The notes beneath the pieces are model-generated. The model had not been told where the DNA came from and searched no databases. It saw nothing but the letters and a program-made list of their open reading frames with translations. Both the position numbers and the translations under genes were made by a program. DNA of 64,000 bases from Deltaproteobacteria bacterium HGW-Deltaproteobacteria-6 (GTDB lineage Bacteria > Desulfobacterota > Syntrophia > Syntrophales > Smithellaceae): NCBI GenBank assembly GCA_002840435.1, contig PHAT01000004.1:62001-126000 (forward strand). Reading direction: 5' to 3'. Shown one piece after another: positions 1 to 64,000 of this stretch (within the stretch, counting starts at the first letter, position 1; every line of letters begins with the position of its first letter).

Positions 1-1
1 A

Positions 2-763
2 GGCCGGACGATTCTCAGCCGCAGCGAAGCATCCATCATGGCTGAAGCCCGGAAAATAGCGGCGCTGCCTGATTTTAAAGGCTACCTTTTGGATGTGGGC
101 GGAGCGACGGCCAACATGTATGGCATCGACTGCTCCCGCAAACAGGAGCGGGGCGCCTGTCCCGACAAACGATGCCTGTATCCTCAGGCCTGTCCCTCTC
201 TGAAAGCCGATCACGGGAGACAAATTCATCTGTTGAAAAATCTTCGCACCATTGACGGCATCAAAAAAATATTTGTCGCGTCCGGCATCCGGCACGATCT
301 GGTGCTGGCGGATAAAAGACATGGCGCGTCTTATCTGCGCGAGCTCACTAAACATCACATCTCCGGACAATTGAAGATCGCCCCGGAGCATGCCACACCC
401 GCTGTGCTGGCGCTCATGGGCAAACCGAATCCACAGACGCTGGTCGGGTTTAAAAATCTTTTCGAAAAGATGAATGCGGAAGCGGGACTCAAACAATTTC
501 TGACTTACTATTTTATCGCCGCTCATCCGGGCTGCACCGAAGAAGATATGCGGGACTTGAAATCCTTCGCCTCACGTGAACTACATACCACACCGCAGCA
601 GGTGCAGATTTTCACGCCCCTTCCCTCCACCACCTCGGCGCTCATGTACTGGACGGGCATCAATCCGGCAACCGGCAAAAAGATTTATGTGGAAAAAGAC
701 ACGGCAAAAAAGCAGCAGCAGAAGGATATTGCAACAGCAGGCGGGACAAGGCGCCACGCCTGA
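2..763 (+). CDS. ygiQ: YgiQ-family radical SAM protein, C-terminal part (5' end outside window)
   Basis: The frame is open from base 2, so the start and the N-terminal radical SAM CxxxCxxC cluster lie outside the window. What remains is the family's C-terminal two thirds: the DVGGATANMYG segment, a Cys-rich stretch (CSRKQERGACPDKRCLYPQAC), the HISGQLKIAPEH segment, and the TYYFIAAHPGCT and QIFTPLPST motifs near the end. YgiQ (UPF0313) proteins are radical SAM enzymes of unknown substrate. The ATG at 38 lies inside the conserved region and is unlikely to be the true start, because residues before it also match the family. It is followed by a convergently oriented cupin gene. Family assignment is firm; the reaction is unknown. 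Confidence 0.88.
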   Translation, partial: GRTILSRSEASIMAEARKIAALPDFKGYLLDVGGATANMYGIDCSRKQERGACPDKRCLYPQACPSLKADHGRQIHLLKNLRTIDGIKKIFVASGIRHDLVLADKRHGASYLRELTKHHISGQLKIAPEHATPAVLALMGKPNPQTLVGFKNLFEKMNAEAGLKQFLTYYFIAAHPGCTEEDMRDLKSFASRELHTTPQQVQIFTPLPSTTSALMYWTGINPATGKKIYVEKDTAKKQQQKDIATAGGTRRHA

Positions 764-828
764 GGCTGTCAGGTTGGCCGGGCGCACTGCACTTATTACG
801 TTTCTGCTGATGGACTACAGCCTGTTCT

Positions 829-1173
829 TCACGCTCTTCCGTACTGATCTTCCAGCCGCTCGATATCATCTTCACCGAAGTACGTGCCTGTTTGCACCTC
901 GATGATGACCAGATTTACGCTGGAAATATTTTCGAGGCGATGCGTCGCACCCTGCGGGATATCCACGGCGCAACCGGCGCGCAGCGTTTGCTCACGGCTG
1001 TCGATGATGGCGAGTCCTTCGCCGGCAATGCCATACCAGTGTTCGGAACGCAACCGATGGCGCTGCAGGCTTAATTTGCCGCCCGGCTCGACCACAATCC
1101 TTTTGACTTTATGATCCGGAGCGTCGGACAAGACCTGATAATAGCCCCAGGGACGTTTGTTGATGTTTTCCAT
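829..1173 (-). CDS. Mannose-6-phosphate isomerase-type cupin (type II PMI-like)
   Basis: A 114-residue single-domain cupin. It opens with RPWGYYQVL and continues with VKRIVVEPGGKLSLQRH, RSEHWYG and the second cupin box DIPQGATHRLEN, the layout of the C-terminal isomerase domain of bifunctional ManC proteins. His and Glu residues of both boxes (QRH, EHW, THR) are present and would bind the metal. It probably interconverts mannose-6-phosphate and fructose-6-phosphate, or acts on a related sugar phosphate. I chose the ATG at 1173 because the domain begins five residues later; an in-frame codon at 1188 only adds unrelated residues. It is divergent from the metallopeptidase gene and convergent with ygiQ. 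Confidence 0.8.
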   Translation of the reverse strand: MENINKRPWGYYQVLSDAPDHKVKRIVVEPGGKLSLQRHRLRSEHWYGIAGEGLAIIDSREQTLRAGCAVDIPQGATHRLENISSVNLVIIEVQTGTYFGEDDIERLEDQYGRA

Positions 1174-1298
1174 TGAACTCCCGCACAAATTTTAAACGAC
1201 CCTACCATATTTACAGGTTATTGAAAAGCCGTCCTTGTCCCCTTTTCCCGTCTCGCTTTTATGGAAATGATATGATAAATCGTTCCCGGATCATGATT

Positions 1299-1985
1299 AT
1301 GGACATCAAATATTCACTCAAACGCAGCAGAAAAAGAAAGAAAACGATTTCACTGCAAATCGGCAATAACTCGGAAGTAACGATTCACGCGCCGTACTTT
1401 ACGCCGGTTAAAGAAATCACCCGCTTTGTGGAAGAAAAACAAAGCTGGATTGATAAGGCCATCCGCAGGCAGGCCGCGCAGCAGGCATCGCATCAGGAAA
1501 AAGCCTTTGTGACCGGTGAAAACTTTTATTATCTGGGGCAGGCCTATCCTTTGGAAGCTTATTTTGAACCACTGGAAAACGCAGGCGTTATTTTCTGGAA
1601 TAACCGCTTTTTTCTGAACTGCCCCGTAAATACGGAAATGAGAAAACATTACTTTATGTCCTGGTACAGGAAAAAAGCACTGCAATATTTAAGTGAGCGG
1701 GTTGATTTCTATGGCGGCATGCTTAATTTGATTTCCGGCGGTGTTCGGATATCGGCAGCCGAGAGGCGGTGGGGGTCCTGTTCGGAAGATAATCATTTAT
1801 CCTTCAGCTTCCGCCTGATGATGGCGCCGCCCGAGGTCGTTGATTATGTGGTGGTGCATGAGCTGATGCACATCCGGGAGAAAAATCATTCTTCAAAATT
1901 CTGGGACTTGGTGGTAGAAGTGCTCCCGGATTACAAAGCGCACCGGCGCTGGCTTCGCGAACATCAGCATTATTTTAATCTTTAA
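1299..1985 (+). CDS. YgjP/SprT-like zinc metallopeptidase (DUF45 family)
   Basis: A 228-residue protein of the YgjP (WLM-like, M48-related) family. The N-terminal part has the typical basic RSRKRKKTISLQI opening. The C-terminal part has VVVHELMH at about residues 184-191, with a downstream NHSSKFW supplying the third zinc ligand, followed by the conserved Trp/Tyr-rich tail. RRWGSCS, just before the catalytic helix, is also a family signature. It is a cytoplasmic, probably metal-dependent, peptidase; no specific substrate is known. The ATG at 1299 fits the family start; ATG 1272 is an alternative with a slightly better upstream GGAA. Confidence 0.82.
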   Translation: MDIKYSLKRSRKRKKTISLQIGNNSEVTIHAPYFTPVKEITRFVEEKQSWIDKAIRRQAAQQASHQEKAFVTGENFYYLGQAYPLEAYFEPLENAGVIFWNNRFFLNCPVNTEMRKHYFMSWYRKKALQYLSERVDFYGGMLNLISGGVRISAAERRWGSCSEDNHLSFSFRLMMAPPEVVDYVVVHELMHIREKNHSSKFWDLVVEVLPDYKAHRRWLREHQHYFNL

Positions 1986-2020
1986 ACGCATGACCAAGAA
2001 AGGCTTTAGACATTTTTTAT

Positions 2021-2881
2021 ATGGATATTATCGAAACCATTGACCTCCCGCACCAGCCTTTTCTTTCCTGCCGTTTCCGGCAAATGCATTTGAATATTTC
2101 CGACTATACGTTTGCCAATGTCTATTTATTCCGCAATGTCAGCCGTTATACAATCCTGACGAAAGACTGCGGCACGTTCATTTCGGCATACAACCGGCAG
2201 AACCAGAATTACATCATGCCGCTCGATACCCCGCAGACCTGTTCGCCGGACACACTCAAACATTTATTGAACGGCAGCAATTTTTTCTTTCCCATCGCGG
2301 AAGAATGGCTGCCTTTTTTCCCCGCCGATATTTTTTGCATATCATCGGACGACAGTGAATCGGATTACATTTATCTGACTAAAAACATGGCGTCATTCGC
2401 CGGCAAACAATATACACGCCACCGCAATCACCTGAATCAGTTTGTTGGCGCTTACCATCCGCTGGATATTCCTCTGGGCGCGGATAATCTGCAGGATGCC
2501 ATGACCGTTCTGGAGGCCTGGCAGGAAGAATCCATCACGGCCGCAGGCAAAACCGATTTTGCGGTATGCAAGGAAGCTTTACAAAAATTCCCGGAGCTTG
2601 CGTTGTGGGGAACCCTGTATTATATTGAGAACAAACCGGCTGGATTTATCATCGGCGAGGCGCTCAACGACGATATGTTTTGTCTGCATTTTGCCAAAGC
2701 GTCCAAAGCATATCATGGCATTTATGAGTTTATGTTTAACGACACGGCCGTTAAGTTGCAGCCGCAGTACCGCTATTTGAATCTGGAAGAAGACATGGGC
2801 AACAAAAATCTGCGCAAAACAAAAAGTTCTTACGGCCCGGAACAAATTTTAAAAAAATATCGCGTCAGTCTGGCCCGTTGA
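2021..2881 (+). CDS. DUF2156 (phosphatidylglycerol lysyltransferase C-terminal-like) protein
   Basis: A 286-residue soluble protein matching the DUF2156 family, a double GNAT-like fold related to the C-terminal domain of lysylphosphatidylglycerol synthetase MprF. Visible hallmarks are the NVYLFRN and TILTKDCGTF segments near the N terminus, KNMASFAGKQYTRHRNHLNQF in the centre, LWGTLYYIENKPAGFIIGE, and the terminal NLEEDMGNKNLRKTKSSYGP. There are no membrane segments. Stand-alone DUF2156 proteins are presumed aminoacyl- or acyl-transferases, but the substrate is unknown. It sits 19 bp upstream of feoB and may be cotranscribed with it. Confidence 0.75.
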   Translation: MDIIETIDLPHQPFLSCRFRQMHLNISDYTFANVYLFRNVSRYTILTKDCGTFISAYNRQNQNYIMPLDTPQTCSPDTLKHLLNGSNFFFPIAEEWLPFFPADIFCISSDDSESDYIYLTKNMASFAGKQYTRHRNHLNQFVGAYHPLDIPLGADNLQDAMTVLEAWQEESITAAGKTDFAVCKEALQKFPELALWGTLYYIENKPAGFIIGEALNDDMFCLHFAKASKAYHGIYEFMFNDTAVKLQPQYRYLNLEEDMGNKNLRKTKSSYGPEQILKKYRVSLAR

Positions 2882-2900
2882 CGCCCGAAAGATAGGAAAC

Positions 2901-5138
2901 ATGGCACCTCCGGATATCATAACCAGTTTACGCGAAGGCGATCAGGGAATTATTCATGCCATTGACGGCGGTTCCGCCCTGACCAGCCATCTGGCCGGCA
3001 TGGGCATTGTCGCGGGCGCCAGATTCAGGATTGCTCAGGTCAGCGGCGGGCTGATCGTTGTTCAGGTGTCCGGCACCCGCATCGCCCTGGGGCAGGGAGA
3101 AGCCTCAAAGATTTCGGTTTATAAAATCGATCCGGCGGACGCGGTCTGTGAACCTCCCGTTGAAAAGGAAATCACGGTCGCGCTGATCGGACAGCCGAAT
3201 GTCGGCAAGTCCACCATTTTCAATATTCTGACTGGTCTGTCGCAGCATGTCGGAAACTGGCCCGGCAAAACCGTGGAAAAAAAAGAGGGCGAACACCGCG
3301 CGGACAATCTCCTGATCCGGATTATCGATCTGCCCGGCACCTACAGTCTGACTTCGTTTTCCGAAGAGGAACGGGTCGCCCGCGATTTCATCATCCGGGA
3401 AAAGCCTGATCTCGTTATCCTGGTGCTGAATGCCGCAGCACTCGAAAGAAGTCTTTACCTGCTTTCCGAAGTGCTGCTGCTTAACCGTCCGGTCATCGCC
3501 GCCATCAACATGCTCGATGTCGCCTCCGGACAGGGCATCCAGATCAACATGAAAACTCTGCAGGACGAACTGGCCATTCCCGTTATCCCCATGGTCGCGA
3601 AGCGAAACAGCGGCATCAAGGAACTGGTGGATCAGATCTCCGCTTTTGCCGTGGGCGGCGTTAAAATTCAGCCGGATGGGCCGGAAGTCTCCGCGGATCA
3701 CCTCCAGATTTACCAGGAGATTTTACGGACAGTCCGTCCCCTGATTCCCGAACCTTATACAGCCGAATGGACTGCCGTTAAAATCATGGAAGGCGACCCG
3801 GAAGCCACGGGGCTGGTCGAAAAACTTGCCGACAAAACCGCGTGGAAACATGTCCAGTCCCTCTTGAGCAAACATGAAGACGCGCTGCACGCGGTTGTCA
3901 ACGGCCGCTATGACTGGATTGAAAAAGTCACCCGCGCATCCATGTCGCGCTTTAAGATGGGCGAAGTTGTCCTGACCGACCGAATCGATCATATCCTGAC
4001 GCGTCCGGTTTTCGGTATTCCGATTCTGCTGGCCATTATGGCCTTTGTCTTTTTCCTGACCTATTCCATCGGCGTGCCCCTGCAAACCCGTCTGGCCGAT
4101 TTAATCCAGCAATTTATTGCTTTTTGCACACCCGCCACCAGCGGCTGGCCCGCCTGGCTTCAGGGAATGCTGTTCAACGGCGTTATCGGCGGCGCGGGTT
4201 CCGTCCTGACTTTTCTACCGGTGTTGTTAATATTTTTTGCCATTATGGCCCTGCTGGAAGACATCGGCTATATGGCGCGCGCCGCTTTTGTGATGGATAG
4301 AATTATGCATCTGGTCGGCCTGCACGGCAAAAGTTTTATTCCGATGTTCCTGGGCTTCGGCTGCAATGTTCCCGCAGTGCTCGGCGCCCGCATCATCGAA
4401 ACGCGCAAAGCCCGGATGATTACCCTGCTGCTGATTCCTTTTGTCCCCTGCACCGCCAGGCTTGCCGTCCTGACGCTGGTCTCGGCGGCTATTTTCAGGG
4501 AAAACGCCGCTTATGTGTCGTGGAGCATCCTGGCGTTAAATATCTTGGTGCTGGGTATTGCCGGGGCTTTTGTCAATAAGACTCTCTGGAAGCAGGACGC
4601 GCCGTTCATCATGGAACTGCCGATTTATCACCGCCCCGCTTTAAAAACGATTCTGATGGTCATCTGGGCAAGAACCATTTCGTTTGTCCGCAAGGCGGGA
4701 ACGGTTATCCTGGGTGTTTCGCTTCTGATCTGGCTTTTATCGTATTTTCCAACAGGGCAAGTTGACGAAAGCTTCCTGGCTTATTTCGGCCGGTTGCTTC
4801 AACCCCTGGGTGTACCACTGGGATTGGACTGGAAGATGATCACCGCACTTTTGACCGGACTTGTCGCGAAGGAAAACGTCGTGGCCACACTGGGCGTGCT
4901 TTATTCCGTGGGCAAGGATGGACTGGTCGCCGTTCTTCCGACGGTGATGAGCCATCCGTCGGCCGCCGCTTTTCTGGTTGTGATGATGCTCTTTATCCCC
5001 TGTGTGGCTACCATCGCCGTCCTGCGCCAGGAGATGAACAGTAATAAGTGGTTTTACGCAACGATCGTCATGACGCTGATGGTTTCCTATCTGGGCGGCA
5101 TGGCAGCGTACCAGTTGGTCAGGTACCTGGGACTCTAA
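2901..5138 (+). CDS. feoB: FeoA-FeoB fusion, ferrous iron transporter
   Basis: A 745-residue protein that imports Fe(II) across the inner membrane. Residues 1-75 form a FeoA (SH3-like) domain, with SHLAGMGIVAGA and the VVQVSGTRIALGQGEA ending typical of FeoA. The GTPase domain follows: G1 GQPNVGKST at 97-105, switch region NWPGKT at 119-124, G3 DLPG at 143-146 and G4 NMLD at 203-206. From about residue 370 on lie the Nramp-unrelated membrane segments with the gating motif GFGCNVPAV and its repeat PFVPCTARL. FeoA and FeoB are separate proteins in many bacteria; the fusion is a known variant. Both key Cys-bearing gate motifs are intact. Confidence 0.95.
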   Translation: MAPPDIITSLREGDQGIIHAIDGGSALTSHLAGMGIVAGARFRIAQVSGGLIVVQVSGTRIALGQGEASKISVYKIDPADAVCEPPVEKEITVALIGQPNVGKSTIFNILTGLSQHVGNWPGKTVEKKEGEHRADNLLIRIIDLPGTYSLTSFSEEERVARDFIIREKPDLVILVLNAAALERSLYLLSEVLLLNRPVIAAINMLDVASGQGIQINMKTLQDELAIPVIPMVAKRNSGIKELVDQISAFAVGGVKIQPDGPEVSADHLQIYQEILRTVRPLIPEPYTAEWTAVKIMEGDPEATGLVEKLADKTAWKHVQSLLSKHEDALHAVVNGRYDWIEKVTRASMSRFKMGEVVLTDRIDHILTRPVFGIPILLAIMAFVFFLTYSIGVPLQTRLADLIQQFIAFCTPATSGWPAWLQGMLFNGVIGGAGSVLTFLPVLLIFFAIMALLEDIGYMARAAFVMDRIMHLVGLHGKSFIPMFLGFGCNVPAVLGARIIETRKARMITLLLIPFVPCTARLAVLTLVSAAIFRENAAYVSWSILALNILVLGIAGAFVNKTLWKQDAPFIMELPIYHRPALKTILMVIWARTISFVRKAGTVILGVSLLIWLLSYFPTGQVDESFLAYFGRLLQPLGVPLGLDWKMITALLTGLVAKENVVATLGVLYSVGKDGLVAVLPTVMSHPSAAAFLVVMMLFIPCVATIAVLRQEMNSNKWFYATIVMTLMVSYLGGMAAYQLVRYLGL

Positions 5139-5158
5139 AATCGGCACGAACCGGTTTT
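5137..5158. terminator. Possible bidirectional terminator between convergent feoB and the 863-residue gene
   Basis: The 22 bp between the two convergent stops read AAAATCGG, a 6-base loop, then CCGGTTTT. The arms pair with one mismatch and have A and T tracts on the outside, as a short bidirectional intrinsic terminator would. The stem is short, so the call is weak. Confidence 0.35.
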
Positions 5159-7748
5159 ATTTATACACGCCCCTCTTGAAGGTAACGTTTCCTTTCTCAT
5201 CCCATTCGATTTCGCCCTCGTAGGTGATGACACCGTAGCTTTGCGGGTATTTTCCACCGACCTCCTGCCTTTTCTTGGCTCCGGATTCATAATAATAACG
5301 CCAGACGCCGGTTTTGTTGGCCCTGTTGTTTTCGGTTTTGTATTCGCCTTCTTCCAAGAGCTTGCCGTTTTTATAATATCTTCGGAAGATACCGCTGGGG
5401 TTGCCGTCCATGTAAGTTTCCTCCCGCTGGAGGGCGCCGTTCTCCTGGTACTCCTTGAACGTTCCGTGCTTCACGCTGTTGTAATACCCCTCGGGATGCC
5501 GGATGAGCTTGTAGAATCCCGTCGAGGCCTGGTTGCCGTTTTCCCACCAGGCGGCGTATTTTCCTGATTGCTGGTCGGCTTCATACCCGTTCTCGTTCAT
5601 CTTCCTGCCGGAAGGATAGTAAGATTCCTGTAAACCGTGTTTTTTCCCGTCCCTGGTTCGCACAACGGATTTTAACTGCCGTGAGTCGTAATAGTCATAC
5701 CGCACAACCGTCTTCGCCTCGTTGTCCGTGATGTTGGTCGGCTTGCCATCCTCGTCGAAACTCTCTGCCAGCCCCACCGGCTGATCATCACGGTACTGGC
5801 CCCGGAAGGCCAGCTGGCCGTTGGAACAGTGATAGGTCATGTACTTTCCGTGCAGCATTTCTTTGCCGTCTTTTTTATAGTATCCGTATTCCCGCTCGAT
5901 CCGGGTTTTATTGTTGTAGCAATACTGGCGGCTGACATTGGCCGCCTTGTCGTCTTTTTCAATTTTGACACTCCCCGTCGCCTTGTCGATCACGGCGCCT
6001 GTTTTGGCGTCCGTCATCGTGACCGTGATCTGGTAATCGCCTTTGGCATAGGCGTGGGTCACGGTTTTCTGATCGGTTTTTTCGATCACCGCGCCGTCTC
6101 CGAAATCCCACCGGAAAACAGGCTGATCCGGAGGATGGGTCACCTTGACCGTAAAGGGCAGAAGCGCGTTGGGCTCGCCGATGGTGATGGTCGTCTCCAG
6201 GAATATGCCGGGAATCACGACAACGGCCTCAGCCGAAAGCTTGGGATCGGTCTTTCCCCTGGCAAGGATTGTAAACGTCCCGCCGCCCTCCGGGGGTTTG
6301 TACAGGCCGTCGGCCGCAATCGACCCTCCCGTGCTGCCCTGCTTGACGCTCCACACCACGTCGCTTATCTCCCGGCCCTGGTAGAGCGCCTTGAACGGCA
6401 GCTGGGTTCCCTTGGTCAACGTCGCTTTGCCGGGCTTGATCATGAGGGAGGGAGCATCCACCGTCTGAACCGCCGCATACTGCAGGTCCGGAATAGGGGA
6501 ATCGGCAATGGCCTCAAGCGTAAACCGGCACTCTCCTTCGCCTTTTTTGATGCGCCATTCGTCTGTTTCTTTCGCACTTCCGGCAATCAGCGCGTCAAAG
6601 CGCTGGTTTTTTAATTCCTTCTCCGGTTGGCAACCGTCGGCTTTCAAACGGATCTCCACATTTTTCATCTCCGCGCTCCCCCGGTTGGTCACTTTGCCGG
6701 TTACGATGAGGATGCCGCTTTCCTCTTTCACGTTGAGCTCCGGCTTCAGTGCCGAAAAGGACGATCGCCAGAGAGTGTAGACGCCGCGGATGGCCTCGTT
6801 GACGGCGGATTGGGGATAGTCAAACAGGTATTCCCGCTGTGCGTACGTCTGGCCCGCCGCTCTCCTCGCCAGCGCGGTCACCTGATCAGAGCGGGTATCC
6901 AGGGCTCCCTCAAACGAACGTCGTCCGTTTTCCCAGCCCGGGGCAAACCCCTTAAGATCGTACGGCGATGGATTGATGATGGTTTCCCAGGCGATATGGC
7001 TGGACATATTGGACATCATGGCTTCCGTATTGCCGTTGAAATACCAGGGGTCAAACCAGTCTTCGCTTGTTTTGAGAAAGCGGATGAGCTCTGTATGGAA
7101 ATTATTGGAATACCCCTTGACGGGCGTCAGGTAACTGAGTTTGACTGAACCCTTGATATCGTCGCCCAGCGTGACAATTTTATCGGTGGACAAGCCTCCC
7201 AGCTGCTCTTTGTAAATAGCTTCGGCCGTCGCCCGGCTCACGCCGTTCACGTGATAAATGCAATACATGTCGGCCAGGAAATGCGCGCCCCAGGCCGCGG
7301 ACTTGGGCAGCGCTTCCTTTTTGGACGCGGCCATGCCCGCCGCCAGGTACCGGTAAAACTTCTTCACGGCGTCGGGCGCGCCTCCTTCTTTCCTGACCGG
7401 GTTGTAGTAATGCCAGGAGAAGGGGGAATTGCCCTTGCTGTCGGGGCCGGGACCTTCAATCTTGCTGACGTCGAGCCCCGTGGTCCCTTCGCCCGTAAAC
7501 TCGATATTGGCCCAGTATACTCCTTCGTGGGACAAGATGGCGTCCAGGGAGGGAAACGTCGCGGCGTCAAAAGCCGGATCGGACTTCAGCAGATCATACG
7601 CCCCGCGAGCAATATGCTGATGGATGGTTGCCGGAGCCATGACGCCCCAGCTGAAGGCGTTTTGCACCATGGTCAGGCCGATCATCACCACGATCAGGCT
7701 AATGACGGAGAAACAAGAAACTCCTGCATGTTCAGACTTTTTTTTCAT
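5157..7748 (-). CDS. Large exported modular protein: zinc-PLC/S1-P1-like domain, CARDB/Ig/PKD domains and YwqK (MORN-2) repeats
   Basis: An 863-residue protein with an N-terminal signal peptide (charged MKKK, hydrophobic core, cleavage near AFSWG). Residues ~35-300 are helical and His-rich (HQHIARGAYDLL, FSWHYYNP, WGAHFLADMYCIYHVNG). The HxxxD...H spacing resembles zinc-dependent phospholipase C and S1/P1 nuclease folds. Next come a CARDB-like domain (~335-420), an Ig-like domain with KPGKATLTKGTQLPFKA (~435-510), a PKD domain with FRWDFGDGAV (~525-600), and then a run of YwqK/MORN-2 repeats (YYKNGKLLEEGEYK type) to the end. It is probably periplasmic or surface exposed. The combination of a hydrolase-like head with a MORN-2 tail is unusual. 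Enzyme activity is inferred from fold motifs only. It is convergent with feoB. Confidence 0.75.
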   Translation of the reverse strand: MKKKSEHAGVSCFSVISLIVVMIGLTMVQNAFSWGVMAPATIHQHIARGAYDLLKSDPAFDAATFPSLDAILSHEGVYWANIEFTGEGTTGLDVSKIEGPGPDSKGNSPFSWHYYNPVRKEGGAPDAVKKFYRYLAAGMAASKKEALPKSAAWGAHFLADMYCIYHVNGVSRATAEAIYKEQLGGLSTDKIVTLGDDIKGSVKLSYLTPVKGYSNNFHTELIRFLKTSEDWFDPWYFNGNTEAMMSNMSSHIAWETIINPSPYDLKGFAPGWENGRRSFEGALDTRSDQVTALARRAAGQTYAQREYLFDYPQSAVNEAIRGVYTLWRSSFSALKPELNVKEESGILIVTGKVTNRGSAEMKNVEIRLKADGCQPEKELKNQRFDALIAGSAKETDEWRIKKGEGECRFTLEAIADSPIPDLQYAAVQTVDAPSLMIKPGKATLTKGTQLPFKALYQGREISDVVWSVKQGSTGGSIAADGLYKPPEGGGTFTILARGKTDPKLSAEAVVVIPGIFLETTITIGEPNALLPFTVKVTHPPDQPVFRWDFGDGAVIEKTDQKTVTHAYAKGDYQITVTMTDAKTGAVIDKATGSVKIEKDDKAANVSRQYCYNNKTRIEREYGYYKKDGKEMLHGKYMTYHCSNGQLAFRGQYRDDQPVGLAESFDEDGKPTNITDNEAKTVVRYDYYDSRQLKSVVRTRDGKKHGLQESYYPSGRKMNENGYEADQQSGKYAAWWENGNQASTGFYKLIRHPEGYYNSVKHGTFKEYQENGALQREETYMDGNPSGIFRRYYKNGKLLEEGEYKTENNRANKTGVWRYYYESGAKKRQEVGGKYPQSYGVITYEGEIEWDEKGNVTFKRGVYK

Positions 7749-7889
7749 ATAGCGCCCCCGGAAAAAGTTTCCTTGCAGAAAAAAACAAACTTAATTTGAT
7801 CAGAACATCATCTGGTGGATAAGCATAAGAAACGAAAACTTGGATGTCAAGAAAATATCAACCAGCAAAATACCGGCAGGCTCAGGACC

Positions 7890-7979
7890 GTTTCATTTTT
7901 GCCGCTATTGGTCGTCATGAAGCGAATGGTTTCCTGTCTGGGCGGGGCGTATCAACCGGTCAGGTGGTTGGGGATTTAG
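7890..7979 (+). pseudogene. Remnant of a second feoB 3' end
   Basis: Translating from 7911 gives a 22-codon frame ending in TAG at 7977-7979 that matches the last residues of the intact FeoB (VMKRMVSCLGG, AYQPVRWLGI against VMTLMVSYLGG, AYQLVRYLGL), with one residue deleted. The nucleotide match to 5070-5138 is obvious by eye. It lies on the same strand as feoB, beyond the 863-residue gene, so that gene is bracketed by the real and the decayed feoB ends. Nothing recognisable precedes base 7890. Confidence 0.7.
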
Positions 7980-8104
7980 ACTGAAGATTGAAGGTTCATG
8001 GTTCAGATTATCAATACCGGCAGCACCTTTCCCGCCGTCCAACCTGATTCGATGGATACCTTCAATGTTTAACCGTAAACGTTAAACCGTGAACCGTTGA
8101 ACCC
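7980..8104. other. Non-coding spacer, no gene seen
   Basis: Together with 7749-7889 this makes a gap of about 355 bp around the feoB remnant. Short direct repeats of the ccgtaaacgttaaaccgtga type occur near 8070-8095. No promoter or RNA could be supported. Confidence 0.4.
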
Positions 8105-8539
8105 TTACTCCCCCATTTTTTCCAGTTCCAGAATTTTTGCTCTTAAAGCGTCGGGAATATTTACTTTTTTGTTGTTTTTATAATCATAGGTCACCACAAC
8201 GCCTTCGCCGTCGGCGGCGATTCTTTTGTGCTTTGTGCTGAAGACTTCATAGCCCATTACAAACCGGTCTTCTTCCATGCTCAGTATTTTGGCTCCGACA
8301 ATAATGGTATCGGGATATTGCAGGGGCATCTTGAAGCGGCATTCCGTAGAAGCCAGAATCGGCCCGATGCCCGATTCGCGCTGATAACCCATCATGTCCA
8401 GACGGTTGAAGTACTCGATTCTCACGGTTTCAAAATAGCGAAAATAGATAATGTTGTTGACATGCCCCATGGCGTCCATTTCGCCCCAGGCCACGGGAAT
8501 ATTCATCGTCACCGTACAAGCTGATAAGACATCTTCCAT
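8105..8539 (-). CDS. Hotdog-fold acyl-CoA thioesterase (YbgC/FadM type)
   Basis: A 144-residue single hotdog domain. The active-site helix reads WGEMDAMGHVNNIIYFRYFE, with the family's catalytic Asp followed by GHVNN. This is the 4-hydroxybenzoyl-CoA thioesterase/YbgC arrangement, which hydrolyses acyl-CoA thioesters in the cytoplasm. The start at 8539 has a GGGAGGAAAT ribosome site directly upstream. It stands alone on the minus strand, so its physiological acyl-CoA is unknown; several CoA-linked enzymes nearby (2-hydroxyacyl-CoA dehydratase, enoyl-CoA hydratase family) offer possible substrates. Confidence 0.88.
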   Translation of the reverse strand: MEDVLSACTVTMNIPVAWGEMDAMGHVNNIIYFRYFETVRIEYFNRLDMMGYQRESGIGPILASTECRFKMPLQYPDTIIVGAKILSMEEDRFVMGYEVFSTKHKRIAADGEGVVVTYDYKNNKKVNIPDALRAKILELEKMGE

Positions 8540-8747
8540 ATTTCCTCCCTGCTTCGTGTTTTATTTTTAAAAATTGAAAACATAACCGCCACGAATCGTT
8601 ATCAATATAATATCCGGTTATTCAAAAAGCAATGCGGGATATCCTGAATTGACTTTTATCCGGACATATGACAATTTTACAGCAACACATGGGATGCGCA
8701 GACACGCCCGGGGTAAGTTTCCCGGCGGATACTGGAGGATATATCTT

Positions 8748-10466
8748 TTGAAAATTATTTATATCGCTGACATTCATGGCGCTTTTGACCGTGTCAAACA
8801 GCTGTTGTCCGAAACGGTGGCCGATGTTTATATCATTGCCGGCGATCTGATCGATATCCCCTTCTACAACATGAACACCGCGATTAATTATCATGAACTT
8901 CAATCTTATTTTCATGGTCTGCGCGTCAGGATGCATAAAGAATCCATGACCGTCGAAGATTTCGTGGATGAATTGCTCGACATGCCGAACACGTCGCCCG
9001 AAATTGAAGAACACGGGACAAAGTATCAGCAATATACCATCCGCGCCCGCCGGGTCCTTCAGCAAAAATACAAAGTCCTGGAAAACATTCTTTCCATCAA
9101 ACAGAAAGCACAGATGTTCGCCCTGCCCGGCAATTATGACATGGACCTGAAATACACATCCCTGCATGAGCGGGACCTCCATCTCCACTGGCATAACATG
9201 AAAAATCTTAAAATCGCCGGTTACGGCGGCGCGGATATCTGGACACCGGGAATCCCGGAACGCTACGTCGTAAACTATCAGGGAAGCGTGCCGCTGGAAA
9301 GCGGCCGCAACGAAATGTATAATTTCTTCAAGGCCGTGAAACCGGACATCATTGTCAGTCATCAACCCGCGCACGGCATTCATGACCGGGTGAATCAATT
9401 TGGAACATCGGGATCGCCGGCGCTGCGGTATTATTGCGACAACAACCCGGTATTGATGTGTCTGACCGGCCATGTCCACATGGACTGGGGATTTCAGATG
9501 ACCGAAAACACGATTTATCTTAACCCCTCCAATTTCGGAGAAGTCACGACGCTTTCCGGCGGTGTCGCGGAAGGCGGTTTTTTCTTTGACATTGAAATGA
9601 ACGGCAGGCGGATAGAGAAAATCATCTTTAGAAAGCTCGTTTTAGACCGGATTCATGACATTGCCGATTATTATCCCCAAAACGGCCAATGGCGTGAATC
9701 ACTGGTCGACGCCGAGCGGTACGCGGCACTCAAAGAAGGCCGTAATTTCGATGCTCAGGAAGTAAAATATTCGCATATTCCGGAAGTCCGGCTTTATAAT
9801 GAGATTAAACAATTTTACCGCACGTTCCAGACCGAAGAAACGGAAGAGCGCCTGGAAAAGCTCGAACAGATTGCCCGGCTGATTGAAGAGAATGTTCACG
9901 GCGATATCGCCATGGATGTTATGGGTTCGACCAACATGGGGCTTTGTGAAAATACATCGGACATCGACTTTGTGGTTTACGTCCGCTGCGACCCCGGTTT
10001 TACGGGAGAGATTAATTCCTGTTCACAGTACAAGGACGCCGAAAAGATTATCGAGGATGTCTTGAGGCCCCAGTACGCTTTTCAGATCATGGACACCATC
10101 GATCTGAACCTTGTTGAAAAAGCTATCCGGGAAAAGGATTATGAAAACGAAATGGCCATGCGTTTTGTAGCCTATCGCGCCATCTGCCGGCCGATCAACT
10201 ACCGGTTCATCGCCCCCGTTGAGGATCTGCTCAATCAGGATATGGAATACCGTTCAGAACTGGAAGGCAGTATTCGTTCCTATTTCAGAATCTTCATCAA
10301 TACGTCGGAGCATACCCGTTCATTCAAAAAGTATGAGCGCCGGATCAAAGAAATAGGCATCAATCTGCCTGACTCAGTCCGAATGAAGATTAAGGCTTAT
10401 TTTCAGCAGGACCCTGATCAAAAGGATTGTATAATTGATTCACCGGATGATCCGCCGAAGCGTTAA
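8748..10466 (+). CDS. Metallophosphoesterase fused to a Pol-beta-type nucleotidyltransferase
   Basis: A 572-residue two-domain protein. The N-terminal calcineurin-like domain carries all metal motifs in order: IADIHG (residues 6-11), GDLIDIP, GNYDMD, SHQPAHGIHD and GHVHMDWG. After a charged helical linker the C-terminal half has GSTNMG at 393-398 and SDID at 404-407, the GSx(n)DxD signature of MNT/KNTase-type nucleotidyltransferases, then a helical tail. The start is a TTG at 8748, eight bases after GGAGGA (8734-8739); an earlier in-frame TTG at 8649 adds 33 residues of unlikely sequence. The pairing suggests a nucleotide- or RNA-modifying and reversing enzyme, but no substrate is known. The 3' end overlaps the convergent zinc-ribbon gene by 4 bp. 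Confidence 0.85.
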   Translation: MKIIYIADIHGAFDRVKQLLSETVADVYIIAGDLIDIPFYNMNTAINYHELQSYFHGLRVRMHKESMTVEDFVDELLDMPNTSPEIEEHGTKYQQYTIRARRVLQQKYKVLENILSIKQKAQMFALPGNYDMDLKYTSLHERDLHLHWHNMKNLKIAGYGGADIWTPGIPERYVVNYQGSVPLESGRNEMYNFFKAVKPDIIVSHQPAHGIHDRVNQFGTSGSPALRYYCDNNPVLMCLTGHVHMDWGFQMTENTIYLNPSNFGEVTTLSGGVAEGGFFFDIEMNGRRIEKIIFRKLVLDRIHDIADYYPQNGQWRESLVDAERYAALKEGRNFDAQEVKYSHIPEVRLYNEIKQFYRTFQTEETEERLEKLEQIARLIEENVHGDIAMDVMGSTNMGLCENTSDIDFVVYVRCDPGFTGEINSCSQYKDAEKIIEDVLRPQYAFQIMDTIDLNLVEKAIREKDYENEMAMRFVAYRAICRPINYRFIAPVEDLLNQDMEYRSELEGSIRSYFRIFINTSEHTRSFKKYERRIKEIGINLPDSVRMKIKAYFQQDPDQKDCIIDSPDDPPKR

Positions 10467-10903
10467 GAAACGTTCATGCCCATCAATCTGACGGAATCAC
10501 TGAATAACACGGATATGCTTTTGTCCGTGACAACTTTCTCGACAAAACCCACCCCGAATACCGGATGATTGATGACATTATTAACTTTGAAAATTTCTCT
10601 GATGGAATAATTCCGTATGGACGTTTCCGGCGGCATGTTACGGCTTTTCAGATCCCACTGCAGGGGCGCGTCATTAACCACCGCCTTTGCCGCGGCAGGC
10701 TTCTTTGTCCGAGCAACACCGGGAGCGCGCACGGCGGCGGCCTTTTTGGCGGCAGGCCCCGTTCCCCGGTATTTGTGTTCGGCGCCGCAGGTTTTACATT
10801 TTACACGATTCACCGCTTCATCAACTTTGAACAATATGACATGAGCCAAAACCAGCTTACATTTCAGACAATAAGCATCAATATTTTCACCAACAGCAAG
10901 CAC
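10463..10903 (-). CDS. Zinc-ribbon protein with Ala/Lys linker and C-terminal barrel-like domain
   Basis: A 146-residue protein with three parts. Residues ~12-42 form a zinc ribbon (CLKCK ... CKTCG). Residues ~48-75 are a low-complexity Ala/Lys/Pro linker resembling histone-tail-like DNA-binding segments. The C-terminal ~60 residues contain NHPVFGVGFVEKV...ISVLF, the HPxFGxGxV signature seen in small SH3/Tudor-like domains such as the UvrD C-terminus. I infer a nucleic-acid- or RNA-polymerase-associated protein; no named family function is known. The start is GTG at 10903 with AAAGGAGAATATT just upstream, and the first metal-binding Cys is 11 residues later. Confidence 0.72.
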   Translation of the reverse strand: MLAVGENIDAYCLKCKLVLAHVILFKVDEAVNRVKCKTCGAEHKYRGTGPAAKKAAAVRAPGVARTKKPAAAKAVVNDAPLQWDLKSRNMPPETSIRNYSIREIFKVNNVINHPVFGVGFVEKVVTDKSISVLFSDSVRLMGMNVS

Positions 10904-11001
10904 AATATTCTCCTTTTTATGTTTATATGGAAGACAGCTATATCAGATTGCCCGAAGATGTCCTAATGAATAATTGACCGTAAGTGTTAATATGAATAAG
11001 A

Positions 11002-11769
11002 TTACAGGGATGAGGCCAAAACAGCCGCGCCGATCGCGCCGTTGACCTGCGCATAGGAAGACACTTCTATCGTTACGCCAAGTTTTTTCGTGAGCGCGTC
11101 CACAACGCCTTTGTTCCGCGCCACGCCACCGGTGATCATCACCGGCTCGGCAACCCCGACGCGCGCGAGCATGGCTGAAACGCGGGCAGCGATGGATTCA
11201 TGGATCCCGGCAATGATATCGGGCCTTTTTTCACCCCGGGCAATCAGCGAGATCACTTCCGACTCCGCGAAAACCGTACACAAACTGCTGATTTTTGAGG
11301 GCCGTTCCGATTGCAGCGACATCGCGCCGAACTCATCCAGATTGACTTCCAGCGCCCGCGCCATCACTTCCAGAAAACGGCCCGTTCCCGCGGCGCATTT
11401 GTCGTTCATGACAAAATTCTTAACCTTGCCCTTTTCATCGAGCGCCATGGCTTTCGAGTCCTGCCCGCCGATATCGATAATCGTCCGGATCTTCGGATTC
11501 AGTGAATAGGCCCCGGCGGCATGGGCCATAATTTCCGTAAAGGTCTTGTCGGCAAACTTAACCGAATTACGGCCGTAGCCGGTGGCAACAATCTTATCGA
11601 TGGCGGACGTGTCCAGACCGGTTTCGGCAAGCAACTCCTCATAAACCCTGACACCCGCCGCCTCCGCGTTATAACCGGTAAAAACAATTTTCGTCCCGAT
11701 AATCTTCCCGTTTTCCACAACGGCTGCCTTCGCCGTAATTGAACCGATATCAATCCCCGCTGTTTTCAT
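11002..11769 (-). CDS. 2-hydroxyacyl-CoA dehydratase activator ATPase (HgdC/BadF-BcrA family)
   Basis: A 255-residue ASKHA-fold ATPase of the archerase type. It has the phosphate-1 motif GIDIGSITAK (residues 5-14), DIGGQDSK (99-106), the cluster ligand Cys125 in NDKCAAGTGRF, the second ligand Cys164 in SSLCTVF, and the adenosine motif GGVARNKGV. Family members form homodimers bridged by one [4Fe-4S] cluster and use ATP hydrolysis to push an electron into the dehydratase. The length matches HgdC (about 260 residues). It lies last in a three-gene minus-strand operon after the two dehydratase subunits, separated by a 94-bp spacer with short cgcttcacg repeats. Confidence 0.93.
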   Translation of the reverse strand: MKTAGIDIGSITAKAAVVENGKIIGTKIVFTGYNAEAAGVRVYEELLAETGLDTSAIDKIVATGYGRNSVKFADKTFTEIMAHAAGAYSLNPKIRTIIDIGGQDSKAMALDEKGKVKNFVMNDKCAAGTGRFLEVMARALEVNLDEFGAMSLQSERPSKISSLCTVFAESEVISLIARGEKRPDIIAGIHESIAARVSAMLARVGVAEPVMITGGVARNKGVVDALTKKLGVTIEVSSYAQVNGAIGAAVLASSL

Positions 11770-11863
11770 TCGTATCTCGCATCTCGTCGTTCGCTTGCCA
11801 CCCGCAGTGTGGTATCTCGTAGCTCGTCGTTCGTCTCACGCTTCACGCTTCACGACCCACGCT

Positions 11864-13144
11864 TCACGTCTTTTTTCTTTCTTTAATAATTTCCATAAAC
11901 GCGTCGATCCGGGTTGAAATCTGGCTTTCGGAAAAACTCCGGTCATCAACCATATCCGCTTCGATCATCAGGCATGGAATCCCTCTTTCCTTTTCCACGA
12001 TCCGCTGAATGTCCAGTTGCCCGAACGAATAAGGTTTGCAGCTGCGGTTGGAATGCAGCACGAACCCATCAACGTCATACTTGTCGATCATCTCAATAAC
12101 CATTCTCGCCATTTCATCAACGCCGATATTCAGATAAATCCGGGTATAGGCTTCCGCCATCGAATCGAGGAACTTGCTTTCGTCAATATACTTCATTGCC
12201 CCGCACCAGGCCGACGTGTAGGTGTCCGCGACCAGGCAGGCATTGTGTGAAGCAAACTTCTTGGAGAGCCAGCGCGTCCGGGGCCAGATGGGAATGTTGT
12301 CCCACAAAAGACGGTATTTTTCATTCGGCACCACGCTGATGCCGCGGGCGACCCGGTCCTGCATGCCGGCCAGCAGCTGCTTGTAATAATTCACCGCCTC
12401 CTTCGTGCCCCTGAGCGTCACAATCAGCGCCAGATGATAAAAAGCGTCAAAAGCGCTCATGGGCGCGGGCCGGTGCGCGGCCGTCTCCAGCACCGCCTGC
12501 CAGAGCTGCTGCCCTTCATAAGACAGATGCCCGACCTCTCTCAGCCTTTCAAAATCATATTTTTTCTTGCAGGCTTCTTCGATAAAAAGAATGTATTCGT
12601 CAATTTGAGCCCGGACATAACGGGCCGCCTCCGGCGAATAACCCGTATGGCAGAAAGGCGTGTCCAGAATAAACAGCGGCACATCGAAATAGCGCGCCTG
12701 CACCTCATACCATTTGAGCACCGTCCCGCAGATATTGTTGCAGCAAACCAGCATATCGGGGCGCGGCAGTCCGCCGATGGGTCCGCCGTTGACGGTTGCG
12801 CAGGCAATGTCCGAGCGGGCGTAAGAGCACAGATCATTGGAATAGCCCATGGCTTCCGCTTTTTCGCAAAGCCCCGCGCCCATCTTGGATGCGCCGATCA
12901 TCGCGCCGTGGTTTTCCGGATAGACGGGAATAATATCCATCGCAATCAGCGGCTCCACCGGACCGCCGCTGGTGATCCAGGCCACTTTCTTACCGGTGAG
13001 TCTTGCCGACTTGGCCTCGCTGTAATAGACCATCATCAGCTCTTTCATGGTCGGCGCTTTCTTGAACTTCAGAGAAAACTTTTTCGCCTGCCCAAACAGA
13101 TAAATGCCGAGCATTTTCAGAAAATCAGAGTTGTCATTATTCAT
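11864..13144 (-). CDS. 2-hydroxyacyl-CoA dehydratase / benzoyl-CoA reductase-type subunit (larger)
   Basis: A 426-residue PF06050-family subunit. The N-terminal lobe has KVAWITSGGPVEPLIAMDI, the CCNNICG Cys motif and LDTPFCHTGYSP; the C-terminal lobe has DGFVLHSNRSCKPYSFGQ and ends with SESQISTRIDAFMEII. These are the Cys and loop positions that hold a [4Fe-4S] cluster and CoA substrate in HgdB, BcrB and BzdO-type proteins. With the 373-residue partner and the HgdC-like activator it should perform radical-type dehydration of a 2-hydroxyacyl-CoA, or reduction of an aromatic-CoA. The single short activator favours the dehydratase side, but the substrate cannot be read from sequence. Confidence 0.88.
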   Translation of the reverse strand: MNNDNSDFLKMLGIYLFGQAKKFSLKFKKAPTMKELMMVYYSEAKSARLTGKKVAWITSGGPVEPLIAMDIIPVYPENHGAMIGASKMGAGLCEKAEAMGYSNDLCSYARSDIACATVNGGPIGGLPRPDMLVCCNNICGTVLKWYEVQARYFDVPLFILDTPFCHTGYSPEAARYVRAQIDEYILFIEEACKKKYDFERLREVGHLSYEGQQLWQAVLETAAHRPAPMSAFDAFYHLALIVTLRGTKEAVNYYKQLLAGMQDRVARGISVVPNEKYRLLWDNIPIWPRTRWLSKKFASHNACLVADTYTSAWCGAMKYIDESKFLDSMAEAYTRIYLNIGVDEMARMVIEMIDKYDVDGFVLHSNRSCKPYSFGQLDIQRIVEKERGIPCLMIEADMVDDRSFSESQISTRIDAFMEIIKERKKT

Positions 13145-13338
13145 ATCGCCGCCTCTGTCTTTTGGTTCAAATTCATGGAAAGCTGTTTCACCCGGTATCC
13201 GAAATTGCGTTAAAGTTCGTTATGATGTCATAACCTTTCAGGTCACTCGTTTCGAAGCATAGCGAAAAATATTGTTTTTTAAGATTGCCACGCCGCCTGA
13301 GAGGCGTCTCGCAATGACATTCTTTCATAACACGTGCA
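13145..13338. other. Intergenic spacer with a common palindromic repeat
   Basis: The spacer between the two dehydratase subunit genes contains gattgccacgccg near 13285 and an imperfect inverted partner, gcgtctcgcaatgac, some 10 bases later. Together they form a REP-like hairpin. It may stabilise or attenuate the operon mRNA. Confidence 0.4.
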
Positions 13339-14460
13339 TTATAAAATTTGAATGAACGTCTCTAACCGCGTTTGCAACTGCCCGCCCGCCCCGGTCTGCT
13401 CCTCCACCTCTAAAAGCAGAGAAGGAATTTTTTCCCGATCCAGCATTTCCTTGAGGTAAGGATAATCAAAAGCGTGGGGATCACAGAATTTGAGCAGCAT
13501 AAAAACGACGCCGTCCGCCTTGCAGTCTTTAGCCATCCTGACCAGGCTCTCACCACGCCGGGTCAGCCCCGCATGCTTGGCCGGGCAGCTCCCGCGTTCG
13601 GCATATCGGTGGGCAATGGCTGTAAGCGGCGGAAGATTTTCATTGATAACGCCTTCAAAATACCGGGACCCCGTGCATAAATCATCTCCGGCCACAACGC
13701 CCCCGGCAGACTCAATCGCGTCGTAAATATCCGGATGATTGCAAATCCCGCCGGAGAGCACCAGCCTTCGGGCGCCGGATGCTTTTTTCCCAGGCGCGGT
13801 TTTCGTAAGTTCCGCGACAATGGCGCTGAGCGTTTCCAGGAAAGCTTCGCGTTCCATGATCATCGCCGCCCGCACGATGGTGTGAAAATCCTGCCCCTTG
13901 ATGATTTGCGGGTTTTCACAACGCAGCTGATAAAGACGCGTCATCTGCGCGCGGATCGCGTTATAGATTTTAACGGCATGGATCAGGCCCGCTTCCGTAA
14001 TTTCCCGAGAGAGTCCGCGCTCCAGATCTGTTTTGAATTTTGCCAGAACATCGATCAGATACTGTCTGGCGCTGGGCGTGGTCAGTTTGACTGGCAGGAC
14101 AACATCCGCATGAAAAGGTTTCACCAGATTCAGCCGCCAGACATCCGAGAGCCGCTGAATGGAATCACAGGTATGCGGAAAAACCATTCCATCCAGAAGA
14201 TCCAGTCTTCCGGAGAGGGCTTCTTCCAGAATGCCGCGCACCAGCGAACAGCAGTAGGATTGCAGATGGAGATCGGCGCGATGAATACCCGAATCGGAGC
14301 CAAACAGTCTGACGGGCAAAGCGCCTGCCGCAAAGATCAATTCTTCAGGCGCGTAGGAACAGACCGTGCCCACAATTTTTTTGCCAGTTTTGTCTTTAAG
14401 TTGTTGCAGATAAAAATAAGGATTTTCAACGATTGTCAAAAGCTCAGCGATTCTGTCCAT
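13339..14460 (-). CDS. 2-hydroxyacyl-CoA dehydratase family subunit (smaller)
   Basis: A 373-residue PF06050-family protein and first gene of the operon. Family marks are KIVGTVCSYAPEELIFAAGALPVRLFG near the start, a Cys-rich LQSYCCSLVRG, GMVFPHTCDSIQRLSD, SGGICNHPDIYDAIE, and VVFMLLKFCDPHAFDYPYLKE near the end. Its Cys motifs differ from those of the 426-residue partner, as in HgdA/HgdB or BcrC/BcrB pairs, so the two probably form a heterodimer. It is separated from the partner by 194 bp that contain no gene. Confidence 0.87.
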   Translation of the reverse strand: MDRIAELLTIVENPYFYLQQLKDKTGKKIVGTVCSYAPEELIFAAGALPVRLFGSDSGIHRADLHLQSYCCSLVRGILEEALSGRLDLLDGMVFPHTCDSIQRLSDVWRLNLVKPFHADVVLPVKLTTPSARQYLIDVLAKFKTDLERGLSREITEAGLIHAVKIYNAIRAQMTRLYQLRCENPQIIKGQDFHTIVRAAMIMEREAFLETLSAIVAELTKTAPGKKASGARRLVLSGGICNHPDIYDAIESAGGVVAGDDLCTGSRYFEGVINENLPPLTAIAHRYAERGSCPAKHAGLTRRGESLVRMAKDCKADGVVFMLLKFCDPHAFDYPYLKEMLDREKIPSLLLEVEEQTGAGGQLQTRLETFIQIL

Positions 14461-14884
14461 AGCGCTTCCTTCCCCGCCGGAATATAGTATTTAATGCTTC
14501 GCCATTTTGTATCGGCAAGCTAGCATATTTGAAGTCAAAAGTGGAATGCTTATTAACAGGCTGCACGTCGGACAGACTAAAATCCAGCAGTTTTGAGTCT
14601 TTATCTTTCCCCGGGGCGTTTTTTTCCATCGGATATAAAAAAAGTGACTTGCTTTCCGAAAGCGGGGGACGCAGGTTTTAACAGACATCCAGGCTTTCAA
14701 ACTGTAACCATTGATCTTCCTTCCCGAGTATGTGATACTTAAATCAGTGAGGGGTTGGGATAAATCGAAATGCTGTTACAACGTCAGGGCAGCCAGGTAT
14801 CCGTAAAAAACAACCCGCAATCTAAAGTACCGGCGGAAAATGGGCGGCCGGACTAATAACATTGCGCTGCGAAGGATCTGATCC
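14461..14884. other. Gene-poor divergent spacer
   Basis: 424 bp between the divergent dehydratase operon and the acetolactate decarboxylase gene. Short open frames on the minus strand lack recognisable domains and ribosome sites. It must hold promoters for both directions, but no convincing -35/-10 pair or operator could be singled out. Confidence 0.4.
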
Positions 14885-15577
14885 ATGTTGTATATCAGCA
14901 GTCCGATCAATGCCCTGCTGGAAGGGCTTTACCGGGATGACATCACGATCGAAACGCTTAAAGAGAAGGGCGATTTCGGCATCGGCACGTTCAATAACCT
15001 CGACGGCGAAATGATTGCCCTGAACGGTTCTTTCTTCCACCTCGATCTTAACGGCGATGCCTATCCGGCGGCCAGCGGAATGAAAACCCCGTTCGCTACG
15101 GTGTGCCATTTCCAACCCGCATTGACGGAGGAAATAGCCGCACCGCTGTCTTATGCGGAATTCGGCGAACATCTGAAACGGATGCTGCCGTCGGATAACA
15201 TGTTTTACGCCATTCATATGGAGGGCCGCTTTCAGGCGGTCGAAACACGCTCGGTGCCGCGGACCGAGAACTACCGGCCGCTTTCGGAAGCGACGGATCA
15301 TCAGAAAATCCGCCATTTCAAGGAAATCGAGGGGCATCTGGTCGGGTTTTACACACCATCCTTCATGCCGTCGGTCAACGTACCGGGATACCACTTCCAC
15401 TTTATCGATAAAACGCTTTCCGCGGGCGGACACCTGCTTTGCTGTCAACCGGAACGTCTGGACATCCGGTTGCAGATTTTCTTCAGCATGGAGCTGACGT
15501 TGCCCAAAACGCTTGATTACCTGACGGTCTCTTTCACACGAGATGCGAAGAAGGATCTGGAAAAGGCCGAGACCTGA
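14885..15577 (+). CDS. alsD: Alpha-acetolactate decarboxylase
   Basis: A 230-residue cytoplasmic enzyme that decarboxylates alpha-acetolactate to acetoin. It has the full family pattern: FGIGTFNNLDGEMIALNG, the MEGRFQAVETRSVP strand with catalytic Glu, and the zinc site with His170, His172 (YHFHF) and His183 (GGHLL). The length agrees with bacterial AlsD/BudA. It sits alone: no acetolactate synthase or acetoin dehydrogenase gene is visible here, so it may divert acetolactate from branched-chain amino acid synthesis. Confidence 0.93.
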   Translation: MLYISSPINALLEGLYRDDITIETLKEKGDFGIGTFNNLDGEMIALNGSFFHLDLNGDAYPAASGMKTPFATVCHFQPALTEEIAAPLSYAEFGEHLKRMLPSDNMFYAIHMEGRFQAVETRSVPRTENYRPLSEATDHQKIRHFKEIEGHLVGFYTPSFMPSVNVPGYHFHFIDKTLSAGGHLLCCQPERLDIRLQIFFSMELTLPKTLDYLTVSFTRDAKKDLEKAET

Positions 15578-15678
15578 ATCAAAATGAGTTCATGACGACG
15601 GTCGCCAATCTTTACAAAATATTCCTGACAAAAGTTCATTCGAATGCATTAACAATCGCGATTCCAGTGCCCGATGCA

Positions 15679-18600
15679 TCAGAGATTTTCGTCCCCGGTT
15701 GTCTGCTCCTTCGTTAATGGACATGATTTGTTTTTAAAAAATTCATAATACATCAGGGGGATAATGACGAGGGTAAGCATGGTCGAAGCGACGGCTCCAA
15801 ACATCATGGCAATGGCCAACCCCTGGAAGATGGGGTCGAAAAGCATCACGAAAGAACCGACAACGACTGCGGCAGCCGTGAGTACAATCGGCCGGAAACG
15901 GACGGCGCCCGCGTTAATCAGCGCCTGACGCAGGTCTTCCTTGTCGCGCCATTCCATCTGGATAAAATCCACAAGCAGAATAGAATTTCGCACGACGATT
16001 CCCGCCAGGGCAATGAACCCGATCATGGATGTGGCCGTGAAAAAAGCGCCGAAAATCCAGTGGCCGGGCAATATGCCCACGAGGGTCAGAGGAATGGGGG
16101 CCATAATGACCAGAGGCGTTACAAAGCTCTTAAACCAGGCCACAACCAGGATATAGATGATGATCAGCACCGCGGCAAAGGCAATGCCCAGATCCCGGAA
16201 AACCTCATAGGTAATATGCCATTCCCCATCCCACTTCATGGAATAACGGTTTTCCAGCCAGGGTTGCGTTGTGTAGAACTGCTGCAATTCATACCCTTCG
16301 GCAAGTTTTAACTTCCCGATGTCCGACTTCATTTTCAGAATGGCATAAACGGGGCTCTCTTCGGTCCCCGCCACATCACCTGTCACATAGGTCACTCTTT
16401 TCAAATTCTTATGGTAAATTGTTTTATTTTCAATTCCCTCTCTGGTCTTAACTAACTCTGCAAGAGGGATGAGCTTACCCGATGGGGCGGGAATGGTCAC
16501 GGACTGAAGCGAGGCCGGACTGGACCGCAACTCCTGCGGCAGACGCAGAAAAATCATGACGGGCTCCTTCTCGCTGTCCATGTGCACAAGGCCGGCAGAC
16601 GCACCCGATAACGCAATGCGAAGACTCCCGGCAATTGCTTCTGTGCTGATGCCATTGTCCGCCGCCTTTTTCTGGTCGACCTCAAACATAATTTTACGTT
16701 GATCAGCTTCCACAAGCCAGTCGGCATCAACGACACCGTCGGTTTTTTCAAAAATACCGCGCACCTTTTCAGCGATTTCGATCTGGCGCGATGTTTCCGG
16801 ACCATAGATTTCCGCAACAAGGGTGCTCAAAACCGGTGGCCCCGGAGGAAGCTCCGCTACTTTAATCCGGGCGTCATAGCGATCGGCAATACGCTTCAAT
16901 CCAGGCCGTATGCGTTTGGCAATATCGTGACTCTGGGCTTTTCGCTCGTCTCTGGACACAAAATTAACCTGAATATCGGCGACATTGCTACCGGAGCGGA
17001 GAAAATAATGGCGCACCAGTCCGTTGAAGTTATAAGGCGCTGCCGTCCCCACATAAGCCTGATAATCCGTCACTTCCGGCACGGTCTTCAGATATTCGGA
17101 CAATTCGCGGGTCAGGGCGGCCGTTTCTTCCAGAGTCCTTCCTTCGGGCATGTCGATGATCACCTGCAACTCGCTTTTGTTGTCGAAAGGCAGCATTTTC
17201 ATGGTGACCTGCTTTAACGGCACAAGGACAAAGGCCAGCCCAAGCAGCGCGCCGATTACGGCAAAAGCGATGAGGCGCTTTTTCCGGATATCCACCAGAG
17301 GACCGAGCAGTTTCTCATACAGTTTGGCCAGTCCCCTTTTTTCTTCTCCATGGTCAAGGCCGTGGCGGACGTTTTTCAGGACGATGTAAGCCAGCCAAGG
17401 ACTGACGATAAATGCAACCAGGAGGGAAAAAATCATGGCGGCCGACGCGCCCACGGGAATAGGCTGCATGTAGGGTCCCATCAGGCCGGAGACAAACGCC
17501 ATGGGCATCAGCGCTGCAATCACCGTAAAAGTCGCCAGAATGGTGGGATTGCCCACCTCGTCCACCGCATAGACTGCCGTCAGCGGTTGAATCTTGTGCA
17601 TGCGGAAATGGCGGTTGATATTTTCCACGACAACAATGGCGTCATCGACCAGGATGCCAATGGAAAAAATCAGGGCGAAAAGCGTAACGCGGTTCAGCGT
17701 ATATCCGTACAAGTAGTTGATCAGAAGAGTCAGGGCCAGCGTGACCGGTACGGCAACGGCTACCACAACGGCTTCCCGTAAACCGAGAAACACGGCAACC
17801 AGAACGATTACAGAGAGGGTGGCCAGCAGCATGTGATACAAAAGTTCATCAGATTTATCCCTGGCTGTTGCCCCGTAGTTGCGGGTAACGGTCACCTGAA
17901 CATCTTTAGGAATCAGGGGCCCTTTCAACGCCTCCACTTTTCTCAGAGCCTCATCGGCAACGATGCTCGCGTTGGCTCCTTTCTTTTTGGAGACGGCAAT
18001 CGTTACGGCTTCATACTGTCCTGCCGTGTCTCCCGCCATTCCTTTTTTGACAGCCGCAGCCCCCAGGCCCATGAAGACATAGTTTGCCGCTTCCTCCGGC
18101 CTGTCGGCAATTTGCGCCACATCCTTAAGATAAACGGGGCGGCTGTTCGATACATGAACGACCAGATTGCCCACATCCTCTGCATTGTTCAGAAAACGGC
18201 CCGTCTCCACGATCGTTTCGCGGTTGCCGGACGAAAAAGCGCCGGAAGAAACAACCACATTGGCTTTCTCCAGGCGGTCCATGATTTGGAAAGCCGACAG
18301 GTGATAGGCCCGCAGACGCTGGGGATCAATCGTTACTCTGATCTGGCGGCGCTGGCCTCCGATGACGGAAAATTCCGACACATTGGCGTCTTTCTTGAGT
18401 TCGCCGCATAATCCGGTGGCAATCCTTCTCAGCTCGTAGCCCGTGTATTGTGGTTCTTTGCTCCAGAGGGTGAGGGCCAGAACGGGGACATCATCGATGG
18501 ACTTGGGTTTAACCATGGGTCGGGAGACGCCGGGAGGAATAAGGTCGTAATTGGACATCAGCTTGTTGTGGAGCTTCACCAGACTCTCTTCCATATTTTC

Positions 18601-18912
18601 GCCGACGTAGAAGCGGACTATGGTCATATTGGAGCCGGGTTTGACGGTGGAATAGACGTACTCAACCCCTTTGATCTCCCAAAGGAGTTTCTCCATCGGG
18701 ATCGTGACCCGTTCTTCCACCTCTTTGGGGGATGCCCCGGGGTAGCTTACAAACACATCAATCATCGGAACAACGATCTGGGGTTCCTCTTCCCTGGGTG
18801 TCACGATGACGGCAAAGACGCCGAGGAGAAGGGCTGCGATAATGAGGAGGGGTGTCAGCTTTGAACTGATAAAATACCTGGCAATCTTCCCGGAAATCCC
18901 GATTCCTGTCAT
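15679..18912 (-). CDS. RND efflux pump inner-membrane transporter
   Basis: A 1077-residue proton-driven exporter of the AcrB/HAE superfamily. It has twelve membrane segments in two halves, a long periplasmic loop after each first segment, the TM4 proton-relay motif [16 protein letters not shown] with paired Asp, and the TM10 segment [14 protein letters not shown]. The N terminus ([26 protein letters not shown]) is typical of pumps that start directly with TM1. It is the last gene of a three-gene minus-strand operon and overlaps the adaptor gene by 4 bp (ATGA). Length and motifs fit a drug or hydrophobic-compound pump rather than a heavy-metal pump, but the substrate is unknown. Confidence 0.94.
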
Positions 18913-20006
18913 TTCGGTTTGCCTCCCGCCAGTTTATCTCCGTCCATCACCCGTTCCATGCCGGACATGATGACACGGTCATGAACGGTCAGACCGGACA
19001 GGATCTCCGTTCCATGGGGAGTGATGCTTCCTGCGCGGACCAGACGATAAATGACGATATTGTTGTCGTCAACAACATAAACACCCGTCAGTTGTCCCTT
19101 TTGGACAATAGCCTGATTCGGAACAAGGATGGCTTGCTTTCTGCCGACGGGAATCCGTACGCGGGCAAACAAACCGCTTCTGGGCCGGGCATCCTTCAGA
19201 CTCACCTTAATCGTAAAGGTCCGGGACTGGGGATCAACGGCGGGGAATACTTCGCGGACCATTCCCGAAAGGGGCTGGCTGATCGTTTCAACCACCGCCT
19301 CAACCATCATCCCGGTTTTTACCTTGTTTCCGAGACCGGCATCGACGGATGCTTCGATAAAAGAGCCGCCGCCGCTTTCGATGACCAGAAGGGGCAAGCC
19401 GGGACTGGCCATACTGCCGGCATCAATGCGTTTCTCCGTCACTCGTCCGGAGACAGGAGCCGTAACCCGGCCGAAAGACAAATAGGTTCGGGCTTCCCTT
19501 GCCATGGCTACTGTCCGCTCATATTCCGATTCCGCAACTTTCTTCTGTGTTTCAATCTGATCCATCTCCTGTCGGGAAAGGGCTTTCTCATCATACATAT
19601 TTTTATATCGCCGCCAGGTTGTTTCGGCCAGAAGCTTGTTTTGTTTTGCCGACTCGACAGCCATTTCTGCGGCATGCACCCTCTGTAGGGCATCCCGGTT
19701 ATCAATCATTAAAAGAACCTGCCCGCCCTTGACGGTGTCGCCTTCCCGAACAAGGAGGGAGGTGACAACACCCATCACCCGGCTGGCAATCACGCTCGTG
19801 TTGTCGGACCGGACGGTCCCCGTGGCCTCATAAACTTCATCCACGGTGGACAGGGAAACAGGCGTGGCCGTTATGCCGGCCACCTCGCGGCGCTTGACTG
19901 CTTCTTTTTCCGGATTGCCTTTGCAGCCCGTTGTCAGGGCGGCAAACAGGAATATTACGGTCAACAGGCAAGATATGATAAATTTGCGATGACGCCATTC
20001 TTTCAT
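18909..20006 (-). CDS. RND efflux periplasmic adaptor, lipoprotein (MFP/HlyD type)
   Basis: A 365-residue membrane fusion protein linking the inner-membrane pump to TolC. The lipoprotein signal ends LTTGC, so it should be anchored by lipid at that Cys. A split lipoyl/barrel-sandwich domain ([27 protein letters not shown] and [21 protein letters not shown]) flanks a coiled-coil hairpin, and beta-barrel and membrane-proximal domains follow. The start at 20006 has GGAGAAACAACC just before it. An upstream ATG at 20033 overlaps the tolC stop but would bury the signal peptide. Confidence 0.92.
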
Positions 20007-20029
20007 GGTTGTTTCTCCATCAAGAGGTT

Positions 20030-21421
20030 TCATTTTTCGAGATTTAGATCCTTTAAAATTGTCCCGCTTTCAAAACTCAGTGTCGCCACCGCCATTTTGT
20101 AGTTATTTTCACGCTCCACAAGGCCTGCACGCGCCTGTTCCAGGCTTTCCTGGGCATTGAGAAGTTCGGCCAGAGACGAAAAACCGTTCTCATAGCGCAC
20201 CTTCAACAGACGCGCGCCTTCTTCGGCCGTTTTCAGAGATTCCAGGGCCAGTGCTGTGTTTTTACGCGCTTCCTCCACATTCATGTAAGCTTCGTAAATT
20301 CTATACGAGACGCCTTTTTTCATGGCGGAAACTTGCTCCCTGACCACTGCCGCCAGATGTTTTGCCTTTGTCCGTTCATATTCCCGCTTCGTTCCGTCGA
20401 AAAGATCCCATCGCAGAAAAGCCGTCATTTGCCAGCTTTTTCCATCGGACCCAAAGGGCTGGCGATGATCGTTTAGCTGATAGGTTCCTCCCACGCCAAT
20501 ATTGGGGAAATACGCTGCCTCGGCCATTCGAATATTTTGTTCGGCGTTCTCATGACGAAGTTGCATAGCCTGCAAATCACTTCGTGATTCAGCGGCCTTC
20601 ACATAGACAGAAAGGATATTCAGGGGAAGGTTGGCCGCAGAATCCACCACATCAATTGATTCGGTTGTTGCGAGCAAAAGCCCCAGGCCCCGCTTGGCCA
20701 GGCTCACATTTTTATCCACAACATTCATTTTCTGCCGGGCGTCCATTAATGCGGTAGAAGCACGAAGACTGTCGGCATACTGAACGAGGCCGTTTTGATA
20801 ACGCAAATCAGCCACGCGCTTGTTTTCCCGGGCATCCTTTACTCCCAGTTCAACCGCGCGGGCATACTCTTTGGAACTTCCCAGCATGAGGCAGGCTTTG
20901 ACAACATGAAAGGCTATTTCTTCACGTTTCCGGAGGAGTTCTTTTTCCTTTGCCCGGGCTTCGGTCCTGGACATGTCCATACCAACATAGGCCTTTTTCA
21001 CAAACAGGGGTTGTTCAACCGTTAAGGAAGATTGAAAGTCGTTGATGGCATCCGGATGGTTCAGGAGTTCAGGATTGAAGTCCTGCTGCTCGATGCGTTC
21101 CTGATTGAGTCTGGACATGAAAGCATAACTTGGATTTGTTGTCCGGAGATAACGTTCTTCGAACGATATTCTGGGCAGCAGATAGCTGCGGGCAATGCCG
21201 ATATCGCTTTCCCGGGCATGAGCGGCGCTTTGCAGGACTTTTATTTCGTGGTTGTCCTGAAGAGCTGTCTTCACAGCTTCAACAACCGTCATCCGCCGCT
21301 CTTCCGTTTGTCCCTGTGCAAGGACAGATGGAATCAAAAGCACAAAATAAAGGAAAAGTCCCGTAATCAGCAGAGACGCCGCCCTCTTCCATCGCTTTAA
21401 AAGATAAAACTCATCAAGCAT
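20030..21421 (-). CDS. TolC-family outer membrane efflux protein
   Basis: A 463-residue protein whose first ~35 residues are a signal peptide cleaved near VLAQG. The mature part is two homologous alpha-helical halves with the OEP pattern: EVLQSAAHARESDIGIARSYLLPRISF in the first repeat and NAEQNIRMAEAAYFPNIGVGGTYQLND in the second. It should form the trimeric outer-membrane duct for the adjoining pump. It is the first structural gene of the operon, and its ATG follows a GGAGG ribosome site. Its stop codon shares bases with the in-frame ATG upstream of the adaptor, so the genes are translationally coupled. Confidence 0.92.
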   Translation of the reverse strand: MLDEFYLLKRWKRAASLLITGLFLYFVLLIPSVLAQGQTEERRMTVVEAVKTALQDNHEIKVLQSAAHARESDIGIARSYLLPRISFEERYLRTTNPSYAFMSRLNQERIEQQDFNPELLNHPDAINDFQSSLTVEQPLFVKKAYVGMDMSRTEARAKEKELLRKREEIAFHVVKACLMLGSSKEYARAVELGVKDARENKRVADLRYQNGLVQYADSLRASTALMDARQKMNVVDKNVSLAKRGLGLLLATTESIDVVDSAANLPLNILSVYVKAAESRSDLQAMQLRHENAEQNIRMAEAAYFPNIGVGGTYQLNDHRQPFGSDGKSWQMTAFLRWDLFDGTKREYERTKAKHLAAVVREQVSAMKKGVSYRIYEAYMNVEEARKNTALALESLKTAEEGARLLKVRYENGFSSLAELLNAQESLEQARAGLVERENNYKMAVATLSFESGTILKDLNLEK

Positions 21422-21506
21422 GATTCAATCCTCCGGCAGCAAATTCCTGATACAACGACCGCCGCCATAGCTTTTCCGCTGCCGATTTTCGATATTTTTC
21501 TTTGCA

Positions 21507-21701
21507 TTAACTCTTTCGGGCCACGCCCAGTTTCTCGAGAATGTTTTCCATCAGGCACCATTTTGTAAAAGCAGACTGCAGGAGATTGGCTCCAACAAAA
21601 GCGGTAACAAAAAACCAGTACCGGTGATGGAAGCAGCCCAATCCGACCGAGATCAAAATGAGCGTACCGGCAATAGCGCGAATCCATTGTTCCATTTTCA
21701 T
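21507..21701 (-). CDS. Small DUF2892 (YgaP-type) membrane protein
   Basis: A 64-residue protein with two hydrophobic segments separated by a short HHRYW turn, ending in LMENILEKLGVARKS. This is the DUF2892 layout seen at the C-terminus of YgaP rhodanese proteins and in many stand-alone proteins. Function is unknown. The start at 21701 has GGGAGGGTC just upstream. It precedes the tolC-adaptor-pump operon by 86 bp on the same strand and may be its leader gene. Confidence 0.72.
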   Translation of the reverse strand: MKMEQWIRAIAGTLILISVGLGCFHHRYWFFVTAFVGANLLQSAFTKWCLMENILEKLGVARKS

Positions 21702-21937
21702 GGTTTTGACCCTCCCTGTTCTCATGTCTTTGAGTTCATTTAATCTTTTGCCTTATTATAATAATGATTTTTTCTCTGTCCACTAAAAATGAGTCAGACG
21801 CCACGAAGAGCGGTCATCCATCGCGGATGCAAAATATTTTATACTGCCGGTTGCTCGCTCAGCATGAGGTGCAATAAGCATCAAGATGCTTTTTAAAGAG
21901 AGACTGTCCGTCCGGTCAAATACAGCAGGAATATCTT

Positions 21938-21975
21938 ATCCTTGCGCGCCAAACTTTGCTCCGGCGCGCAAGGAT
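21938..21975 (-). terminator. Strong 13-bp perfect hairpin after the KefB-type gene
   Basis: ATCCTTGCGCGCC and its exact complement GGCGCGCAAGGAT are separated by a 12-base loop. The hairpin lies about 40 bp past the stop of the antiporter gene. No T-tract follows on either strand, so it may be a Rho-dependent end, an mRNA-protecting hairpin or a repeat element rather than a classic intrinsic terminator. The rest of the ~310-bp gap 21702-22012 holds nothing recognisable. Confidence 0.45.
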
Positions 21976-22012
21976 GAAACAAAGCCCTGTCCGCGCCCGG
22001 CGGCAGGCGCCC

Positions 22013-23872
22013 TCACTCTTCCCGTTTTTCGCTGTCCCAGGCGTCGTCATGGACATTGGGCGCCGCTTCGCGGTCAACCGTCAGGAGTTGCTCCTGCAGT
22101 TCAATTTGTTCGCGGGTATTGAAAATATAGGATTCCTGATCATGACGATGAGCCGCCAGCTTACGCAGCGCCGCTTCATCATACCGGATAAAGTTCTGAC
22201 CGGCGCGGGTGGCGGCGTATTTGCGGAAGCCCAGTTTGCTCAGCACATCAACGCCGAGGCGCACAGAGGTGTCGAGGGATTCGCGATAAACATCATCAAT
22301 GCCCATATCCAGAAGTTCATAGGCATCCAAACGGCTTTTCGCCCTTACCATTACCCGGAGAGAGGGGAATTCCTTCTTTGTCTTTTCGATCAGATCAAAA
22401 TTGATTTCCGGCGAATCAATGGCGGCAATTAAAATTTCAGCGGAATCGGCGCCCGCTGATCTTAAAATATCCAAACGCGTCGCGTCGCCGTAAAAAACCG
22501 TAAAACCCATTTTTCTTAAGACATCGACCCGGTCCGAATCATTATCCAGGATGGTTGCCTCCACACCGTTTGCCCGCAGAAACCTTCCGATGGTGCTGCC
22601 AAAATGGCCGAAGCCCGCGATAATCACCCGATGCCCGCCTTCGATATGATCCGCTTCTTTCTCCCGGGCCGCTTCCTTTGTCCCAAAGTGCGGCAGAATC
22701 AGGCGCTCGTTAATCAGTAAAAGCAGCGGCGTTATCGTCATGCTGATTGCCGTTGCTCCCATCATCATATCCGTCCATTTTGCAGATAAAATTTGCAGCT
22801 GCGCAATAAACGCGAACAAAACAAAGGCAAATTCTCCAACCTGCCCCAGGCCCAGCGTAAAAATCATATTCTGATCAAAACTAAGCCTGGTGATTTTTCC
22901 TGTTGCATACAGCACGGCGGATTTAATCGCAACAACACCGCAGATCAGCGCCGCTACTTGCAGCGGATTATCAAAAATAAGTTTGAAATTAATGGACGCC
23001 CCGACGGCAATGAAGAACAAACCCAGCAGGATGCCTTTGAAAGGTTCGATGTCGCTTTCCAGTTCATGGCGGAATTCGCTCGTCGCGAGCACCACACCGG
23101 CCAGAAAGGTTCCCAGGGCGGGGCTTAGACCCACCAGCATCATCAGATAGGCTGTGGCAATCACAATCAGCAGCGCCGCCGCCGTAAAGAGCTCCCGAAG
23201 GCGGATGCGGGCGATAAAGCGCAGAAACGGCACAAAAACAAAACGGCCGACCAGCACAACGGCATTGACGGCAGCGAGCAGCGCCAGCGTCTGGGTCCAA
23301 CCGGATAATCCCGTAAGCAGTGACGCCGGCCCTCCCGAAGGCGGTTTCACACCGGTCATCGCCAGAAGCGGCAGAAGCGCCAGAATGGGAATAACGGCAA
23401 TGTCCTGAAACAACAGCACGGCAAAAGAACTTCTGCCCGATTCGGTTTTGGCCAACCCTTTTTCCTTGAGCGTCTGCATCACGATGGCCGTGGAAGACAT
23501 GGAAAGCGCAAGCCCGCAGGCCAGCGCCGCCTGCCAGGTAAAGCCAAGCATGGACAGAGCGGCAAAGCACAGGAGCGTCGTTGCGCCCATCTGCAGCATC
23601 CCGGCGCCCAGAATCAACCGGCGCATTCGCCAGAAGGTTGTGGGCTCCAGTTCCAGACCGATCAGAAAAAGCATCATCACCACACCGAATTCGGCAAAGT
23701 GCATGATGTCCTTGCCTTCCGCGCCGATAAAACCCAGGAAGAAAGGGCCGATGATAATGCCGCCGATCAGATAGCCCAGCACGGAGCCCATTCCGAGCTT
23801 TTTGGCAATCGGCACGAAAACAACCGCGGCAGCCAGATAGATTAATGCATCCTGTATAAAAGCACTGCTCAT
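22013..23872 (-). CDS. CPA2 cation:proton antiporter with TrkA-N (RCK) domain, KefB/KefC-like
   Basis: A 619-residue membrane protein. Residues 1-390 contain about twelve hydrophobic segments of the Na+/H+ exchanger fold, including GSVLGYLIGGIIIGPF and a conserved FLIGLELEP. Residues ~410-540 form a Rossmann RCK/TrkA-N domain (RVIIAGFGHFGSTIGRFL, then DNDSDRVDVLRKMGF). It should export K+ in exchange for H+ under electrophile or pH stress. It lies 8 bp after the flavoprotein gene, whose last codons provide its AAAGGA ribosome site. This pairing is characteristic of Kef systems and supports a glutathione- or redox-gated role. Confidence 0.9.
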   Translation of the reverse strand: MSSAFIQDALIYLAAAVVFVPIAKKLGMGSVLGYLIGGIIIGPFFLGFIGAEGKDIMHFAEFGVVMMLFLIGLELEPTTFWRMRRLILGAGMLQMGATTLLCFAALSMLGFTWQAALACGLALSMSSTAIVMQTLKEKGLAKTESGRSSFAVLLFQDIAVIPILALLPLLAMTGVKPPSGGPASLLTGLSGWTQTLALLAAVNAVVLVGRFVFVPFLRFIARIRLRELFTAAALLIVIATAYLMMLVGLSPALGTFLAGVVLATSEFRHELESDIEPFKGILLGLFFIAVGASINFKLIFDNPLQVAALICGVVAIKSAVLYATGKITRLSFDQNMIFTLGLGQVGEFAFVLFAFIAQLQILSAKWTDMMMGATAISMTITPLLLLINERLILPHFGTKEAAREKEADHIEGGHRVIIAGFGHFGSTIGRFLRANGVEATILDNDSDRVDVLRKMGFTVFYGDATRLDILRSAGADSAEILIAAIDSPEINFDLIEKTKKEFPSLRVMVRAKSRLDAYELLDMGIDDVYRESLDTSVRLGVDVLSKLGFRKYAATRAGQNFIRYDEAALRKLAAHRHDQESYIFNTREQIELQEQLLTVDREAAPNVHDDAWDSEKREE

Positions 23873-23880
23873 CGTTTCGC

Positions 23881-24480
23881 TTATCCTTTGCCTGTTAAAA
23901 GCCAGTCATTGAGATAATCATACCCGCGGATGGATTCTATGGAAAACTCACCTGAGATCAGCCGCCTCAGCAATTCATGATAAAGCGCCACCTGTTCAGC
24001 CAGTTGCTGACGGGTCAGCATGTGCGTGCCATGGACGGCAAAAGGCGGCAGATAAATCATTTTGCAGAGCGCGGCGGTCTGTTCGAAGGGAACAAGAAAT
24101 TCCCGAATCGTAAATCGATTGTGCTGACCCGCCGCATAGGATTCTCTGGCGCCGCCCGCGGTCAGAACATTAAAGACGATCTTATCTTTCAGGGCGTTCC
24201 CCTGGCCGCCGTGCGCCCAACCATACTCCAGCACCAGATCCGTCCATTGTCTGAGCATGGCGGGAGCGCTGTACATATACAGGGGATAATGCCAGATGAT
24301 AACGTCGTTCGCAAGCAGAAGCTCTTTCTCGCGATCAACGTCTATGTTGAAATCGGGATACTGCTCATAGAGATCATTGAAGGTGACGCCGTCAATCTTA
24401 GCAATGCCGGAAAGCAGGGCCTGGTTGGTTTTTGATTTTTCAAGCCGGGGATGGGCAAAAAGGATGAGAACTTTGTTCAT
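23881..24480 (-). CDS. KefF/KefG-type NAD(P)H:quinone oxidoreductase (ancillary flavoprotein)
   Basis: A 199-residue flavodoxin-fold protein of the NQO1/KefF family. The FMN phosphate loop is LILFAHPRLEKSKTNQAL, followed by NDVIIWHYPLYMYSAPAMLRQWTDLVLEYGWAHG and FNVLTAGGARESY, which line the isoalloxazine site. KefF and KefG bind and activate Kef antiporters and reduce quinones. Immediate coupling to the antiporter gene supports that role. The start at 24480 follows AGGAATGCCTT; an in-frame codon at 24498 is less likely. Confidence 0.9.
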   Translation of the reverse strand: MNKVLILFAHPRLEKSKTNQALLSGIAKIDGVTFNDLYEQYPDFNIDVDREKELLLANDVIIWHYPLYMYSAPAMLRQWTDLVLEYGWAHGGQGNALKDKIVFNVLTAGGARESYAAGQHNRFTIREFLVPFEQTAALCKMIYLPPFAVHGTHMLTRQQLAEQVALYHELLRRLISGEFSIESIRGYDYLNDWLLTGKG

Positions 24481-24545
24481 AAGGCATTCCTTAATCACTA
24501 TGATGACTTTGAAAAGATCTCTTCTTGGTCATTCCGGTTCTGAGT

Positions 24546-24730
24546 CCCCCTTTGGAAAAGGGGGATTTGAGGGGGATTTTCTTCTCTTAAAATCCTCCCT
24601 AACCCTCCTTTAGAAAAGGAGGGAACACAGGCTATCGCCCGATCCTCCCTAACCCTCCTTTATACCCTGACTATCGTCCGATCCTACCTACCCCCTTTAT
24701 GCACAGAAGGGCACAAGTGAAAGGAGGGGA
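24546..24730. repeat. Composite palindromic repeat R1 (inverted partner of R2)
   Basis: This block is built of short palindromes such as ccccctttggaaaaggggg and ccctcctttagaaaaggaggg, joined by ctatcgcccgatcctccct. Read on the opposite strand it matches 26596-26826 nearly throughout, including the linker gattttcttctcttaaaatc. R1 is somewhat decayed at its inner end, where the second palindrome is damaged (cctaccccctttatgcacag). No open frame. It abuts the 3' end of the MoaE-like gene. Confidence 0.85.
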
Positions 24731-24744
24731 AACACCATCTCCGA

Positions 24745-25092
24745 TCAGAGTTCCTCTTCTTTCACAATTTCCGTCTTGATCAGGGCAATCAACTCCTGAA
24801 AAACCGGCAGAACGTCCTTGCGAAATCTTCCCGCTACACAGACATACATGATATCGTCGCCGATTTTCAGAGCCCCTTCATTGATCCGGGCCCGAATATC
24901 CACAATTCCGTTCACGCTTTTAAAGCGCTGCACCGCTTTTTCCAGCGCGACCTTGTCATAAGAAAGGTTCATACTCAAGACAGGTTCGCCCTGCTTGGAT
25001 GTCGCCCGCACAATGCCGTTATGCACCAGGATCATCCCGAGCTGGTCGGGCGGGCACGATTTCTTTATCTCTTTGAGCCACTCGTCAACCAT
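24745..25092 (-). CDS. MoaE-like protein (molybdopterin synthase large-subunit fold)
   Basis: A 115-residue protein with the MoaE outline: GMILVHNGIVRATSKQG, then INEGALKIGDDIMYVCVAGRFRKDVLPVFQELI. MoaE normally carries out sulfur transfer onto precursor Z. Here the family's HR pair before the last helix is reduced to GRFR, and the C-terminal lysine motif (PFWKKE-like) is absent, so catalysis is doubtful. No moaD or moaA is nearby. It is the last of three overlapping genes and overlaps the DUF484 gene by 8 bp. It could be a structural relative with another job. Confidence 0.65.
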   Translation of the reverse strand: MVDEWLKEIKKSCPPDQLGMILVHNGIVRATSKQGEPVLSMNLSYDKVALEKAVQRFKSVNGIVDIRARINEGALKIGDDIMYVCVAGRFRKDVLPVFQELIALIKTEIVKEEEL

Positions 25093-25657
25093 GAAGCCCT
25101 CCCGGTTGTTCAGTATTCCGGTTATCGGACACTGCGGCTTTCCCTGCAACAAGTGCGGTCAGTTTCAGGGATATTTTGCGCGCCAGCGCCGCAAGCAGCG
25201 TCGAATCCATATCCGCGGCATAACGATCCGGGTCCGCATCACCGTTGTTCCAGGCCCCAACGACCTGACCATCCAGCGTAAAAGGCGCGACGGCAATCGA
25301 CCGGACAAAATATTTCCGGCTGGACGGCATCATTTTATAAAAAGGCTGCAAGTTTTTATTGGCCAATACCGGCTTCAAACCGTGGGGGAGAATCTTTTCA
25401 AACGCATCCTGTGAGATGACGCAAAGTCTGTTTTTTAAAATCTCCGACGCGTTAACCGCATCAATCAGGGGCGCAGTGCCGACGTTGTCGATTATCGTCA
25501 GCCACACAAAAGGGACCTTAAATTCTTTTTCAATCCCGGTCAGCAGGAATTCAAAAAGCCCGGCAATGGTTTCAGCAGCGGCAATGCCGGATTCAATTTT
25601 ACAGAATCGCGCGGCAATTTCATCGTTAATAAGTTGAATATCTTCTTTCTTACCCAT
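25085..25657 (-). CDS. DUF484/GAF-like protein
   Basis: A 190-residue soluble protein with a GAF-like fold of the DUF484 family. Marks are a helical start (IQLINDEIAARFCKIESGIAAAETIAGLFEFLL), then VPFVWLTIID and a terminal SIAVAPFTLDGQVVGAWNNGD strand pair. DUF484 proteins are presumed small-molecule sensors; the ligand is unknown. Start and upstream stop interlock: the ATG at 25657 shares bases with the exonuclease III stop (TGATG), so translation is coupled. A slightly longer start at 25675 would overlap xthA further and is unlikely. Confidence 0.7.
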   Translation of the reverse strand: MGKKEDIQLINDEIAARFCKIESGIAAAETIAGLFEFLLTGIEKEFKVPFVWLTIIDNVGTAPLIDAVNASEILKNRLCVISQDAFEKILPHGLKPVLANKNLQPFYKMMPSSRKYFVRSIAVAPFTLDGQVVGAWNNGDADPDRYAADMDSTLLAALARKISLKLTALVAGKAAVSDNRNTEQPGGLHG

Positions 25658-26436
25658 CAGAATTTTCCTTTCCACTCGGCATAGATCACCGCATGATCAG
25701 ACGGTTTTTCGGCCAGGCGTGACGCCATGTCAATGGTGCATCGGATGGATGCCTCAGCCGTTGGTTTTGTTGCCAGAATATGATCAACCCGCCAGCCCAG
25801 ATTGCGGCCGACGGAATCGCGGACGCGATAATCAAAAAAAGTATATTGTCCCGGTTCATCCGGGTGATGCCTTCGAAACACATCCGTCAATCCCCAGGAA
25901 ACAACATCTTCATAGACTTTCCAGACTTCCGGATTAAACGAAACATGACCGAGAATCCGTTTGGGATCGTGCACGTCGATTTGCCCGGGCGCGACGTTAA
26001 AATCACCGCACAGAATTAATTTTTGATCCGGCTTGAAATTCTTTTGCAGATATTTTTTCAGGCGATTGAGCCACGCGAGCTTATAGGCAAACTGCGGGCG
26101 ATCAACATCCTGCCCCTGCGGCACATAGGCATTGATAATGATCAGGTCGTCGAATTGCGCGCAGGCCAGGCGGTCGGGATCAGCCGGTTCATCGGGAAGA
26201 CCGAAGCTGACTTTCTGCGGTTTCATTTTGGAGGCAACGGCCACGCCATTGTATTGCTTGTTGCCGCGAAAGCTCACCGTGTAACCCAGCGCTTCAAACT
26301 CTGCGGCGGGGAACTTGGCGTCTTCAACTTTCGTCTCCTGCATGCAGAAAATGTCCGGCATATTATTTTGCAGCCAGGGCAAAACAATATGCAGCCGGGA
26401 ACGGATGGAATTGACATTGTAAGAGGCAATCTTCAA
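25657..26436 (-). CDS. xthA: Exodeoxyribonuclease III (AP endonuclease)
   Basis: A 259-residue EEP-family nuclease that repairs abasic sites and degrades duplex DNA 3' to 5'. All catalytic boxes are present: ASYNVNSIRSR, MQETKVED (metal-binding Glu), KQYNGVAVASK, LCGDFNVAP (Asp and Asn), GWRVDHILAT (Asp) and PSDHAVIYAEW (catalytic His). Length is standard for XthA. It is the first gene of a tightly overlapped minus-strand operon with the DUF484 and MoaE-like genes. The whole operon lies between the inverted repeats R1 and R2. Confidence 0.95.
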   Translation of the reverse strand: MKIASYNVNSIRSRLHIVLPWLQNNMPDIFCMQETKVEDAKFPAAEFEALGYTVSFRGNKQYNGVAVASKMKPQKVSFGLPDEPADPDRLACAQFDDLIIINAYVPQGQDVDRPQFAYKLAWLNRLKKYLQKNFKPDQKLILCGDFNVAPGQIDVHDPKRILGHVSFNPEVWKVYEDVVSWGLTDVFRRHHPDEPGQYTFFDYRVRDSVGRNLGWRVDHILATKPTAEASIRCTIDMASRLAEKPSDHAVIYAEWKGKF

Positions 26437-26595
26437 ATTTCAGCAGCACCTTTCATCGGATGGGCGTTTATTATCACGCCCGGCGATTACGCTCAAGATT
26501 TTTTGCAGGGGAGTATGAAATCGTGTATAGGTAAGATATGGATAGCAGCAGCAACCTAAGTAAGTCAGGGTGACTTCTGATATCAGTGATCTCAT

Positions 26596-26826
26596 CCCTC
26601 CTTTTACTTGTGCCCTTCAGGGTACAAAGGAGGGTTAGGGAGGATCAGGCGATAGCCTGTGTTCCCTCCTTTTACTTGTGCCCTTCAGGGTATAAAGGAG
26701 GGTTAGGGAGGATCGGGCGATAGCCTGTGTTCCCTCCTTTTACTTGTGTTCCCTCCTTTTCTAAAGGAGGGTTAGGGAGGATTTTAAGAGAAGAAAATCC
26801 CCTCAATCCCCCTTTGCCAAGGGGGA
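26596..26826. repeat. Composite palindromic repeat R2 with internal 68-bp tandem units
   Basis: Palindrome-rich block starting with exact 68-bp tandem units (ccctcc occurrences at 26596, 26664 and 26732). Each unit carries ccctccttttacttgtgccc, an inner hairpin and the linker gggcgatagcctgtgttc. After a partial third unit come ctaaaggagggttagggagg, the attttaagagaagaaaatc linker and a final cccccttt/aaggggg palindrome. The whole is the reverse complement of R1, with more copies of the inner unit. It ends about 28 bp before the next gene. Confidence 0.88.
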
Positions 26827-26854
26827 AGTAAAAAACATACAATTTGGGTTGAGA

Positions 26855-27946
26855 ATGGAAAAAGCGGACATCACTATCATCGGAGCCGGTGTTATAGGGC
26901 TGGCCATAGCCGCCGAAGTGGCTCGCCCGGATTTAAACGTCTTCATTCTGGAGAAGAATCCATCGCATGGCGGCGGGATCAGTTCCCGCAACAGCGAAGT
27001 CATCCACGCGGGAATTTATTATCCGGAAGGGTCGCTCAAGGCCAGCCTGTGCGTTGAAGGCAGACAACTGCTTTATGACATGGCCGCAGGGAAAGGCATT
27101 CCCCACAAAAAGATCGGCAAGCTGATTGTGGCGAACAGACCGGAAGAAATCGAAGAACTGGAGCGGCTTTTTGCACAGGGACGCAAAAACGGCGTCGCCT
27201 CGCTGGAGATGATCAGCAAAAATCAGATTGCCCGGATGGAGCCGAATATTCAGGCCGAAGCCGCCCTTTACTCTCCGGAAACCGGTATTATCAGCGCTCA
27301 TGATCTGATGAATCTTTACCTGGCGCGGGCGCAGGCCGGGAAAGCCCATCTGGTCTGCCGGACAGAGGTGCTGAATATTGAACGCGACCCGGGCTGCTGG
27401 CGCATCCTGGCTAAAAACGACTGGGGAGAGGATTTCACTTTTGCTTCCGCCACAGTCATCAACGCTGCCGGGCTCACTTCCGACACCATGGCCAATCTGG
27501 CGGGCGGCAAATATCACCTGCATTATTGCAAAGGTGATTATTGCGGCATTTCCGGCGTAAAACCCGGGCTTACACAACGGTTGATCTATCCCGCGCCGCT
27601 TAAGAACCACGTGGGACTTGGCGTGCATCTCACCATGGATTTAAATGGACGCCTCAAACTTGGGCCGGACGCAACTTACATTGACCGCGTGGAAGACTAC
27701 AGCGTGGCGTCGGAAAAGGCCGCCCTTTTTTATGAGCATGCCCGAAAATATCTGCCCTTTCTGAAACCGGAAAATGTCCACCCCGACATGGCCGGAATCC
27801 GTCCGAAGCTTCAGGGCCCTCGTGATGCGTTTGCCGATTTTGTCATCCGCGGGGACGCGTCCGGTTTTATCAATCTGGTCGGCATTGAATCGCCGGGCCT
27901 GACCGCCTCGCCCGCCATCGCCCGTCTTGTTAAGAAAATGATCTGA
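26855..27946 (+). CDS. FAD-dependent L-2-hydroxyglutarate oxidase/dehydrogenase-like protein
   Basis: A 363-residue DAO-family flavoenzyme. The N-terminal dinucleotide motif is IIGAGVIGLAIAAEV, followed by EKNPSHGGGISSRNSEVIHAGIYYP, the hallmark of the LhgO/L2HGDH group. The C-terminal MAGIRPKLQGP and NLVGIESPGLTASPAIA complete the FAD site. LhgO oxidises L-2-hydroxyglutarate to 2-oxoglutarate and passes electrons to quinone. Nearby 2-hydroxyacyl-CoA dehydratase genes make 2-hydroxyacid metabolism plausible, but they are 12 kb away and the link is conjecture. The ATG at 26855 was preferred; an in-frame TTG lies 6 bases earlier. Confidence 0.87.
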   Translation: MEKADITIIGAGVIGLAIAAEVARPDLNVFILEKNPSHGGGISSRNSEVIHAGIYYPEGSLKASLCVEGRQLLYDMAAGKGIPHKKIGKLIVANRPEEIEELERLFAQGRKNGVASLEMISKNQIARMEPNIQAEAALYSPETGIISAHDLMNLYLARAQAGKAHLVCRTEVLNIERDPGCWRILAKNDWGEDFTFASATVINAAGLTSDTMANLAGGKYHLHYCKGDYCGISGVKPGLTQRLIYPAPLKNHVGLGVHLTMDLNGRLKLGPDATYIDRVEDYSVASEKAALFYEHARKYLPFLKPENVHPDMAGIRPKLQGPRDAFADFVIRGDASGFINLVGIESPGLTASPAIARLVKKMI

Positions 27947-28029
27947 CATCAATGTTACTGCGACTCCCGTCATGACGGGATGAGAAATCTTGACCGGCAT
28001 GGATGATGTGAGCATTTTAATTCTTTTTC

Positions 28030-28183
28030 GTTGATCCGGCAGGAACGCTGGCGCATGCCGGATGCGCGGGATGGCGTCCCATCCTATCGGGATTTCGTAC
28101 TTTCAGCATCTTTTATATTGACACTCCCGGAGGTATCTCTTATAAACTGCGGATAAAATATCTAGCCGACAAGGAGACGGTTC
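28030..28183 (+). promoter_or_regulatory. Shared leader block, copy A: consensus sigma-70 promoter of the polar amino-acid ABC operon
   Basis: Contains a textbook promoter: TTGACA at 28118-28123, a 17-base spacer, and TATAAA at 28141-28146. Upstream is gttgatccggcaggaac and a catgccgg palindromic stretch; downstream is aaggagacggttc before the ATG. Almost the same block, including the identical 17-base spacer, recurs at 31049-31202 ahead of the second ABC operon. The start site is predicted near 28153. Confidence 0.85.
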
Positions 28184-28936
28184 ATGAAAAAATCAGCTGT
28201 TTTAATTATTCTTTTGATGATTTTCGCTCTGGGAATTTGCGGTTGCAGCAAAAAAGAAGAAGAAACCTCCATGATTAAAGTCGCCGTCTGCCCGACATCG
28301 CCGCCGAATATGTTTGAAGAAAACGGAAAGTACCAGGGGCTTGACCTGGAATTATTTGAGGGCTTCTGCAAGGCCCGGGGATTTAAGTATTCGATCACCT
28401 CTTACGACTGGCAGGGCATGCTGGGAGCGGTGATCGGAAAACAGGCCGACGTTGCCTTTTCGGCCATCTCGATTACCGACAAACGTAAAGAGGTGATGGA
28501 TTTTTCCAAACCCTACATGGACAATACCTGGAATCTGGTCAGTTTGAAGAGTAGAAATATTGTCATCAAAGACCTCGCCGAAATAAAAAAATATTCCATC
28601 GGCTACCCCCGCGGCATGGCCTACAGCGGATTCATCAAGGACAAATGGGAACCACAGGGTGTTTACAAGCTGATCGACGTCAAATTGTATCCAACCTACA
28701 ATGAGGTCCTTGCCGATCTGAAAAACGGGAAGCTGGATCTGGCCTTTGTGGAAGGCGGGGTTTCCATGGTTTACAAGAAAAAAATGGACATCCAGGACAG
28801 CTACGTTTTAACGGGATTCGATGTCTTCGGTTTCGCTTTCCCCAAAGGATCTTCCCTGCGGGAAAACTTCGACCGCTATCTTACCGAACTGGGCCCCGTG
28901 AAACTCAAAGCAATCATCGACAAGTGGATGAAATAG
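28184..28936 (+). CDS. Polar amino-acid ABC transporter substrate-binding lipoprotein (family 3)
   Basis: A 250-residue periplasmic binding protein of the PF00497 type. The signal peptide ends at Cys21 (ICGC), so it is a lipoprotein. The mature part has PNMFEENGKYQGLDLELFEGF and a central QADVAFSAISITDKRKEVMDFSKPYMD, the signature of glutamine/arginine/cystine-type binding proteins. Ligand specificity is not readable. First gene of a four-gene operon (binding protein, permease, ATPase, permease). Its signal peptide is nearly the same at DNA level as that of the unrelated binding protein at 31203. Confidence 0.92.
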   Translation: MKKSAVLIILLMIFALGICGCSKKEEETSMIKVAVCPTSPPNMFEENGKYQGLDLELFEGFCKARGFKYSITSYDWQGMLGAVIGKQADVAFSAISITDKRKEVMDFSKPYMDNTWNLVSLKSRNIVIKDLAEIKKYSIGYPRGMAYSGFIKDKWEPQGVYKLIDVKLYPTYNEVLADLKNGKLDLAFVEGGVSMVYKKKMDIQDSYVLTGFDVFGFAFPKGSSLRENFDRYLTELGPVKLKAIIDKWMK

Positions 28937-28955
28937 AAGGGCGCGAACCGGCAAA

Positions 28956-29609
28956 ATGACATTCTGGGATATCTTAATGGTTCTGGCCAAAGGCGCGGGA
29001 TATACGATCCTGGTGACGATAGCCAGTATCGGGGCCGGCCTGGCCATTGGACTGTTAATGGCGGTTTTGAGCAGATTGCACTGGAAGCCTGTCGCGCTTT
29101 TCCTGGCCGCTTATATCTATGTTTTCCGCTCGGTCCCCGTTCTGGTCCTTCTTTTTATCGTCTTTTTCGGTCTGCCGGGCATCGGCGTCCGGATTCCACC
29201 ATTCACGTCGATGGTCTTGAGCCTGGGGTTTGTCTCCGGAGCGTATCTCGCGGAAATATTCCGGGGGGCCATATCCGCCGTGGATCGGGATGAAATCCTG
29301 GCTGCCGAAGCCATGGGCATGAACCGGATGCAGAGTTTTCTCTACATCATTCTTCCGCAGATGTTCAGAATGTCCATTCCGGGCATGATCAATGAATTTA
29401 CCTCCGTTTTGAAGTATACACCTTTCGCTTACACCGTGGGGATCCCCGAAATCATGAAAGAGGCCATGAGTCTTACCGCCGTGACCCTGCGGGGGCTTGA
29501 AATCTATCTGGCCGTCGGGATGATCTACTTTGTCATCTACAAGTTGTTTGTGATGCTTTTTATGGCGCTTGAGAAAAAATTCCGGATCCCCGGACTGGCT
29601 GCGGGATGA
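28956..29609 (+). CDS. Polar amino-acid ABC transporter permease 1
   Basis: A 217-residue inner-membrane permease of the HisMQ family with about five hydrophobic segments. The N-terminal GAGYTILVTIASIGAGLAIG and the EAA loop EILAAEAMGMNRMQSFLYIILPQ are the family marks; the EAA loop docks onto the ATPase. It pairs with the second permease at 30356 to form a heterodimeric channel. Confidence 0.92.
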   Translation: MTFWDILMVLAKGAGYTILVTIASIGAGLAIGLLMAVLSRLHWKPVALFLAAYIYVFRSVPVLVLLFIVFFGLPGIGVRIPPFTSMVLSLGFVSGAYLAEIFRGAISAVDRDEILAAEAMGMNRMQSFLYIILPQMFRMSIPGMINEFTSVLKYTPFAYTVGIPEIMKEAMSLTAVTLRGLEIYLAVGMIYFVIYKLFVMLFMALEKKFRIPGLAAG

Positions 29610-29621
29610 GAAGGAATAACC

Positions 29622-30359
29622 ATGGCCCTGCTTGAAGTTAAAAATCTGGTAAAAAAATTTGATGATAAGGATGTCCTCAAAGGGATCAACGTGGCGCTTC
29701 ATGAAGGTCAATCCAAAGTCGTGATGGGATCGTCGGGATGCGGCAAATCCACCCTGCTTCGCTGTTTGAACCTTCTTGTCCAGCCGACGTCGGGACAGAT
29801 CATCTTCAAGGGTGAGGATATTACCCGTCCGGAAGTGGATGTCCGCAAGCTGCGCCAGGATATCGGATTTGTGTTTCAGCATTTTGCCCTGTACCGGCAT
29901 CTGACGGTGCAGGACAACGTCACCCTGGGGCTTCGCAAGCTCAAGAAAATGCCGGTCAAAGCAGCCGTTGAGAAAGCCTTATACGAACTGGAACGCGTGG
30001 ACATGATCGAACACCGGAACAAATATCCCGCGCAGCTTTCCGGCGGGCAGAAGCAGCGGGTAGCCATCGTCCGGGCGCTGGCCATGGACCCTGCGGTGAT
30101 TTTTCTTGATGAACCGACGTCCGCGCTTGATCCGCAAATGACCCGGGAAGTGGTCACGGTCATCAACAAACTCTATCTGGACAACATCACCATGCTTTGC
30201 GTCACCCATGATGCCTTTCTGGCCAAATACATTTCCGACAGCATTGTTTTTATGGATGAAGGGGTGGTCGTGGCGGAGGATATTGCCGAGCGGCTCTTTT
30301 ATGATCACCCGGATCCGCGCGTCAGGCAGTTTTTCCTGAGCGTGATCGACCACAGGTGA
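29622..30359 (+). CDS. Polar amino-acid ABC transporter ATPase
   Basis: A 245-residue ABC ATPase of the GlnQ/HisP type. Walker A is GSSGCGKST, the Q-loop is VFQHFALYRHLT, the signature is LSGGQKQR, Walker B is VIFLDEPTSALD and the H-loop is VTHD. It powers import by the flanking permeases. Its stop overlaps the following permease start (GTGA at 30356-30359), giving translational coupling. In this operon the ATPase lies between the two permease genes rather than at an end. Confidence 0.95.
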   Translation: MALLEVKNLVKKFDDKDVLKGINVALHEGQSKVVMGSSGCGKSTLLRCLNLLVQPTSGQIIFKGEDITRPEVDVRKLRQDIGFVFQHFALYRHLTVQDNVTLGLRKLKKMPVKAAVEKALYELERVDMIEHRNKYPAQLSGGQKQRVAIVRALAMDPAVIFLDEPTSALDPQMTREVVTVINKLYLDNITMLCVTHDAFLAKYISDSIVFMDEGVVVAEDIAERLFYDHPDPRVRQFFLSVIDHR

Positions 30360-31030
30360 ACGGAATGGACGCTTTAATCAAAGACCTGATCGCTTATTCA
30401 CCCCAGATCATGGCCGGCCTGAAAAACACGCTGCTCCTCATGGTCATCATGTCGGTCACGGGACTGTTGGGCGGGATCGCTGTCTTTTACCTGACCCTCA
30501 GCAGGACGAATGCTGTGCGGACATGGACGGAACGTTACATCTCCTTCTTCATCGGGACGCCGCTGCTGGTCCATCTTTTTCTAATGTATTACGGATTGCC
30601 CCAATTCGGAGTTCATTTGTCGTCGTTCACCGTTTGCGTCATCGGCTTTACTCTGAATGTATCGGCCTATAACGCGAGGTACCTGATGACCGCCTATCAC
30701 GGTTTGGACAGAATGGAGCTGGAAGCCGCCCAGACCCAGGGCTTTACGCATCCCGAAATATTCCGTTTGATTATTCTGCCGCAGGTGATGCGCCTGTCCG
30801 TCCCGTCATTGACCAACCAGATCATCCAGAATCTTAAAGATACGTCCGTCGCCTTCCTCATCCAGTTCCCTGATTTTTTTGCCCAGATGCAGGAAATCGC
30901 TTCAACCAACTTCCAGTTTTTCAAAACATATATGGCAGCCGGACTGGTTTATCTGGTGATGGTTTCGATCATTGTCATCGCGGCGCGGCGGCTGGAACGT
31001 CGCATCAGTCTGCCAGGTTTCCAGACCTGA
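30356..31030 (+). CDS. Polar amino-acid ABC transporter permease 2
   Basis: A 224-residue HisMQ-family permease with LIAYSPQIMAGLKNTLLLMV at the start and the EAA loop MELEAAQTQGFTHPEIFRLIILPQ. It is the partner of the permease at 28956. The start is GTG at 30356 overlapping the ATPase stop; an ATG at 30365 is an alternative three codons later. Confidence 0.9.
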   Translation: MNGMDALIKDLIAYSPQIMAGLKNTLLLMVIMSVTGLLGGIAVFYLTLSRTNAVRTWTERYISFFIGTPLLVHLFLMYYGLPQFGVHLSSFTVCVIGFTLNVSAYNARYLMTAYHGLDRMELEAAQTQGFTHPEIFRLIILPQVMRLSVPSLTNQIIQNLKDTSVAFLIQFPDFFAQMQEIASTNFQFFKTYMAAGLVYLVMVSIIVIAARRLERRISLPGFQT

Positions 31031-31048
31031 ATCGTTTGACGGTTTTTT

Positions 31049-31202
31049 GTTGATCCGGCAGGAACTCCGGCGCATGCCGGATATGCCGGATGGCGGCCCA
31101 TCATGGCGGAACTTCATCCATTAAGCATCTTTTGTATTGACACTCCCGGAGGTATCTCTTATAAACGGTGGCACAATATCGAGTCAGACAAGGAGACGGT
31201 TC
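31049..31202 (+). promoter_or_regulatory. Shared leader block, copy B: consensus sigma-70 promoter of the branched-chain ABC operon
   Basis: Near copy of 28030-28183. TTGACA at 31137-31142, the same 17-base spacer ctcccggaggtatctct, and TATAAA at 31160-31165, then caaggagacggttc directly before the ATG. The region between the upstream gttgatccggcaggaac and the -35 box is less well conserved than the promoter core. Confidence 0.85.
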
Positions 31203-32369
31203 ATGAAAAAATCAGTTGTTTTAATTATTCTTCTGGTGATTTTCTCTCTGGGTGTTTGCGGTTGTGGCAAAGAAGATTCTTCCCAGATTAAAGTCGGCAT
31301 CATTGCTGAACTGACCGGCGATATTCCGGCCGTGGGCGCCTCCTGCAAAAACGCGGCGGAAATGGCCGCGGCGGAAGTCAACGACGCGGGCGGCATTCAG
31401 CTGGGCGACAAAAAATATAAAATCAAATTAATCATCGAAGATAATGCCGGAAAGGCCGATCAATCAGCGTCCTCCGCGCAGAAGCTGATTACGCAAAATA
31501 AAGTTCTCGCCATCATCGGCCCCAATGCCAGCCGCTACGCGCTGCCTGCCGCGGAAATCGCTGAAACCGGCAAAGTGGTTTTAATCACCCCCTGGTCCAC
31601 CGCGCCGAAAGCCACGCTTTCTTCCAAAACCAACGCCTCTAAAAAATATGTTTTTCGGGCCTGCTTTATCGATCCGTTCCAGGGAGGGGTCCTGGCTAAA
31701 TTCACACTGGACAATCTGAAGCTGAAGAAAGCAGCGGTCCTTTATGACGTGGCTTCCGAATACAACAAGGGCATCGCCGAAATCTTCAAGGATGTTTATG
31801 AGAAAAACGGCGGAAAGGTTGTCGCGTTTGAAACCTACACAACCAATGACAAGGACTTTTCATCGCAGCTCACGAAGATCAAAAAGGCCGGACCGGACAT
31901 TATCTTCCTGCCCAACTATTACAGCGAAGTGCCGCTGCAGATCCAGCAGGCCAAGCGACTGGGCATCACCGTCCCGTTTATCGGCGCCGATGCCTGGGGA
32001 AGCTCGGAGCTGATCAAACTTTGCGGCGCTGACTGCAACGATTATTATTTCAGCACGCATTATGCCGCCGACGCCGCAACGGAGACCACCAAAAAATTCA
32101 TTGCGAACTACAAGGCCAAATACAATTCCACACCCGATGACGTAGCCGCGCTGACCTACGATTCATTCGGCCTTTTGCTGCAGGCACTCAAAACCGCAGG
32201 AAAGAACGACCGTCAGGCCGTCCGCGACGCGCTGGCTAAAATCCCGCAGTATGAGGGCGTGACGGGCAACATGCAGTTTAAGGAAGGCTCCGGCGACCCG
32301 ATCAAAAGCGCCGTTATTTTAAAAATTAAAGATGGGAAGTTTACGTGGTTTGCCAACGCCAAACCCTGA
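31203..32369 (+). CDS. Branched-chain amino-acid ABC transporter substrate-binding lipoprotein (LivJ/LivK type)
   Basis: A 388-residue periplasmic-binding-protein type I component. The signal peptide ends at Cys21 (VCGC). The mature protein begins QIKVGIIAELTGDIPAVGASCKNAAEMAAAEVNDAGG, the Leu/Ile/Val-binding protein pattern, with IIGPNASRYALPAAEI and a C-terminal LTYDSFGLLLQALK. It should feed the LivHMGF components downstream, from which it is separated by about 750 bp of repeats and a DUF559 gene. The ATG at 31203 has AAGGAGACGGTTC before it; an upstream in-frame TTG overlaps the -35 box and can be excluded. Confidence 0.93.
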   Translation: MKKSVVLIILLVIFSLGVCGCGKEDSSQIKVGIIAELTGDIPAVGASCKNAAEMAAAEVNDAGGIQLGDKKYKIKLIIEDNAGKADQSASSAQKLITQNKVLAIIGPNASRYALPAAEIAETGKVVLITPWSTAPKATLSSKTNASKKYVFRACFIDPFQGGVLAKFTLDNLKLKKAAVLYDVASEYNKGIAEIFKDVYEKNGGKVVAFETYTTNDKDFSSQLTKIKKAGPDIIFLPNYYSEVPLQIQQAKRLGITVPFIGADAWGSSELIKLCGADCNDYYFSTHYAADAATETTKKFIANYKAKYNSTPDDVAALTYDSFGLLLQALKTAGKNDRQAVRDALAKIPQYEGVTGNMQFKEGSGDPIKSAVILKIKDGKFTWFANAKP

Positions 32370-32370
32370 C

Positions 32371-32489
32371 GGCTCGATAAAATATCCCATATACTGCGTT
32401 GCACTTCGTTGCTCGTCACTGCGACGTACATAAAGTACGTCTCATTCCTCGCAACTCGTGCGCCTTGTCTCTGGGCATTTTATCAAGCC
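32371..32489. repeat. 119-bp palindromic element with terminal inverted repeats (MITE/REP-like)
   Basis: The ends are imperfect inverted repeats: ggctcgataaaatatccca at 32371-32389 against tgggcattttatcaagcc at 32472-32489. The interior folds around gacgtac ataaa gtacgtc with flanking gcgttgcacttcgttgctcg and cctcgcaactcgtgcgcc arms. It starts 2 bp after the stop of the binding-protein gene. It has no open frame. It may act as a transcription or mRNA-processing signal or be a miniature mobile element. Confidence 0.7.
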
Positions 32490-32569
32490 ATCTTAAAGTT
32501 GTCGTTCCCGCAAATAGCCTGAAGTGCCACAAGCAAAAGAAGGGGAATGCAGTGGAACAGGTTTCATGT

Positions 32570-32713
32570 TTTTCTTCCCCCTTTACTAAAGGGGGATTTG
32601 ATTCTTTACAAAGCCACCCCAACCCTCTTTTAGCAAAGGAGGGAACAATGAGGGAGGATTTGAGCGGAGCTCAAGATAGCCCCCTTTTCTAAAGGGGGAT
32701 TTAGGGGGATTTA
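32570..32713. repeat. Palindromic repeat block R3 upstream of the DUF559 gene
   Basis: Contains ccccctttactaaaggggg, then ccaccccaaccctcttttag...aaaggaggga (32614-32648) and cccccttttctaaaggggg. These are the same palindrome types as in R1 and R2. The last element, tttagggggattta, directly precedes the DUF559 ATG and appears to serve as its ribosome site. The 35-bp element at 32614-32648 recurs as R4 with about four differences. Confidence 0.8.
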
Positions 32714-33082
32714 ATGCTGCCCTTCAACAGAAAACTTAAACCGCTGGCCCGGAATTTAAGAACCAACCTGACCGATGCTGAACTGCTTATCTGGTCAAAG
32801 ATCAGAAGGAAGCAGATCAAAGATGTACAATTCTACCGGCAGAAAAACATTGGCAATTACATCGTGGATTTCTATTGCCCAAAAGGAAAGCTCATTATAG
32901 AAGTAGACGGCGGACAGCATTATGAAACAGAGGGCATGAAAAAAGATCAGGAGCGTGATCAATACCTTCAAGGACTCGGATTATCCGTACTGCGCTTTTC
33001 CGACATTGACGTGCTTAAAAACATTGACGGGGTCATTGAAAGAATTCATGAACATTTAAAATCCACCCCAACCCTCCTTTAA
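32714..33082 (+). CDS. DUF559 (Vsr-like) endonuclease-fold protein
   Basis: A 122-residue protein of the DUF559 family, restriction-endonuclease-like and related to the very-short-patch repair nuclease. It shows ARNLRTNLTDAELLIWSKIRR, FYRQKNIGNYIVDFYCPKGKLIIEVDGGQH (the D...ExD metal motif) and DQYLQGLGLSVLRFSD. Cellular role and substrate are unknown. It is inserted between the binding-protein gene and livH of one ABC operon. Its ribosome site derives from repeat R3, and its last codons (STPTLL) and stop lie in repeat R4, so gene and repeats look like one unit. Confidence 0.88.
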   Translation: MLPFNRKLKPLARNLRTNLTDAELLIWSKIRRKQIKDVQFYRQKNIGNYIVDFYCPKGKLIIEVDGGQHYETEGMKKDQERDQYLQGLGLSVLRFSDIDVLKNIDGVIERIHEHLKSTPTLL

Positions 33083-33097
33083 GAAAGGAGGGAGCAA
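33063..33097. repeat. Palindromic repeat R4 at the 3' end of the DUF559 gene
   Basis: A 35-bp element with ccctccttt and aaaggaggg arms. It is a direct copy of 32614-32648, differing at about four positions. It supplies the last six codons and the stop of the DUF559 gene and lies 25 bp before livH, leaving livH with only a weak, distant AAGGAAG ribosome site. Confidence 0.8.
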
Positions 33098-33121
33098 TAA
33101 GGAAGTTATTTTCACGAATAT

Positions 33122-33997
33122 ATGGCTTATATTTTTCAACAGATTCTTAATGCCCTGCAGCTGGGGAGCATCTATGCGCTGATTGCGCTGGGCTACACCA
33201 TGGTCTATGGCATTCTGACCATGATCAACTTCGCCCACGGCGATCTGTTCATGGTCGGCGCTTTCTTCTGCTTTATTATTGCCGTCTATCTCCATCTGTC
33301 CTTTGTCCCGACGCTGCTTTTATCCATGCTGGGGGTGGCCTTCCTGGGTGTGGTCATTGAGCGCTTCGCCTACAAACCGCTGCGCAACGCTCCGCGTGTT
33401 TCCGCCATTATCACCGCTCTGGGCGTCGGCCTCTTTCTGGAAAACTTCACACTGGCGCTTTCGCCCTATCCCAAACATATTCCGCCGCTCCTCGAAAACG
33501 TCACCTGGACGGTCGGCTCACTTTCCCTTTCTTCCCTGCAGATTATCGTCATTGTCCTATCGCTTTGCCTGATGCTGATTCTGGATTTTGTCGTGCAGCA
33601 CACCAAAGCAGGCATGGCCATGCGCGCCATTTCATGGGACAAGACCATTGTCCCGCTGATGGGCGTGCCGGTCAATAAAATCATCTCGCTGACCTTTGCC
33701 ATCGGCACGGGTTTGGGCGGCGCGGCAGGCGTCATGTATGGACTGGCCTATCCGGTAATTGATCCCTACATGGGCATCATGGTCGGCTGGAAAGCGTTTA
33801 TCTGCGCCGTTGTGGGCGGTATCGGCAATATCCGCGGCGCCATGATCGGCGGCTTTATTCTGGGCGGTGTGGAAATCATGGTCGCCGCATTCTTCCCCTC
33901 CACCTACCGCGACTTTGTGGCCTTTACGCTGCTGCTTATTCTGTTGATTGTCAGGCCCTACGGCATTCTGGGCAAGCCCCATCCGCAAAAGGTATAA
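33122..33997 (+). CDS. livH: Branched-chain amino-acid ABC permease LivH
   Basis: A 291-residue inner-membrane permease with about eight hydrophobic segments. LQLGSIYALIALGYTMVYGILTMINFAHGD at the start is the LivH hallmark, and the C-terminal part has FICAVVGGIGNIRGAMIGGF. It pairs with LivM to form the channel. The ribosome site before its ATG is weak, probably because repeat R4 occupies the expected position. Confidence 0.94.
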   Translation: MAYIFQQILNALQLGSIYALIALGYTMVYGILTMINFAHGDLFMVGAFFCFIIAVYLHLSFVPTLLLSMLGVAFLGVVIERFAYKPLRNAPRVSAIITALGVGLFLENFTLALSPYPKHIPPLLENVTWTVGSLSLSSLQIIVIVLSLCLMLILDFVVQHTKAGMAMRAISWDKTIVPLMGVPVNKIISLTFAIGTGLGGAAGVMYGLAYPVIDPYMGIMVGWKAFICAVVGGIGNIRGAMIGGFILGGVEIMVAAFFPSTYRDFVAFTLLLILLIVRPYGILGKPHPQKV

Positions 33998-33999
33998 GT

Positions 34000-35043
34000 A
34001 TGGCTTCAGTCAAAACCGCACATCATGCCCTGATGAAACACTGGCATACACTGACCGGATACAAATATTTCTGGCCGGTCTTCGTGCTTGCGGGTCTCGC
34101 TTTTTGTATTGCCGTCGACACCTTCGACTTTGTCGATTTATACCTGCAACTGATTTTAATTTACGTGGGCATCAACATCATCCTTACCGTCAGCCTGAAT
34201 CTGATCAACGGCTACATGGGCGAATTCTCCGTGGGACACGCGGGCTTCATGGCCGTGGGCGCCTACATTGCCTCTCTTTTGACGGTTTATGTTTTCCCGC
34301 AGGGCCCGGCAGGCGTTCTTTTCCCGCTGGCGATTCTGGCCGGTGGCGTTGGCGCCGCGCTGGTCGGCTTTCTGGTGGCCATCCCTTCTTTTAAAACACG
34401 CGGCGATTATCTGGCCATCGTCACGCTGGCCTTCTGCATGATTGTCAAATCCGTTCTGGAAAACATCGATGCCGTCGGCGGGCCGCGCGGACTTCTGGGC
34501 ATGGAGAAGCTTACCACCCTGCCCTGGGTATTTTTCTGGACGGCGCTTAGCGTCTGGGTGATCCGCAACCTGGTTTATTCCAATTTCGGCCGCGGCGTTT
34601 TATCCATCCGCGAAGATGAAATCGCCAGCGACCTGATGAGCGTCAACACGCGCCAGGTCAAGATCATCGCCTTTGTCGTTTCGTCTTTCTTTGCAGGCAT
34701 TGCCGGGGGCCTGTTCGCCCACGCGCTGCAGTTTATCAACCCGCGCATGTTCGACATTCTCAAATCCACCGATATTCTGATCATGGTTTATTTAGGCGGC
34801 ATCGCCTCAATTTCCGGATCGATTCTCGGCGCGGTCATTTATACCATCCTGCTGGAAATCCTGCGTCCCCTGGGCATCTGGCGGATGGTGCTCATGCCGC
34901 TCATGCTGGTGCTTTTGATGATCTACCGTCCACGCGGCATCATGGGGCTCCGGGAAGCCCGCCTGTTCACATCGCTTCGCGACCTGGTCACGGAGAAAAT
35001 CTGGCGGCAGAAGAAAAAGGAGGCCACGGATGCCACTCCTTGA
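34000..35043 (+). CDS. livM: Branched-chain amino-acid ABC permease LivM
   Basis: A 347-residue permease. Family motifs include LNLINGYMGEFSVGHAGFMAVGAY, SFKTRGDYLAIVTLAF, and SVNTRQVKIIAFVVSSFFAGIAGGL (EAA-like loop). The start is 2 bp after the livH stop. Its last 14 bases overlap livG, whose AAGGAGG ribosome site lies inside livM. Confidence 0.95.
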   Translation: MASVKTAHHALMKHWHTLTGYKYFWPVFVLAGLAFCIAVDTFDFVDLYLQLILIYVGINIILTVSLNLINGYMGEFSVGHAGFMAVGAYIASLLTVYVFPQGPAGVLFPLAILAGGVGAALVGFLVAIPSFKTRGDYLAIVTLAFCMIVKSVLENIDAVGGPRGLLGMEKLTTLPWVFFWTALSVWVIRNLVYSNFGRGVLSIREDEIASDLMSVNTRQVKIIAFVVSSFFAGIAGGLFAHALQFINPRMFDILKSTDILIMVYLGGIASISGSILGAVIYTILLEILRPLGIWRMVLMPLMLVLLMIYRPRGIMGLREARLFTSLRDLVTEKIWRQKKKEATDATP

Positions 35044-35800
35044 ACTTAATAAAGTCACACATCGCTTCGAGGGGCTCTGCGCGGTGTCCGACTTCAACCT
35101 GGCTGTCGAACCGCATGAACTGATCGGCGTCATCGGCCCCAACGGCGCGGGGAAAACCACCGTGTTCAACCTGATCACCGGCGTCTATCGGGCAAGCGAG
35201 GGCAGTATCAAACTGGAGGGCAAAGAACTGGTGGGCCTGACGCCGCACCAGATCACTTTCTCAGGCATTGCCCGCACCTTCCAGAACATCCGGCTCTTCC
35301 GCGAACTCTCCGTGCTGGACAACGTCCGCATCGCGCATTACGGACAGATTACCTACACGCCCGCCGAGGCGCTTTTGCACATCGGCCGCTTCCACGCCGA
35401 GGAAAAACGCATCACCAATCAGGCGCTTGATCTGCTGGCTGTCTTCAAACTCGATGAATACGCCAATGAAAAAGCCAAAAACCTGCCTTACGGCTTGCAG
35501 AGGCGTCTGGAAATCGCCCGGGCGCTGGCGACCGAACCCAGGCTTTTGCTTCTCGACGAACCGGCGGCCGGCATGAACCCCAACGAAATTATCCAGCTGA
35601 TGGAATTCATCCGCTGGATTCGTCAAACCTTTTCCGTCACCATCATTCTGATTGAACACCAGATGCGTCTGGTCATGGGCATTTGCGAACGCCTGGTGGT
35701 GCTGGACTTCGGCGCAACCATCGCGCAGGGACTGCCCGCCGAGATTCAGGTAAATCCCAAAGTCCTGGAAGCCTATCTGGGTGAGGAGGTTGTCTCATGA
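35030..35800 (+). CDS. livG: Branched-chain amino-acid ABC ATPase LivG
   Basis: A 256-residue ABC ATPase. Walker A is GPNGAGKTT, the Q-loop segment is IARTFQNIRLFREL, and the signature is modified to LPYGLQRRLEIARAL, which is normal for LivG. Walker B is LLLLDEPAAGMN and the H-loop is IEHQ. It works with LivF on the LivHM channel. It overlaps livM by 14 bp and livF by 4 bp. Confidence 0.95.
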   Translation: MPLLELNKVTHRFEGLCAVSDFNLAVEPHELIGVIGPNGAGKTTVFNLITGVYRASEGSIKLEGKELVGLTPHQITFSGIARTFQNIRLFRELSVLDNVRIAHYGQITYTPAEALLHIGRFHAEEKRITNQALDLLAVFKLDEYANEKAKNLPYGLQRRLEIARALATEPRLLLLDEPAAGMNPNEIIQLMEFIRWIRQTFSVTIILIEHQMRLVMGICERLVVLDFGATIAQGLPAEIQVNPKVLEAYLGEEVVS

Positions 35801-36516
35801 CCGATGCTGATATTCTGCTGTCTGTTGCCGGCTTGTCCGTCTCCTACGACAGCATCAAGGCCGTGGATGACATTTCCTTTGCTGTCGCGCGCGGAGAAAT
35901 CGTTACACTGATCGGCGCGAACGGCGCGGGAAAATCTTCCATTCTGCGCGCCGTCTCAGGCCTGATTCCCTATACAGGCAGCATCGCGTATGCGGGAAAA
36001 GATTTGATGAACATCGCCGCCGATCAGATTGTCGCCACAGGCATTGCCCACGTGCCGGAAGGCCGCGGCATCTTCGGCAACCTGACAGTGCTGGAAAACC
36101 TGAAGCTCGCCTGCTGGCAGCGCAGGGACAAAGCCAAAATTACCGCCGACCTGGAACATGTCTTTGAATTGTTCCCCCGCCTGCGTGAACGAACAAAGCA
36201 GTTAGGCGGTATGCTTTCCGGCGGCGAACAGCAGATGCTGGCGGTGGGCCGCGCGCTCATGACCGATGCGCCAATGGTGCTGCTCGACGAACCCTCCATG
36301 GGCCTTTCCCCCGTATTGGTGCGCGAAATTTTCAAGATCATCCAGGAAATTAATGGGGCGGGAAAAACCATTCTGCTCGTCGAACAAAACGCCAATATGT
36401 CATTGCACATCGCGCACCAGGGTTATGTTCTGGAGACCGGCCGTATCGTCCTTTCCGGCACCGGCAAAGAACTGACGGGAAATCCAAGAGTGAAAGAGGC
36501 GTATTTGGGAGGTTAA
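35797..36516 (+). CDS. livF: Branched-chain amino-acid ABC ATPase LivF
   Basis: A 239-residue ABC ATPase. Walker A is GANGAGKSS, then GIAHVPEGRGIFGNLTV, the signature LSGGEQQMLAVGRAL, Walker B VLLDEPSMGLSP and the H-loop LVEQ, all characteristic of LivF. It overlaps livG by 4 bp (ATGA) and closes the operon. Short ttcactgttcactg direct repeats follow the stop. Confidence 0.95.
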   Translation: MTDADILLSVAGLSVSYDSIKAVDDISFAVARGEIVTLIGANGAGKSSILRAVSGLIPYTGSIAYAGKDLMNIAADQIVATGIAHVPEGRGIFGNLTVLENLKLACWQRRDKAKITADLEHVFELFPRLRERTKQLGGMLSGGEQQMLAVGRALMTDAPMVLLDEPSMGLSPVLVREIFKIIQEINGAGKTILLVEQNANMSLHIAHQGYVLETGRIVLSGTGKELTGNPRVKEAYLGG

Positions 36517-36646
36517 AACCGGTTCACTGTTCACTGTTCACTGTTATCGGTTCACCATTCATGGCGCATAGTAAAAAACGGAACACTTTGTACACAGACC
36601 GGCGGATGCAGGATGGCAGTTTAAAACATTAACCCGAAAGGTTGTA

Positions 36647-37834
36647 ATGTCCGATTACAATAGCTCTTCGTTTGTTCCGATTCCGAAACTCGCGGGTTTT
36701 GCCATGGGGCTGTTTGCGGTCCAGACGTTCTGGGGATTTACCTGGGCCACTCTGCCCCTCTACCTGAAGGAACTCACCGGCTCGAATACGGCAACAGGCA
36801 TTATCATATCGACAACAGGAATCACCGGCCTGTTCTTTCCGATTTTCGCGGGCGCGGTATCCGACCGGATTAACACGCCGCTGGGCCGGCGCAGACCGCT
36901 GATCGTGGGGGGATGGATTCTGACCTGCATGATGGTCCTGCTCCTGATGCGGATTGATTCCCTCCTTGTGGCATTGCCCGTGATCGTTCTCGCCTACGCG
37001 GGATTCTTTCTCGCCATCGGCCCCTATTTCGCGCTTCTTCCCGATACGGTCCCCGTATCGCAGCGAAGTTTCGCCTCGGGCATCATGTTTCTTGTCGGGG
37101 GCATCGGGATGTTGAGCTACCTGATGTTTGCCGCCCGCCTGTGGGAAACGTCGCATACCCGTCCGTTTATCTGGGTTGTGATTGCAGTTGCCGTTTCCGT
37201 TGCCATCATGTCCTTCTCCGTGCGGGAGTCAAGGACGCCAGGCCCGACGACCCACTCAAACCTTCTAAAGGGACTTGCCGGCCAAAAAAATCTGCTGCGC
37301 TTCTTTGCCGGCATGACGCTGCAATGGATCGGCCTCTGGATGGTGAGCGCGTTTTTTGTCATCACCTGCATGGCGCTTTTCGGGCTGACCGTAGAACGTG
37401 CGGTCCAGGCGTTTTTTGCGATGAATGCTTCCTTTGTTTTCTTCGCGCTTCCCGCGGGGCTGTTGGCGCCCAGGCTGGGACTGAAAAAGACAACGATCCT
37501 CGGGGTGGCCACTCTGATCGTCTGTTTTTGTTGTATTCCTTTTATCAAATCGTATTCGACCCTGATTGTTTTTATGATCATCTCCGGCGCGGGATACGGG
37601 ACGGTACTGGCCGTATCTTACCCATTCTTCCTCAGCCTGATCCCGGAGGGCAATACCGCCTCGTTCGTCGGCCTCTATCATTCCTGTCAGAACGGGACGC
37701 TGCTCATCGGACCGGTCGTCGCCGGATTGATGATCGACCATTTCGGATACCTAACCCTTTTCTACGGAGCAGCCGCGATGCTGCTTGCGGGTATGGCGAT
37801 GTACCTGACTGTGAAAAAGAAGGCTGAAGACTGA
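36647..37834 (+). CDS. Major facilitator superfamily transporter
   Basis: A 395-residue inner-membrane carrier with about twelve hydrophobic segments. The MFS loop 2-3 motif appears as GAVSDRINTPLGRRRPLIVGG, the form typical of the SLC45/sugar-cation symporter-like branch; a repeat-half equivalent lies near GLLAPRLGLKKTTILG. The substrate is not identifiable. It is preceded by GAAAGG, and no partner genes are next to it. The cassette array begins about 520 bp downstream. Confidence 0.85.
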   Translation: MSDYNSSSFVPIPKLAGFAMGLFAVQTFWGFTWATLPLYLKELTGSNTATGIIISTTGITGLFFPIFAGAVSDRINTPLGRRRPLIVGGWILTCMMVLLLMRIDSLLVALPVIVLAYAGFFLAIGPYFALLPDTVPVSQRSFASGIMFLVGGIGMLSYLMFAARLWETSHTRPFIWVVIAVAVSVAIMSFSVRESRTPGPTTHSNLLKGLAGQKNLLRFFAGMTLQWIGLWMVSAFFVITCMALFGLTVERAVQAFFAMNASFVFFALPAGLLAPRLGLKKTTILGVATLIVCFCCIPFIKSYSTLIVFMIISGAGYGTVLAVSYPFFLSLIPEGNTASFVGLYHSCQNGTLLIGPVVAGLMIDHFGYLTLFYGAAAMLLAGMAMYLTVKKKAED

Positions 37835-38353
37835 AGGCCGAAGACTGGAGGCTGGAGGCCATTATATTCTTTGACATTTACTGAAGCCTGCGTTAATTAA
37901 TCAACCAGTCATAAGTACCAACTCACAAAAAAGATGTCTGCGGCAAAAAAATCTCCGGCGGGGCTACGGCTCATGATCAAACACGGCATGCAGAGACAGA
38001 CGAATTCAAATTTTACGGAACTTCTTTTAAGTAAGAGGAGAGCGACGGTTGTCACTTTCCTCTTTTTATTTCAGTCCAGCAATTATGGGTCCCCTGTGTT
38101 TTCAACGGATCTATAGGCTGTTTTTAGTTTGCGAACGGGAGAGGAAAAAGGGTGCAATGGAATGCCGGAATTGGTTTATTTTCCATGTTTACCCGTTTAA
38201 TATCGTAATAAGTGGAATTTGGTATGGATAATTGTAATAAGTGGAAAATAGAATGTCTGATTTTCCATGTTTTGTATCTTAATATCATAATAAGTGGAAA
38301 ATAGGGCCATCTATATGGTCTGATATGAGGGAACGTTTTCCGCTAATTACACT
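37835..38353. repeat. AT-rich region 5' of the cassette array with aataagtggaa repeats
   Basis: This 519-bp region has no supported gene. It contains two related ~39-bp elements, 38179-38217 and 38261-38299, which share ttttccatgttt, taatatc and taataagtggaa. A further taataagtggaaaatag copy lies between them near 38235. The spacing of the long copies is 82 bp. These could be protein-binding iterons, an attI-like or promoter region for the array, or decayed cassette ends. Confidence 0.5.
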
Positions 38354-38360
38354 GTTGGCT
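38354..38360 (+). other. 5' boundary (GTTGGCT core site) of cassette 1
   Basis: GTTGGCT, the exact complement of AGCCAAC, which opens the attC of the same cassette at 38884. This is the boundary heptamer that integron recombination between G and TT leaves at the 5' end of a cassette. No full attC precedes it, so this may be an attI-like junction or a truncated site. Confidence 0.7.
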
Positions 38361-38389
38361 TGAAATATATATTTGCAAAAGGGGTGAAC

Positions 38390-38884
38390 ATGGGTGCTAT
38401 AAAAGATTTAGTCGATTTGGTTTCGCAACTCTCCAGCAGTATGGATGATAGGAAGTTTGCTGCAGAACTTCGCCAAATTCAAGGCATGATAGGCGGAATT
38501 CAGTCCGAGCATGCGGCTATACACGAGAAACGCATTGCACTGATGACGGAGAATGAAAATCTGAGGCAAACTATATCTTCTTTGGAGCAAAAGATATCTG
38601 AACTTCAACGAGAAATAACGAATATAAGAAATATACCTGCGGATAAAATTGATAAACTTCCGGAAGACGCAGAAAAAATGCTTCTGTTCCTCGCTAAGAA
38701 TGAAGATCTTTCATCTGGTCTAATTGCGCTTGGTATTTCACTTGATCGTGTTCGCACTGAATATTGGCTCGAAGATCTATCAGATAAAGAGTTCGTCTAT
38801 TCATCATTGATAATGGAAGATGAAACTACATATTCCCTTGCTCAAAAAGGCAGAGAGTATTTGATAAAGAGAAATTTGATATAA
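38390..38884 (+). CDS. Cassette 1 protein: coiled coil plus winged-helix-like C-terminus
   Basis: A 164-residue hypothetical protein, the only gene of the first cassette. Residues ~35-95 are heptad-rich (HAAIHEKRIALMTENENLRQ, SLEQKISELQREITNIRN) and should form a coiled coil. Residues ~105-164 (MLLFLAKNEDLSSGLIALGI, TYSLAQKGREYLIKRN) look like a small winged-helix domain of the kind that ends DNA-binding or oligomerising proteins. No family was recognised. The ATG at 38390 follows GGGGTG, and the gene ends inside the R'' heptamer of attC1 (stop at 38882-38884). Composition is more AT-rich than the core genes around it. Confidence 0.75.
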   Translation: MGAIKDLVDLVSQLSSSMDDRKFAAELRQIQGMIGGIQSEHAAIHEKRIALMTENENLRQTISSLEQKISELQREITNIRNIPADKIDKLPEDAEKMLLFLAKNEDLSSGLIALGISLDRVRTEYWLEDLSDKEFVYSSLIMEDETTYSLAQKGREYLIKRNLI

Positions 38885-38939
38885 GCCAACAAGAACAATA
38901 CACCCGATCGCTACGCTCCGGCTGATTTTTTCGTTGGAC
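38884..38939 (+). other. attC site 1 (integron cassette recombination site)
   Basis: 56 bp from AGCCAAC to GTTGGAC. Inside are paired arms around the conserved core atcgctacgctccgg (cacccg against cggctg, one mismatch). AGCCAAC is the exact complement of the cassette 1 boundary at 38354, not of the GTTGGAC at its own 3' end, which belongs to cassette 2. This is the diagnostic arrangement for integron attC sites. Confidence 0.85.
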
Positions 38940-38953
38940 GAAAAGGACAATGA

Positions 38954-39451
38954 ATGGATATTAGCCACGACATAACCTATCAGTATGTAGCCCGTGTCAA
39001 GAAACACGATGATGAACTTGGTATAGTATTGAAGGGGCACCTACTTCTTGAACATGTCATGAATTTAATGATTGAGAAGGGATTTAAACAACCTCGCGCA
39101 ATCTTAAGCGATCATCGCTCTTACTCTTTCTCGGTAAAGGCACGCTTGCTCTTTGAGAGCAATGACCTGCCAGAGCATGTGTTCAACAACATTACCCGCC
39201 TTAATCGAATTAGGAATGAATTAGCCCACAAGCTCAACTTGGACGAAGCGAAAATTGATTTTTGTTACAGCAGAAATGACAAAGAAGGACAGAGAGAAAT
39301 AAACTTGAAACAAGTCGTGAAGAAAAATAGCAACCCCCTTAAAAGGTATTTGTACATGCTTGCATTCGGAACGTTATCACAAATACAAAGGGAGTTTTTT
39401 CAGCGATATGGAACTTATCCTCTATTCGAGAAAACCATTGAACTGAAATAA
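38954..39451 (+). CDS. Cassette 2 protein: HEPN-motif (MltR/DUF4145-like) protein
   Basis: A 165-residue all-helical protein. LKGHLLLEHVMNLMI near the N terminus and TRLNRIRNELAHKLN at ~81-95 match the layout of MltR/HEPN-like families. R87-N-x3-H92 fits the Rx4-6H signature of HEPN ribonucleases, including the polar residue after Arg. Active HEPN proteins cut RNA as toxins or in phage defence, whereas some family members are regulators, so the activity is a prediction. No antitoxin-like nucleotidyltransferase is in the same cassette. The start at 38954 follows AAAAGGACA. Confidence 0.72.
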   Translation: MDISHDITYQYVARVKKHDDELGIVLKGHLLLEHVMNLMIEKGFKQPRAILSDHRSYSFSVKARLLFESNDLPEHVFNNITRLNRIRNELAHKLNLDEAKIDFCYSRNDKEGQREINLKQVVKKNSNPLKRYLYMLAFGTLSQIQREFFQRYGTYPLFEKTIELK

Positions 39452-39524
39452 ATAATAATTTTCTGAATTAGGACCAACAAATCGGGAGAGAAGCTAAATT
39501 AGTAGGACTAAAATATTAATAATT

Positions 39525-39579
39525 GTCCAACAATTTGTTTGAGCCGATTGCTACGCTCCGGCTCAACTCTGCGTTATGT
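39525..39579 (+). other. attC site 2
   Basis: 55 bp from GTCCAAC (39525-39531) to GTTATGT (39573-39579). The inner arms ttgagccg and cggctcaa pair perfectly over 8 bp around attgctacgctc. GTCCAAC is the exact complement of the cassette 2 boundary GTTGGAC at 38933-38939. The core sequence is shared with attC1 and attC3. Confidence 0.88.
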
Positions 39580-39593
39580 AAAAGGATTAAAAT

Positions 39594-40181
39594 ATGAATA
39601 AATGGAGAATCCGCTGCAAAAAGGCACCCGATTCCGTTAGAAGAAGGCACCCCAATGGAGAAAGAAAGCGGATAAATCAAATAATTCAGTTTATTATAAT
39701 ACCAATAATAGTTGGTCTTGTTGGTGTATCTGGCACTTTAGGTGGGGTCATGATAGCCAACCGGCATTATGATCGCGTTGCACGGACGCAAGTTGCAATC
39801 AATATGGAAACATTTCTCTTCCAACAACGGCTGAAAGTGATAGAGAGAGCTGCAAATATATTTGGTAAAATTCCAGGAATAGAAGACATCTGGACAGAAT
39901 ATCTTCAGAACACTAAATTTGAAAAAAATGGTGTTTTCAAAGCGCCAGTTCCATTAGCAGAAAAACTAGCTGATTACCAAGGTGAATTTGATAGTGTAAT
40001 ATATTTAGCAAGTATATACTTTGGCCCAAAGACCAGAGCAGCCATTACTGCTTTAAGCAATGAAAAAGAGCCATGGTGGAAGAAAAAGAAAGAGAATAGA
40101 AATGCATTCATGGCTGCTTTAGTTGAAGAATTAGCACTTGGTATAAACCATATTCCAAAAACACTCAAAGAGGTTGAATAG
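39594..40181 (+). CDS. Cassette 3 protein: single-pass membrane protein of unknown function
   Basis: A 195-residue protein with a basic N terminus (RCKKAPDSVRRRHPNGERKR) and one hydrophobic segment at ~29-54 (FIIIPIIVGLVGVSGTLGGV). A soluble helical domain of about 140 residues follows. Orientation rules predict the N terminus inside. No known domain was recognised. It fills the third cassette; the stop is 4 bp before attC3. Composition is AT-rich, like the other cassette genes. Confidence 0.72.
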   Translation: MNKWRIRCKKAPDSVRRRHPNGERKRINQIIQFIIIPIIVGLVGVSGTLGGVMIANRHYDRVARTQVAINMETFLFQQRLKVIERAANIFGKIPGIEDIWTEYLQNTKFEKNGVFKAPVPLAEKLADYQGEFDSVIYLASIYFGPKTRAAITALSNEKEPWWKKKKENRNAFMAALVEELALGINHIPKTLKEVE

Positions 40182-40184
40182 AAT

Positions 40185-40240
40185 ACATAACAAAATCAAT
40201 ACACCCGATCGCTACGCTCCGGGTGATTTTTTCGTTAGCG
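40185..40240 (+). other. attC site 3
   Basis: 56 bp from ACATAAC (40185-40191) to GTTAGCG (40234-40240). ACATAAC is the exact complement of the cassette 3 boundary GTTATGT at 39573-39579. The inner arms are aatacacccg and cgggtgatt, complementary except for one extra A, which matches the extrahelical base expected in a folded attC strand. No CGCTAAC partner was found downstream, so the array seems to end here. Confidence 0.88.
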
Positions 40241-40302
40241 GTGAACGAGAGGGACGCCCGTAAAATAGTAAGTTCCGCGATTAAGAAGAGCGAAAAAACT
40301 GG

Positions 40303-40327
40303 ATTCCCGCCGTCGCGGGAATGACGA
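40303..40327. repeat. Short REP-like palindrome after the cassette array
   Basis: gattcccgccgtcgcgggaatgac forms a stem of cccgc and gcggg. It is a widespread type of intergenic repeat. It lies in the 220-bp spacer between attC3 and the next gene. Confidence 0.5.
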
Positions 40328-40402
40328 AGATAACGAAAGCGACAGAAATATAATGGGAACGACCGTCCCCTTTTTTCACTCAAAAATCAAAGGAGAAATG
40401 TC

Positions 40403-40783
40403 ATGAAAAAAACCATGCGAGTCCTGGCCGCGATGCTCTTTATTGGTTTATCGGCCAATACCGCCTGCGCTGGGTCGATGCAGTTGACCTTGGCCAACGA
40501 TTCACCAGATGTTTTGCTGGTTACTTATTGGATCGGCGGGACTGTATCGCCGACGCTTACTTTAGCTTCCGGAGGAGGCGCCAAGAGACGAATAGACAAC
40601 CCGACTGCGGCCGCAAGGGTTTGCTGGGGCACAACGCCCGCAGAACTTTCAGCCAATTGGTTTGGACGCGATGTCCCGTTATGGCAAAACGGCAAGCCCA
40701 CCGACAATACATGCCATTATAAAAAATGCACAGCCGATTGCTATGGAAAGACATATCGGTGGCATTGTGATTACGAAAAATGA
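40403..40783 (+). CDS. Small exported protein of unknown function
   Basis: A 126-residue protein with a clear signal peptide (MKKTMRV, hydrophobic core, cleavage near ACAG). The mature ~102 residues are beta-rich at first (MQLTLANDSPDVLLVTYWIGG) and end in a Cys-rich tail (CHYKKCTADCYGKTYRWHC) that could form disulfides. No family was recognised. AAAGGAG precedes the ATG. It overlaps nothing and is followed 10 bp later by the amidohydrolase gene, so the two may be cotranscribed. Confidence 0.68.
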   Translation: MKKTMRVLAAMLFIGLSANTACAGSMQLTLANDSPDVLLVTYWIGGTVSPTLTLASGGGAKRRIDNPTAAARVCWGTTPAELSANWFGRDVPLWQNGKPTDNTCHYKKCTADCYGKTYRWHCDYEK

Positions 40784-40793
40784 GGAGGACAGC

Positions 40794-41738
40794 ATGATCA
40801 TCGATTCCCATTACCACTATATGACCGGCATGAGCGAGAAAGCAGCGGCGGAGATGGTTGGAATGATCGCCCATGAAGCGAAAACAATGGGGATGAATCC
40901 GGATTATGACGCTCTGTTAAAAACCGCCGGGGAGAACTGGGGAGATCCGCTGGCGGACCGGCTCATCGACAGGATGGATGAAGGGGGCATTGACATCACC
41001 GTTGCCGTGAATGTGGACAACATACAAATTAAACCGTTAACTCCCGAAATCATGCAAAAGCAAAACCGGATGCTGGGCGAAGCGGTCCGAAGACATCCCG
41101 GTCGCATCATCGGCCTGGCGGGCATCGACCCGAGAAGGCCGGAAGCGGCGGAAATGGCCTGCGTCTGCCTGGAAGAGTATGGCCTGCGGGGCATTAAATA
41201 TCATCCGGATCACGGCTTTGACCCGGCGGGCCCTGAATCCTGCAAAGTTCTGGAAGTCCTGGCCAGACATCAAGGGATTCTTCTTTCCCACACCGGCCCG
41301 CTGATGCCCCGGGGACGCAGCAAATTTGCCGACCCCCTGATGCTTTGCGACATCGCCGTGGACTTTCCGGAAATAAAAGTGATTGCCGCCCACATGGGCG
41401 GTTACATCAACTGGCGGCCCTGGGCATCTCTGGCCGCCTATCAATCCAATATGCACGGAGACCTGGCGGTTTGGGACACGCTGGCCTATAAGAATTACGG
41501 CCTTTTCTGCCGACAGTTGCGAGAGGCAGTTGATCTGGCCGGTCCCACAAAAATTCTGTTCGGCTCCGATGCTCCCATTCAGACGCTTCTGTATCCGATT
41601 AAAACCATGATCGGGTTCATCCGGGACCTGCCGCAAAAAGCGCCGGCCGGCATTCACTTTACCGGGAAAGAAGTGGACCTGATGCTGGGCGGCAACGCCC
41701 GGGCGCTTTTCGGACTGGCGGATGCTTCCCCCCAATGA
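40794..41738 (+). CDS. Amidohydrolase-2 family protein (ACMSD-like TIM barrel)
   Basis: A 314-residue TIM-barrel hydrolase/decarboxylase. The first metal motif is IIDSHYHY, where the family normally has DxHxH. Further marks are GRIIGLAGIDPRRPEAAEM, GLRGIKYHPDHGFDP, the metal His in LLSHTGP, VIAAHMGG, and the catalytic Asp in ILFGSDAP. ACMSD relatives decarboxylate or hydrolyse aromatic acids. The substrate is unknown. The start at 40794 has GAGGAGGACAGC upstream; an earlier in-frame ATG (40662) lies inside the preceding gene. Confidence 0.85.
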   Translation: MIIDSHYHYMTGMSEKAAAEMVGMIAHEAKTMGMNPDYDALLKTAGENWGDPLADRLIDRMDEGGIDITVAVNVDNIQIKPLTPEIMQKQNRMLGEAVRRHPGRIIGLAGIDPRRPEAAEMACVCLEEYGLRGIKYHPDHGFDPAGPESCKVLEVLARHQGILLSHTGPLMPRGRSKFADPLMLCDIAVDFPEIKVIAAHMGGYINWRPWASLAAYQSNMHGDLAVWDTLAYKNYGLFCRQLREAVDLAGPTKILFGSDAPIQTLLYPIKTMIGFIRDLPQKAPAGIHFTGKEVDLMLGGNARALFGLADASPQ

Positions 41739-41780
41739 ATGACGGGACGAAAATCAGTTTCCGGACAGTAATTTCTGTTG

Positions 41781-41807
41781 CTGGGCCAATTTTGCAGATT
41801 GCCCCAG
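41781..41807. repeat. Hairpin A (TTTGCAG loop) upstream of the GNAT gene
   Basis: ctgggccaat and attgccccag pair with one mismatch around a tttgcag loop. The same loop and outer stem occur in hairpin B at 42384-42412, with different but compensating inner stem bases. Confidence 0.65.
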
Positions 41808-41909
41808 AGTGTTTTCCCAATTCTTGATTTGACTTACAGGTTTTTGCTTTATAGCAAGATCAAATAGAAGGTTTAATCAGAATGATTGAACCAGGAGGAC
41901 GAAGAACAA

Positions 41910-42332
41910 ATGGAAATCTCGGTTAAAAATGATTGTTTTAGGGTGAACTGGCAAACAGTATCGGAAACACTGAAGTCAGTCGGAATGGCCTACCATGAGC
42001 CTGAAAAGCACAGAAAAGCATTTGAAGCAAGTTACACAAAAGTTTTTTTGTATGACGCTGACAAATTAGTGGGCTTTGGTCGTGCTATTTCAGATGGCGC
42101 CTATCAGGCAGCAGTATATGACTGTGCTGTGGCTATAGAGTACCAGGGAAAAGGCATTGGTAGAATGATAATGGAAAACATTTTATCTAAACTGCAAGAT
42201 TGTAATGTCATCTTATACGCCTCTCTTGGCAAGGAAGGTTTCTACGAAAAACTAGGTTTTCGAAAGATGAAAACTGGAATGGCAAAATTTATAAAAAGTA
42301 AATCAATGCAAGAACGGGGTTTCACAGAGTAA
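41910..42332 (+). CDS. GNAT-family N-acetyltransferase
   Basis: A 140-residue single GNAT domain. The acetyl-CoA loop is YQGKGIGRMIMENIL, preceded by AAVYDCAVAIEY and followed by NVILYASLGKEGFYEKLGFRKM. The acceptor is unknown. The AGGAGG at 41892-41897 places the start at ATG 41910; an in-frame TTG at 41886 is upstream of that ribosome site. The gene is bracketed by two near-identical hairpins and lies in the accessory region. Confidence 0.85.
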   Translation: MEISVKNDCFRVNWQTVSETLKSVGMAYHEPEKHRKAFEASYTKVFLYDADKLVGFGRAISDGAYQAAVYDCAVAIEYQGKGIGRMIMENILSKLQDCNVILYASLGKEGFYEKLGFRKMKTGMAKFIKSKSMQERGFTE

Positions 42333-42383
42333 ATACTTATATAAATAAAAACGCCGAATCGGTTAGCCGGGTAATGAATTGTT

Positions 42384-42412
42384 GCTGGTTCAATTTTGCA
42401 GATTGAACCAGC
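42384..42412. repeat. Hairpin B (TTTGCAG loop) downstream of the GNAT gene
   Basis: gctggttcaat and attgaaccagc are perfectly complementary over 11 bp around tttgcag. It is a direct copy of hairpin A in outer stem and loop, with covarying inner pairs. It directly abuts the ammonium-transporter fragment. Confidence 0.7.
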
Positions 42413-42418
42413 AGACGG

Positions 42419-42664
42419 ATGGCTTGTCCTCGACGGCGGACTGGGCATTACGAAAGGCTTTCAGGACTCGCGGACTCCATCATTATTCACGCCTTCGGCA
42501 CTTACTTCGGGCTGGGACTGGCCATGGCGTTTACCAGAGAAGAACATCGGAATGTCGCCGTAACAAGCGATGATACCTCCGATCGTTTTTCCATGATCGG
42601 GTCGATGGTGTTATGGCTCTTCTGGCCAAGCTTCTGCAGTGCGGTCGTCCCTGCCGGGCAGTAA
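42419..42664 (+). pseudogene. Fragment of an Rh/Amt-type ammonium transporter
   Basis: Codons from about 42470 read SIIIHAFGTYFGLGLAMAF, then DTSDRFSMIGSMVLWLFWPSF. This is the central part of Rh-type ammonium channels, containing one of the twin pore-region His segments. Neither the N-terminal five helices nor the C-terminal half is present on either side, so it is a dead fragment of about 60 conserved residues. The rest of the ~560-bp gap (42333-42892) has no other recognisable gene. Confidence 0.75.
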
Positions 42665-42892
42665 AGCGTGCTGCACGGCATCTACCCCCTGTCATTGCGC
42701 GTCTTGCCGCGCCGGGATCTGGCAATCTTTCTTCTTTACCGGCAACTACCTGTTTCCCCCTGCATTGTTCCGAATAAGTTGTATTATGATGCCTCACATC
42801 ATCAAATAATTGCGAATCAGCAAAAAAAAGAAACAGGGCGCTGTTCTTAATATCTGCACGGGTTGGTCAAAATAATTTTGAAGGAGGTAATA

Positions 42893-43576
42893 ATGAAACG
42901 ATTATTATTTTTGACAATTTTTGTTTTCATCGGGTGTTATGTGGTTATTTTGCCGCCGACCGTTGAATCGGCCTGGGATGACAACGGTTCGGTTCTGCTC
43001 AAGGATTTCAAGGAATCCAGTCACGAAATGGAAATCAGCAAAGGCGCGCCTACGTCACCAACAGTTCAACCATTTTTAAATAATCGCGATTGGATTCTGG
43101 TCAGAAATCTTGAATATTCTATTGGGAATTCAGGCGTCAAAATTTCCGTACCCAAAGGTTTTGTGACAGATTTTGCCAGTGTGCCACGAATTTTATGGCC
43201 GATACTGTCACCATATGAAAATTACAGCAGAGCAGCAATAGTCCATGATTATCTTTACTGGACGCAGAAATGTACGCGTAAACAAGCAGATAATATTTTT
43301 CTAATGGCCATGAAAGAAAGCAGCGTTTCTAAACGAAAATGTTACACCGTTTATCAAGGGGTCAGGAAAGGCGGCGAACCGGCATGGAACTCAAATAAGA
43401 AAGAAAGAGAAGCAGGACTGCCTAAGATAATTCCACCCCATCGTCTGGATTTTCCTGATAATGTAGATTGGAAAGAATACAGAAGAATATTATTTAATGA
43501 TGGCGTCAGAGATCCTTTGTTAGACGAAACTCCGGCATACTGCGCGTTTGGTAACTCGACAGATGTGCCAAAATAG
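42893..43576 (+). CDS. DUF1353 protein with signal peptide
   Basis: A 227-residue protein. The first ~28 residues are a signal peptide (MKRLLFLTIFVFIGCYVVIL). The core shows the DUF1353 pattern VPKGFVTDFASVPRILWPI followed by SRAAIVHDYLYW and ADNIFLMAMKE, with conserved Asp, His and Tyr residues. DUF1353 proteins are often phage or prophage encoded and their function is unknown. Here the domain appears exported, which is unusual. The ATG at 42893 follows AAGGAGGTAATA. Composition is AT-rich, like the neighbouring accessory genes. Confidence 0.78.
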   Translation: MKRLLFLTIFVFIGCYVVILPPTVESAWDDNGSVLLKDFKESSHEMEISKGAPTSPTVQPFLNNRDWILVRNLEYSIGNSGVKISVPKGFVTDFASVPRILWPILSPYENYSRAAIVHDYLYWTQKCTRKQADNIFLMAMKESSVSKRKCYTVYQGVRKGGEPAWNSNKKEREAGLPKIIPPHRLDFPDNVDWKEYRRILFNDGVRDPLLDETPAYCAFGNSTDVPK

Positions 43577-43601
43577 AAGAGGTCATGCGCAGGCAACAGG
43601 A

Positions 43602-43632
43602 CGCCCTTAGAATTCTAAGGGCGTTCTATCAT
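43602..43632 (+). terminator. Intrinsic terminator-like hairpin after the DUF1353 gene
   Basis: gacgcccttagaattctaagggcgttct contains acgcccttagaa and its exact complement ttctaagggcgt, a 12-bp perfect stem with essentially no loop. It is followed by a weak T-rich stretch. It may work as a terminator or as a symmetric protein site. Confidence 0.5.
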
Positions 43633-43791
43633 CCAACATCAACCATAAAGTAAAAAGCGTCCTCCTCTTGCAAAACCGTGAGATGAAGATTATCTTATGG
43701 ATAAGGAATAAAAACAGCGCCGGGATGCATTAATATTCGGGCCGGATTATTCCGATCATAAAGATAAGCAGACGAAAGGAGGAAATAAATC

Positions 43792-44034
43792 ATGCCGGTG
43801 ACCCCGCACAAAACGCACGATACTCCCTCCACGTCGTTTCACATCATCATTATGTTATCGGCCTGGGGATTTGTGCTGGTGGTTGTTTCCTTCCTGTTTC
43901 TCTGGCTCGGTCACCTTCTGGATGAACTGCTGGACACCAAACCGATATTCATGCTGGGTTTGTTTCTGCTGGGCATTGTCGGCTGCTTTATTGAACTGTT
44001 TGAAGAAGCCTGGCAAGTCCTGAAGGGAAAATAA
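43792..44034 (+). CDS. Small two-helix membrane protein (AtpZ/AtpI-like)
   Basis: An 80-residue protein with two hydrophobic segments (MLSAWGFVLVVVSFLFLWLG and FMLGLFLLGIVGCFIELFEE) joined by HLLDELLDTKPI. This xxLDxxLxTKP loop is typical of AtpZ/AtpI-type proteins associated with F-type ATP synthases. No atp gene is nearby, so the role here is uncertain. GAAAGGAGGAAATAAATC precedes the ATG. Confidence 0.68.
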   Translation: MPVTPHKTHDTPSTSFHIIIMLSAWGFVLVVVSFLFLWLGHLLDELLDTKPIFMLGLFLLGIVGCFIELFEEAWQVLKGK

Positions 44035-44423
44035 GCGGCAGAAGCAAAAATAAGATAACGCCCGCTAGTCCCTGACTCGATATCACCCGATCAAGAAACC
44101 CGAAAAGTTCGAGAACTTCCTTAACCGGATCCACCGCCGCTTTCGGAATAATGCCGGTGACGGCAGCCGGAAGCAGGCCCTGCCGCCGCTGACAACGTTC
44201 ATTTCCTATCAGGCTCATGAGATGCCCCTCCGGGAAAAAAGTGTGGAATTTAACCCGATATTTTGTTACACGCGTTCATCGGGGGTCGCCTGCTTTTCGG
44301 AGACATTCGCTTATTCCAATGACACTTTTACCCGAATCCGTGCACCCTTTTCAGCTGCTGAAATCATTTTTGAATCGATTGCAAAAAGCAATGTCTGACG
44401 CAATAAATTTTTAAGAGGTTGAG
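44035..44423. other. Gene-poor spacer
   Basis: 389 bp with no supported gene. A minus-strand frame near 43988-44218 codes for a short hydrophobic sequence but overlaps the preceding gene and has no ribosome site. No promoter or RNA could be supported. Confidence 0.4.
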
Positions 44424-45965
44424 ATGAAGATATTCAAAAAAGTAATGCTTCTTTCCATGGCCATGGTCTTGTGTTTACCGGCTATGGTCATGGCGGCCCA
44501 ACAAGAACAACGGCATGATGTGCTTGTGGTCGGGGCGGGCATCGCCGGGCTTTCAGCAGCCTGGGAGTTATCGCAAAAAAACTTCGACGTTGCCGTAATT
44601 GAGATGTCACCCACCTATGGCGGGACCGGACTGATGAGCGAAGGCGCCCTCTGTATTGTCGGCACGCCCGAGCAGGAACAGGGCGGCGAACCGGACAACC
44701 CCCGCGTGGCCTACGCGGATTTCATGAAGGCCGGACATGATGAGCAGGGCCCCGGTCCCGATGCCGCCTGGGTCACCTATTACGTCAATGAATCCCGCCG
44801 TGAAATTTACGACTGGCTGACCGGATTCGGCGTCCGTTTTGAAAAGAAGGTCATCCTGATGCCCGACAATACCGTGCCGCGCTGGCACAAGGTTGCCGGC
44901 AAAGGCCGGGGTCTTCTTGCCCCGATCTACCGGGAGTGCGGCAAAAAAGGCAATGTAAAATTTTATTACCGGTTCAAGGCGATTGCCCTGCTCAGGGACG
45001 GCAACGGCCGCATCGGGGGCGTTCGCACGCAAAGGCTTAAAGACGGCGTACAGACCGATTTCATGGCGCCGGTCGTAATCCTGGCCACGGGGGGATTCCA
45101 GAGCAACCTGGACATGGTCCGCAAGAACTGGCCGAAGGATCTGTCGTTTCCCGATCAGATCCTGATCGGAGGAGGCCAGAATGCCGATGGTTCGGGCCAC
45201 GAAATGGCACAGGCCGCCGGCGCCCGCCTGACAAACATGCACTATCAGTTGAATTACCCGACCGGTTTGAAACGTCCATCCGACCCGTCCGGCAATCGCG
45301 GTTTGAATGCCTACTGCGATATGTCCATCTGGGTCAATAAAACGGGCAAACGGTTTATGAAAGAATCCCGCGACACCCGGAAAACTTTTCCCGAAGTTGT
45401 GAGGCAGCCCGGCGGCTCGTACTGGGCAATTTTTGACAGTGCGGCACGCAAGGATTTCCACGTTTCCGGCTGGACGCGTGAAGCCATAGAAAGCCAGTTG
45501 TTCAACAACCCGCAGAGCCTTGATTTCGTAAAGCAGGCGGCAACAATCCGTGAGTTGGCCCAGGCTGCGGGACTTCCTCCCGAGACCCTGGAGGAGACCG
45601 TGCGCCATTGGAACGAGATGGTGACGGCAGGCCGCGATATGGATTTCGGACGCATCGGCACTTCACGATCAACTTGGGCGCATCCTCCCCGGATCGAAAA
45701 GCCGCCGTTTTACGCCCTGCACTTCATGCCGCTGACCCGCAAGAGTATGGGCGGCGTCGCCATTGATCAGTCCTGCCGTGTCATCAATGTCTCGGGTCAG
45801 ACCATCCCCGGATTGTACGCCGCGGGTGAATTGACGGGCCTTGCCGGCGTCAACGGGAAGTGCACACTGGAAGGAACTTTCCTGGGGGCCTCCATCCTGA
45901 CCGGCCGCGTTGCGGGACGCGCGGCGGCGGCGGAACTGGCGAAGCGAAAGGAAACACCGCATTGA
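44424..45965 (+). CDS. Exported FAD-dependent reductase (fumarate reductase/flavocytochrome-c flavoprotein family)
   Basis: A 513-residue flavoprotein with a Sec-type signal peptide cleaved near MAAQQ. The FAD motif VLVVGAGIAGLSAAWEL follows, then GGTGLMSEGALC and a C-terminal IPGLYAAGELTGLAGVNGKCTLEGTFLGASI, matching the FAD_binding_2 family. The mid-domain KTFPEVV and HPPRIEKPPFYALHFMP regions hold the substrate loop. No heme domain is attached, so electrons must come from a separate periplasmic carrier. Likely substrates are alkenoic acids or ketosteroid-like compounds; this cannot be resolved. Confidence 0.85.
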   Translation: MKIFKKVMLLSMAMVLCLPAMVMAAQQEQRHDVLVVGAGIAGLSAAWELSQKNFDVAVIEMSPTYGGTGLMSEGALCIVGTPEQEQGGEPDNPRVAYADFMKAGHDEQGPGPDAAWVTYYVNESRREIYDWLTGFGVRFEKKVILMPDNTVPRWHKVAGKGRGLLAPIYRECGKKGNVKFYYRFKAIALLRDGNGRIGGVRTQRLKDGVQTDFMAPVVILATGGFQSNLDMVRKNWPKDLSFPDQILIGGGQNADGSGHEMAQAAGARLTNMHYQLNYPTGLKRPSDPSGNRGLNAYCDMSIWVNKTGKRFMKESRDTRKTFPEVVRQPGGSYWAIFDSAARKDFHVSGWTREAIESQLFNNPQSLDFVKQAATIRELAQAAGLPPETLEETVRHWNEMVTAGRDMDFGRIGTSRSTWAHPPRIEKPPFYALHFMPLTRKSMGGVAIDQSCRVINVSGQTIPGLYAAGELTGLAGVNGKCTLEGTFLGASILTGRVAGRAAAAELAKRKETPH

Positions 45966-46063
45966 TACCCGGATCATCCGGCAATCGGTCGTGAGAAGCT
46001 GAATTGTGAGGCGCGGTGCGACTGATGCCAAAGGGCGCCCCTGCTTCCCTTCACGCTTGTTTT

Positions 46064-46726
46064 TCAGCGGAGCTCGTCGAGTTCGGGACCGGAGGCATCC
46101 CCTTTTTGATTATAGCCTCGCTGCTCCCAGTAGCCGCGGAAATCCGCCTGGTCGGAAAACTCAATCCGTTCTATCCAGCGCGCCCACTTGTAACCCCATT
46201 TGTCCTCGGCCACCAGAATAAAAGGAAACCCGAGCCTGGCCGGAAGGGTCATGCCGTTTGCCGAATCGGCCAGCAGCATGTTTTTGCCGGTCACGGCGTC
46301 TTGCGCCAGTGACGTGGTGTAGCCGTCCACGCCGTGAAATATCACGGTATTCACTTTGGAATCCACGCCGGCCCGCCTGATGAATTCACTGACGGGAATG
46401 CCTTCCCACAAAACCGTGACCTGCCATCCTTCAACGCAATGGGTCGTGACAACTTTCTTTTGATGCGGAAAACTTTGCAGTTCCTGATAGCTGTAGGACA
46501 ATGGTTTTTTGACCAGCCCATCGATGCGCAGCCGGTATTTCTTCAGGTCGACTTTTTGAACGCCGTCAATGGAATTTTCACGAAAATCTTCTACCGATCC
46601 CAGCGCCCGGCCCTGATAGCTTTTCAGTTCGCCGGTGTCCCGGCGCTCTTCGGAAGCATTGGCCGCCCCCGGCAAAATAAACAAAACCAGCAAGAAAGAA
46701 AGCTTAAAATAAAGATGCTTTAACAT
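46064..46726 (-). CDS. Exported molybdopterin-dependent oxidoreductase (sulfite-oxidase fold)
   Basis: A 220-residue protein with a signal peptide cleaved near ANASEE. The core fold shows YRLRIDGLVKKPLSYSYQEL, the Mo-ligand Cys in VTTHCVEGWQV, VIFHGVDGYTTSL and GFPFILVAEDKWGYKWARWI, as in small MsrP/YedY-like and YuiH-like proteins. The signal is a Sec-type, without a twin-arginine motif, although cofactor-loaded Mo enzymes normally use Tat. This is odd and could mean periplasmic assembly or misidentified export. No YedZ-type heme partner is near. Confidence 0.83.
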   Translation of the reverse strand: MLKHLYFKLSFLLVLFILPGAANASEERRDTGELKSYQGRALGSVEDFRENSIDGVQKVDLKKYRLRIDGLVKKPLSYSYQELQSFPHQKKVVTTHCVEGWQVTVLWEGIPVSEFIRRAGVDSKVNTVIFHGVDGYTTSLAQDAVTGKNMLLADSANGMTLPARLGFPFILVAEDKWGYKWARWIERIEFSDQADFRGYWEQRGYNQKGDASGPELDELR

Positions 46727-46778
46727 TTTTTGCCTCCTTCAATGATCACGGTTAAAGACGCAGCAGGGTTCATATCGA

Positions 46779-47630
46779 TTAAGCCTCACGGGCTTTTTTA
46801 CCTGCATGGCCATTGTTCCCGCTGCCTTCGGCAACGCAGTTATTTTGTCCCAGACGCAAAACAGGATCCTGACGGTAATATTCTTTGAGCACCCGGTAAA
46901 GATCAGGCGAGCGCTTCGTCATTAAGAGGGGCTGGTCGAAAAACTGCTCGGTGGCCACGGCGAAAAATTCAGCTTCATTGGTCGCCCCGTAGGCATCGAG
47001 AAACGATTTTTTGCCGTGTTCGGCATCATGCTTGAGACGAAGATATTCCCTTTCGCATGTCTGCACCCAATCGCGGTATTCAGCCCGGTCTTTGAGCGGC
47101 GGCGTGCCGTCCGCCGCGCCGTCGAGCATATCCAGCTTGTGAGCAAATTCGTGATAGATCACATTATGCCCCGACTCGGGATGGCGGCCGCCCTGCAATG
47201 CGGCATCCCAGATAATGATGACCGGGCCCTGCGCAAAGGCCTGCCCGAGAATCGGATGGCTCAGTTCCACCGGCGCCGACGCGGTTTCAAAAAAGCCCAG
47301 TTTGCGTTCGGGCGGAACCACCGTGGAGGGATAAACGATGATGGTTTCAACATTCCGGTAAAAATTATGGGGCAGTCCGAGCAGCAGCAGACAGGCCTGC
47401 GCGGAGATGGTCACGCGGATTTCATCAGTCAGTTCAAGGCCGCCCGCGCCCTCCCAGTCTTTTTCAGCGATAAATACCTGGATCAGCGCGCGCAGATGTG
47501 CGCGCTCGTCTTCCGACAGCATGCAGTAGTGGGCGACATTCCGCCGCACAATGTCTTCCCACAAGGCGGGAAATGGAACAACGGTGAGTTTCTTACGGCG
47601 ATGATCGGCAAACCACTCAAACAAATTCAA
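46779..47630 (-). CDS. mtfA: MtfA-type zinc peptidase
   Basis: A ~283-residue M90-family metallopeptidase. The zinc motif HEFAHKLDMLDG (HExxH) is preceded by the conserved NVIYHE and PILGQAFAQGPVIIIWDAAL, and FFAVATEQFFDQP provides the downstream Glu ligand region. In E. coli MtfA inactivates the Mlc repressor and has aminopeptidase activity. The start is TTG: either 47630 or 47624 fits, the second being better spaced (7 bases) from AAGGGGA and giving the MFEWF start usual for the family. Confidence 0.88.
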   Translation of the reverse strand: MNLFEWFADHRRKKLTVVPFPALWEDIVRRNVAHYCMLSEDERAHLRALIQVFIAEKDWEGAGGLELTDEIRVTISAQACLLLLGLPHNFYRNVETIIVYPSTVVPPERKLGFFETASAPVELSHPILGQAFAQGPVIIIWDAALQGGRHPESGHNVIYHEFAHKLDMLDGAADGTPPLKDRAEYRDWVQTCEREYLRLKHDAEHGKKSFLDAYGATNEAEFFAVATEQFFDQPLLMTKRSPDLYRVLKEYYRQDPVLRLGQNNCVAEGSGNNGHAGKKAREA

Positions 47631-47820
47631 TCCCCTTTTTTGAAGTGTGGCTTATAATTATGCCGTCCGGAGAATTCTGTCCAGCAAAAGTTGACGGGCG
47701 GCGACGCTGATGATCCCAGGATCGATATATCCGCAAACTTTTGTACATTATCCTTTTTACCGGCGCCTGTCTTATGATATAGATAATCTTTACCGCTCAT
47801 GGAAGGAAGAGCCCCCTGCA

Positions 47821-49536
47821 ATGGAATCACTCAAGCTCGGCGGGAAGCCGATAAAAAAAACGATTGAAAGCACGCCGGAATACATGCGGAAGCTCTTCAT
47901 CATGCCCGACTCGTCGGACAGGTTTGTGGAGTTCGGCGTTCATCTGATCGACCTGATTCACGATTTTTTTAAAGAGAAGGGCGGCATCCATTCTTCCATC
48001 TCCATGGAAGATCTGGCAAAAATTTTCAACAACACCGAGATGCCCGACCAGCCTCATCTCATCCTGGATGTCTTAGACGAGATCAAACACAATGTTGTCA
48101 AACATTCGGTAAAAGTAGCCAACCCCTATTATATCGGCCACATGACCAGCGCCGTTCCCTACTTCATGATCCTGCTGGAAATGATTGCCGTAAGCCTCAA
48201 CCAGAACCAGGTGAAGATTGAGAGCGCCAAGGCCTCATCCTTTTTAGAAAGGGAGTTTTTGTGCTGGATTCACCGGCTGATCTATGACGGCACGCCTGAC
48301 TTTTATCAGAAGAACATCCAGAACCATAAAATTGCCCTGGGCAATATCACCTCGGACGGGACAGTCGCCAATCTGACGGCCCTGACGCTGGCCATGGCCA
48401 AGGCGTTTCCACCCGATCACCGGGGCTTTAAGGGAATCCGCGCTGAAGGGCTGGCCAGAGCGCTTGATCACTATGGATACAGGCAGGCCATCTTCATCGT
48501 TTCTACGCGCGGGCATTACTCCATCAGCAAGGCAGGCGCCATCCTCGGCATCGGCGATCAGGGGGTCATCCGTATTCCCGTCCAGCCTTGCATCAATAAA
48601 ATTGATATCCATAAACTTCAATCCATTGTGCGAAAGATCAGAAAAGAAGACCAGCTGGCCGGAAAGCCGACAAAATTTGTCGCCGTCATCGGCATTGCCG
48701 GAACGACAGAGACAGGCAACATTGACGACCTGGATGCTCTGGCTGCAATCTCGCAAGAGTTGGGCGCCCACTTTCACGTGGACGCGGCATGGGGCGGCGG
48801 AGCGCTGCTGATGGATGGCGCACGGGAAATGATGCGGGGCATCGAGAAGGCCGACTCCGTGACCATGGACGGCCATAAGCTCCTTTTCGTCCCCAACAGC
48901 CTGGGAATCTGCGTATTCAGGAATGTGGACGATTCCCGATACCTCTACCACACATCCAACTACATCATCCGCAAAGGTTCCGTGGATCAGGGCAGATTTA
49001 CCATTGAAGGCTCACGGCCATTTGCCTGCCTCAAACCCTGGGCATCCATCAAGATCTTCGGCAAAACCGGCTACAAGCTCCTGTTTGATCATGCGCGTGA
49101 TCTGCAAAATACCTTCGTCAAATTCATCGAACGGGACCCGCTTTTCGAACTGATGAATGTGCCTGAGCTCTTTATCATCAATTACCGGTTCATCCCCGGG
49201 GAACTGAGATCCGAACTGGACAAGCTGATGAAGCATCCCCAAAAGAATTCGGCGCGCATCACCGCCATCAACGCGCTGATCAACAACCTCAACATTGAAC
49301 TGCACAAGACCATCCGCGATCACGACATGTCTTTCGTATCCCGCACCCAGATTGAATCCACCCAATACGCCCCCAGAAAGACCGTCGTGCTCCGGGCCAT
49401 CACCATCAACCCCAACACGGAACGGGGCATGCTGAGAAAGATTCTGGGCGAGCACAGAAGCATGGGCGTCAAACTATGGCGCGACATGAAAAAGGGTTGT
49501 CTTGACGCCAAAGGACGCCTCAAAACTCCGGACTGA
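47821..49536 (+). CDS. PLP-dependent group II decarboxylase, PanP-like
   Basis: A ~571-residue pyridoxal-phosphate enzyme. The cofactor region has ITSDGTVANLTAL, the His/Asp pair in HFHVDAAWGGGALLMD and the Schiff-base Lys in TMDGHKLLFVPNS. The length and the long N-terminal region (ESTPEYMRKLFIMPDSSDRF) fit the PanP family, which decarboxylates aspartate to beta-alanine for CoA synthesis; glutamate decarboxylase activity is the alternative. No panD-like gene is visible. The start is uncertain: ATG 47821 lies 13 bases after GGAAGGAA, while ATG 47710 would add 37 residues. Confidence 0.83.
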   Translation: MESLKLGGKPIKKTIESTPEYMRKLFIMPDSSDRFVEFGVHLIDLIHDFFKEKGGIHSSISMEDLAKIFNNTEMPDQPHLILDVLDEIKHNVVKHSVKVANPYYIGHMTSAVPYFMILLEMIAVSLNQNQVKIESAKASSFLEREFLCWIHRLIYDGTPDFYQKNIQNHKIALGNITSDGTVANLTALTLAMAKAFPPDHRGFKGIRAEGLARALDHYGYRQAIFIVSTRGHYSISKAGAILGIGDQGVIRIPVQPCINKIDIHKLQSIVRKIRKEDQLAGKPTKFVAVIGIAGTTETGNIDDLDALAAISQELGAHFHVDAAWGGGALLMDGAREMMRGIEKADSVTMDGHKLLFVPNSLGICVFRNVDDSRYLYHTSNYIIRKGSVDQGRFTIEGSRPFACLKPWASIKIFGKTGYKLLFDHARDLQNTFVKFIERDPLFELMNVPELFIINYRFIPGELRSELDKLMKHPQKNSARITAINALINNLNIELHKTIRDHDMSFVSRTQIESTQYAPRKTVVLRAITINPNTERGMLRKILGEHRSMGVKLWRDMKKGCLDAKGRLKTPD

Positions 49537-49635
49537 AAATTACTGTTTCAAGACCTGACCCTGTTCAACCCTGTCCATTACCCTACCCGATAAGGCCTTC
49601 AGCCGGTTTCAATAAAAATGAAAGGACACGCAACC

Positions 49636-50412
49636 ATGGCAAAGACAAGATTTGAAGTAGATGGAACGCTCGGTATTCTGACGTTGACCAATCCGCCCCT
49701 GAACCTGATCGACATGGAAGTTATCCAGGATATCGAAAAGATACTGAATGACATTCCCCAATTAAACCTGCGGGCGCTGATGTTTCGCGCGGAGGGCGAT
49801 ATGTTTTCCGCGGGGGTTCAGGTTGACGATATGTTTAGAGGCCGATCGAAACCGGAAGCGCTGGACATGTTGAAGCGGTTCAACCGGACCCTTTACCGGT
49901 TTGAAAGACTGCCGCTCCCCAGCCTTGCGGTTGTTCAGGGCGATTGCCTGACGGCGGGACTGGAGATGGTGCTCGCCTGCGACATGGCGTGGGCGGCCGA
50001 CTCGGTAAATTTCGGCCAGGTCGAGGCGGTGATCGGAACGACACCCATGGGCGGGGGGACACCCCGGCTGACGCAGAGAGCCGGAGCGGCCAGGGCGGCT
50101 GAAATCATCATGGGGGCGGGTTTCTATAACGCGGCCACCTTTGAAAAGTGGAACATCATCAATCGCGTTGTGCCCAAACTGGAACTTATGGAAAAATCAC
50201 TGAAGTATGCAAAAAAACTTTCCCAGGGGCCAACGCTTGCCCATGCCGCAACCAAGCTCATGATCCGCGAAACCCTGGATAACGGCGTTGCCGCAGCCGA
50301 CAAGCGCCTTCCGGAGATCGCCTCGCCGCTGTTTGAAAGCGAAGACATGAAAAACGGCATCGAAGTGCTGATGTCGCAGGGCCCCGGCAAAGCCGTATTT
50401 AACGGAAGATAA
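49636..50412 (+). CDS. Enoyl-CoA hydratase/isomerase family protein
   Basis: A 258-residue crotonase-fold enzyme. The two oxyanion-hole loops are MFSAGVQ and LTAGLEM, and both catalytic Glu residues of true hydratases are kept: Glu110 (in LTAGLEMVLACD) and Glu130 (in FGQVE). The usual GGA(G)GG turn reads TPMGGGTPRL. It should hydrate or isomerise an enoyl-CoA in the cytoplasm; the acyl chain is unknown. The ATG at 49636 follows AAAGGA by nine bases; the ATG at 49618 precedes that ribosome site. Confidence 0.9.
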   Translation: MAKTRFEVDGTLGILTLTNPPLNLIDMEVIQDIEKILNDIPQLNLRALMFRAEGDMFSAGVQVDDMFRGRSKPEALDMLKRFNRTLYRFERLPLPSLAVVQGDCLTAGLEMVLACDMAWAADSVNFGQVEAVIGTTPMGGGTPRLTQRAGAARAAEIIMGAGFYNAATFEKWNIINRVVPKLELMEKSLKYAKKLSQGPTLAHAATKLMIRETLDNGVAAADKRLPEIASPLFESEDMKNGIEVLMSQGPGKAVFNGR

Positions 50413-50418
50413 ACCATG

Positions 50419-50455
50419 GCCCCCAAAAAGGGGCGTCGTAAAATGCCCCCTTTTA
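50419..50455 (+). terminator. Intrinsic terminator after the enoyl-CoA hydratase gene
   Basis: ggggc (50430-50434) pairs with gcccc (50445-50449), followed by TTTTAT. An alternative hairpin gcccccaaaaaggggc starts at 50419. It lies 7 bp after the stop codon. Confidence 0.55.
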
Positions 50456-50545
50456 TATACGCAATGATCCCGGCCAAAAAGAAGGTTTACTTTCGGGGCC
50501 TTCAAGATTAACATTGCACGCATTGAAATCCGGAGGTGGCAAAAA

Positions 50546-51475
50546 ATGAAAGTCCTTAGAACACCAGACGAGCGTTTCAGAAACCTTCCCGCTTATCCTT
50601 TCGCGCCGCATTATGTGGAAGTTCCCGACGGTGAAGGCGGAGTGCTGAGAATCCATTACGTCGATGAGGGGCCGCAAGATGCCGATGTTGTCTTGCTTCT
50701 TCACGGGGAGCCCACGTGGTCCTTCCTCTATCGAAAGATGATTCCCGTCTTTGTAAAAGCCGGGCACCGGGTGATTGCCCCCGATCTGGCGGGTTTCGGC
50801 AAATCCGATAAACCGGCAAGCCGCCATGATTATTCGTTCCAGCGCCACGTCGATTGGATGTTGTCTCTGCTCGATACGCTCAAGTTGAACCGGATGACCC
50901 TTGTCTGCCAGGACTGGGGCGGGCTCATCGGGCTTCGCCTGGTGGCCGCAAGGCCCGATCTCTTCGACCGTGTAGTCGCCGCCAATACGGGACTGCCCAC
51001 CGGGGACGCCGCGATTTCGGATGCATTCCTCGCCTGGCAGAAATTTTCCAGGGAGTCACCGCAGTTTGACGTGGGCAACATTGTTAAAAGCTCCAACGTG
51101 GTTTTTGGAAAAGACAATAATCTGCCGATCCTTTCCGACGAAGTTGCCGCCGCCTACGACGCGCCGTTTCCCGATGATTCCTACAAGGAAGGCGCCCGCA
51201 TCTTCCCCTCGCTTGTGCCGACAACGCCGGATGATCCTGCCGCTGCGGCTAACCGCAAAGCCTGGGAAGTGCTTTCCGCCTTTAAGAAGCCATTCCTGAC
51301 GGCCTTCAGCGACGGTGATCCGATAACGCGCGGCGGTGATCTTCTTTTGCAAAAGCTGATTCCCGGCGCCAAAGGTCAACCCCACACAACCATCAGGGGA
51401 GCGGGGCATTTTCTTCAGGAAGATAAAGGAGAGGAATTTGCCAACGTCATTGCAGCTTTCATGTCTGACAAATAA
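50546..51475 (+). CDS. Haloalkane dehalogenase (alpha/beta hydrolase, DhlA/DhmA type)
   Basis: A 309-residue enzyme that hydrolyses halogen-carbon bonds. The halide-binding HGEPTW loop (Glu55, Trp58), the nucleophile Asp123 with Trp124 (CQDWGG), the acid region FSDGDPITRGGD and the catalytic His288 (GAGHFLQED) are all present, as in subfamily I dehalogenases. Length matches. The ATG follows CCGGAGGTGGC. It is a free-standing gene between two catabolic neighbours. The substrate is not predictable, and related epoxide hydrolases are excluded by the HGEPTW and QDW motifs. Confidence 0.9.
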   Translation: MKVLRTPDERFRNLPAYPFAPHYVEVPDGEGGVLRIHYVDEGPQDADVVLLLHGEPTWSFLYRKMIPVFVKAGHRVIAPDLAGFGKSDKPASRHDYSFQRHVDWMLSLLDTLKLNRMTLVCQDWGGLIGLRLVAARPDLFDRVVAANTGLPTGDAAISDAFLAWQKFSRESPQFDVGNIVKSSNVVFGKDNNLPILSDEVAAAYDAPFPDDSYKEGARIFPSLVPTTPDDPAAAANRKAWEVLSAFKKPFLTAFSDGDPITRGGDLLLQKLIPGAKGQPHTTIRGAGHFLQEDKGEEFANVIAAFMSDK

Positions 51476-51780
51476 CGGGTGACTCCGGTTGCATCAACAC
51501 TTCATGCCCATAATATTTCCCAGGTCCCGGACCCTGGCATAGCGGAGAATCTTTAAGATTCATCGCCTTCTATTGCTCTCAACTATTGGCCCGCTGATTG
51601 CCTCCGCCGCTGTGGAACATTCTTCGGCATTGGAGGCCTTTGCCTGGATGACCTTATCCGTTTTCCGCATCCCGGAAACTCCACATTGCACATTTTGCAG
51701 CGCCTCATGGTTCCATTAACCCGTTCAGGCCCGATTATTGCTAATAATTTCGTCTGTCATCAACCCGGAAGGAGGATAAT
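51476..51780. other. Gene-free spacer
   Basis: 305 bp with no recognisable gene. It contains a short palindrome, gaatctttaagattc, at about 51546-51560. No promoter could be assigned. Confidence 0.4.
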
Positions 51781-52293
51781 ATGGCAATCGATACAAACTA
51801 TACCATGGGAGGCTTCCCGGCAGGCAAGCAGGCATTGAATGTTAAAAACATCATTACAAACGAACCTTTTGCTTTGCATTTGGAAAAACAGATGGCCAGT
51901 GGCGGGAATTCGGCTGTCGACCGGGAGGCCGGGCCGGATGATCCGTTTACCGCAGATATGGCCATCATTAAAGAAAAGGGACTGGTTGCCTACATCATGG
52001 AGCTTCATGCCAGGAGACTCCGGGAAGAGGTCCTGGAATCCATGGGATTAACAGAAGAAGATCTGGGAAAAATGACCCCCGAGCAGCGAGCGGCCGTTGA
52101 AAAAACCATCGCAGAGGAAATTCAGAAACGCATGGCGGCGGAGTCTATCCTGCAAAAAGGCGATGACCGGATGGCCGTCATGTACAATTTGCCGGAAATG
52201 GCGGCAGGGATGGACTGGGTTTTCCTTCCAAAGACAAAAGGGGGGGAAAATGCCGCTCTTCAAGCGGCCGTTCAAAAGGATGAAACTAAATAA
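51781..52293 (+). CDS. Hypothetical soluble protein
   Basis: A 170-residue hydrophilic protein with GGAAGGAGGATAAT before the ATG, so expression is likely. There is no signal peptide or membrane segment. The middle (AYIMELHARRLREEVLESMG, MTPEQRAAVEKTIAEEIQKR) is strongly helical and charged. The N-terminal ~60 residues are Gly/Asn-rich, with NEPFALHLEKQMASGG. No family was recognised. It sits between the dehalogenase and a decayed dehalogenase fragment. Confidence 0.65.
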   Translation: MAIDTNYTMGGFPAGKQALNVKNIITNEPFALHLEKQMASGGNSAVDREAGPDDPFTADMAIIKEKGLVAYIMELHARRLREEVLESMGLTEEDLGKMTPEQRAAVEKTIAEEIQKRMAAESILQKGDDRMAVMYNLPEMAAGMDWVFLPKTKGGENAALQAAVQKDETK

Positions 52294-52371
52294 AATTTAC
52301 CCGGGATGGGAAAATTTTTCCTGGTTTACACGACCTGAGGATTTAAATATCCACCGGATCTCTTCTCTTCG

Positions 52372-52455
52372 GCAAATTCAAGGGGAGCGGGATATTTTCT
52401 TCAGGAAGCTAAAGACGAGGATTTTACCAAGGCCATCGTATTTTTCATGACTGAA
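52372..52455 (+). pseudogene. Remnant of a second haloalkane dehalogenase C-terminus
   Basis: Translation in the frame of 52381 gives RGAGYFLQEAKDEDFTKAIV then FFMTE. This aligns with RGAGHFLQEDKGEEFANVIA and AFMSD of the intact enzyme at 50546. The catalytic His is replaced by Tyr and no start or upstream body is present. The surrounding 296-bp gap (52294-52589) is otherwise empty. Confidence 0.72.
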
Positions 52456-52589
52456 ACGCGGGCATGCCTTTTTAATAATATACTTGCAAATATCCGTGAA
52501 TACCGCTTATGAACAAAGGGTATTTCGATTGCCGCAGACGATGATGTGACCGGGGCGGAAAAGACAACAGGACCAGTTGGAGAACGGAT

Positions 52590-53147
52590 ATGTTTAAGAA
52601 TATTATTATCGGCTTATTGATTTTAGTGGCCGGGTATGCGGCAGGACTGATCAGCCACCTGTATTACTATCCCAGGGAGGCTTTTGGAAAGCATTATGAG
52701 AACATCGTCCGCGAAGGCGGAGAAGCCCGCTGGGTTCACCGCCGCCAGCTAAACGATCACAACTTTACCGATTTCCCGCGCCCCAGCAACGACACGCTTT
52801 ATTCCTATTGCATGGTCGATTTGTCCAAAGGGCCTTATGTGATCGAGATGCCTCCCGTCGACCGCTACTGGTCCATTCAGTTTCTTCAGGATAATACGGA
52901 CACCTTTCACTATCTGGCATCCCGCCTTCAGGGTCTGAATAAACCCGCACGCGCGCTCTTGGTTCCCAAAGGATATGCCGGAGAGAGCCACGGTCTTGAC
53001 GTTGTCCAGGCGCCCACCGGACGGGTGTGGCTTTTCGGCCGGATTCTGATCGATGGACCGGCCGATATTCCCGCGGTCGTGCGCCTTCAGGATCAAATGA
53101 AATGCACCCCCTTGAATCAATACAAGCAGGAGGACAAGCGATCATGA
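52590..53147 (+). CDS. DUF1254-like membrane-anchored protein
   Basis: A 185-residue protein with an N-terminal hydrophobic anchor (MFKNIIIGLLILVAGYAAGLIS). The rest matches the DUF1254 family: RPSNDTLYSYCMVDLSKGPYVIEMP, DRYWSIQFLQDNTDTFHYL and GRVWLFGRILIDGPADIPAV. The function of the family is unknown. It overlaps the DUF1214 gene by 4 bp (ATGA), and in many bacteria the two domains occur in one protein, so the pair likely forms one exported complex. Confidence 0.8.
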   Translation: MFKNIIIGLLILVAGYAAGLISHLYYYPREAFGKHYENIVREGGEARWVHRRQLNDHNFTDFPRPSNDTLYSYCMVDLSKGPYVIEMPPVDRYWSIQFLQDNTDTFHYLASRLQGLNKPARALLVPKGYAGESHGLDVVQAPTGRVWLFGRILIDGPADIPAVVRLQDQMKCTPLNQYKQEDKRS

Positions 53148-53776
53148 AAAAAATCATCCTGTTTTTATTACTGATCGCCGTCATCGGATTCGGAGTGGGC
53201 TGGTACACACTTCTCCCGGGGCTGGACGTCTTTCTGGAGAAGGGGAAAGACGTGCGCAACCCCAGGCTGGCTTACAACGGCGCCTGGGGGGCATCCATGG
53301 ATATCGGCAGTTCCAGGGCCACGGCCCTCTTTCGGGCCCTCACGGCAAAAGTGGGCCTGGGCGCGAATTCATCGGATGAGGCCATCTACTGGCTGGCCAT
53401 CAAGGACAAAAACGGCGAGCGCCTCACCGGCGGAAAAACCTATGAGGTGCGCTTTTCGCAGCCACCCGCCATCAACAGAACCGCGGGATTCTGGAGCCTC
53501 TGCGTTTACAATTCCAAAGATCAATTTGTGCCCAATCCCATGAAGCGATACAACCTGGGAGACCGCTCGCCTCTTGTCAAAAACGCCGACGGCTCCTTTA
53601 CCATTTATGTGACGCCCCGGCAGCCAAACCAGATCCATAACTGGCTGCCCGCGCCCGAGCAAAAAGAACCGATTATGCTGACGATGCGCATGTACGCGCC
53701 GCTGCCGGAAGTGCTGAAGGCGCCCGGGAAATCTCCGATGCCCGAGATCATCCCGATGAACGAAGCGGCAAATTGA
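53144..53776 (+). CDS. DUF1214-like membrane-anchored protein
   Basis: A 210-residue protein with an N-terminal hydrophobic anchor (MKKIILFLLLIAVIGFGVGW). Family features are the NGERLTGGKTYEVRF strand, PPAINRTAGFWSLCVYN and TPRQPNQIHNWLPAP. The function is unknown. The start overlaps the DUF1254 stop, and GGAGGACAAGCGATC precedes it. An upstream in-frame start lies inside the DUF1254 gene and is rejected. Confidence 0.82.
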   Translation: MKKIILFLLLIAVIGFGVGWYTLLPGLDVFLEKGKDVRNPRLAYNGAWGASMDIGSSRATALFRALTAKVGLGANSSDEAIYWLAIKDKNGERLTGGKTYEVRFSQPPAINRTAGFWSLCVYNSKDQFVPNPMKRYNLGDRSPLVKNADGSFTIYVTPRQPNQIHNWLPAPEQKEPIMLTMRMYAPLPEVLKAPGKSPMPEIIPMNEAAN

Positions 53777-53863
53777 CGCGGGAAAAGCTGCCGGATGGGT
53801 TCAAACGACGCGGGACATGATTAAAATTTTAAGCCGCCATTATCAGCCATAAGGAGGTTCGAT

Positions 53864-54544
53864 ATGAGCAGAAACAAAAGAAATTTTTTCAGAAGCATCG
53901 CGGGCCTGATTTTTTTTGCCGCGGTATATCTGTTACCGGGAACAACGCTGGCGTTCGCCCCTCCGGGGCCGTCGGCGCCCGTTCCGGCAGGCGTGCCGGG
54001 GATTGTGACCACGGGGATTCCGGGGACATCCGATATGGACACACTGACCGCTATCTTCACCAGGCGCAGCGTGCGCAAATACTCCGATAAGCCGGTTTCC
54101 GACGCGACGGTAAAACTTCTGCTTCAGGCCGCCATGTCGGCGCCATCGGCAAAAAACGCCCAGGACTGGGAGTTCATCGTGATCCGGGACAAAAAAACAC
54201 TCGCGCAGATTCCCACCTTTCATCCTTTTTCCAAACAAATCCCCGAAGCGCAAGTGGCCATTGTGGTTTGCGGCAATACCAGGCTGGAAGCGACCAAGGG
54301 GCATTGGATACCCGATGCTTCCAACGCCAGCATGAACATCCTGCTTGCGGCTCATTCCCTGGGCCTGGGCGCCGTGTGGACAACCTTCTATCCGTATGAG
54401 GACAGAACGGCAGGGATCAGACAGCTGCTCAACCTGCCGGACCACATCATGCCGCTCAATATTATTCCCCTGGGCTACCCTGTCGACAAGCGCGCGTATC
54501 AGGATAGATTCCATCCTGCCAAGGTCCATTATGAAACATGGTAA
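53864..54544 (+). CDS. Exported nitroreductase-family flavoprotein
   Basis: A 226-residue protein. The first ~30 residues are a Sec-type signal peptide (cleavage near TLAFA), then a Pro/Gly-rich linker. The nitroreductase core shows FTRRSVRKYSDKPV, AAMSAPSAKNAQDWEFIVI, NASMNILLAAHSLGLGAVW and IIPLGYP, which bind FMN. Most nitroreductases are cytoplasmic, so the signal peptide is unusual; the FMN would need to be exported or inserted by another route. It follows the DUF1254/DUF1214 pair, both also membrane or periplasmic, suggesting a common envelope task. Confidence 0.85.
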   Translation: MSRNKRNFFRSIAGLIFFAAVYLLPGTTLAFAPPGPSAPVPAGVPGIVTTGIPGTSDMDTLTAIFTRRSVRKYSDKPVSDATVKLLLQAAMSAPSAKNAQDWEFIVIRDKKTLAQIPTFHPFSKQIPEAQVAIVVCGNTRLEATKGHWIPDASNASMNILLAAHSLGLGAVWTTFYPYEDRTAGIRQLLNLPDHIMPLNIIPLGYPVDKRAYQDRFHPAKVHYETW

Positions 54545-54561
54545 TCCGTAAATGACGTTCT

Positions 54562-54607
54562 CCCTCAACCCTTTCCCCTAGCGGAAGGAATTGAGGGAGA
54601 ATTTTTT
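54562..54607 (+). terminator. Intrinsic terminator after the nitroreductase gene
   Basis: ttctccctcaa and ttgagggagaa pair perfectly over 11 bp, separated by a loop of about 20 bases with its own small hairpin, and are followed by a T6 run. Confidence 0.8.
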
Positions 54608-54694
54608 CTCCGCGCATCGGTTTAATAGATCGTGCGACAATGATGACGGTCAGACAAAGACAGGCGCTTGAAAAGATGGAATGGGAGGCCGGGA

Positions 54695-55504
54695 ATGAAA
54701 CAAAACAGCACTGAAAACAAAGCCCGAATGGTTTATTTCTCCCATGGCGGAGGCCCGTTGCCGATTCTCGGAGACTTAAGCCACCGCGCGATGGTGGATT
54801 TCATGCGACAGCTTCCGGCCCGGCTGGAAAAGCCGGATGCCATCCTGGTCATCAGCGCCCATTGGGAAGAAAGCGCGGCAACGCTTTTGGGCGCTCACAC
54901 GCCTCCCATGCTCTATGATTATTACGGCTTCCCCGATGAAGCCTACGATATCACATACCCGGCGCCGGGCAGCCCCGCTCTGGCCGAAAGGATTGCCAAA
55001 TTGCTTCATCAGGACAAGATACCGGCGCGCATTGATGCCGAGCGGGGATTTGACCATGGCTTATTCATCCCGCTGAAACTGATGTATCCCTTGGCCGATA
55101 TTCCTTCGCTGCAGCTTTCCCTGGTGCGCGGCCTTAACCCGGCCGCCCATATTGCCCTGGGCCACGCGCTTAGCGAATTAACGCGGGAGAATATCCTGGT
55201 CATCGGGTCCGGATTTTCATTCCACAATATGGGTGCGTTTTCCTGGGAAGGCATTGACCGCCCTGATCCGGCCAATGACGCCTTTCAAAATTGGCTGATC
55301 GAAACATGCGCAGGCCCGATGCCCCAGTCCGGACGTGAACAACGCCTGACCCAATGGGAAAAAGCGCCTTCGGCACGCTACTGCCATCCCCGTGAGGAGC
55401 ATTTACTGCCGCTCCATGTGTGTCTCGGCATGGCGGACAAACCCGCGGAAGTAATCTTTGATGACCACATCCTGGGCAAACGCGCAGTCGCCTTCTTATG
55501 GTGA
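54695..55504 (+). CDS. LigB/DODA-type extradiol dioxygenase
   Basis: A 269-residue non-heme iron enzyme of the class III extradiol family, related to YgiD and plant DODA. Metal and acid residues are visible in YFSHGGGP, VISAHWEES, ERGFDHGLFIPL, LVIGSGFSFHN and CHPREEHLLPLHV. Substrate is unknown; catechol-type or a similar aromatic is expected. The start at 54695 follows GGGAGGCCGGGA; an in-frame TTG at 54668 lies upstream. It is unclear how an oxygenase would be used in a mainly anaerobic genome. Confidence 0.88.
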   Translation: MKQNSTENKARMVYFSHGGGPLPILGDLSHRAMVDFMRQLPARLEKPDAILVISAHWEESAATLLGAHTPPMLYDYYGFPDEAYDITYPAPGSPALAERIAKLLHQDKIPARIDAERGFDHGLFIPLKLMYPLADIPSLQLSLVRGLNPAAHIALGHALSELTRENILVIGSGFSFHNMGAFSWEGIDRPDPANDAFQNWLIETCAGPMPQSGREQRLTQWEKAPSARYCHPREEHLLPLHVCLGMADKPAEVIFDDHILGKRAVAFLW

Positions 55505-55558
55505 AGGGACGGCGGAATTGCATGAAGAAGAAAGGGGTGTCCGTTAAACCGGGCAGGT

Positions 55559-56254
55559 TCAGGCGTTCCCTTTGTTACCCTGAATACGCCGCGCTCCATA
55601 GGCAATAATTTTTCTCATGGCCTCCCGCGATTTAACCGGATCTCTCTTTTTCAGGTGTTCTAAAAGACGGCGGTTCAGGGCCAGCGACGTCTCCGGCGCC
55701 CCGTCCAGGGAATAGAAAAAATCTGTAAAAACCATATAGACCTGTTTCATGGATGTAAAGATCAGGCGGGTGATAATGTCATTTGAAGCAAGAATGATGC
55801 GGTAATGGAAACCGTAATCAAGCTCTGCCAGCTTTTGCGGTACCCCCAGGTTCTTTTCTTTTTCAATCAGATTATTGCTCAGAAAAGCCAGATCTTCATC
55901 TGTTATCCGGGCGGCGGCGAGTTCAGCAGTGCGTATCTCGTTAACTTCGCGGAATTTCATAATCGATTTCAGCGTCTGTGGATCGACACTTTTGTTGATC
56001 AGCACAATCTGGGCAAGCATCTCCAGCGTGCAATGTAAATTGAAATCCCTGACATAGGTCCCGCTCTGCGGCCGTGTTTCCGCAAAGCCAGAGCTCGCCA
56101 GCATCGTCATGGCCTCGCGGATGGCAAAACGGTTTGTTCCGTAAATTCCTGCCAGATCCCGCTCAGTGGGGAGCCTGCTGTCAATTTTGTATATTCCATT
56201 AATAATGTCGCGACGAATATCTTCATATATTTTGTCCGACAGTTTCTGAGTCAT
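55559..56254 (-). CDS. FadR/GntR-family transcriptional regulator
   Basis: A 231-residue regulator. The N-terminal winged helix reads LPTERDLAGIYGTNRFAIREAMTMLASSGFAETR; the C-terminal ~150 residues form an all-helical FCD ligand domain with the metal His in FHYRIILAS. Such proteins repress catabolic genes and release DNA upon binding an acid ligand. It is divergent from the enolase-superfamily gene, and the palindromic site between the two genes is its probable operator. Confidence 0.9.
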   Translation of the reverse strand: MTQKLSDKIYEDIRRDIINGIYKIDSRLPTERDLAGIYGTNRFAIREAMTMLASSGFAETRPQSGTYVRDFNLHCTLEMLAQIVLINKSVDPQTLKSIMKFREVNEIRTAELAAARITDEDLAFLSNNLIEKEKNLGVPQKLAELDYGFHYRIILASNDIITRLIFTSMKQVYMVFTDFFYSLDGAPETSLALNRRLLEHLKKRDPVKSREAMRKIIAYGARRIQGNKGNA

Positions 56255-56372
56255 GGTCCGCTCCCTTTATGTTTTACTGCTTTACCTCAACAAAGAAGCA
56301 ATGACATTTTTATAAGTTAAATGTCCATTGATTTTTTATAATAACCGTCTCTTGTCATCCGGAAATTAATTC

Positions 56373-56401
56373 TTGACAAATTGGTTATACCAATTTAAAA
56401 A
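56373..56401 (+). promoter_or_regulatory. Promoter of the enolase-superfamily gene with overlapping FadR-type operator
   Basis: TTGACA at 56373-56378 is followed by a 17-base spacer and TAAAAA at 56396-56401. Lying over the spacer is a perfect 19-bp palindrome, AAATTGGT TAT ACCAATTT (56378-56396), of the TTGGTnnnACCAA type used by FadR/GntR regulators. A repressor bound there would block the polymerase. Confidence 0.8.
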
Positions 56402-56440
56402 TAGAGTCAATGATCAAAAATAAAAAAAGGAGGAAAGCCC

Positions 56441-57670
56441 ATGAAAATATCAGAAATTGAATTGTACCATGTATCCGTGCCTCTCACGGAAACGTTCTGG
56501 CCAACCTGGATTCCCGGTTACCCGCAGACCCATAACCGGTTTACCCTGATCCGCCTGGTAACGGATGAAGGAATAGAAGGATGGTCCGCAGGCTCCGCTA
56601 TGGGAACGGAACGCGAGGGGCTGGGAGACCTGCTCGGCGGTTACCTCCTGGGAGCCGATCCCACTGATATTGAGCGTGTGCAGGGATTACTGAAACAGGC
56701 CGGCTTTCTCGGCTGGAGAAATTTCTGGATAGAACCCGCCTGCTGGGACATCATGGGGAAAAAAGCCGGGAAACCTGTCTACGAACTCCTGGGCGGTAAT
56801 GCCCGCCCCATAGAAGTATATTGTTCAACAGGCGAGATGCGTGATCCTGTTCAGCGGGTGGAGGGATTGCAGGAAATGAAGAAGCAGGGCTACCGGTGCG
56901 CCAAGCTCAGAGTGAAAAGCATCAAACTGGAGGATGACATCCGCCAGATCACGGAAGTGAGGAAAGGGATGGGCGACGACTTTGTACTGGGGGTGGATGC
57001 CAACCAGGGATGGCTGGTAACCATCGTGGACAATATCCCGGCCTGGGACCTGGCCCGGGCAAAGAAGTTTGCCGATGCCTGCGCCGATCAGGGCATTGAA
57101 TGGCTTGAAGAACCGCTTGATTCAAGGGACTACGACGGCAGTGCGGAGTTGAAAAAATATTCAAAAGTTAAAATATCCGGAGCCGAGCTCAACTATGGCT
57201 GGGACGAAATAAAAATCATGTTTGAAAAGGACTGCTTCCATGTCTACCAGCCCGACGCCACATTTGCCGGGGGGATTGCCCAGGTCAAAAGAGTCATTGA
57301 TGAATGCAAAAAGCGCGACCGCCTGTACTCTCCGCATACCTGGACAAATGGGATCGGTTTTTATGTTAACTGGAACCTGGTCCTCGCCGACAGGGACAAC
57401 AAACTGCCGCTGGAGTATCCTTTGGAATACCCGTCCTGGATACCCGAATGCCGGGAGGGGATCATATCACCGATCATTCCGGATAAAAGCGCCATGCTTC
57501 AGCCGTTTAAAAGGCCGGGGCTCGGTTTTGAGATTGATAAAAAGCTGTTGAAAAAATACGGCAAGCGCTTCTTCCGAATGACGGAGACCGGCCTTAAGAT
57601 AAAGGTCATCAGAGAAAAAGGCATCCTGGAAGCATTAAAATTAAAGAAGAGAAAGGAATCGCGGGAATAA
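56441..57670 (+). CDS. Mandelate racemase/muconate-lactonizing family (enolase superfamily) enzyme
   Basis: A 409-residue two-domain acid-sugar or carboxylate enzyme. Barrel residues visible are KLRVK (155-159), VDANQ (Asp186), EEP (Glu223-Glu224), SGAEL (Glu249) and HTW (His299). Asp272 in PDATFAGG is likely its partner. The first base position reads KxR rather than the usual KxK. The MR subgroup His/Asp dyad favours an acid-sugar dehydratase or racemase; the exact substrate is not recognised. Controlled probably by the divergent FadR-type regulator. Confidence 0.85.
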   Translation: MKISEIELYHVSVPLTETFWPTWIPGYPQTHNRFTLIRLVTDEGIEGWSAGSAMGTEREGLGDLLGGYLLGADPTDIERVQGLLKQAGFLGWRNFWIEPACWDIMGKKAGKPVYELLGGNARPIEVYCSTGEMRDPVQRVEGLQEMKKQGYRCAKLRVKSIKLEDDIRQITEVRKGMGDDFVLGVDANQGWLVTIVDNIPAWDLARAKKFADACADQGIEWLEEPLDSRDYDGSAELKKYSKVKISGAELNYGWDEIKIMFEKDCFHVYQPDATFAGGIAQVKRVIDECKKRDRLYSPHTWTNGIGFYVNWNLVLADRDNKLPLEYPLEYPSWIPECREGIISPIIPDKSAMLQPFKRPGLGFEIDKKLLKKYGKRFFRMTETGLKIKVIREKGILEALKLKKRKESRE

Positions 57671-57755
57671 AAAAAATATTCAGGAAAAACGGTTTCCTTA
57701 TCCGGCAGATCCCTGATCCTTTACCCTCTTGCTCCCGGGTTGCAGACAGTACGTA

Positions 57756-58544
57756 TTATTTCTTTTCCAGCCAGGCCGGTTCACCGTGGACCCGTCCGCC
57801 GTCAACCACAATGGTTTCACCGGTGACGTAGCTTCCCGCATTGGAGGCCAGAAATACGACAATGCCGGCCAGTTCCTCAGGCTCACCCAGACGCATCAGG
57901 GGGATATGGGCAACGGCTTTGGCATTGACTTCCGGGTTCTTCCAGAGCGCTTCGCTCAGGCGCGTTTTGATGATGCCCGGGGCAATGGCATTGACCCGGA
58001 TATTGTATTGCCCCCATTCTTTGGCCATCACCTGGGTGAGCATGATGACGGCGGCCTTGGTGGCGCAGTAGACGCCCAGTTCGCCCGCCCGGATTCCGCC
58101 GATGGATGAGGTGTTGATGATCGATCCGCCGCCCTGCGGCTTCATAATCTTCGCGGCCATCTGGCTCAGAAAGAAGAGGCTCTTCACATTAACGTTCATG
58201 GTGATGTCATAGGTTTTTTCATCCTGATCCATCATGGTTCCGAAGTAAGGATTGGTGCCGGCATTATTGACAAGAATGTCGAGGCGTCCGAATTCCTCCA
58301 TCACCTGATCAATCAAAGCTATGGAATCAGCCATCTTGCCGACATGGGCCGCGATGGCCCTGCCCTTCACGCCTTTGGCCGATATCTCCGCGGCGACAGG
58401 TTCCAGATCGGCGATTTTCCGGCTGCTTACCACAACGTGTGCTCCGGCGTCAGCCATCGCCAAAGCGGCGGCGCGGCCGATTCCCCGGCTTCCTCCCGTG
58501 ACAACTGCGACTTTTCCTTCGAGGGAAAACTGTGAAAGATCCAT
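57756..58544 (-). CDS. SDR-family oxidoreductase
   Basis: A 262-residue Rossmann enzyme. The cofactor loop is VTGGSRGIGRAAALA, then NNAGTNP, a catalytic Ser in INTSSIGG, and Tyr/Lys in YCATKAA. The C-terminal WLEKK tail and SYVTGETIVVDGG complete the classical SDR pattern. It may oxidise the product of the neighbouring enolase-family enzyme, but the convergent orientation gives no proof. The second ATG (58544) is chosen because AAAGGAG lies only two bases from the first. Confidence 0.88.
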   Translation of the reverse strand: MDLSQFSLEGKVAVVTGGSRGIGRAAALAMADAGAHVVVSSRKIADLEPVAAEISAKGVKGRAIAAHVGKMADSIALIDQVMEEFGRLDILVNNAGTNPYFGTMMDQDEKTYDITMNVNVKSLFFLSQMAAKIMKPQGGGSIINTSSIGGIRAGELGVYCATKAAVIMLTQVMAKEWGQYNIRVNAIAPGIIKTRLSEALWKNPEVNAKAVAHIPLMRLGEPEELAGIVVFLASNAGSYVTGETIVVDGGRVHGEPAWLEKK

Positions 58545-58694
58545 GGTCATGACTCCTTTCTTAAATGTTAGTATGGTTCATAATATCTTTGCGCATAACA
58601 CAAACACAGAGGGTGGTCAAAGGCGCGGGCGTCCGAAAAAAACGTCATTGCCCTGATGAATCGTACATCCGTCGTAAAGAAATAAGCAGATGAG

Positions 58695-59714
58695 TTAACA
58701 GCGCTGCTCTGTCTTCCCGGGCTTGAAGGCTTCAACCAGGCCGTCCATTTGCCGGCCGGTTTGGATTAACTGCACGTTCGTGAATCCCGCCTCCGTAAGC
58801 CAGGCTTTGATCTCGTCAAAGGTGTAGGTGGAGCCTCCGGGCGTGTTTACCAGCATGTTGACGGCAAAGACGGCCCCCGCTTCGGGCTTGATCCGATCGG
58901 GCTCCATGACATGATCGCGGACAATCAGCCGTCCGCCGGGCACCAGCGCGTGCAGCACCTTGCGGAACAGTTCAACGTTTTGCGCGGGGCTGTTCTGGTG
59001 GATAATGGCGGAAAGCATCGCCAGATCGTGTCCACCGGGCAGAACGTCCACGTAAAAATCCCCCGCCACAAAATTGACCCGGTTTGCCATCCCCGCTTGC
59101 GCCAGGCGTTCGCGCGCGATCGGAATAACCGGGGGCCTGTCAAAAAGCGTTGCTTTCATGTTCGGCGAGGCCGCAAGAAAGGCAATCGTATAAGTACCGG
59201 AAGCACCGCCCACATCAATCAGGTTTCGGGCATCGCCTGGCTTTGCAGCCGTGACAATTTTTTCGGCAAGCTTTGCTCCGATCACATGCATCGCCCCGAT
59301 GAAGGCGCGCATCTCATCGGCCTTGCGGTCATTAGCGGCGGGGCTTTCGGCCGGTTCCGGTCCTCTGACTTTGGCTGTCAGACCCGACCAGCTTTCCCAC
59401 AGGTGGTTGGCGTGGTGGATCATCGGCAGAACCGAGTGAGGGCTGCTGTCGCTCAGGCAGGCTGCAACATCGGGAGATGTCCAATACACATCGCCCGGCT
59501 CTTTGATGATCAAACCCATCGCCGAGAGCGCATCCAGCAGGATCGTCAAGCCCCGTAAATCGGCAGGCAATAGGCCCGCCAGGTTTTCGGCGGTTGAGGG
59601 CGCCTTGTCCAGCAGCGTAAAAAGGTTCAACTCCGCCGCGGTGAGCAGTATCCGGCTTTCCATGAACTGCCTTGCCAGCTTCAAAATGTCTTCCGGTTTA
59701 TGTTCGTTTTTCAT
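58695..59714 (-). CDS. SAM-dependent O-methyltransferase (COMT/CrtF-like)
   Basis: A 339-residue protein. Residues 1-~110 form a dimerising winged-helix domain, and the catalytic domain begins at DVGGASGTYTIAFLAA. Further motifs are FDRPPVIPIARERL, NFVAGDFYVDVLPGGHD and LVPGGRLIVRDHVMEPDRI. Its hydroxyneurosporene or acetylserotonin methyltransferase-like fold fits methylation of a phenolic or hydroxyl group; no biosynthetic neighbours define the acceptor. Stand-alone gene. Confidence 0.88.
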   Translation of the reverse strand: MKNEHKPEDILKLARQFMESRILLTAAELNLFTLLDKAPSTAENLAGLLPADLRGLTILLDALSAMGLIIKEPGDVYWTSPDVAACLSDSSPHSVLPMIHHANHLWESWSGLTAKVRGPEPAESPAANDRKADEMRAFIGAMHVIGAKLAEKIVTAAKPGDARNLIDVGGASGTYTIAFLAASPNMKATLFDRPPVIPIARERLAQAGMANRVNFVAGDFYVDVLPGGHDLAMLSAIIHQNSPAQNVELFRKVLHALVPGGRLIVRDHVMEPDRIKPEAGAVFAVNMLVNTPGGSTYTFDEIKAWLTEAGFTNVQLIQTGRQMDGLVEAFKPGKTEQRC

Positions 59715-59944
59715 GGGCGCAGTATACTATGGCTGGTTATTTTTTGACAGGCAAAACAAAACATCCGGCCCGAAGCCCGGCGAATGCCGGGGGAATCCGG
59801 AATTTAAAATGGTGGCAGTTGCACCGGATTATGCGAATGTTCAGCCGGATGATTTTTATAGATTGATCTGATGTCCATGTTCATTGTATATATCAACAAG
59901 ACTGTTTCATGAATGGTCATATTTCAATACAGGGGGCATGCGCT

Positions 59945-60715
59945 ATGAACTGGTTGGAAGTAAGTGACGAATTGGTAAAAATGCTGCGTTTAAAAACCGA
60001 TCCGCTGGCCTTCAAACGCTTTGAAAAATTGGAAGACCTTGAACAAATAAAAAATGTTTACCACATCCCGACATTTTCCACCTTCTGCCAGGCCATATTC
60101 CGCGCCAGAGTTCAGGGACTGACCATCGGCATCACCAGGCAAGACAACATGAACCATCGCTGCCTGCGCCTGCACGGCGTTAAACACGCCCATGAAAAAA
60201 GCATGAAAGACGAAGCAGCCATGCTTTCCAAAACCTGGTTTGCATCTCCCGAAGAGGCGTTGGAGCAGCAGATGGAAACACCCCGCGTTCCCGTCGCGGA
60301 AGCGGTCGCCTTGGCGCCGCTGGCAAAGGGGAAATTCGAGCCTGACGTTGTGCTGCTTTATGGAAATCCCGCGCAGCTGATGATGCTCCTTTGCGGTTTG
60401 CAAAAGGAAAAATATGAACGATTCCAGTTTTTCTTTATCGGTGAAGGAGCGTGCGCCGATTCATTGGGAGAGTTCTACCGCACCAATAAGCCTCAGTTGT
60501 CCATCCCCTGCTACGGAGAAAGATCCATGGGGCAGGTGTCCGACGATGAAATTTCACTGGCGCTCCCTCCCGGCGAAATACCCCGGGCCATTTCCGGCAT
60601 GAAGCGCCTGGCAAAAATAGGCTTCAAGTATCCGATAAACTACATTGGCGCGCAAGCAGACCTTGAACCGATTCTGGCTCAAGTATATCCGATACCAAAA
60701 ACAAAAAACCCGTAA
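59945..60715 (+). CDS. DUF169-family protein
   Basis: A 256-residue soluble protein of the DUF169 family, common in anaerobes and archaea. Marks are LRLKTDPLAFKRFE near the start, FCQAIFRARVQGLTIGITRQD, VVLLYGNPAQLMMLLCGLQ and ERSMGQVSDDEISLALPPGE. Function is unknown; the family has been linked loosely to one-carbon and redox metabolism. The ATG at 59945 is used because the upstream in-frame start (59909) lacks a ribosome site. Confidence 0.78.
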   Translation: MNWLEVSDELVKMLRLKTDPLAFKRFEKLEDLEQIKNVYHIPTFSTFCQAIFRARVQGLTIGITRQDNMNHRCLRLHGVKHAHEKSMKDEAAMLSKTWFASPEEALEQQMETPRVPVAEAVALAPLAKGKFEPDVVLLYGNPAQLMMLLCGLQKEKYERFQFFFIGEGACADSLGEFYRTNKPQLSIPCYGERSMGQVSDDEISLALPPGEIPRAISGMKRLAKIGFKYPINYIGAQADLEPILAQVYPIPKTKNP

Positions 60716-60869
60716 GCGCTGGAGAGCTTCACGCCGGTACCAGCTGCCAGGGGACACTCCTATATTGTTCCTGTCGAAAAATAAGTTAATATAATAAGTT
60801 AACAGCGCCCCTCTCATATTCACTCTCTTATCCATGGTTCTTTGGGCAAGTTATTACGCTATTTCTCAT

Positions 60870-61276
60870 CACAGGAAACCTCACGGGGCCGATCACTCGG
60901 AAGGTCTCAGGCCTGTCCACGGGCGCCGTGCAGGTTTCTGCCGCTTAGAACACAGTTTCCGATGCCAGCCAGTCGGTCTCGGAAGGTGCGTCGGAACAGG
61001 CAGCGGCGATCGAAGAGACTTCGGCCTCGATCGATGAAACGGCCTCCATGAGCCGTCGGAACGCGGACGGCGCGAGTGAGGACAAACAGGTTGATGAAGG
61101 TTATCCATGGTCTGATTGACGGTGAAGGCCAGCCAATGAAAGACAAGGTTGTTCAGAGAAACGCGGCAAACGCAGAGGAGTCAGCTTCGGCTTCGCAAGA
61201 GATGAACAATCAGGCGAAACACATGAAGGAATTTGTCGGAGAACTGGCTGCTATGGTGGTGAACAGCGAGACATGA
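60870..61276 (+). pseudogene. Decayed methyl-accepting chemotaxis protein
   Basis: The first part reads ITRKVSGLSTGAVQVSAA, a TAG at 60946-60948, then NTVSDASQSVSEGASEQAAA and IEETSASIDETASMSRRNAD. A frameshift near 61079 leads into NRLMK and then KVVQRNAANAEESASASQEM. Both ends of the MCP signalling coiled coil are recognisable, but the conserved hairpin tip between them is deleted. Membrane and sensor domains are missing too. At least a nonsense codon, a frameshift and a deletion. Confidence 0.8.
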
Positions 61277-62238
61277 ACGTACAAGGCACGTTCTACTTGC
61301 CAATGCACCAAAGCTTTTGCCGTCGCAGATGACCAGGATGAAGTTAATAAATAAGTTGACAGCATCCCCTTTCCCCCCTATTCCAGTCCAAAATAAGGGA
61401 GGTTGCGTTCAATGTTACAAAGATTTTCGTTGAGGGCAAAATTAATGGGAGAGTGTGGGAAAACAAAACTGGAATGCGCGTCCTGCCACGCACTTTAATG
61501 AGTCAAAAAAAGGCGTCCTGCTTTCTTGACTTGAAAAAAAAGCAGGATGCCGTTTCAGTCCATATCCCCCGATATCATCCATCGTTTGATTCCCGCTTGG
61601 CGTGCCCCAAAAAAAGTCATCACGATCCCATCGTCTTATAAATATCTTCCGACGCTCGATTCCCCTGACAATAATGTGATGAACATGCCCGGAGTATCTA
61701 ATCTTCCCGATCCTGGCATTATAAAACTTTACCTCAACTTCTACGGATCATGACCATATCAATTAATTTACAATTTAAAGAGCTTCCCCCTAGCGGATCC
61801 GGACACTGCTGATCTTCCAATTGACCCTCCGGGCCTGAAGGTAAAAGCATTCACAAATTAAATCTTTGTTTTATTAAGCAGATAACGCGAATAATCCTTT
61901 TTCCATGTATGAAAAACCAGTCACGAACGGCCTGACACGAACCAGAACCGTTATGGTTATATATTACATATAATCAATACCTTATCAATTAGGCACAAAT
62001 GATGGCACAAGCATTGCTGTTATGGACATCATGAACCAAACGATCATTTCGTAGGATCCGTCAAAGGGAATGTCACGCAAAGAAAAAAAGGAGATTCCAA
62101 ACCGGTTAAGAAATTGCCAATCATAGCAGTTCTCGCCATTTGCGAGAAAGAAAGGAGTTTCAAGAGAAGAGGAAACATATGAGAGGATTGTCCGTCTTGC
62201 CAAATAGAAAAAAAATAAAAATCGAAACAGGAGATTGC
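61277..62238. other. Long gene-free region with an MCP-like N-terminal scrap
   Basis: About 960 bp without a supported gene. At 61412 an ATG after AGGGAGGTTGCGTTC starts MLQRFSLRAKLMGE, like the N terminus of many chemotaxis receptors, but the frame closes after 28 codons (TAA 61496-61498). Positions 61990-62160 contain some conserved-looking bases (acgcaaag, catagc, gcgagaaag) that do not fold into a recognised riboswitch. Nothing else was identified. Confidence 0.45.
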
Positions 62239-64000
62239 ATGATAAAGAAAATTTCATTAAAAATTTGCATTGTGATGTTGGTCGTCGGCGCCTTCAGTGT
62301 TGCCTATGGTTTGAGTTCCTACCTGACATCTTTCAACGCCACCTATGGGACTTCGGGTACGGCTCTTAGCACGTGCTCATTATGTCATCCGGGCGGTGAT
62401 ACGTCGCAGTTCAACCCCTATGGGCTGGATTACGCGAACGCTGGCAGTTTTGCGGCTATTGAATCCCTCGACTCGGATGGCGACGGATTCACGAACATCG
62501 ATGAGATCAGGGCCGGAACCTTTCCCGGGGATGCCACAAGCCATCCTACCGCTGCTGACACAACCCGCCCGGTTGTTTCGGCATTTGTTATTCCGGCAAG
62601 CGCAAGTTCACTGGTCATTTCCGTTACAACTTTTACCGCCACAGATAATGTTGCCGTGACGGGTTATCTGCTCACGGAGACATCGGCAACGCCATTGGCC
62701 TCGGCTGCGGGATGGACCGCCACAGCCCTGGCAAGCTACACGTTCAGCTCGGCGGGAAACAAAACCCTTTATGCCTGGGCAAAGGATGGCACGGGTAACA
62801 TTTCTGCGCCTTTAAGCAGAACGACGTCCATCACACTGCCTGATACGACAGCCCCGGTGATTACCGGATTTACCATCCCGGCAAGCAGCAGTTCCACCAC
62901 CGTTTCCATTACGACGTTTACCGCTACAGACAATGTCGGTGTCACAGGCTATCTGATCACCGAAACCGCAACTACCCCCTTAGCCTCGGCTGTGGGATGG
63001 TCCGCGACGGCACCGGCAAGCTATACGGTCAGCTCTGCTGGTAACAAGACCCTTTACGCCTGGACGAAAGACGCGGCAGGGAATATCTCGGTGCCCATAA
63101 GCAGAACGACGGCAATCACCCTTCCCGATACGAGCGCTCCCGTGATTACAGGCTTTGCTATCCCGGCAACCTCGACATCCCTTGCCGTTGGAATCACATC
63201 ATTTACCGCCACGGATAATACCGGCGTGACGGGCTATCTGATCAAGGAGACCTCTGCGACGCCTTTGGCTCAGGCGACGGGATGGACCACTCAGGCTCCC
63301 ACAGGGTATACGTTCAGCTCTGCGGGCAGCAAAACCCTTTATGCCTGGGCAAAAGATGGAGCTGGTAATATCTCCGCACCTATGAGCGCGATGATAACCA
63401 TCACGCTGCCCGATGCGGCACCGCCTGTTGTCGGAAGCTTTGCCATACCTTCAAGTTCCGGCTCGCTGACGGTGTCCATTTCTGCTTTTACCGCAACCGA
63501 CAATGTGGGTGTCACGGGCTATCTTGTCAAAGAGACTTCGACCATTCCTTTGGCCTCAGCGACGGGATGGAGCGCAACACCGCCGGCAAGCTACACGTTC
63601 GGTTCGGCGGGCTCCAAGGTTCTCTATGCCTGGGCGAAGGACGCCGCAGGCAATGTCTCCGTACCACTGAGCGCCATAACGAGCATTACTCTTCCTGATA
63701 CGGTTCCGCCTTCTGTAACGGGGTTTGTCATTCCGTCAAATTCAAACACGCTGACGATCCCGATTACAACCTTCACGGCAACCGACAACATGGGTGTTAC
63801 AGGCTATCTGGTGACGGAAGTCTCCACGGCACCTTTGGCCTCGGCTGCTGGATGGACCGCCACGGCACCGTCGGGTTATACCTTCAGTTCAGTGGGTTCC
63901 AAGGTCCTCTATGCCTGGGCAAAAGATGGGGCGGGCAATATCTCCACATCCTTCAGCGCATCGACAACCGTAGCCGTTTCCGACGCCACGCCGCCGGTGA
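62239..64000 (+). CDS. Exported CxxCH protein with EF-hand-like motif and 95-residue tandem repeats (3' end outside window)
   Basis: At least 587 codons, open to the window end. The ATG follows CAGGAGATTG. A signal peptide (MIKKISLKICIVMLVVGAFS) leads to a single heme-type CSLCH motif at about residues 49-53. A Ca-binding-like DSDGDGFTNIDEIRAG follows. From codon ~112 come tandem Ig-like repeats, with signature TFTATDNVGVTGYL and LYAWAKDGAGNIS. Equivalent codons recur at 62572, 62857, 63142, 63427 and 63712, a spacing of exactly 285 bp (95 codons), with a further one at 63997. Likely a surface or periplasmic adhesin-like or c-type cytochrome-related protein. Confidence 0.85.
   Translation, partial: MIKKISLKICIVMLVVGAFSVAYGLSSYLTSFNATYGTSGTALSTCSLCHPGGDTSQFNPYGLDYANAGSFAAIESLDSDGDGFTNIDEIRAGTFPGDATSHPTAADTTRPVVSAFVIPASASSLVISVTTFTATDNVAVTGYLLTETSATPLASAAGWTATALASYTFSSAGNKTLYAWAKDGTGNISAPLSRTTSITLPDTTAPVITGFTIPASSSSTTVSITTFTATDNVGVTGYLITETATTPLASAVGWSATAPASYTVSSAGNKTLYAWTKDAAGNISVPISRTTAITLPDTSAPVITGFAIPATSTSLAVGITSFTATDNTGVTGYLIKETSATPLAQATGWTTQAPTGYTFSSAGSKTLYAWAKDGAGNISAPMSAMITITLPDAAPPVVGSFAIPSSSGSLTVSISAFTATDNVGVTGYLVKETSTIPLASATGWSATPPASYTFGSAGSKVLYAWAKDAAGNVSVPLSAITSITLPDTVPPSVTGFVIPSNSNTLTIPITTFTATDNMGVTGYLVTEVSTAPLASAAGWTATAPSGYTFSSVGSKVLYAWAKDGAGNISTSFSASTTVAVSDATPPV
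62572..63996 (+). repeat. Five in-frame 285-bp tandem repeats
   Basis: Repeat units start near 62572, 62857, 63142, 63427 and 63712, all exactly 285 bp apart, with the next at 63997. Each unit codes for a 95-residue Ig-like module. Nucleotide similarity between units is visible throughout, notably in ctttatgcctgggc and the accgccac/acagataatgt segments. The unit number beyond the window end is unknown. Confidence 0.9.

Follow-up and report, generated by a model that had tools for sequence, protein, structure and literature searches.

A DUF559 nuclease gene framed by inverted palindromic repeats in a liv operon is a candidate minimal mobile unit

In a genome of the Smithellaceae (Deltaproteobacteria bacterium HGW-Deltaproteobacteria-6), a gene for a small DUF559 nuclease sits between two inverted palindromic repeats (REPs) in the gap between livK and livH. 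It was originally predicted from a 64,000-nucleotide stretch of this genome, referred to here as the window, that the gene is built into a repeat pair, and this is confirmed: sequence, repeats and open reading frames agree. REP, nuclease gene and REP (32680-33092) probably constitute a minimal mobile unit. Its nuclease would act at the unit's own palindromes, and gene-free pairs of the same repeats (REPINs) would depend on it. The analysis covers the architecture of the unit, its association with repeats, the boundaries of the block that its copies share, its presence and absence at comparable sites, the match of REP type and nuclease type, the fold of the enzyme and the selection on the protein; cleavage of REPs, movement and mobilization of gene-free copies in trans are inferred. 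The features are compiled in Table 1.

Table 1. Features of the livK-livH gap and related repeats, in positions of the window
Feature	Position	Strand	Remarks
R1, cluster of the unit's palindromes, without DUF559	24545..24730	+	
R2, inverted copy of R1, without DUF559	26595..26822	-	58-bp and 57-bp stretches 100% complementary
livK-type ABC substrate-binding protein	31203..32369	+	likely ATG start; ORF open from 31137
Repeat of another family, unrelated to the REPs, in the livK-livH gap	32373..32495 (approx.)		
Gene-free REPIN-like pair, complete	32576..32643	+	palindrome CCCCCTTTACTAAAGGGGG and its tail, a spacer, then inverted tail and palindrome
Left REP of the DUF559 unit	32680..32712	+	palindrome + tail TTTAGGGGGATTT
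DUF559 (Vsr/EDxHD-fold) nuclease gene, 122 aa	32714..33082	+	Pfam E 1.4e-34
Right REP of the DUF559 unit	33059..33092	+	inverted tail AAATCCACCCCAA + palindrome CCCTCCTTTAAGAAAGGAGGG
livH, first permease gene 3' of the insertion	33122..33997	+	liv genes run on to 36516

The gap holds, in this order, the repeat of the other family, the gene-free REPIN-like pair and the REP-DUF559-REP unit. That the unit interrupts the liv operon between the binding-protein gene and livH is borne out by the list of open reading frames and by the orthologous junctions of relatives; in eight of these the livK orthologue ends with ...FTWFANAKP and livH follows directly. Sequence resembling the first repeat was found in the livK-livH gap of four genomes (G143, G142, G128, G123), and the architecture of the gene-free pair recurs at other positions of the genome. 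In the unit, the DUF559 gene takes the place of the spacer of a REPIN-like inverted pair, between the two REP arms. The left arm consists of the palindrome CCCCCTTTTCTAAAGGGGG followed by ATTTAGGGGGATTT, and the tail contains the Shine-Dalgarno-like AGGGGGA (around 32703-32709), 4-5 nt before the ATG; the ribosome site of the gene comes from the repeat, as predicted, and its last codons (STPTLL) and TAA stop (33080-33082) lie inside the downstream repeat. The latter had been described as a 35-bp direct copy of 32614-32648; it is a direct copy but a longer one, with 85% identity over 47 bp (32610-32656 versus 33059-33105). The proposed displacement of the ribosome site of livH holds in part: the repeat now sets AAGGAGGG about 30 nt 5' of livH, but the empty gap has only 6 bp and no obvious Shine-Dalgarno sequence, so that livH was probably translationally coupled before the insertion. 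The block shared with other genomes extends to the outer base of the left palindrome and stops at that of the right one.

The predicted association of DUF559 genes with repeats in related genomes turned out to be strong. The sample comprised 80 loci from many phyla, found by protein similarity alone, and 30 from the order; the 150 bp 5' of each gene were locally aligned with the reverse complement of the 150 bp 3' of it, and a score of at least 30 was counted. Inverted repeats surround 71 of 101 DUF559 genes, which represent more than 15 phyla, compared with 3 of 156 control ORFs at the same loci (p~5e-35), and GC-rich hairpins on both flanks were seen at 71/101 versus 7/156. Mismatched pairs of DUF559 flanks reach the score of 30 in 25% of cases, since related repeats are common to many loci. 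An independent phylum-wide draw gave inverted-repeat flanks at 16 of 27 DUF559 genes and at none of 11 controls. About 30% of the DUF559 loci are below the threshold, though many of them are flanked by a palindrome on one side or both, and partial and broken DUF559 copies are common. The repeats differ between groups (CCCCCTTT/GGGGGATT, CCCTCTCCC/GGGTGAGGG, CCCCTCC/GGGGTGGT, types of the Clostridia, others) and are nearly always composed of palindrome and tail.

In a survey of the order (149 genomes), 37 of the 46 genomes with a full-length DUF559 contain the palindrome, as do 34 of the 103 that lack one (p 1e-7, uncorrected for shared ancestry). At least two type-A palindromes are found in 18/20 genomes in which the DUF559 has arms of type A, compared with 11/26 in which it has arms of other types (p 0.0016, again uncorrected for ancestry); REP type follows DUF559 type. 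Repeats abundant in genomes lacking DUF559 had been named as speaking against the idea, and this is in part the case, 13 of the 103 DUF559-negative genomes having at least five palindromes; some of these have DUF559 fragments or weak matches. The finding weakens the idea and does not refute it, since there are also species that keep their REPs and have no RAYT genes (PMC3733652).

In an all-against-all comparison, copies at unrelated sites usually have one block of about 410-440 bp in common, which in many pairs ends no more than 2 bp from the outer palindrome bases; in one example it ends 41 and 40 bp past the domain, with the palindrome edges at 41 and 39 bp. Such defined inverted ends, common to copies at unrelated sites, are what is expected of MITEs and IS elements. 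One genome (G055) has two copies of the unit with 95.3% identity over 489 bp, and copies from separate families are 91% identical over 417 bp (G096 and G055) or 95% over 412 bp (G015 and G001). Purifying selection acts on the gene for the most part: dN/dS is 0.05-0.23 in most DUF559 pairs, with 0.42 and 0.80 in two nearly identical pairs. That the palindromes are merely regulatory hairpins or terminators around a domesticated gene, with the association due to shared ancestry, would suit ycjD, the DUF559 member of E. coli K-12, which, unlike units of the window type, is fixed at a single site between sapF and fabI in more than half of the genomes. The unit copies, two near-identical ones in one genome and others 91-95% identical across families, with unrelated neighbours and similarity that ends at the palindromes, already disfavour this explanation, and we regard it as very improbable. 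The presence and absence of ycjD was also considered as a clean empty site and rejected, as genomes without ycjD carry an efflux operon there; these genomes still keep many ycjD-type palindromes, which speaks against the mobile-unit reading.

Empty liv sites, whose existence in relatives had been predicted, were indeed found. Among 29 loci of the family with livH, eight genomes have only 6-9 bp between the livK stop and the livH start, including the closest relative (G124), in which the gap is 6 bp and LivH is 97% identical. DUF559 and REPs are present at the junction in three further genomes (G105, G014, G145), REPs alone in two (G111, G087), and some of the remaining junctions hold other repeats. 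The livK-livH junction thus qualifies as a repeat hot spot. The DUF559 nearest to the window protein (90%) is encoded in G145 at a site other than the liv junction, and the liv junction of that genome has a second DUF559, which makes independent arrivals likely. A second kind of site is hsdR of G124, which has the REP-DUF559-REP unit in frame; its homologue in G146, with a 91% identical protein, is without the insert. In the liv, trpB-trpA and hsdR comparisons, each site has several repeats or a variable linker, and no clean junction or target-site duplication was seen.

These sites bear on a homing scenario, in which older REPs were spread by other means and the DUF559 nuclease cuts between REP arms, the gene being copied in by repair through short REP homology. 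Two kinds of evidence speak for it: the REP-only states of the liv site (L153, L160), and the enzyme itself, for which the best characterised structural match is I-Bth0305I, a homing endonuclease of the EDxHD type; homing nucleases are known with EDxHD and with GIY-YIG domains (PMC3943268), and both domains adjoin REPs here. In close relatives, however, the empty liv site (G124) and the empty hsdR site (G146) contain no REP at all, and spacer length differs among gene-free pairs, which argues against a single homing site. We consider homing unlikely. The REP-free empty sites make arrival of the complete unit more plausible than homing into a pre-existing REP; a two-step history fits them too.

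Further observations were made at these loci. The hsdR gene of G124 (type I restriction; L047) has two in-frame insertions, at 915-1197 and about 1401-1847, and the frame is still open; one is a GIY-YIG domain and the other the REP-DUF559-REP unit, with tails that point outwards. By comparison with the homologue (L291), the GIY-YIG insertion is joined almost exactly. At L030-L035 and L039 (e.g. G014:C19:73608), the frame of a DUF559 gene continues through its right REP into a radical-SAM gene, giving one open frame of about 490-510 aa. The trpB-trpA junction (L004/L261, L262) has a REPIN of the unit's family in the source genome (G000) and in G124; a short gap is all that L263 and L270, from two genus members, have there. 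Carriage of DUF559 units by phages was rejected, as only three phage records match.

In the source genome (4.09 Mb), two exact palindrome patterns match at roughly a dozen places and the reversed control patterns at none, so these palindromes are not due to chance. The places are mostly intergenic, some of them being full units of palindrome, tail, spacer, tail and palindrome, and only one has a DUF559 gene; the second DUF559 match of the genome is weak and without such repeats. Within the window, the palindrome family also occurs at R1 and R2 without a DUF559 gene, as predicted. R1 and R2 bracket three minus-strand genes, one of them exonuclease III-like, and being perfect inverted copies they could permit inversion of the enclosed segment. 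Some palindromes (26595-26735, 24665-24730; L011, L021, L026) have a smaller hairpin of the ACTTGTGCCCTTCAGGGTAT or ACCTGAAGGTGG type nested in the loop, as if another mini-repeat inserted into REP loops.

A transposase of the RAYT/IS200 or another type could be the mover of these REPINs, with DUF559 as a passenger kept for, e.g., mismatch repair or defence. Y1 transposases are indeed frequent in the order (106/149 genomes), and in a methyltransferase mutant of Caulobacter the DUF559 protein VsrA causes a DNA-damage response (PMC12907096), which shows that the family has consequences in vivo, in another setting. The source genome, however, has no Y1 transposase match (PF01797, E<=0.001), and a RAYT as mover in this genome was rejected on this ground. 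In addition, DUF559 is the sole gene of the unit over many phyla and with several REP sequences, and the REP type tracks the DUF559 type. A passenger role is quite improbable in our view, more so than homing.

The window protein matches DUF559 (PF04480), MTES_1575 and PvuRts1I-like_N only in the Pfam scan, and did not match the Vsr sequence family there. According to an AlphaFold model (pLDDT 91.5), its 122 residues form a single domain, and the model has the Vsr/EDxHD fold. The solved structure that matches it best is NGO0050 of Neisseria (3hrl), a DUF559 protein, followed by the catalytic domain of I-Bth0305I (3r3p; Foldseek E 1.2e-4, TM 0.74 by target); Vsr (1cw0) is a weaker match. E23, D52, E63, D65, H69 and D78 are invariant in 55 proteins and are candidates for the catalytic residues of an EDxHD enzyme such as I-Bth0305I. 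The gonococcal DUF559 gene at about 49.6 kb (L183), probably that of NGO0050, sits between similar repeats. YcjD was placed in the PD-(D/E)XK superfamily (PMC1189080).

The closest known arrangement is that of the REPIN/RAYT systems, or REPtrons (PMC3116915, PMC3733652). Both have a dispersed palindrome with a conserved tail, arranged in inverted pairs, a gene flanked by those repeats and mostly gene-free copies. The gene of the present unit, however, encodes a DUF559 nuclease with a predicted Vsr/EDxHD fold instead of a Y1 HUH transposase, and the tail is of the GGGGGATTT or GGGTGAGGG type instead of GTAG. The DUF559 unit works like a REPtron but, by transposase and tag, is not one. According to a survey from 2013, a dedicated transposase is lacking for CGTC-tagged REPs (PMC3733652). 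With EDxHD homing endonucleases such as I-Bth0305I (PMC3943268) the unit has the catalytic-domain fold in common, but it has neither a DNA-binding extension nor an intron, and its gene is nested in palindromic repeats. Vsr has a related fold and belongs to the PD-(D/E)XK superfamily as well (PMC1189080), but the DUF559 gene differs from it by the weaker structural match, the missing Pfam match and the repeat-flanked mobile context, and in the window its neighbours are liv genes and not a cytosine methyltransferase gene. MITEs and small IS elements likewise have inverted ends and gene-free derivatives in the same genome; the unit differs in its total size of about 420 bp, its hairpin ends, the absence of a visible target duplication and a gene that is not a known transposase. 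Similar to the unit, the CCCTCACCC...CTCTCCC repeats at ycjD of E. coli, possibly the BoxC family, consist of palindrome and tail beside a DUF559 gene and have many gene-free copies.

Based on these data, we favour a mobile unit that would consist of only two inverted REP arms (palindrome and GGGGGATTT-type tail) and one DUF559 nuclease gene. The nuclease would recognize and cut its own REP arms, allowing the block from palindrome to palindrome to be copied or moved to new sites. The arms in turn serve the gene, the left tail as ribosome site and the right arm as stop. Gene-free REPINs may be dependent derivatives of the ends of the unit, mobilized in trans, by analogy to MITEs with IS elements or REPs with RAYT. 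To our knowledge, a 122-aa nuclease without an extra domain has no route to rejoin DNA alone, and the movement would have to be completed by host repair. The original prediction, that a Vsr-like nuclease might mobilize the palindromes in parallel to RAYT-REP systems, is supported in part, by the association, the empty sites, the block shared between unrelated sites, the fold and the lack of a detectable RAYT; cleavage and movement would be the remaining steps. Within the open-access literature, no paper was found that links DUF559 to REPs.

Few repeats are as common in bacterial genomes as dispersed palindromes, most families of which have no known mover. Enzymes of the DUF559 type may be the missing movers of widespread palindromes without a known transposase. 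If they move families of the GGGGGATT and GGGTGAGG type, a concrete enzyme would be at hand for a question of long standing, and a testable one, since ycjD of E. coli K-12 is a DUF559 member; a protein of the family has already been crystallised (NGO0050). A family still labelled 'unknown function' would obtain a role, and the unit would be among the smallest self-contained mobile units known.

Early signs of a parallel come from GIY-YIG nuclease genes of the order (L306-L335), of which 9 out of 30 have inverted repeats around them that belong to other families (GTCATTGC..., TGTCATTTCGACC..., TGTCACCCTGAG...; example TGTCATTGCCCGGCTTGACCGGGCAATCCAG). Should this pattern hold, small nucleases that each have palindromes of their own may form a general class. 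With slightly less than even confidence, we propose that single-domain nucleases of the homing type, DUF559 and by these signs GIY-YIG, are dedicated partners of widespread bacterial palindromes with no known transposase, in type-matched minimal mobile units of about 420 bp that occur in many phyla. Relatives also have repeats of the GTCATTCC type, similar to the GIY-YIG flanks, in their liv gap without a gene. A 285-bp unit is repeated in tandem near the end of the window (62555-63979), with five copies in all; identity to the first copy is 65-73%, and the array probably encodes a repetitive protein domain.

Follow-up and report, generated by a model that had tools for sequence, protein, structure and literature searches.

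A cassette array in a Smithellaceae genome that very probably descends from a chromosomal integron deprived of its integrase gene

The window, that is, the whole stretch of 64,000 nucleotides analysed here (G000:C4:62001-126000), belongs to a 4.09 Mb genome that is 99.06% complete, with 4.16% contamination, and is assembled in 53 contigs. Within it, three attC sites alternate with three gene cassettes (Table 1). A preliminary description of this DNA had reported three attC-like sites, three pairs of complementary boundary heptamers and circular cassettes of about 579, 640 and 661 bp. Our coordinates for the sites match those given there, all three heptamer pairs are exact and the cassette sizes are reproduced exactly. 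The sites (n = 3) have a single orientation and are spaced 640 and 661 bp apart. The cassettes are A+T-rich, with a GC content of 0.37-0.39 (0.39 in cassette 1) compared to 0.515 for the window.

Table 1. Features of the array and its flank in the window, and further attI-bearing arrays of the same genome
Feature	Position	Strand	Description
Probable intI remnant	38172-38186	-	start codon and at most five codons (MENKP); ATGGAAAATAAACC match
attI site / intI leader region	38187-38354	+	direct repeats of type TTCCACTTATTNNNATATTAAA / TTCCACTTATT
Gene cassette 1, 579 bp	38355-38933	+	GTTGGCT (38354) complements AGCCAAC (38884)
Cassette 1 ORF, 164 aa	38390-38884	+	conserved MGxIKDxxDL N-terminus, coiled coil, possible winged-helix C-terminus
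attC site 1	38884-38939	+	located and modelled as attC
Gene cassette 2, 640 bp	38934-39573	+	GTTGGAC (38933) complements GTCCAAC (39525)
Cassette 2 ORF, 165 aa	38954-39451	+	HEPN-like helical protein, Rx4H motif RNELAH
attC site 2	39525-39579	+	located and modelled as attC
Gene cassette 3, 661 bp	39574-40234	+	GTTATGT (39573) complements ACATAAC (40185)
Cassette 3 ORF, 195 aa	39594-40181	+	basic N-terminus, one probable transmembrane helix, helical C-terminal region
attC site 3, array end	40185-40240	+	located and modelled as attC
attI-bearing array	C1:434.9k		intI stub of ~49 codons, in-frame stop
attI-bearing array	C3		intI stub of ~56 codons, ends beside tRNA-Arg gene
attI-bearing array	C2:138k		two attC sites; intI stub of ~29 codons
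attI-bearing array	C2:17.0k		no intI codons
attI match, weaker	C6:125.0k		no intI codons

The attC sites share the core GCTACGCTCCGG, which occurs three times in the window, exclusively at these sites. All five of its occurrences in the genome are in an attC context, and a reversed-pattern control has none. The two matches outside the window lead to an array of 14 attC sites on contig C3 (344.3-351.3 kb) and to a two-site array at 138 kb of contig C2. The preliminary description had regarded the heptamer complementarity between the head of each cassette and its attC site as hard to obtain by chance. Over 16 boundaries, three in the window and 13 in the C3 array, 61 of the 64 variable positions are complementary, a score reached by none of 100,000 permutations.

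Seventeen attC sites of this genome were aligned on the bottom strand and compared with a structure drawn from the expected attC anatomy: an R box, an L box with one extrahelical base, an unpaired centre and a variable terminal stem. The R and L stems, the extrahelical base, the unpaired centre and the variable terminal structure are all present. In the alignment, 96% of cells are paired and eight pairs have changes on both sides. Double-change cells number 29, compared to 9.0 expected in shuffles; 0 of 500 shuffles attain the covariation seen, and sliding the register makes the signal collapse in every case. The extrahelical base is conserved (column 51, between pairs 16-52 and 17-50), and the terminal stem of the long variants also covaries. 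The earlier assignment of the sites to a single host-specific family is supported.

The attC scores given here come from a model built from the 17 sites (R1), which is distinct from the covariance model of IntegronFinder. With R1, the window sites reach 63-71 bits (E 1e-15 to 1e-17), scores that are not independent because all three belong to the training set. Independent support is provided by the covariation, by the permutation test of the boundaries and by matches to R1 elsewhere, where the attC family of the window recurs beside intI in genomes of the same genus and the same family. No relevant Rfam family was found in the window, nor at the locus under permissive settings.

The three cassette products are nearly orphan proteins. 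That of cassette 1 has weak Pfam matches to coiled-coil families and to HTH_45 (E 0.008); beyond the coiled-coil similarity nothing significant was found, and a plasmid search gave no match. Homologues occur in five other genomes of the order, and one of them (L211; relative in G077) sits between two attC sites. The product of cassette 3 is an orphan and is predicted to be a membrane protein. It has no Pfam or PADLOC match and no significant NCBIfam match, and searches of 154 further genomes of the order, genome_contigs, viral contigs and plasmids found no homologue.

Our best guess for the product of cassette 2 is a HEPN RNase-type protein. Its Rx4H motif is kept in three distant homologues as RNDAAH (L126), RNKLAH (L214) and RNRAAH (L215), and one of these relatives (in G224) is encoded directly behind an attC. 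The best matches are below significance, both in Pfam (HEPN_Cthe2314, E 0.024) and in the PDB (HepS 9oij, E 0.36). A fold search gave no significant match, with HEPN and MntA-HepT entries recurring at E above 4, and AF2 models made without alignments are poor (pLDDT 49 for cassette 2 and 55 for a second model). Nothing significant was found for cassettes 2 and 3 in PADLOC, NCBIfam, Pfam, plasmids, phages, viral contigs or genome_contigs. The earlier view of the array as a reservoir of novel genes is partly right, since all three products are near-orphans, but it needs amending in that cassette 2 is HEPN-like and relatives of cassettes 1 and 2 adjoin attC sites in other genomes. These genes may include an effector of the HEPN type.

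The preliminary description found the cassettes but missed what lies to their left, an attI site and the probable start of an integrase gene. In a DNA search of the genus, window positions 38173-38360 match sequence that abuts intI in G004, G007, G012 and G014. The attI block is 73-85% identical to intI-flanking sequence in G003, G004, G007, G009, G012, G013, G014 and G019, among others; when the C1 copy and seven relatives with intI are aligned to the window, the identities are 0.72-0.84. This homology ends exactly at the GTT at 38354, beyond which identity on the cassette side is 0.17-0.38. At the other end, past putative intI codon 5, identity to intact loci is only 0.25-0.35. Because identity drops on both sides, the block has one sharp edge at the recombination point and one abnormal edge where intI should run on. 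Judged by sequence comparison, the array starts at a recognisable attI of the genus's own integrons. Direct repeats like TTCCACTTATT are candidate integrase-binding repeats in known attI sites, and those in the block may play the same part. It is plausible that the cassettes are transcribed from a predicted promoter in the retained attI/leader region, where promoter-like matches (8 in 38225-38373) are not commoner than in shuffles (7.4).

Next to the attI block, the minus strand carries ATGGAAAATAAACC, a match to the beginning of intI in G007 and G003 (L087, L090). Some caution is needed, since ATGGAAAAT occurs also in an upstream repeat inside attI, and a stub of five codons is so short that it could be just conserved leader. 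A TIGR02249 profile search of contig C4 gave no match, which accords, as far as tested, with the earlier statement that the window holds no tyrosine recombinase. Extended to the whole 99%-complete assembly, the search found no intI above cut-off; weaker matches are read as XerC/D-like and phage-type recombinases. With 53 contigs and 99.06% completeness, the assembly could lack a replicon that carries intI. Integrase-less cassette arrays are termed CALIN (PMC9024848), and the array qualifies operationally: it has at least two close attC sites in the same orientation, and contig C4 carries no integron integrase. The preliminary description rightly called it CALIN-type and integrase-less but, having overlooked the attI, did not see in it a former complete integron.

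Among 19 genomes of the same genus, ten have an intI above cut-off. One of these relatives is G007 (JAUYFM010000033.1, Smithellaceae bacterium), and the nearest named integrases come from Smithellaceae/Smithella and other Syntrophales metagenome-assembled genomes. Some integrases are ~430-475 aa long, roughly 100 aa of which form an N-terminal extension (L113, L114, L115, L116, L120, L121, L122). They coexist in the genus with integrases of 330-345 aa, sometimes within one genome (G004), and are perhaps akin to the longer IntI clade of PMC2426708. Other genomes, namely G019 (two loci), G009 and G003, carry attI followed by a truncated or decayed intI (L091, L093, L094, L090), and several of these stubs end between intI codons 43 and 60. 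A breakpoint hotspot near codons 43-60 (C1, G003, G009, G019) is not claimed, as the stubs are decayed and their ends fuzzy; it is also disfavoured by other stubs, which break at about codons 5, 29, 56 and 130. None of the relatives searched carries both flanks of the window array or an intact intI at this chromosomal position, so the deletion is not seen as a before-and-after pair.

With high probability, the window array is a decapitated complete integron: a chromosomal integron from which the integrase gene has been lost. Because the attI block lies to the left of cassette 1, the array reads as a former complete integron and not as cassettes at a random site. An IntI of ~330-345 aa, the type kept in genomes of the same genus, would once have been encoded to the left of the array and divergently from it. 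This enzyme would have inserted circular cassettes singly at attI, between G 38354 and T 38355, with the folded bottom strand of each attC as the recombination substrate. A later deletion would have taken intI from about codon 6 on and left attI and the three cassettes, which may now persist as a static, possibly transcribed block. With no integrase found in the assembly, the cassettes are expected to stay frozen in place, barring the arrival of an integrase or one acting in trans.

A different course of events, in which attI and the array were separated by rearrangement from a still existing intI and moved here, is improbable. The breakpoint lies at the start of intI, where a deletion and a rearrangement would look alike. 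Pieces of attI may also be copied within the genome: at C2:17017-17112 (L097:7017-7112), the C3-type attI recurs at 99% identity across 96 bp, together with a single cassette and without intI, which suggests recent copying or movement. Against this course, neither intI nor its 3' part was found elsewhere in the assembly.

Slightly less probable again is an off-target origin, one of those proposed for CALINs (PMC8618304), in which a trans-acting IntI inserted cassettes at an attG-like site other than attI and the array never had an integrase of its own. The genome does contain about seven attC loci without a recognisable attI (C1:9k, C2:115k, C2:240k, which is weak, C4:323k, C5:411k, C5:742k and C8:107k), and these may be off-target insertions or older wreckage. 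Apart from C2:240k, each has one or two attC sites; at several, attC and the upstream boundary heptamer match, the pattern of cassettes inserted singly. At the window locus this origin is contradicted, because a random target would have no attI block, whereas the left flank is the full attI/leader block shared with intact integrons.

It is very unlikely that the loss is an artefact of assembly, with intI dropped or contigs misjoined at a repeat. The genome is a draft, and assemblies are known to fragment at intI and attC repeats (PMC9024848), but the stubs continue into ordinary sequence inside contigs of 411 kb (C4), 917 kb (C1), 371 kb (C3) and 541 kb (C2). Their breakpoints and decay differ, as with the in-frame stop in the C1 stub, and similar stubs are present in G003, G009 and G019 of the same genus. 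Finally, short palindromic repeats are common in the genome (for example, at 40292-40328), but the idea that the sites are chance palindromes or a dispersed repeat instead of attC is refuted by the covariation and the boundary rule, by the spacing of one gene per unit and by the occurrence of such sites beside intI in relatives, and can be dismissed.

An integron that lost its integrase gene is a known kind of element, as precedents for CALINs, intI pseudogenes and the integrons of Xanthomonas attest. Of the hallmarks of a complete integron, the window array has attI at its head and R''/R' complementarity, and it lacks an intact intI beside attI. Like other CALINs (PMC9024848), it combines at least two attC sites and their cassettes with the lack of a nearby intI. 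Many CALINs are described by attC alone; this array retains a recognisable attI, from which its origin can be read. It resolves how one integrase-less array arose: intI was lost while attI stayed in place, and such loss is among three proposed CALIN origins (PMC8618304). Sedentary chromosomal integrons of Smithellaceae/Syntrophales (for example, L128 = JAUYFM010000033.1 and L131 = MVRV01000125.1) have the same attI and attC family but still carry a full-length intI beside attI. Integrase function is commonly lost in 'pseudo-integrons', with about one third of intI genes being pseudogenes (PMC2426708); in the window, almost the whole of intI is deleted, which differs from inactivation by a stop or frameshift. 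In the literature searched, no single paper named Syntrophales, integron and attC.

The closest parallel is provided by Xanthomonas, where intI has been inactivated repeatedly in a lineage-specific manner while arrays are conserved (PMC12444791). There, too, an ancestral integron had its intI deleted or truncated, and the attI side and cassettes were kept and are presumably frozen. Xanthomonas keeps one conserved site (ilvD) plus scattered CALINs, whereas the present genome has six attI-bearing arrays at different sites, of at least two integrase types (~330-345 aa, and ~430-475 aa with the N-terminal extension) and all without intI. What is less ordinary is that intI is gone from every one of the six attI-bearing arrays found in one genome, the window array and five others, which keep from 0 to about 56 intI codons.

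The C3 array encodes a BrnT-type toxin, a DUF2939 protein matching PADLOC PDC-S55 and a SnoaL-like protein, and one of its cassette proteins shares its N-terminal part with defence effectors. Such content is a typical mix for a chromosomal integron. It is conceivable, but rather doubtful, that the lineage lost the integrase from every integron in separate deletions, with attI and cassettes retained, through genome-wide, repeated selection for frozen, domesticated cassette arrays. If so, the stubs in G003, G009 and G019 would extend the frozen-array trend across the genus. These data favour neither selection nor drift as the cause of the six-fold loss. With intact integrons, decapitated integrons and scattered attC loci side by side, the genus is a tractable setting for asking why integrases vanish.

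Two observations concern the surroundings of the array. Short repeats, ctggattcccgccgtcgcgggaatgacg and gaagactgaaggccgaagactggaggctggag, flank it on both sides (40292-40328 and 37819-37861) and recur at many sites in this genome and in related ones. To the right of the array, an amidohydrolase gene (40783-41765) has a 92% identical, internally deleted partial copy at C3:120265-120634.
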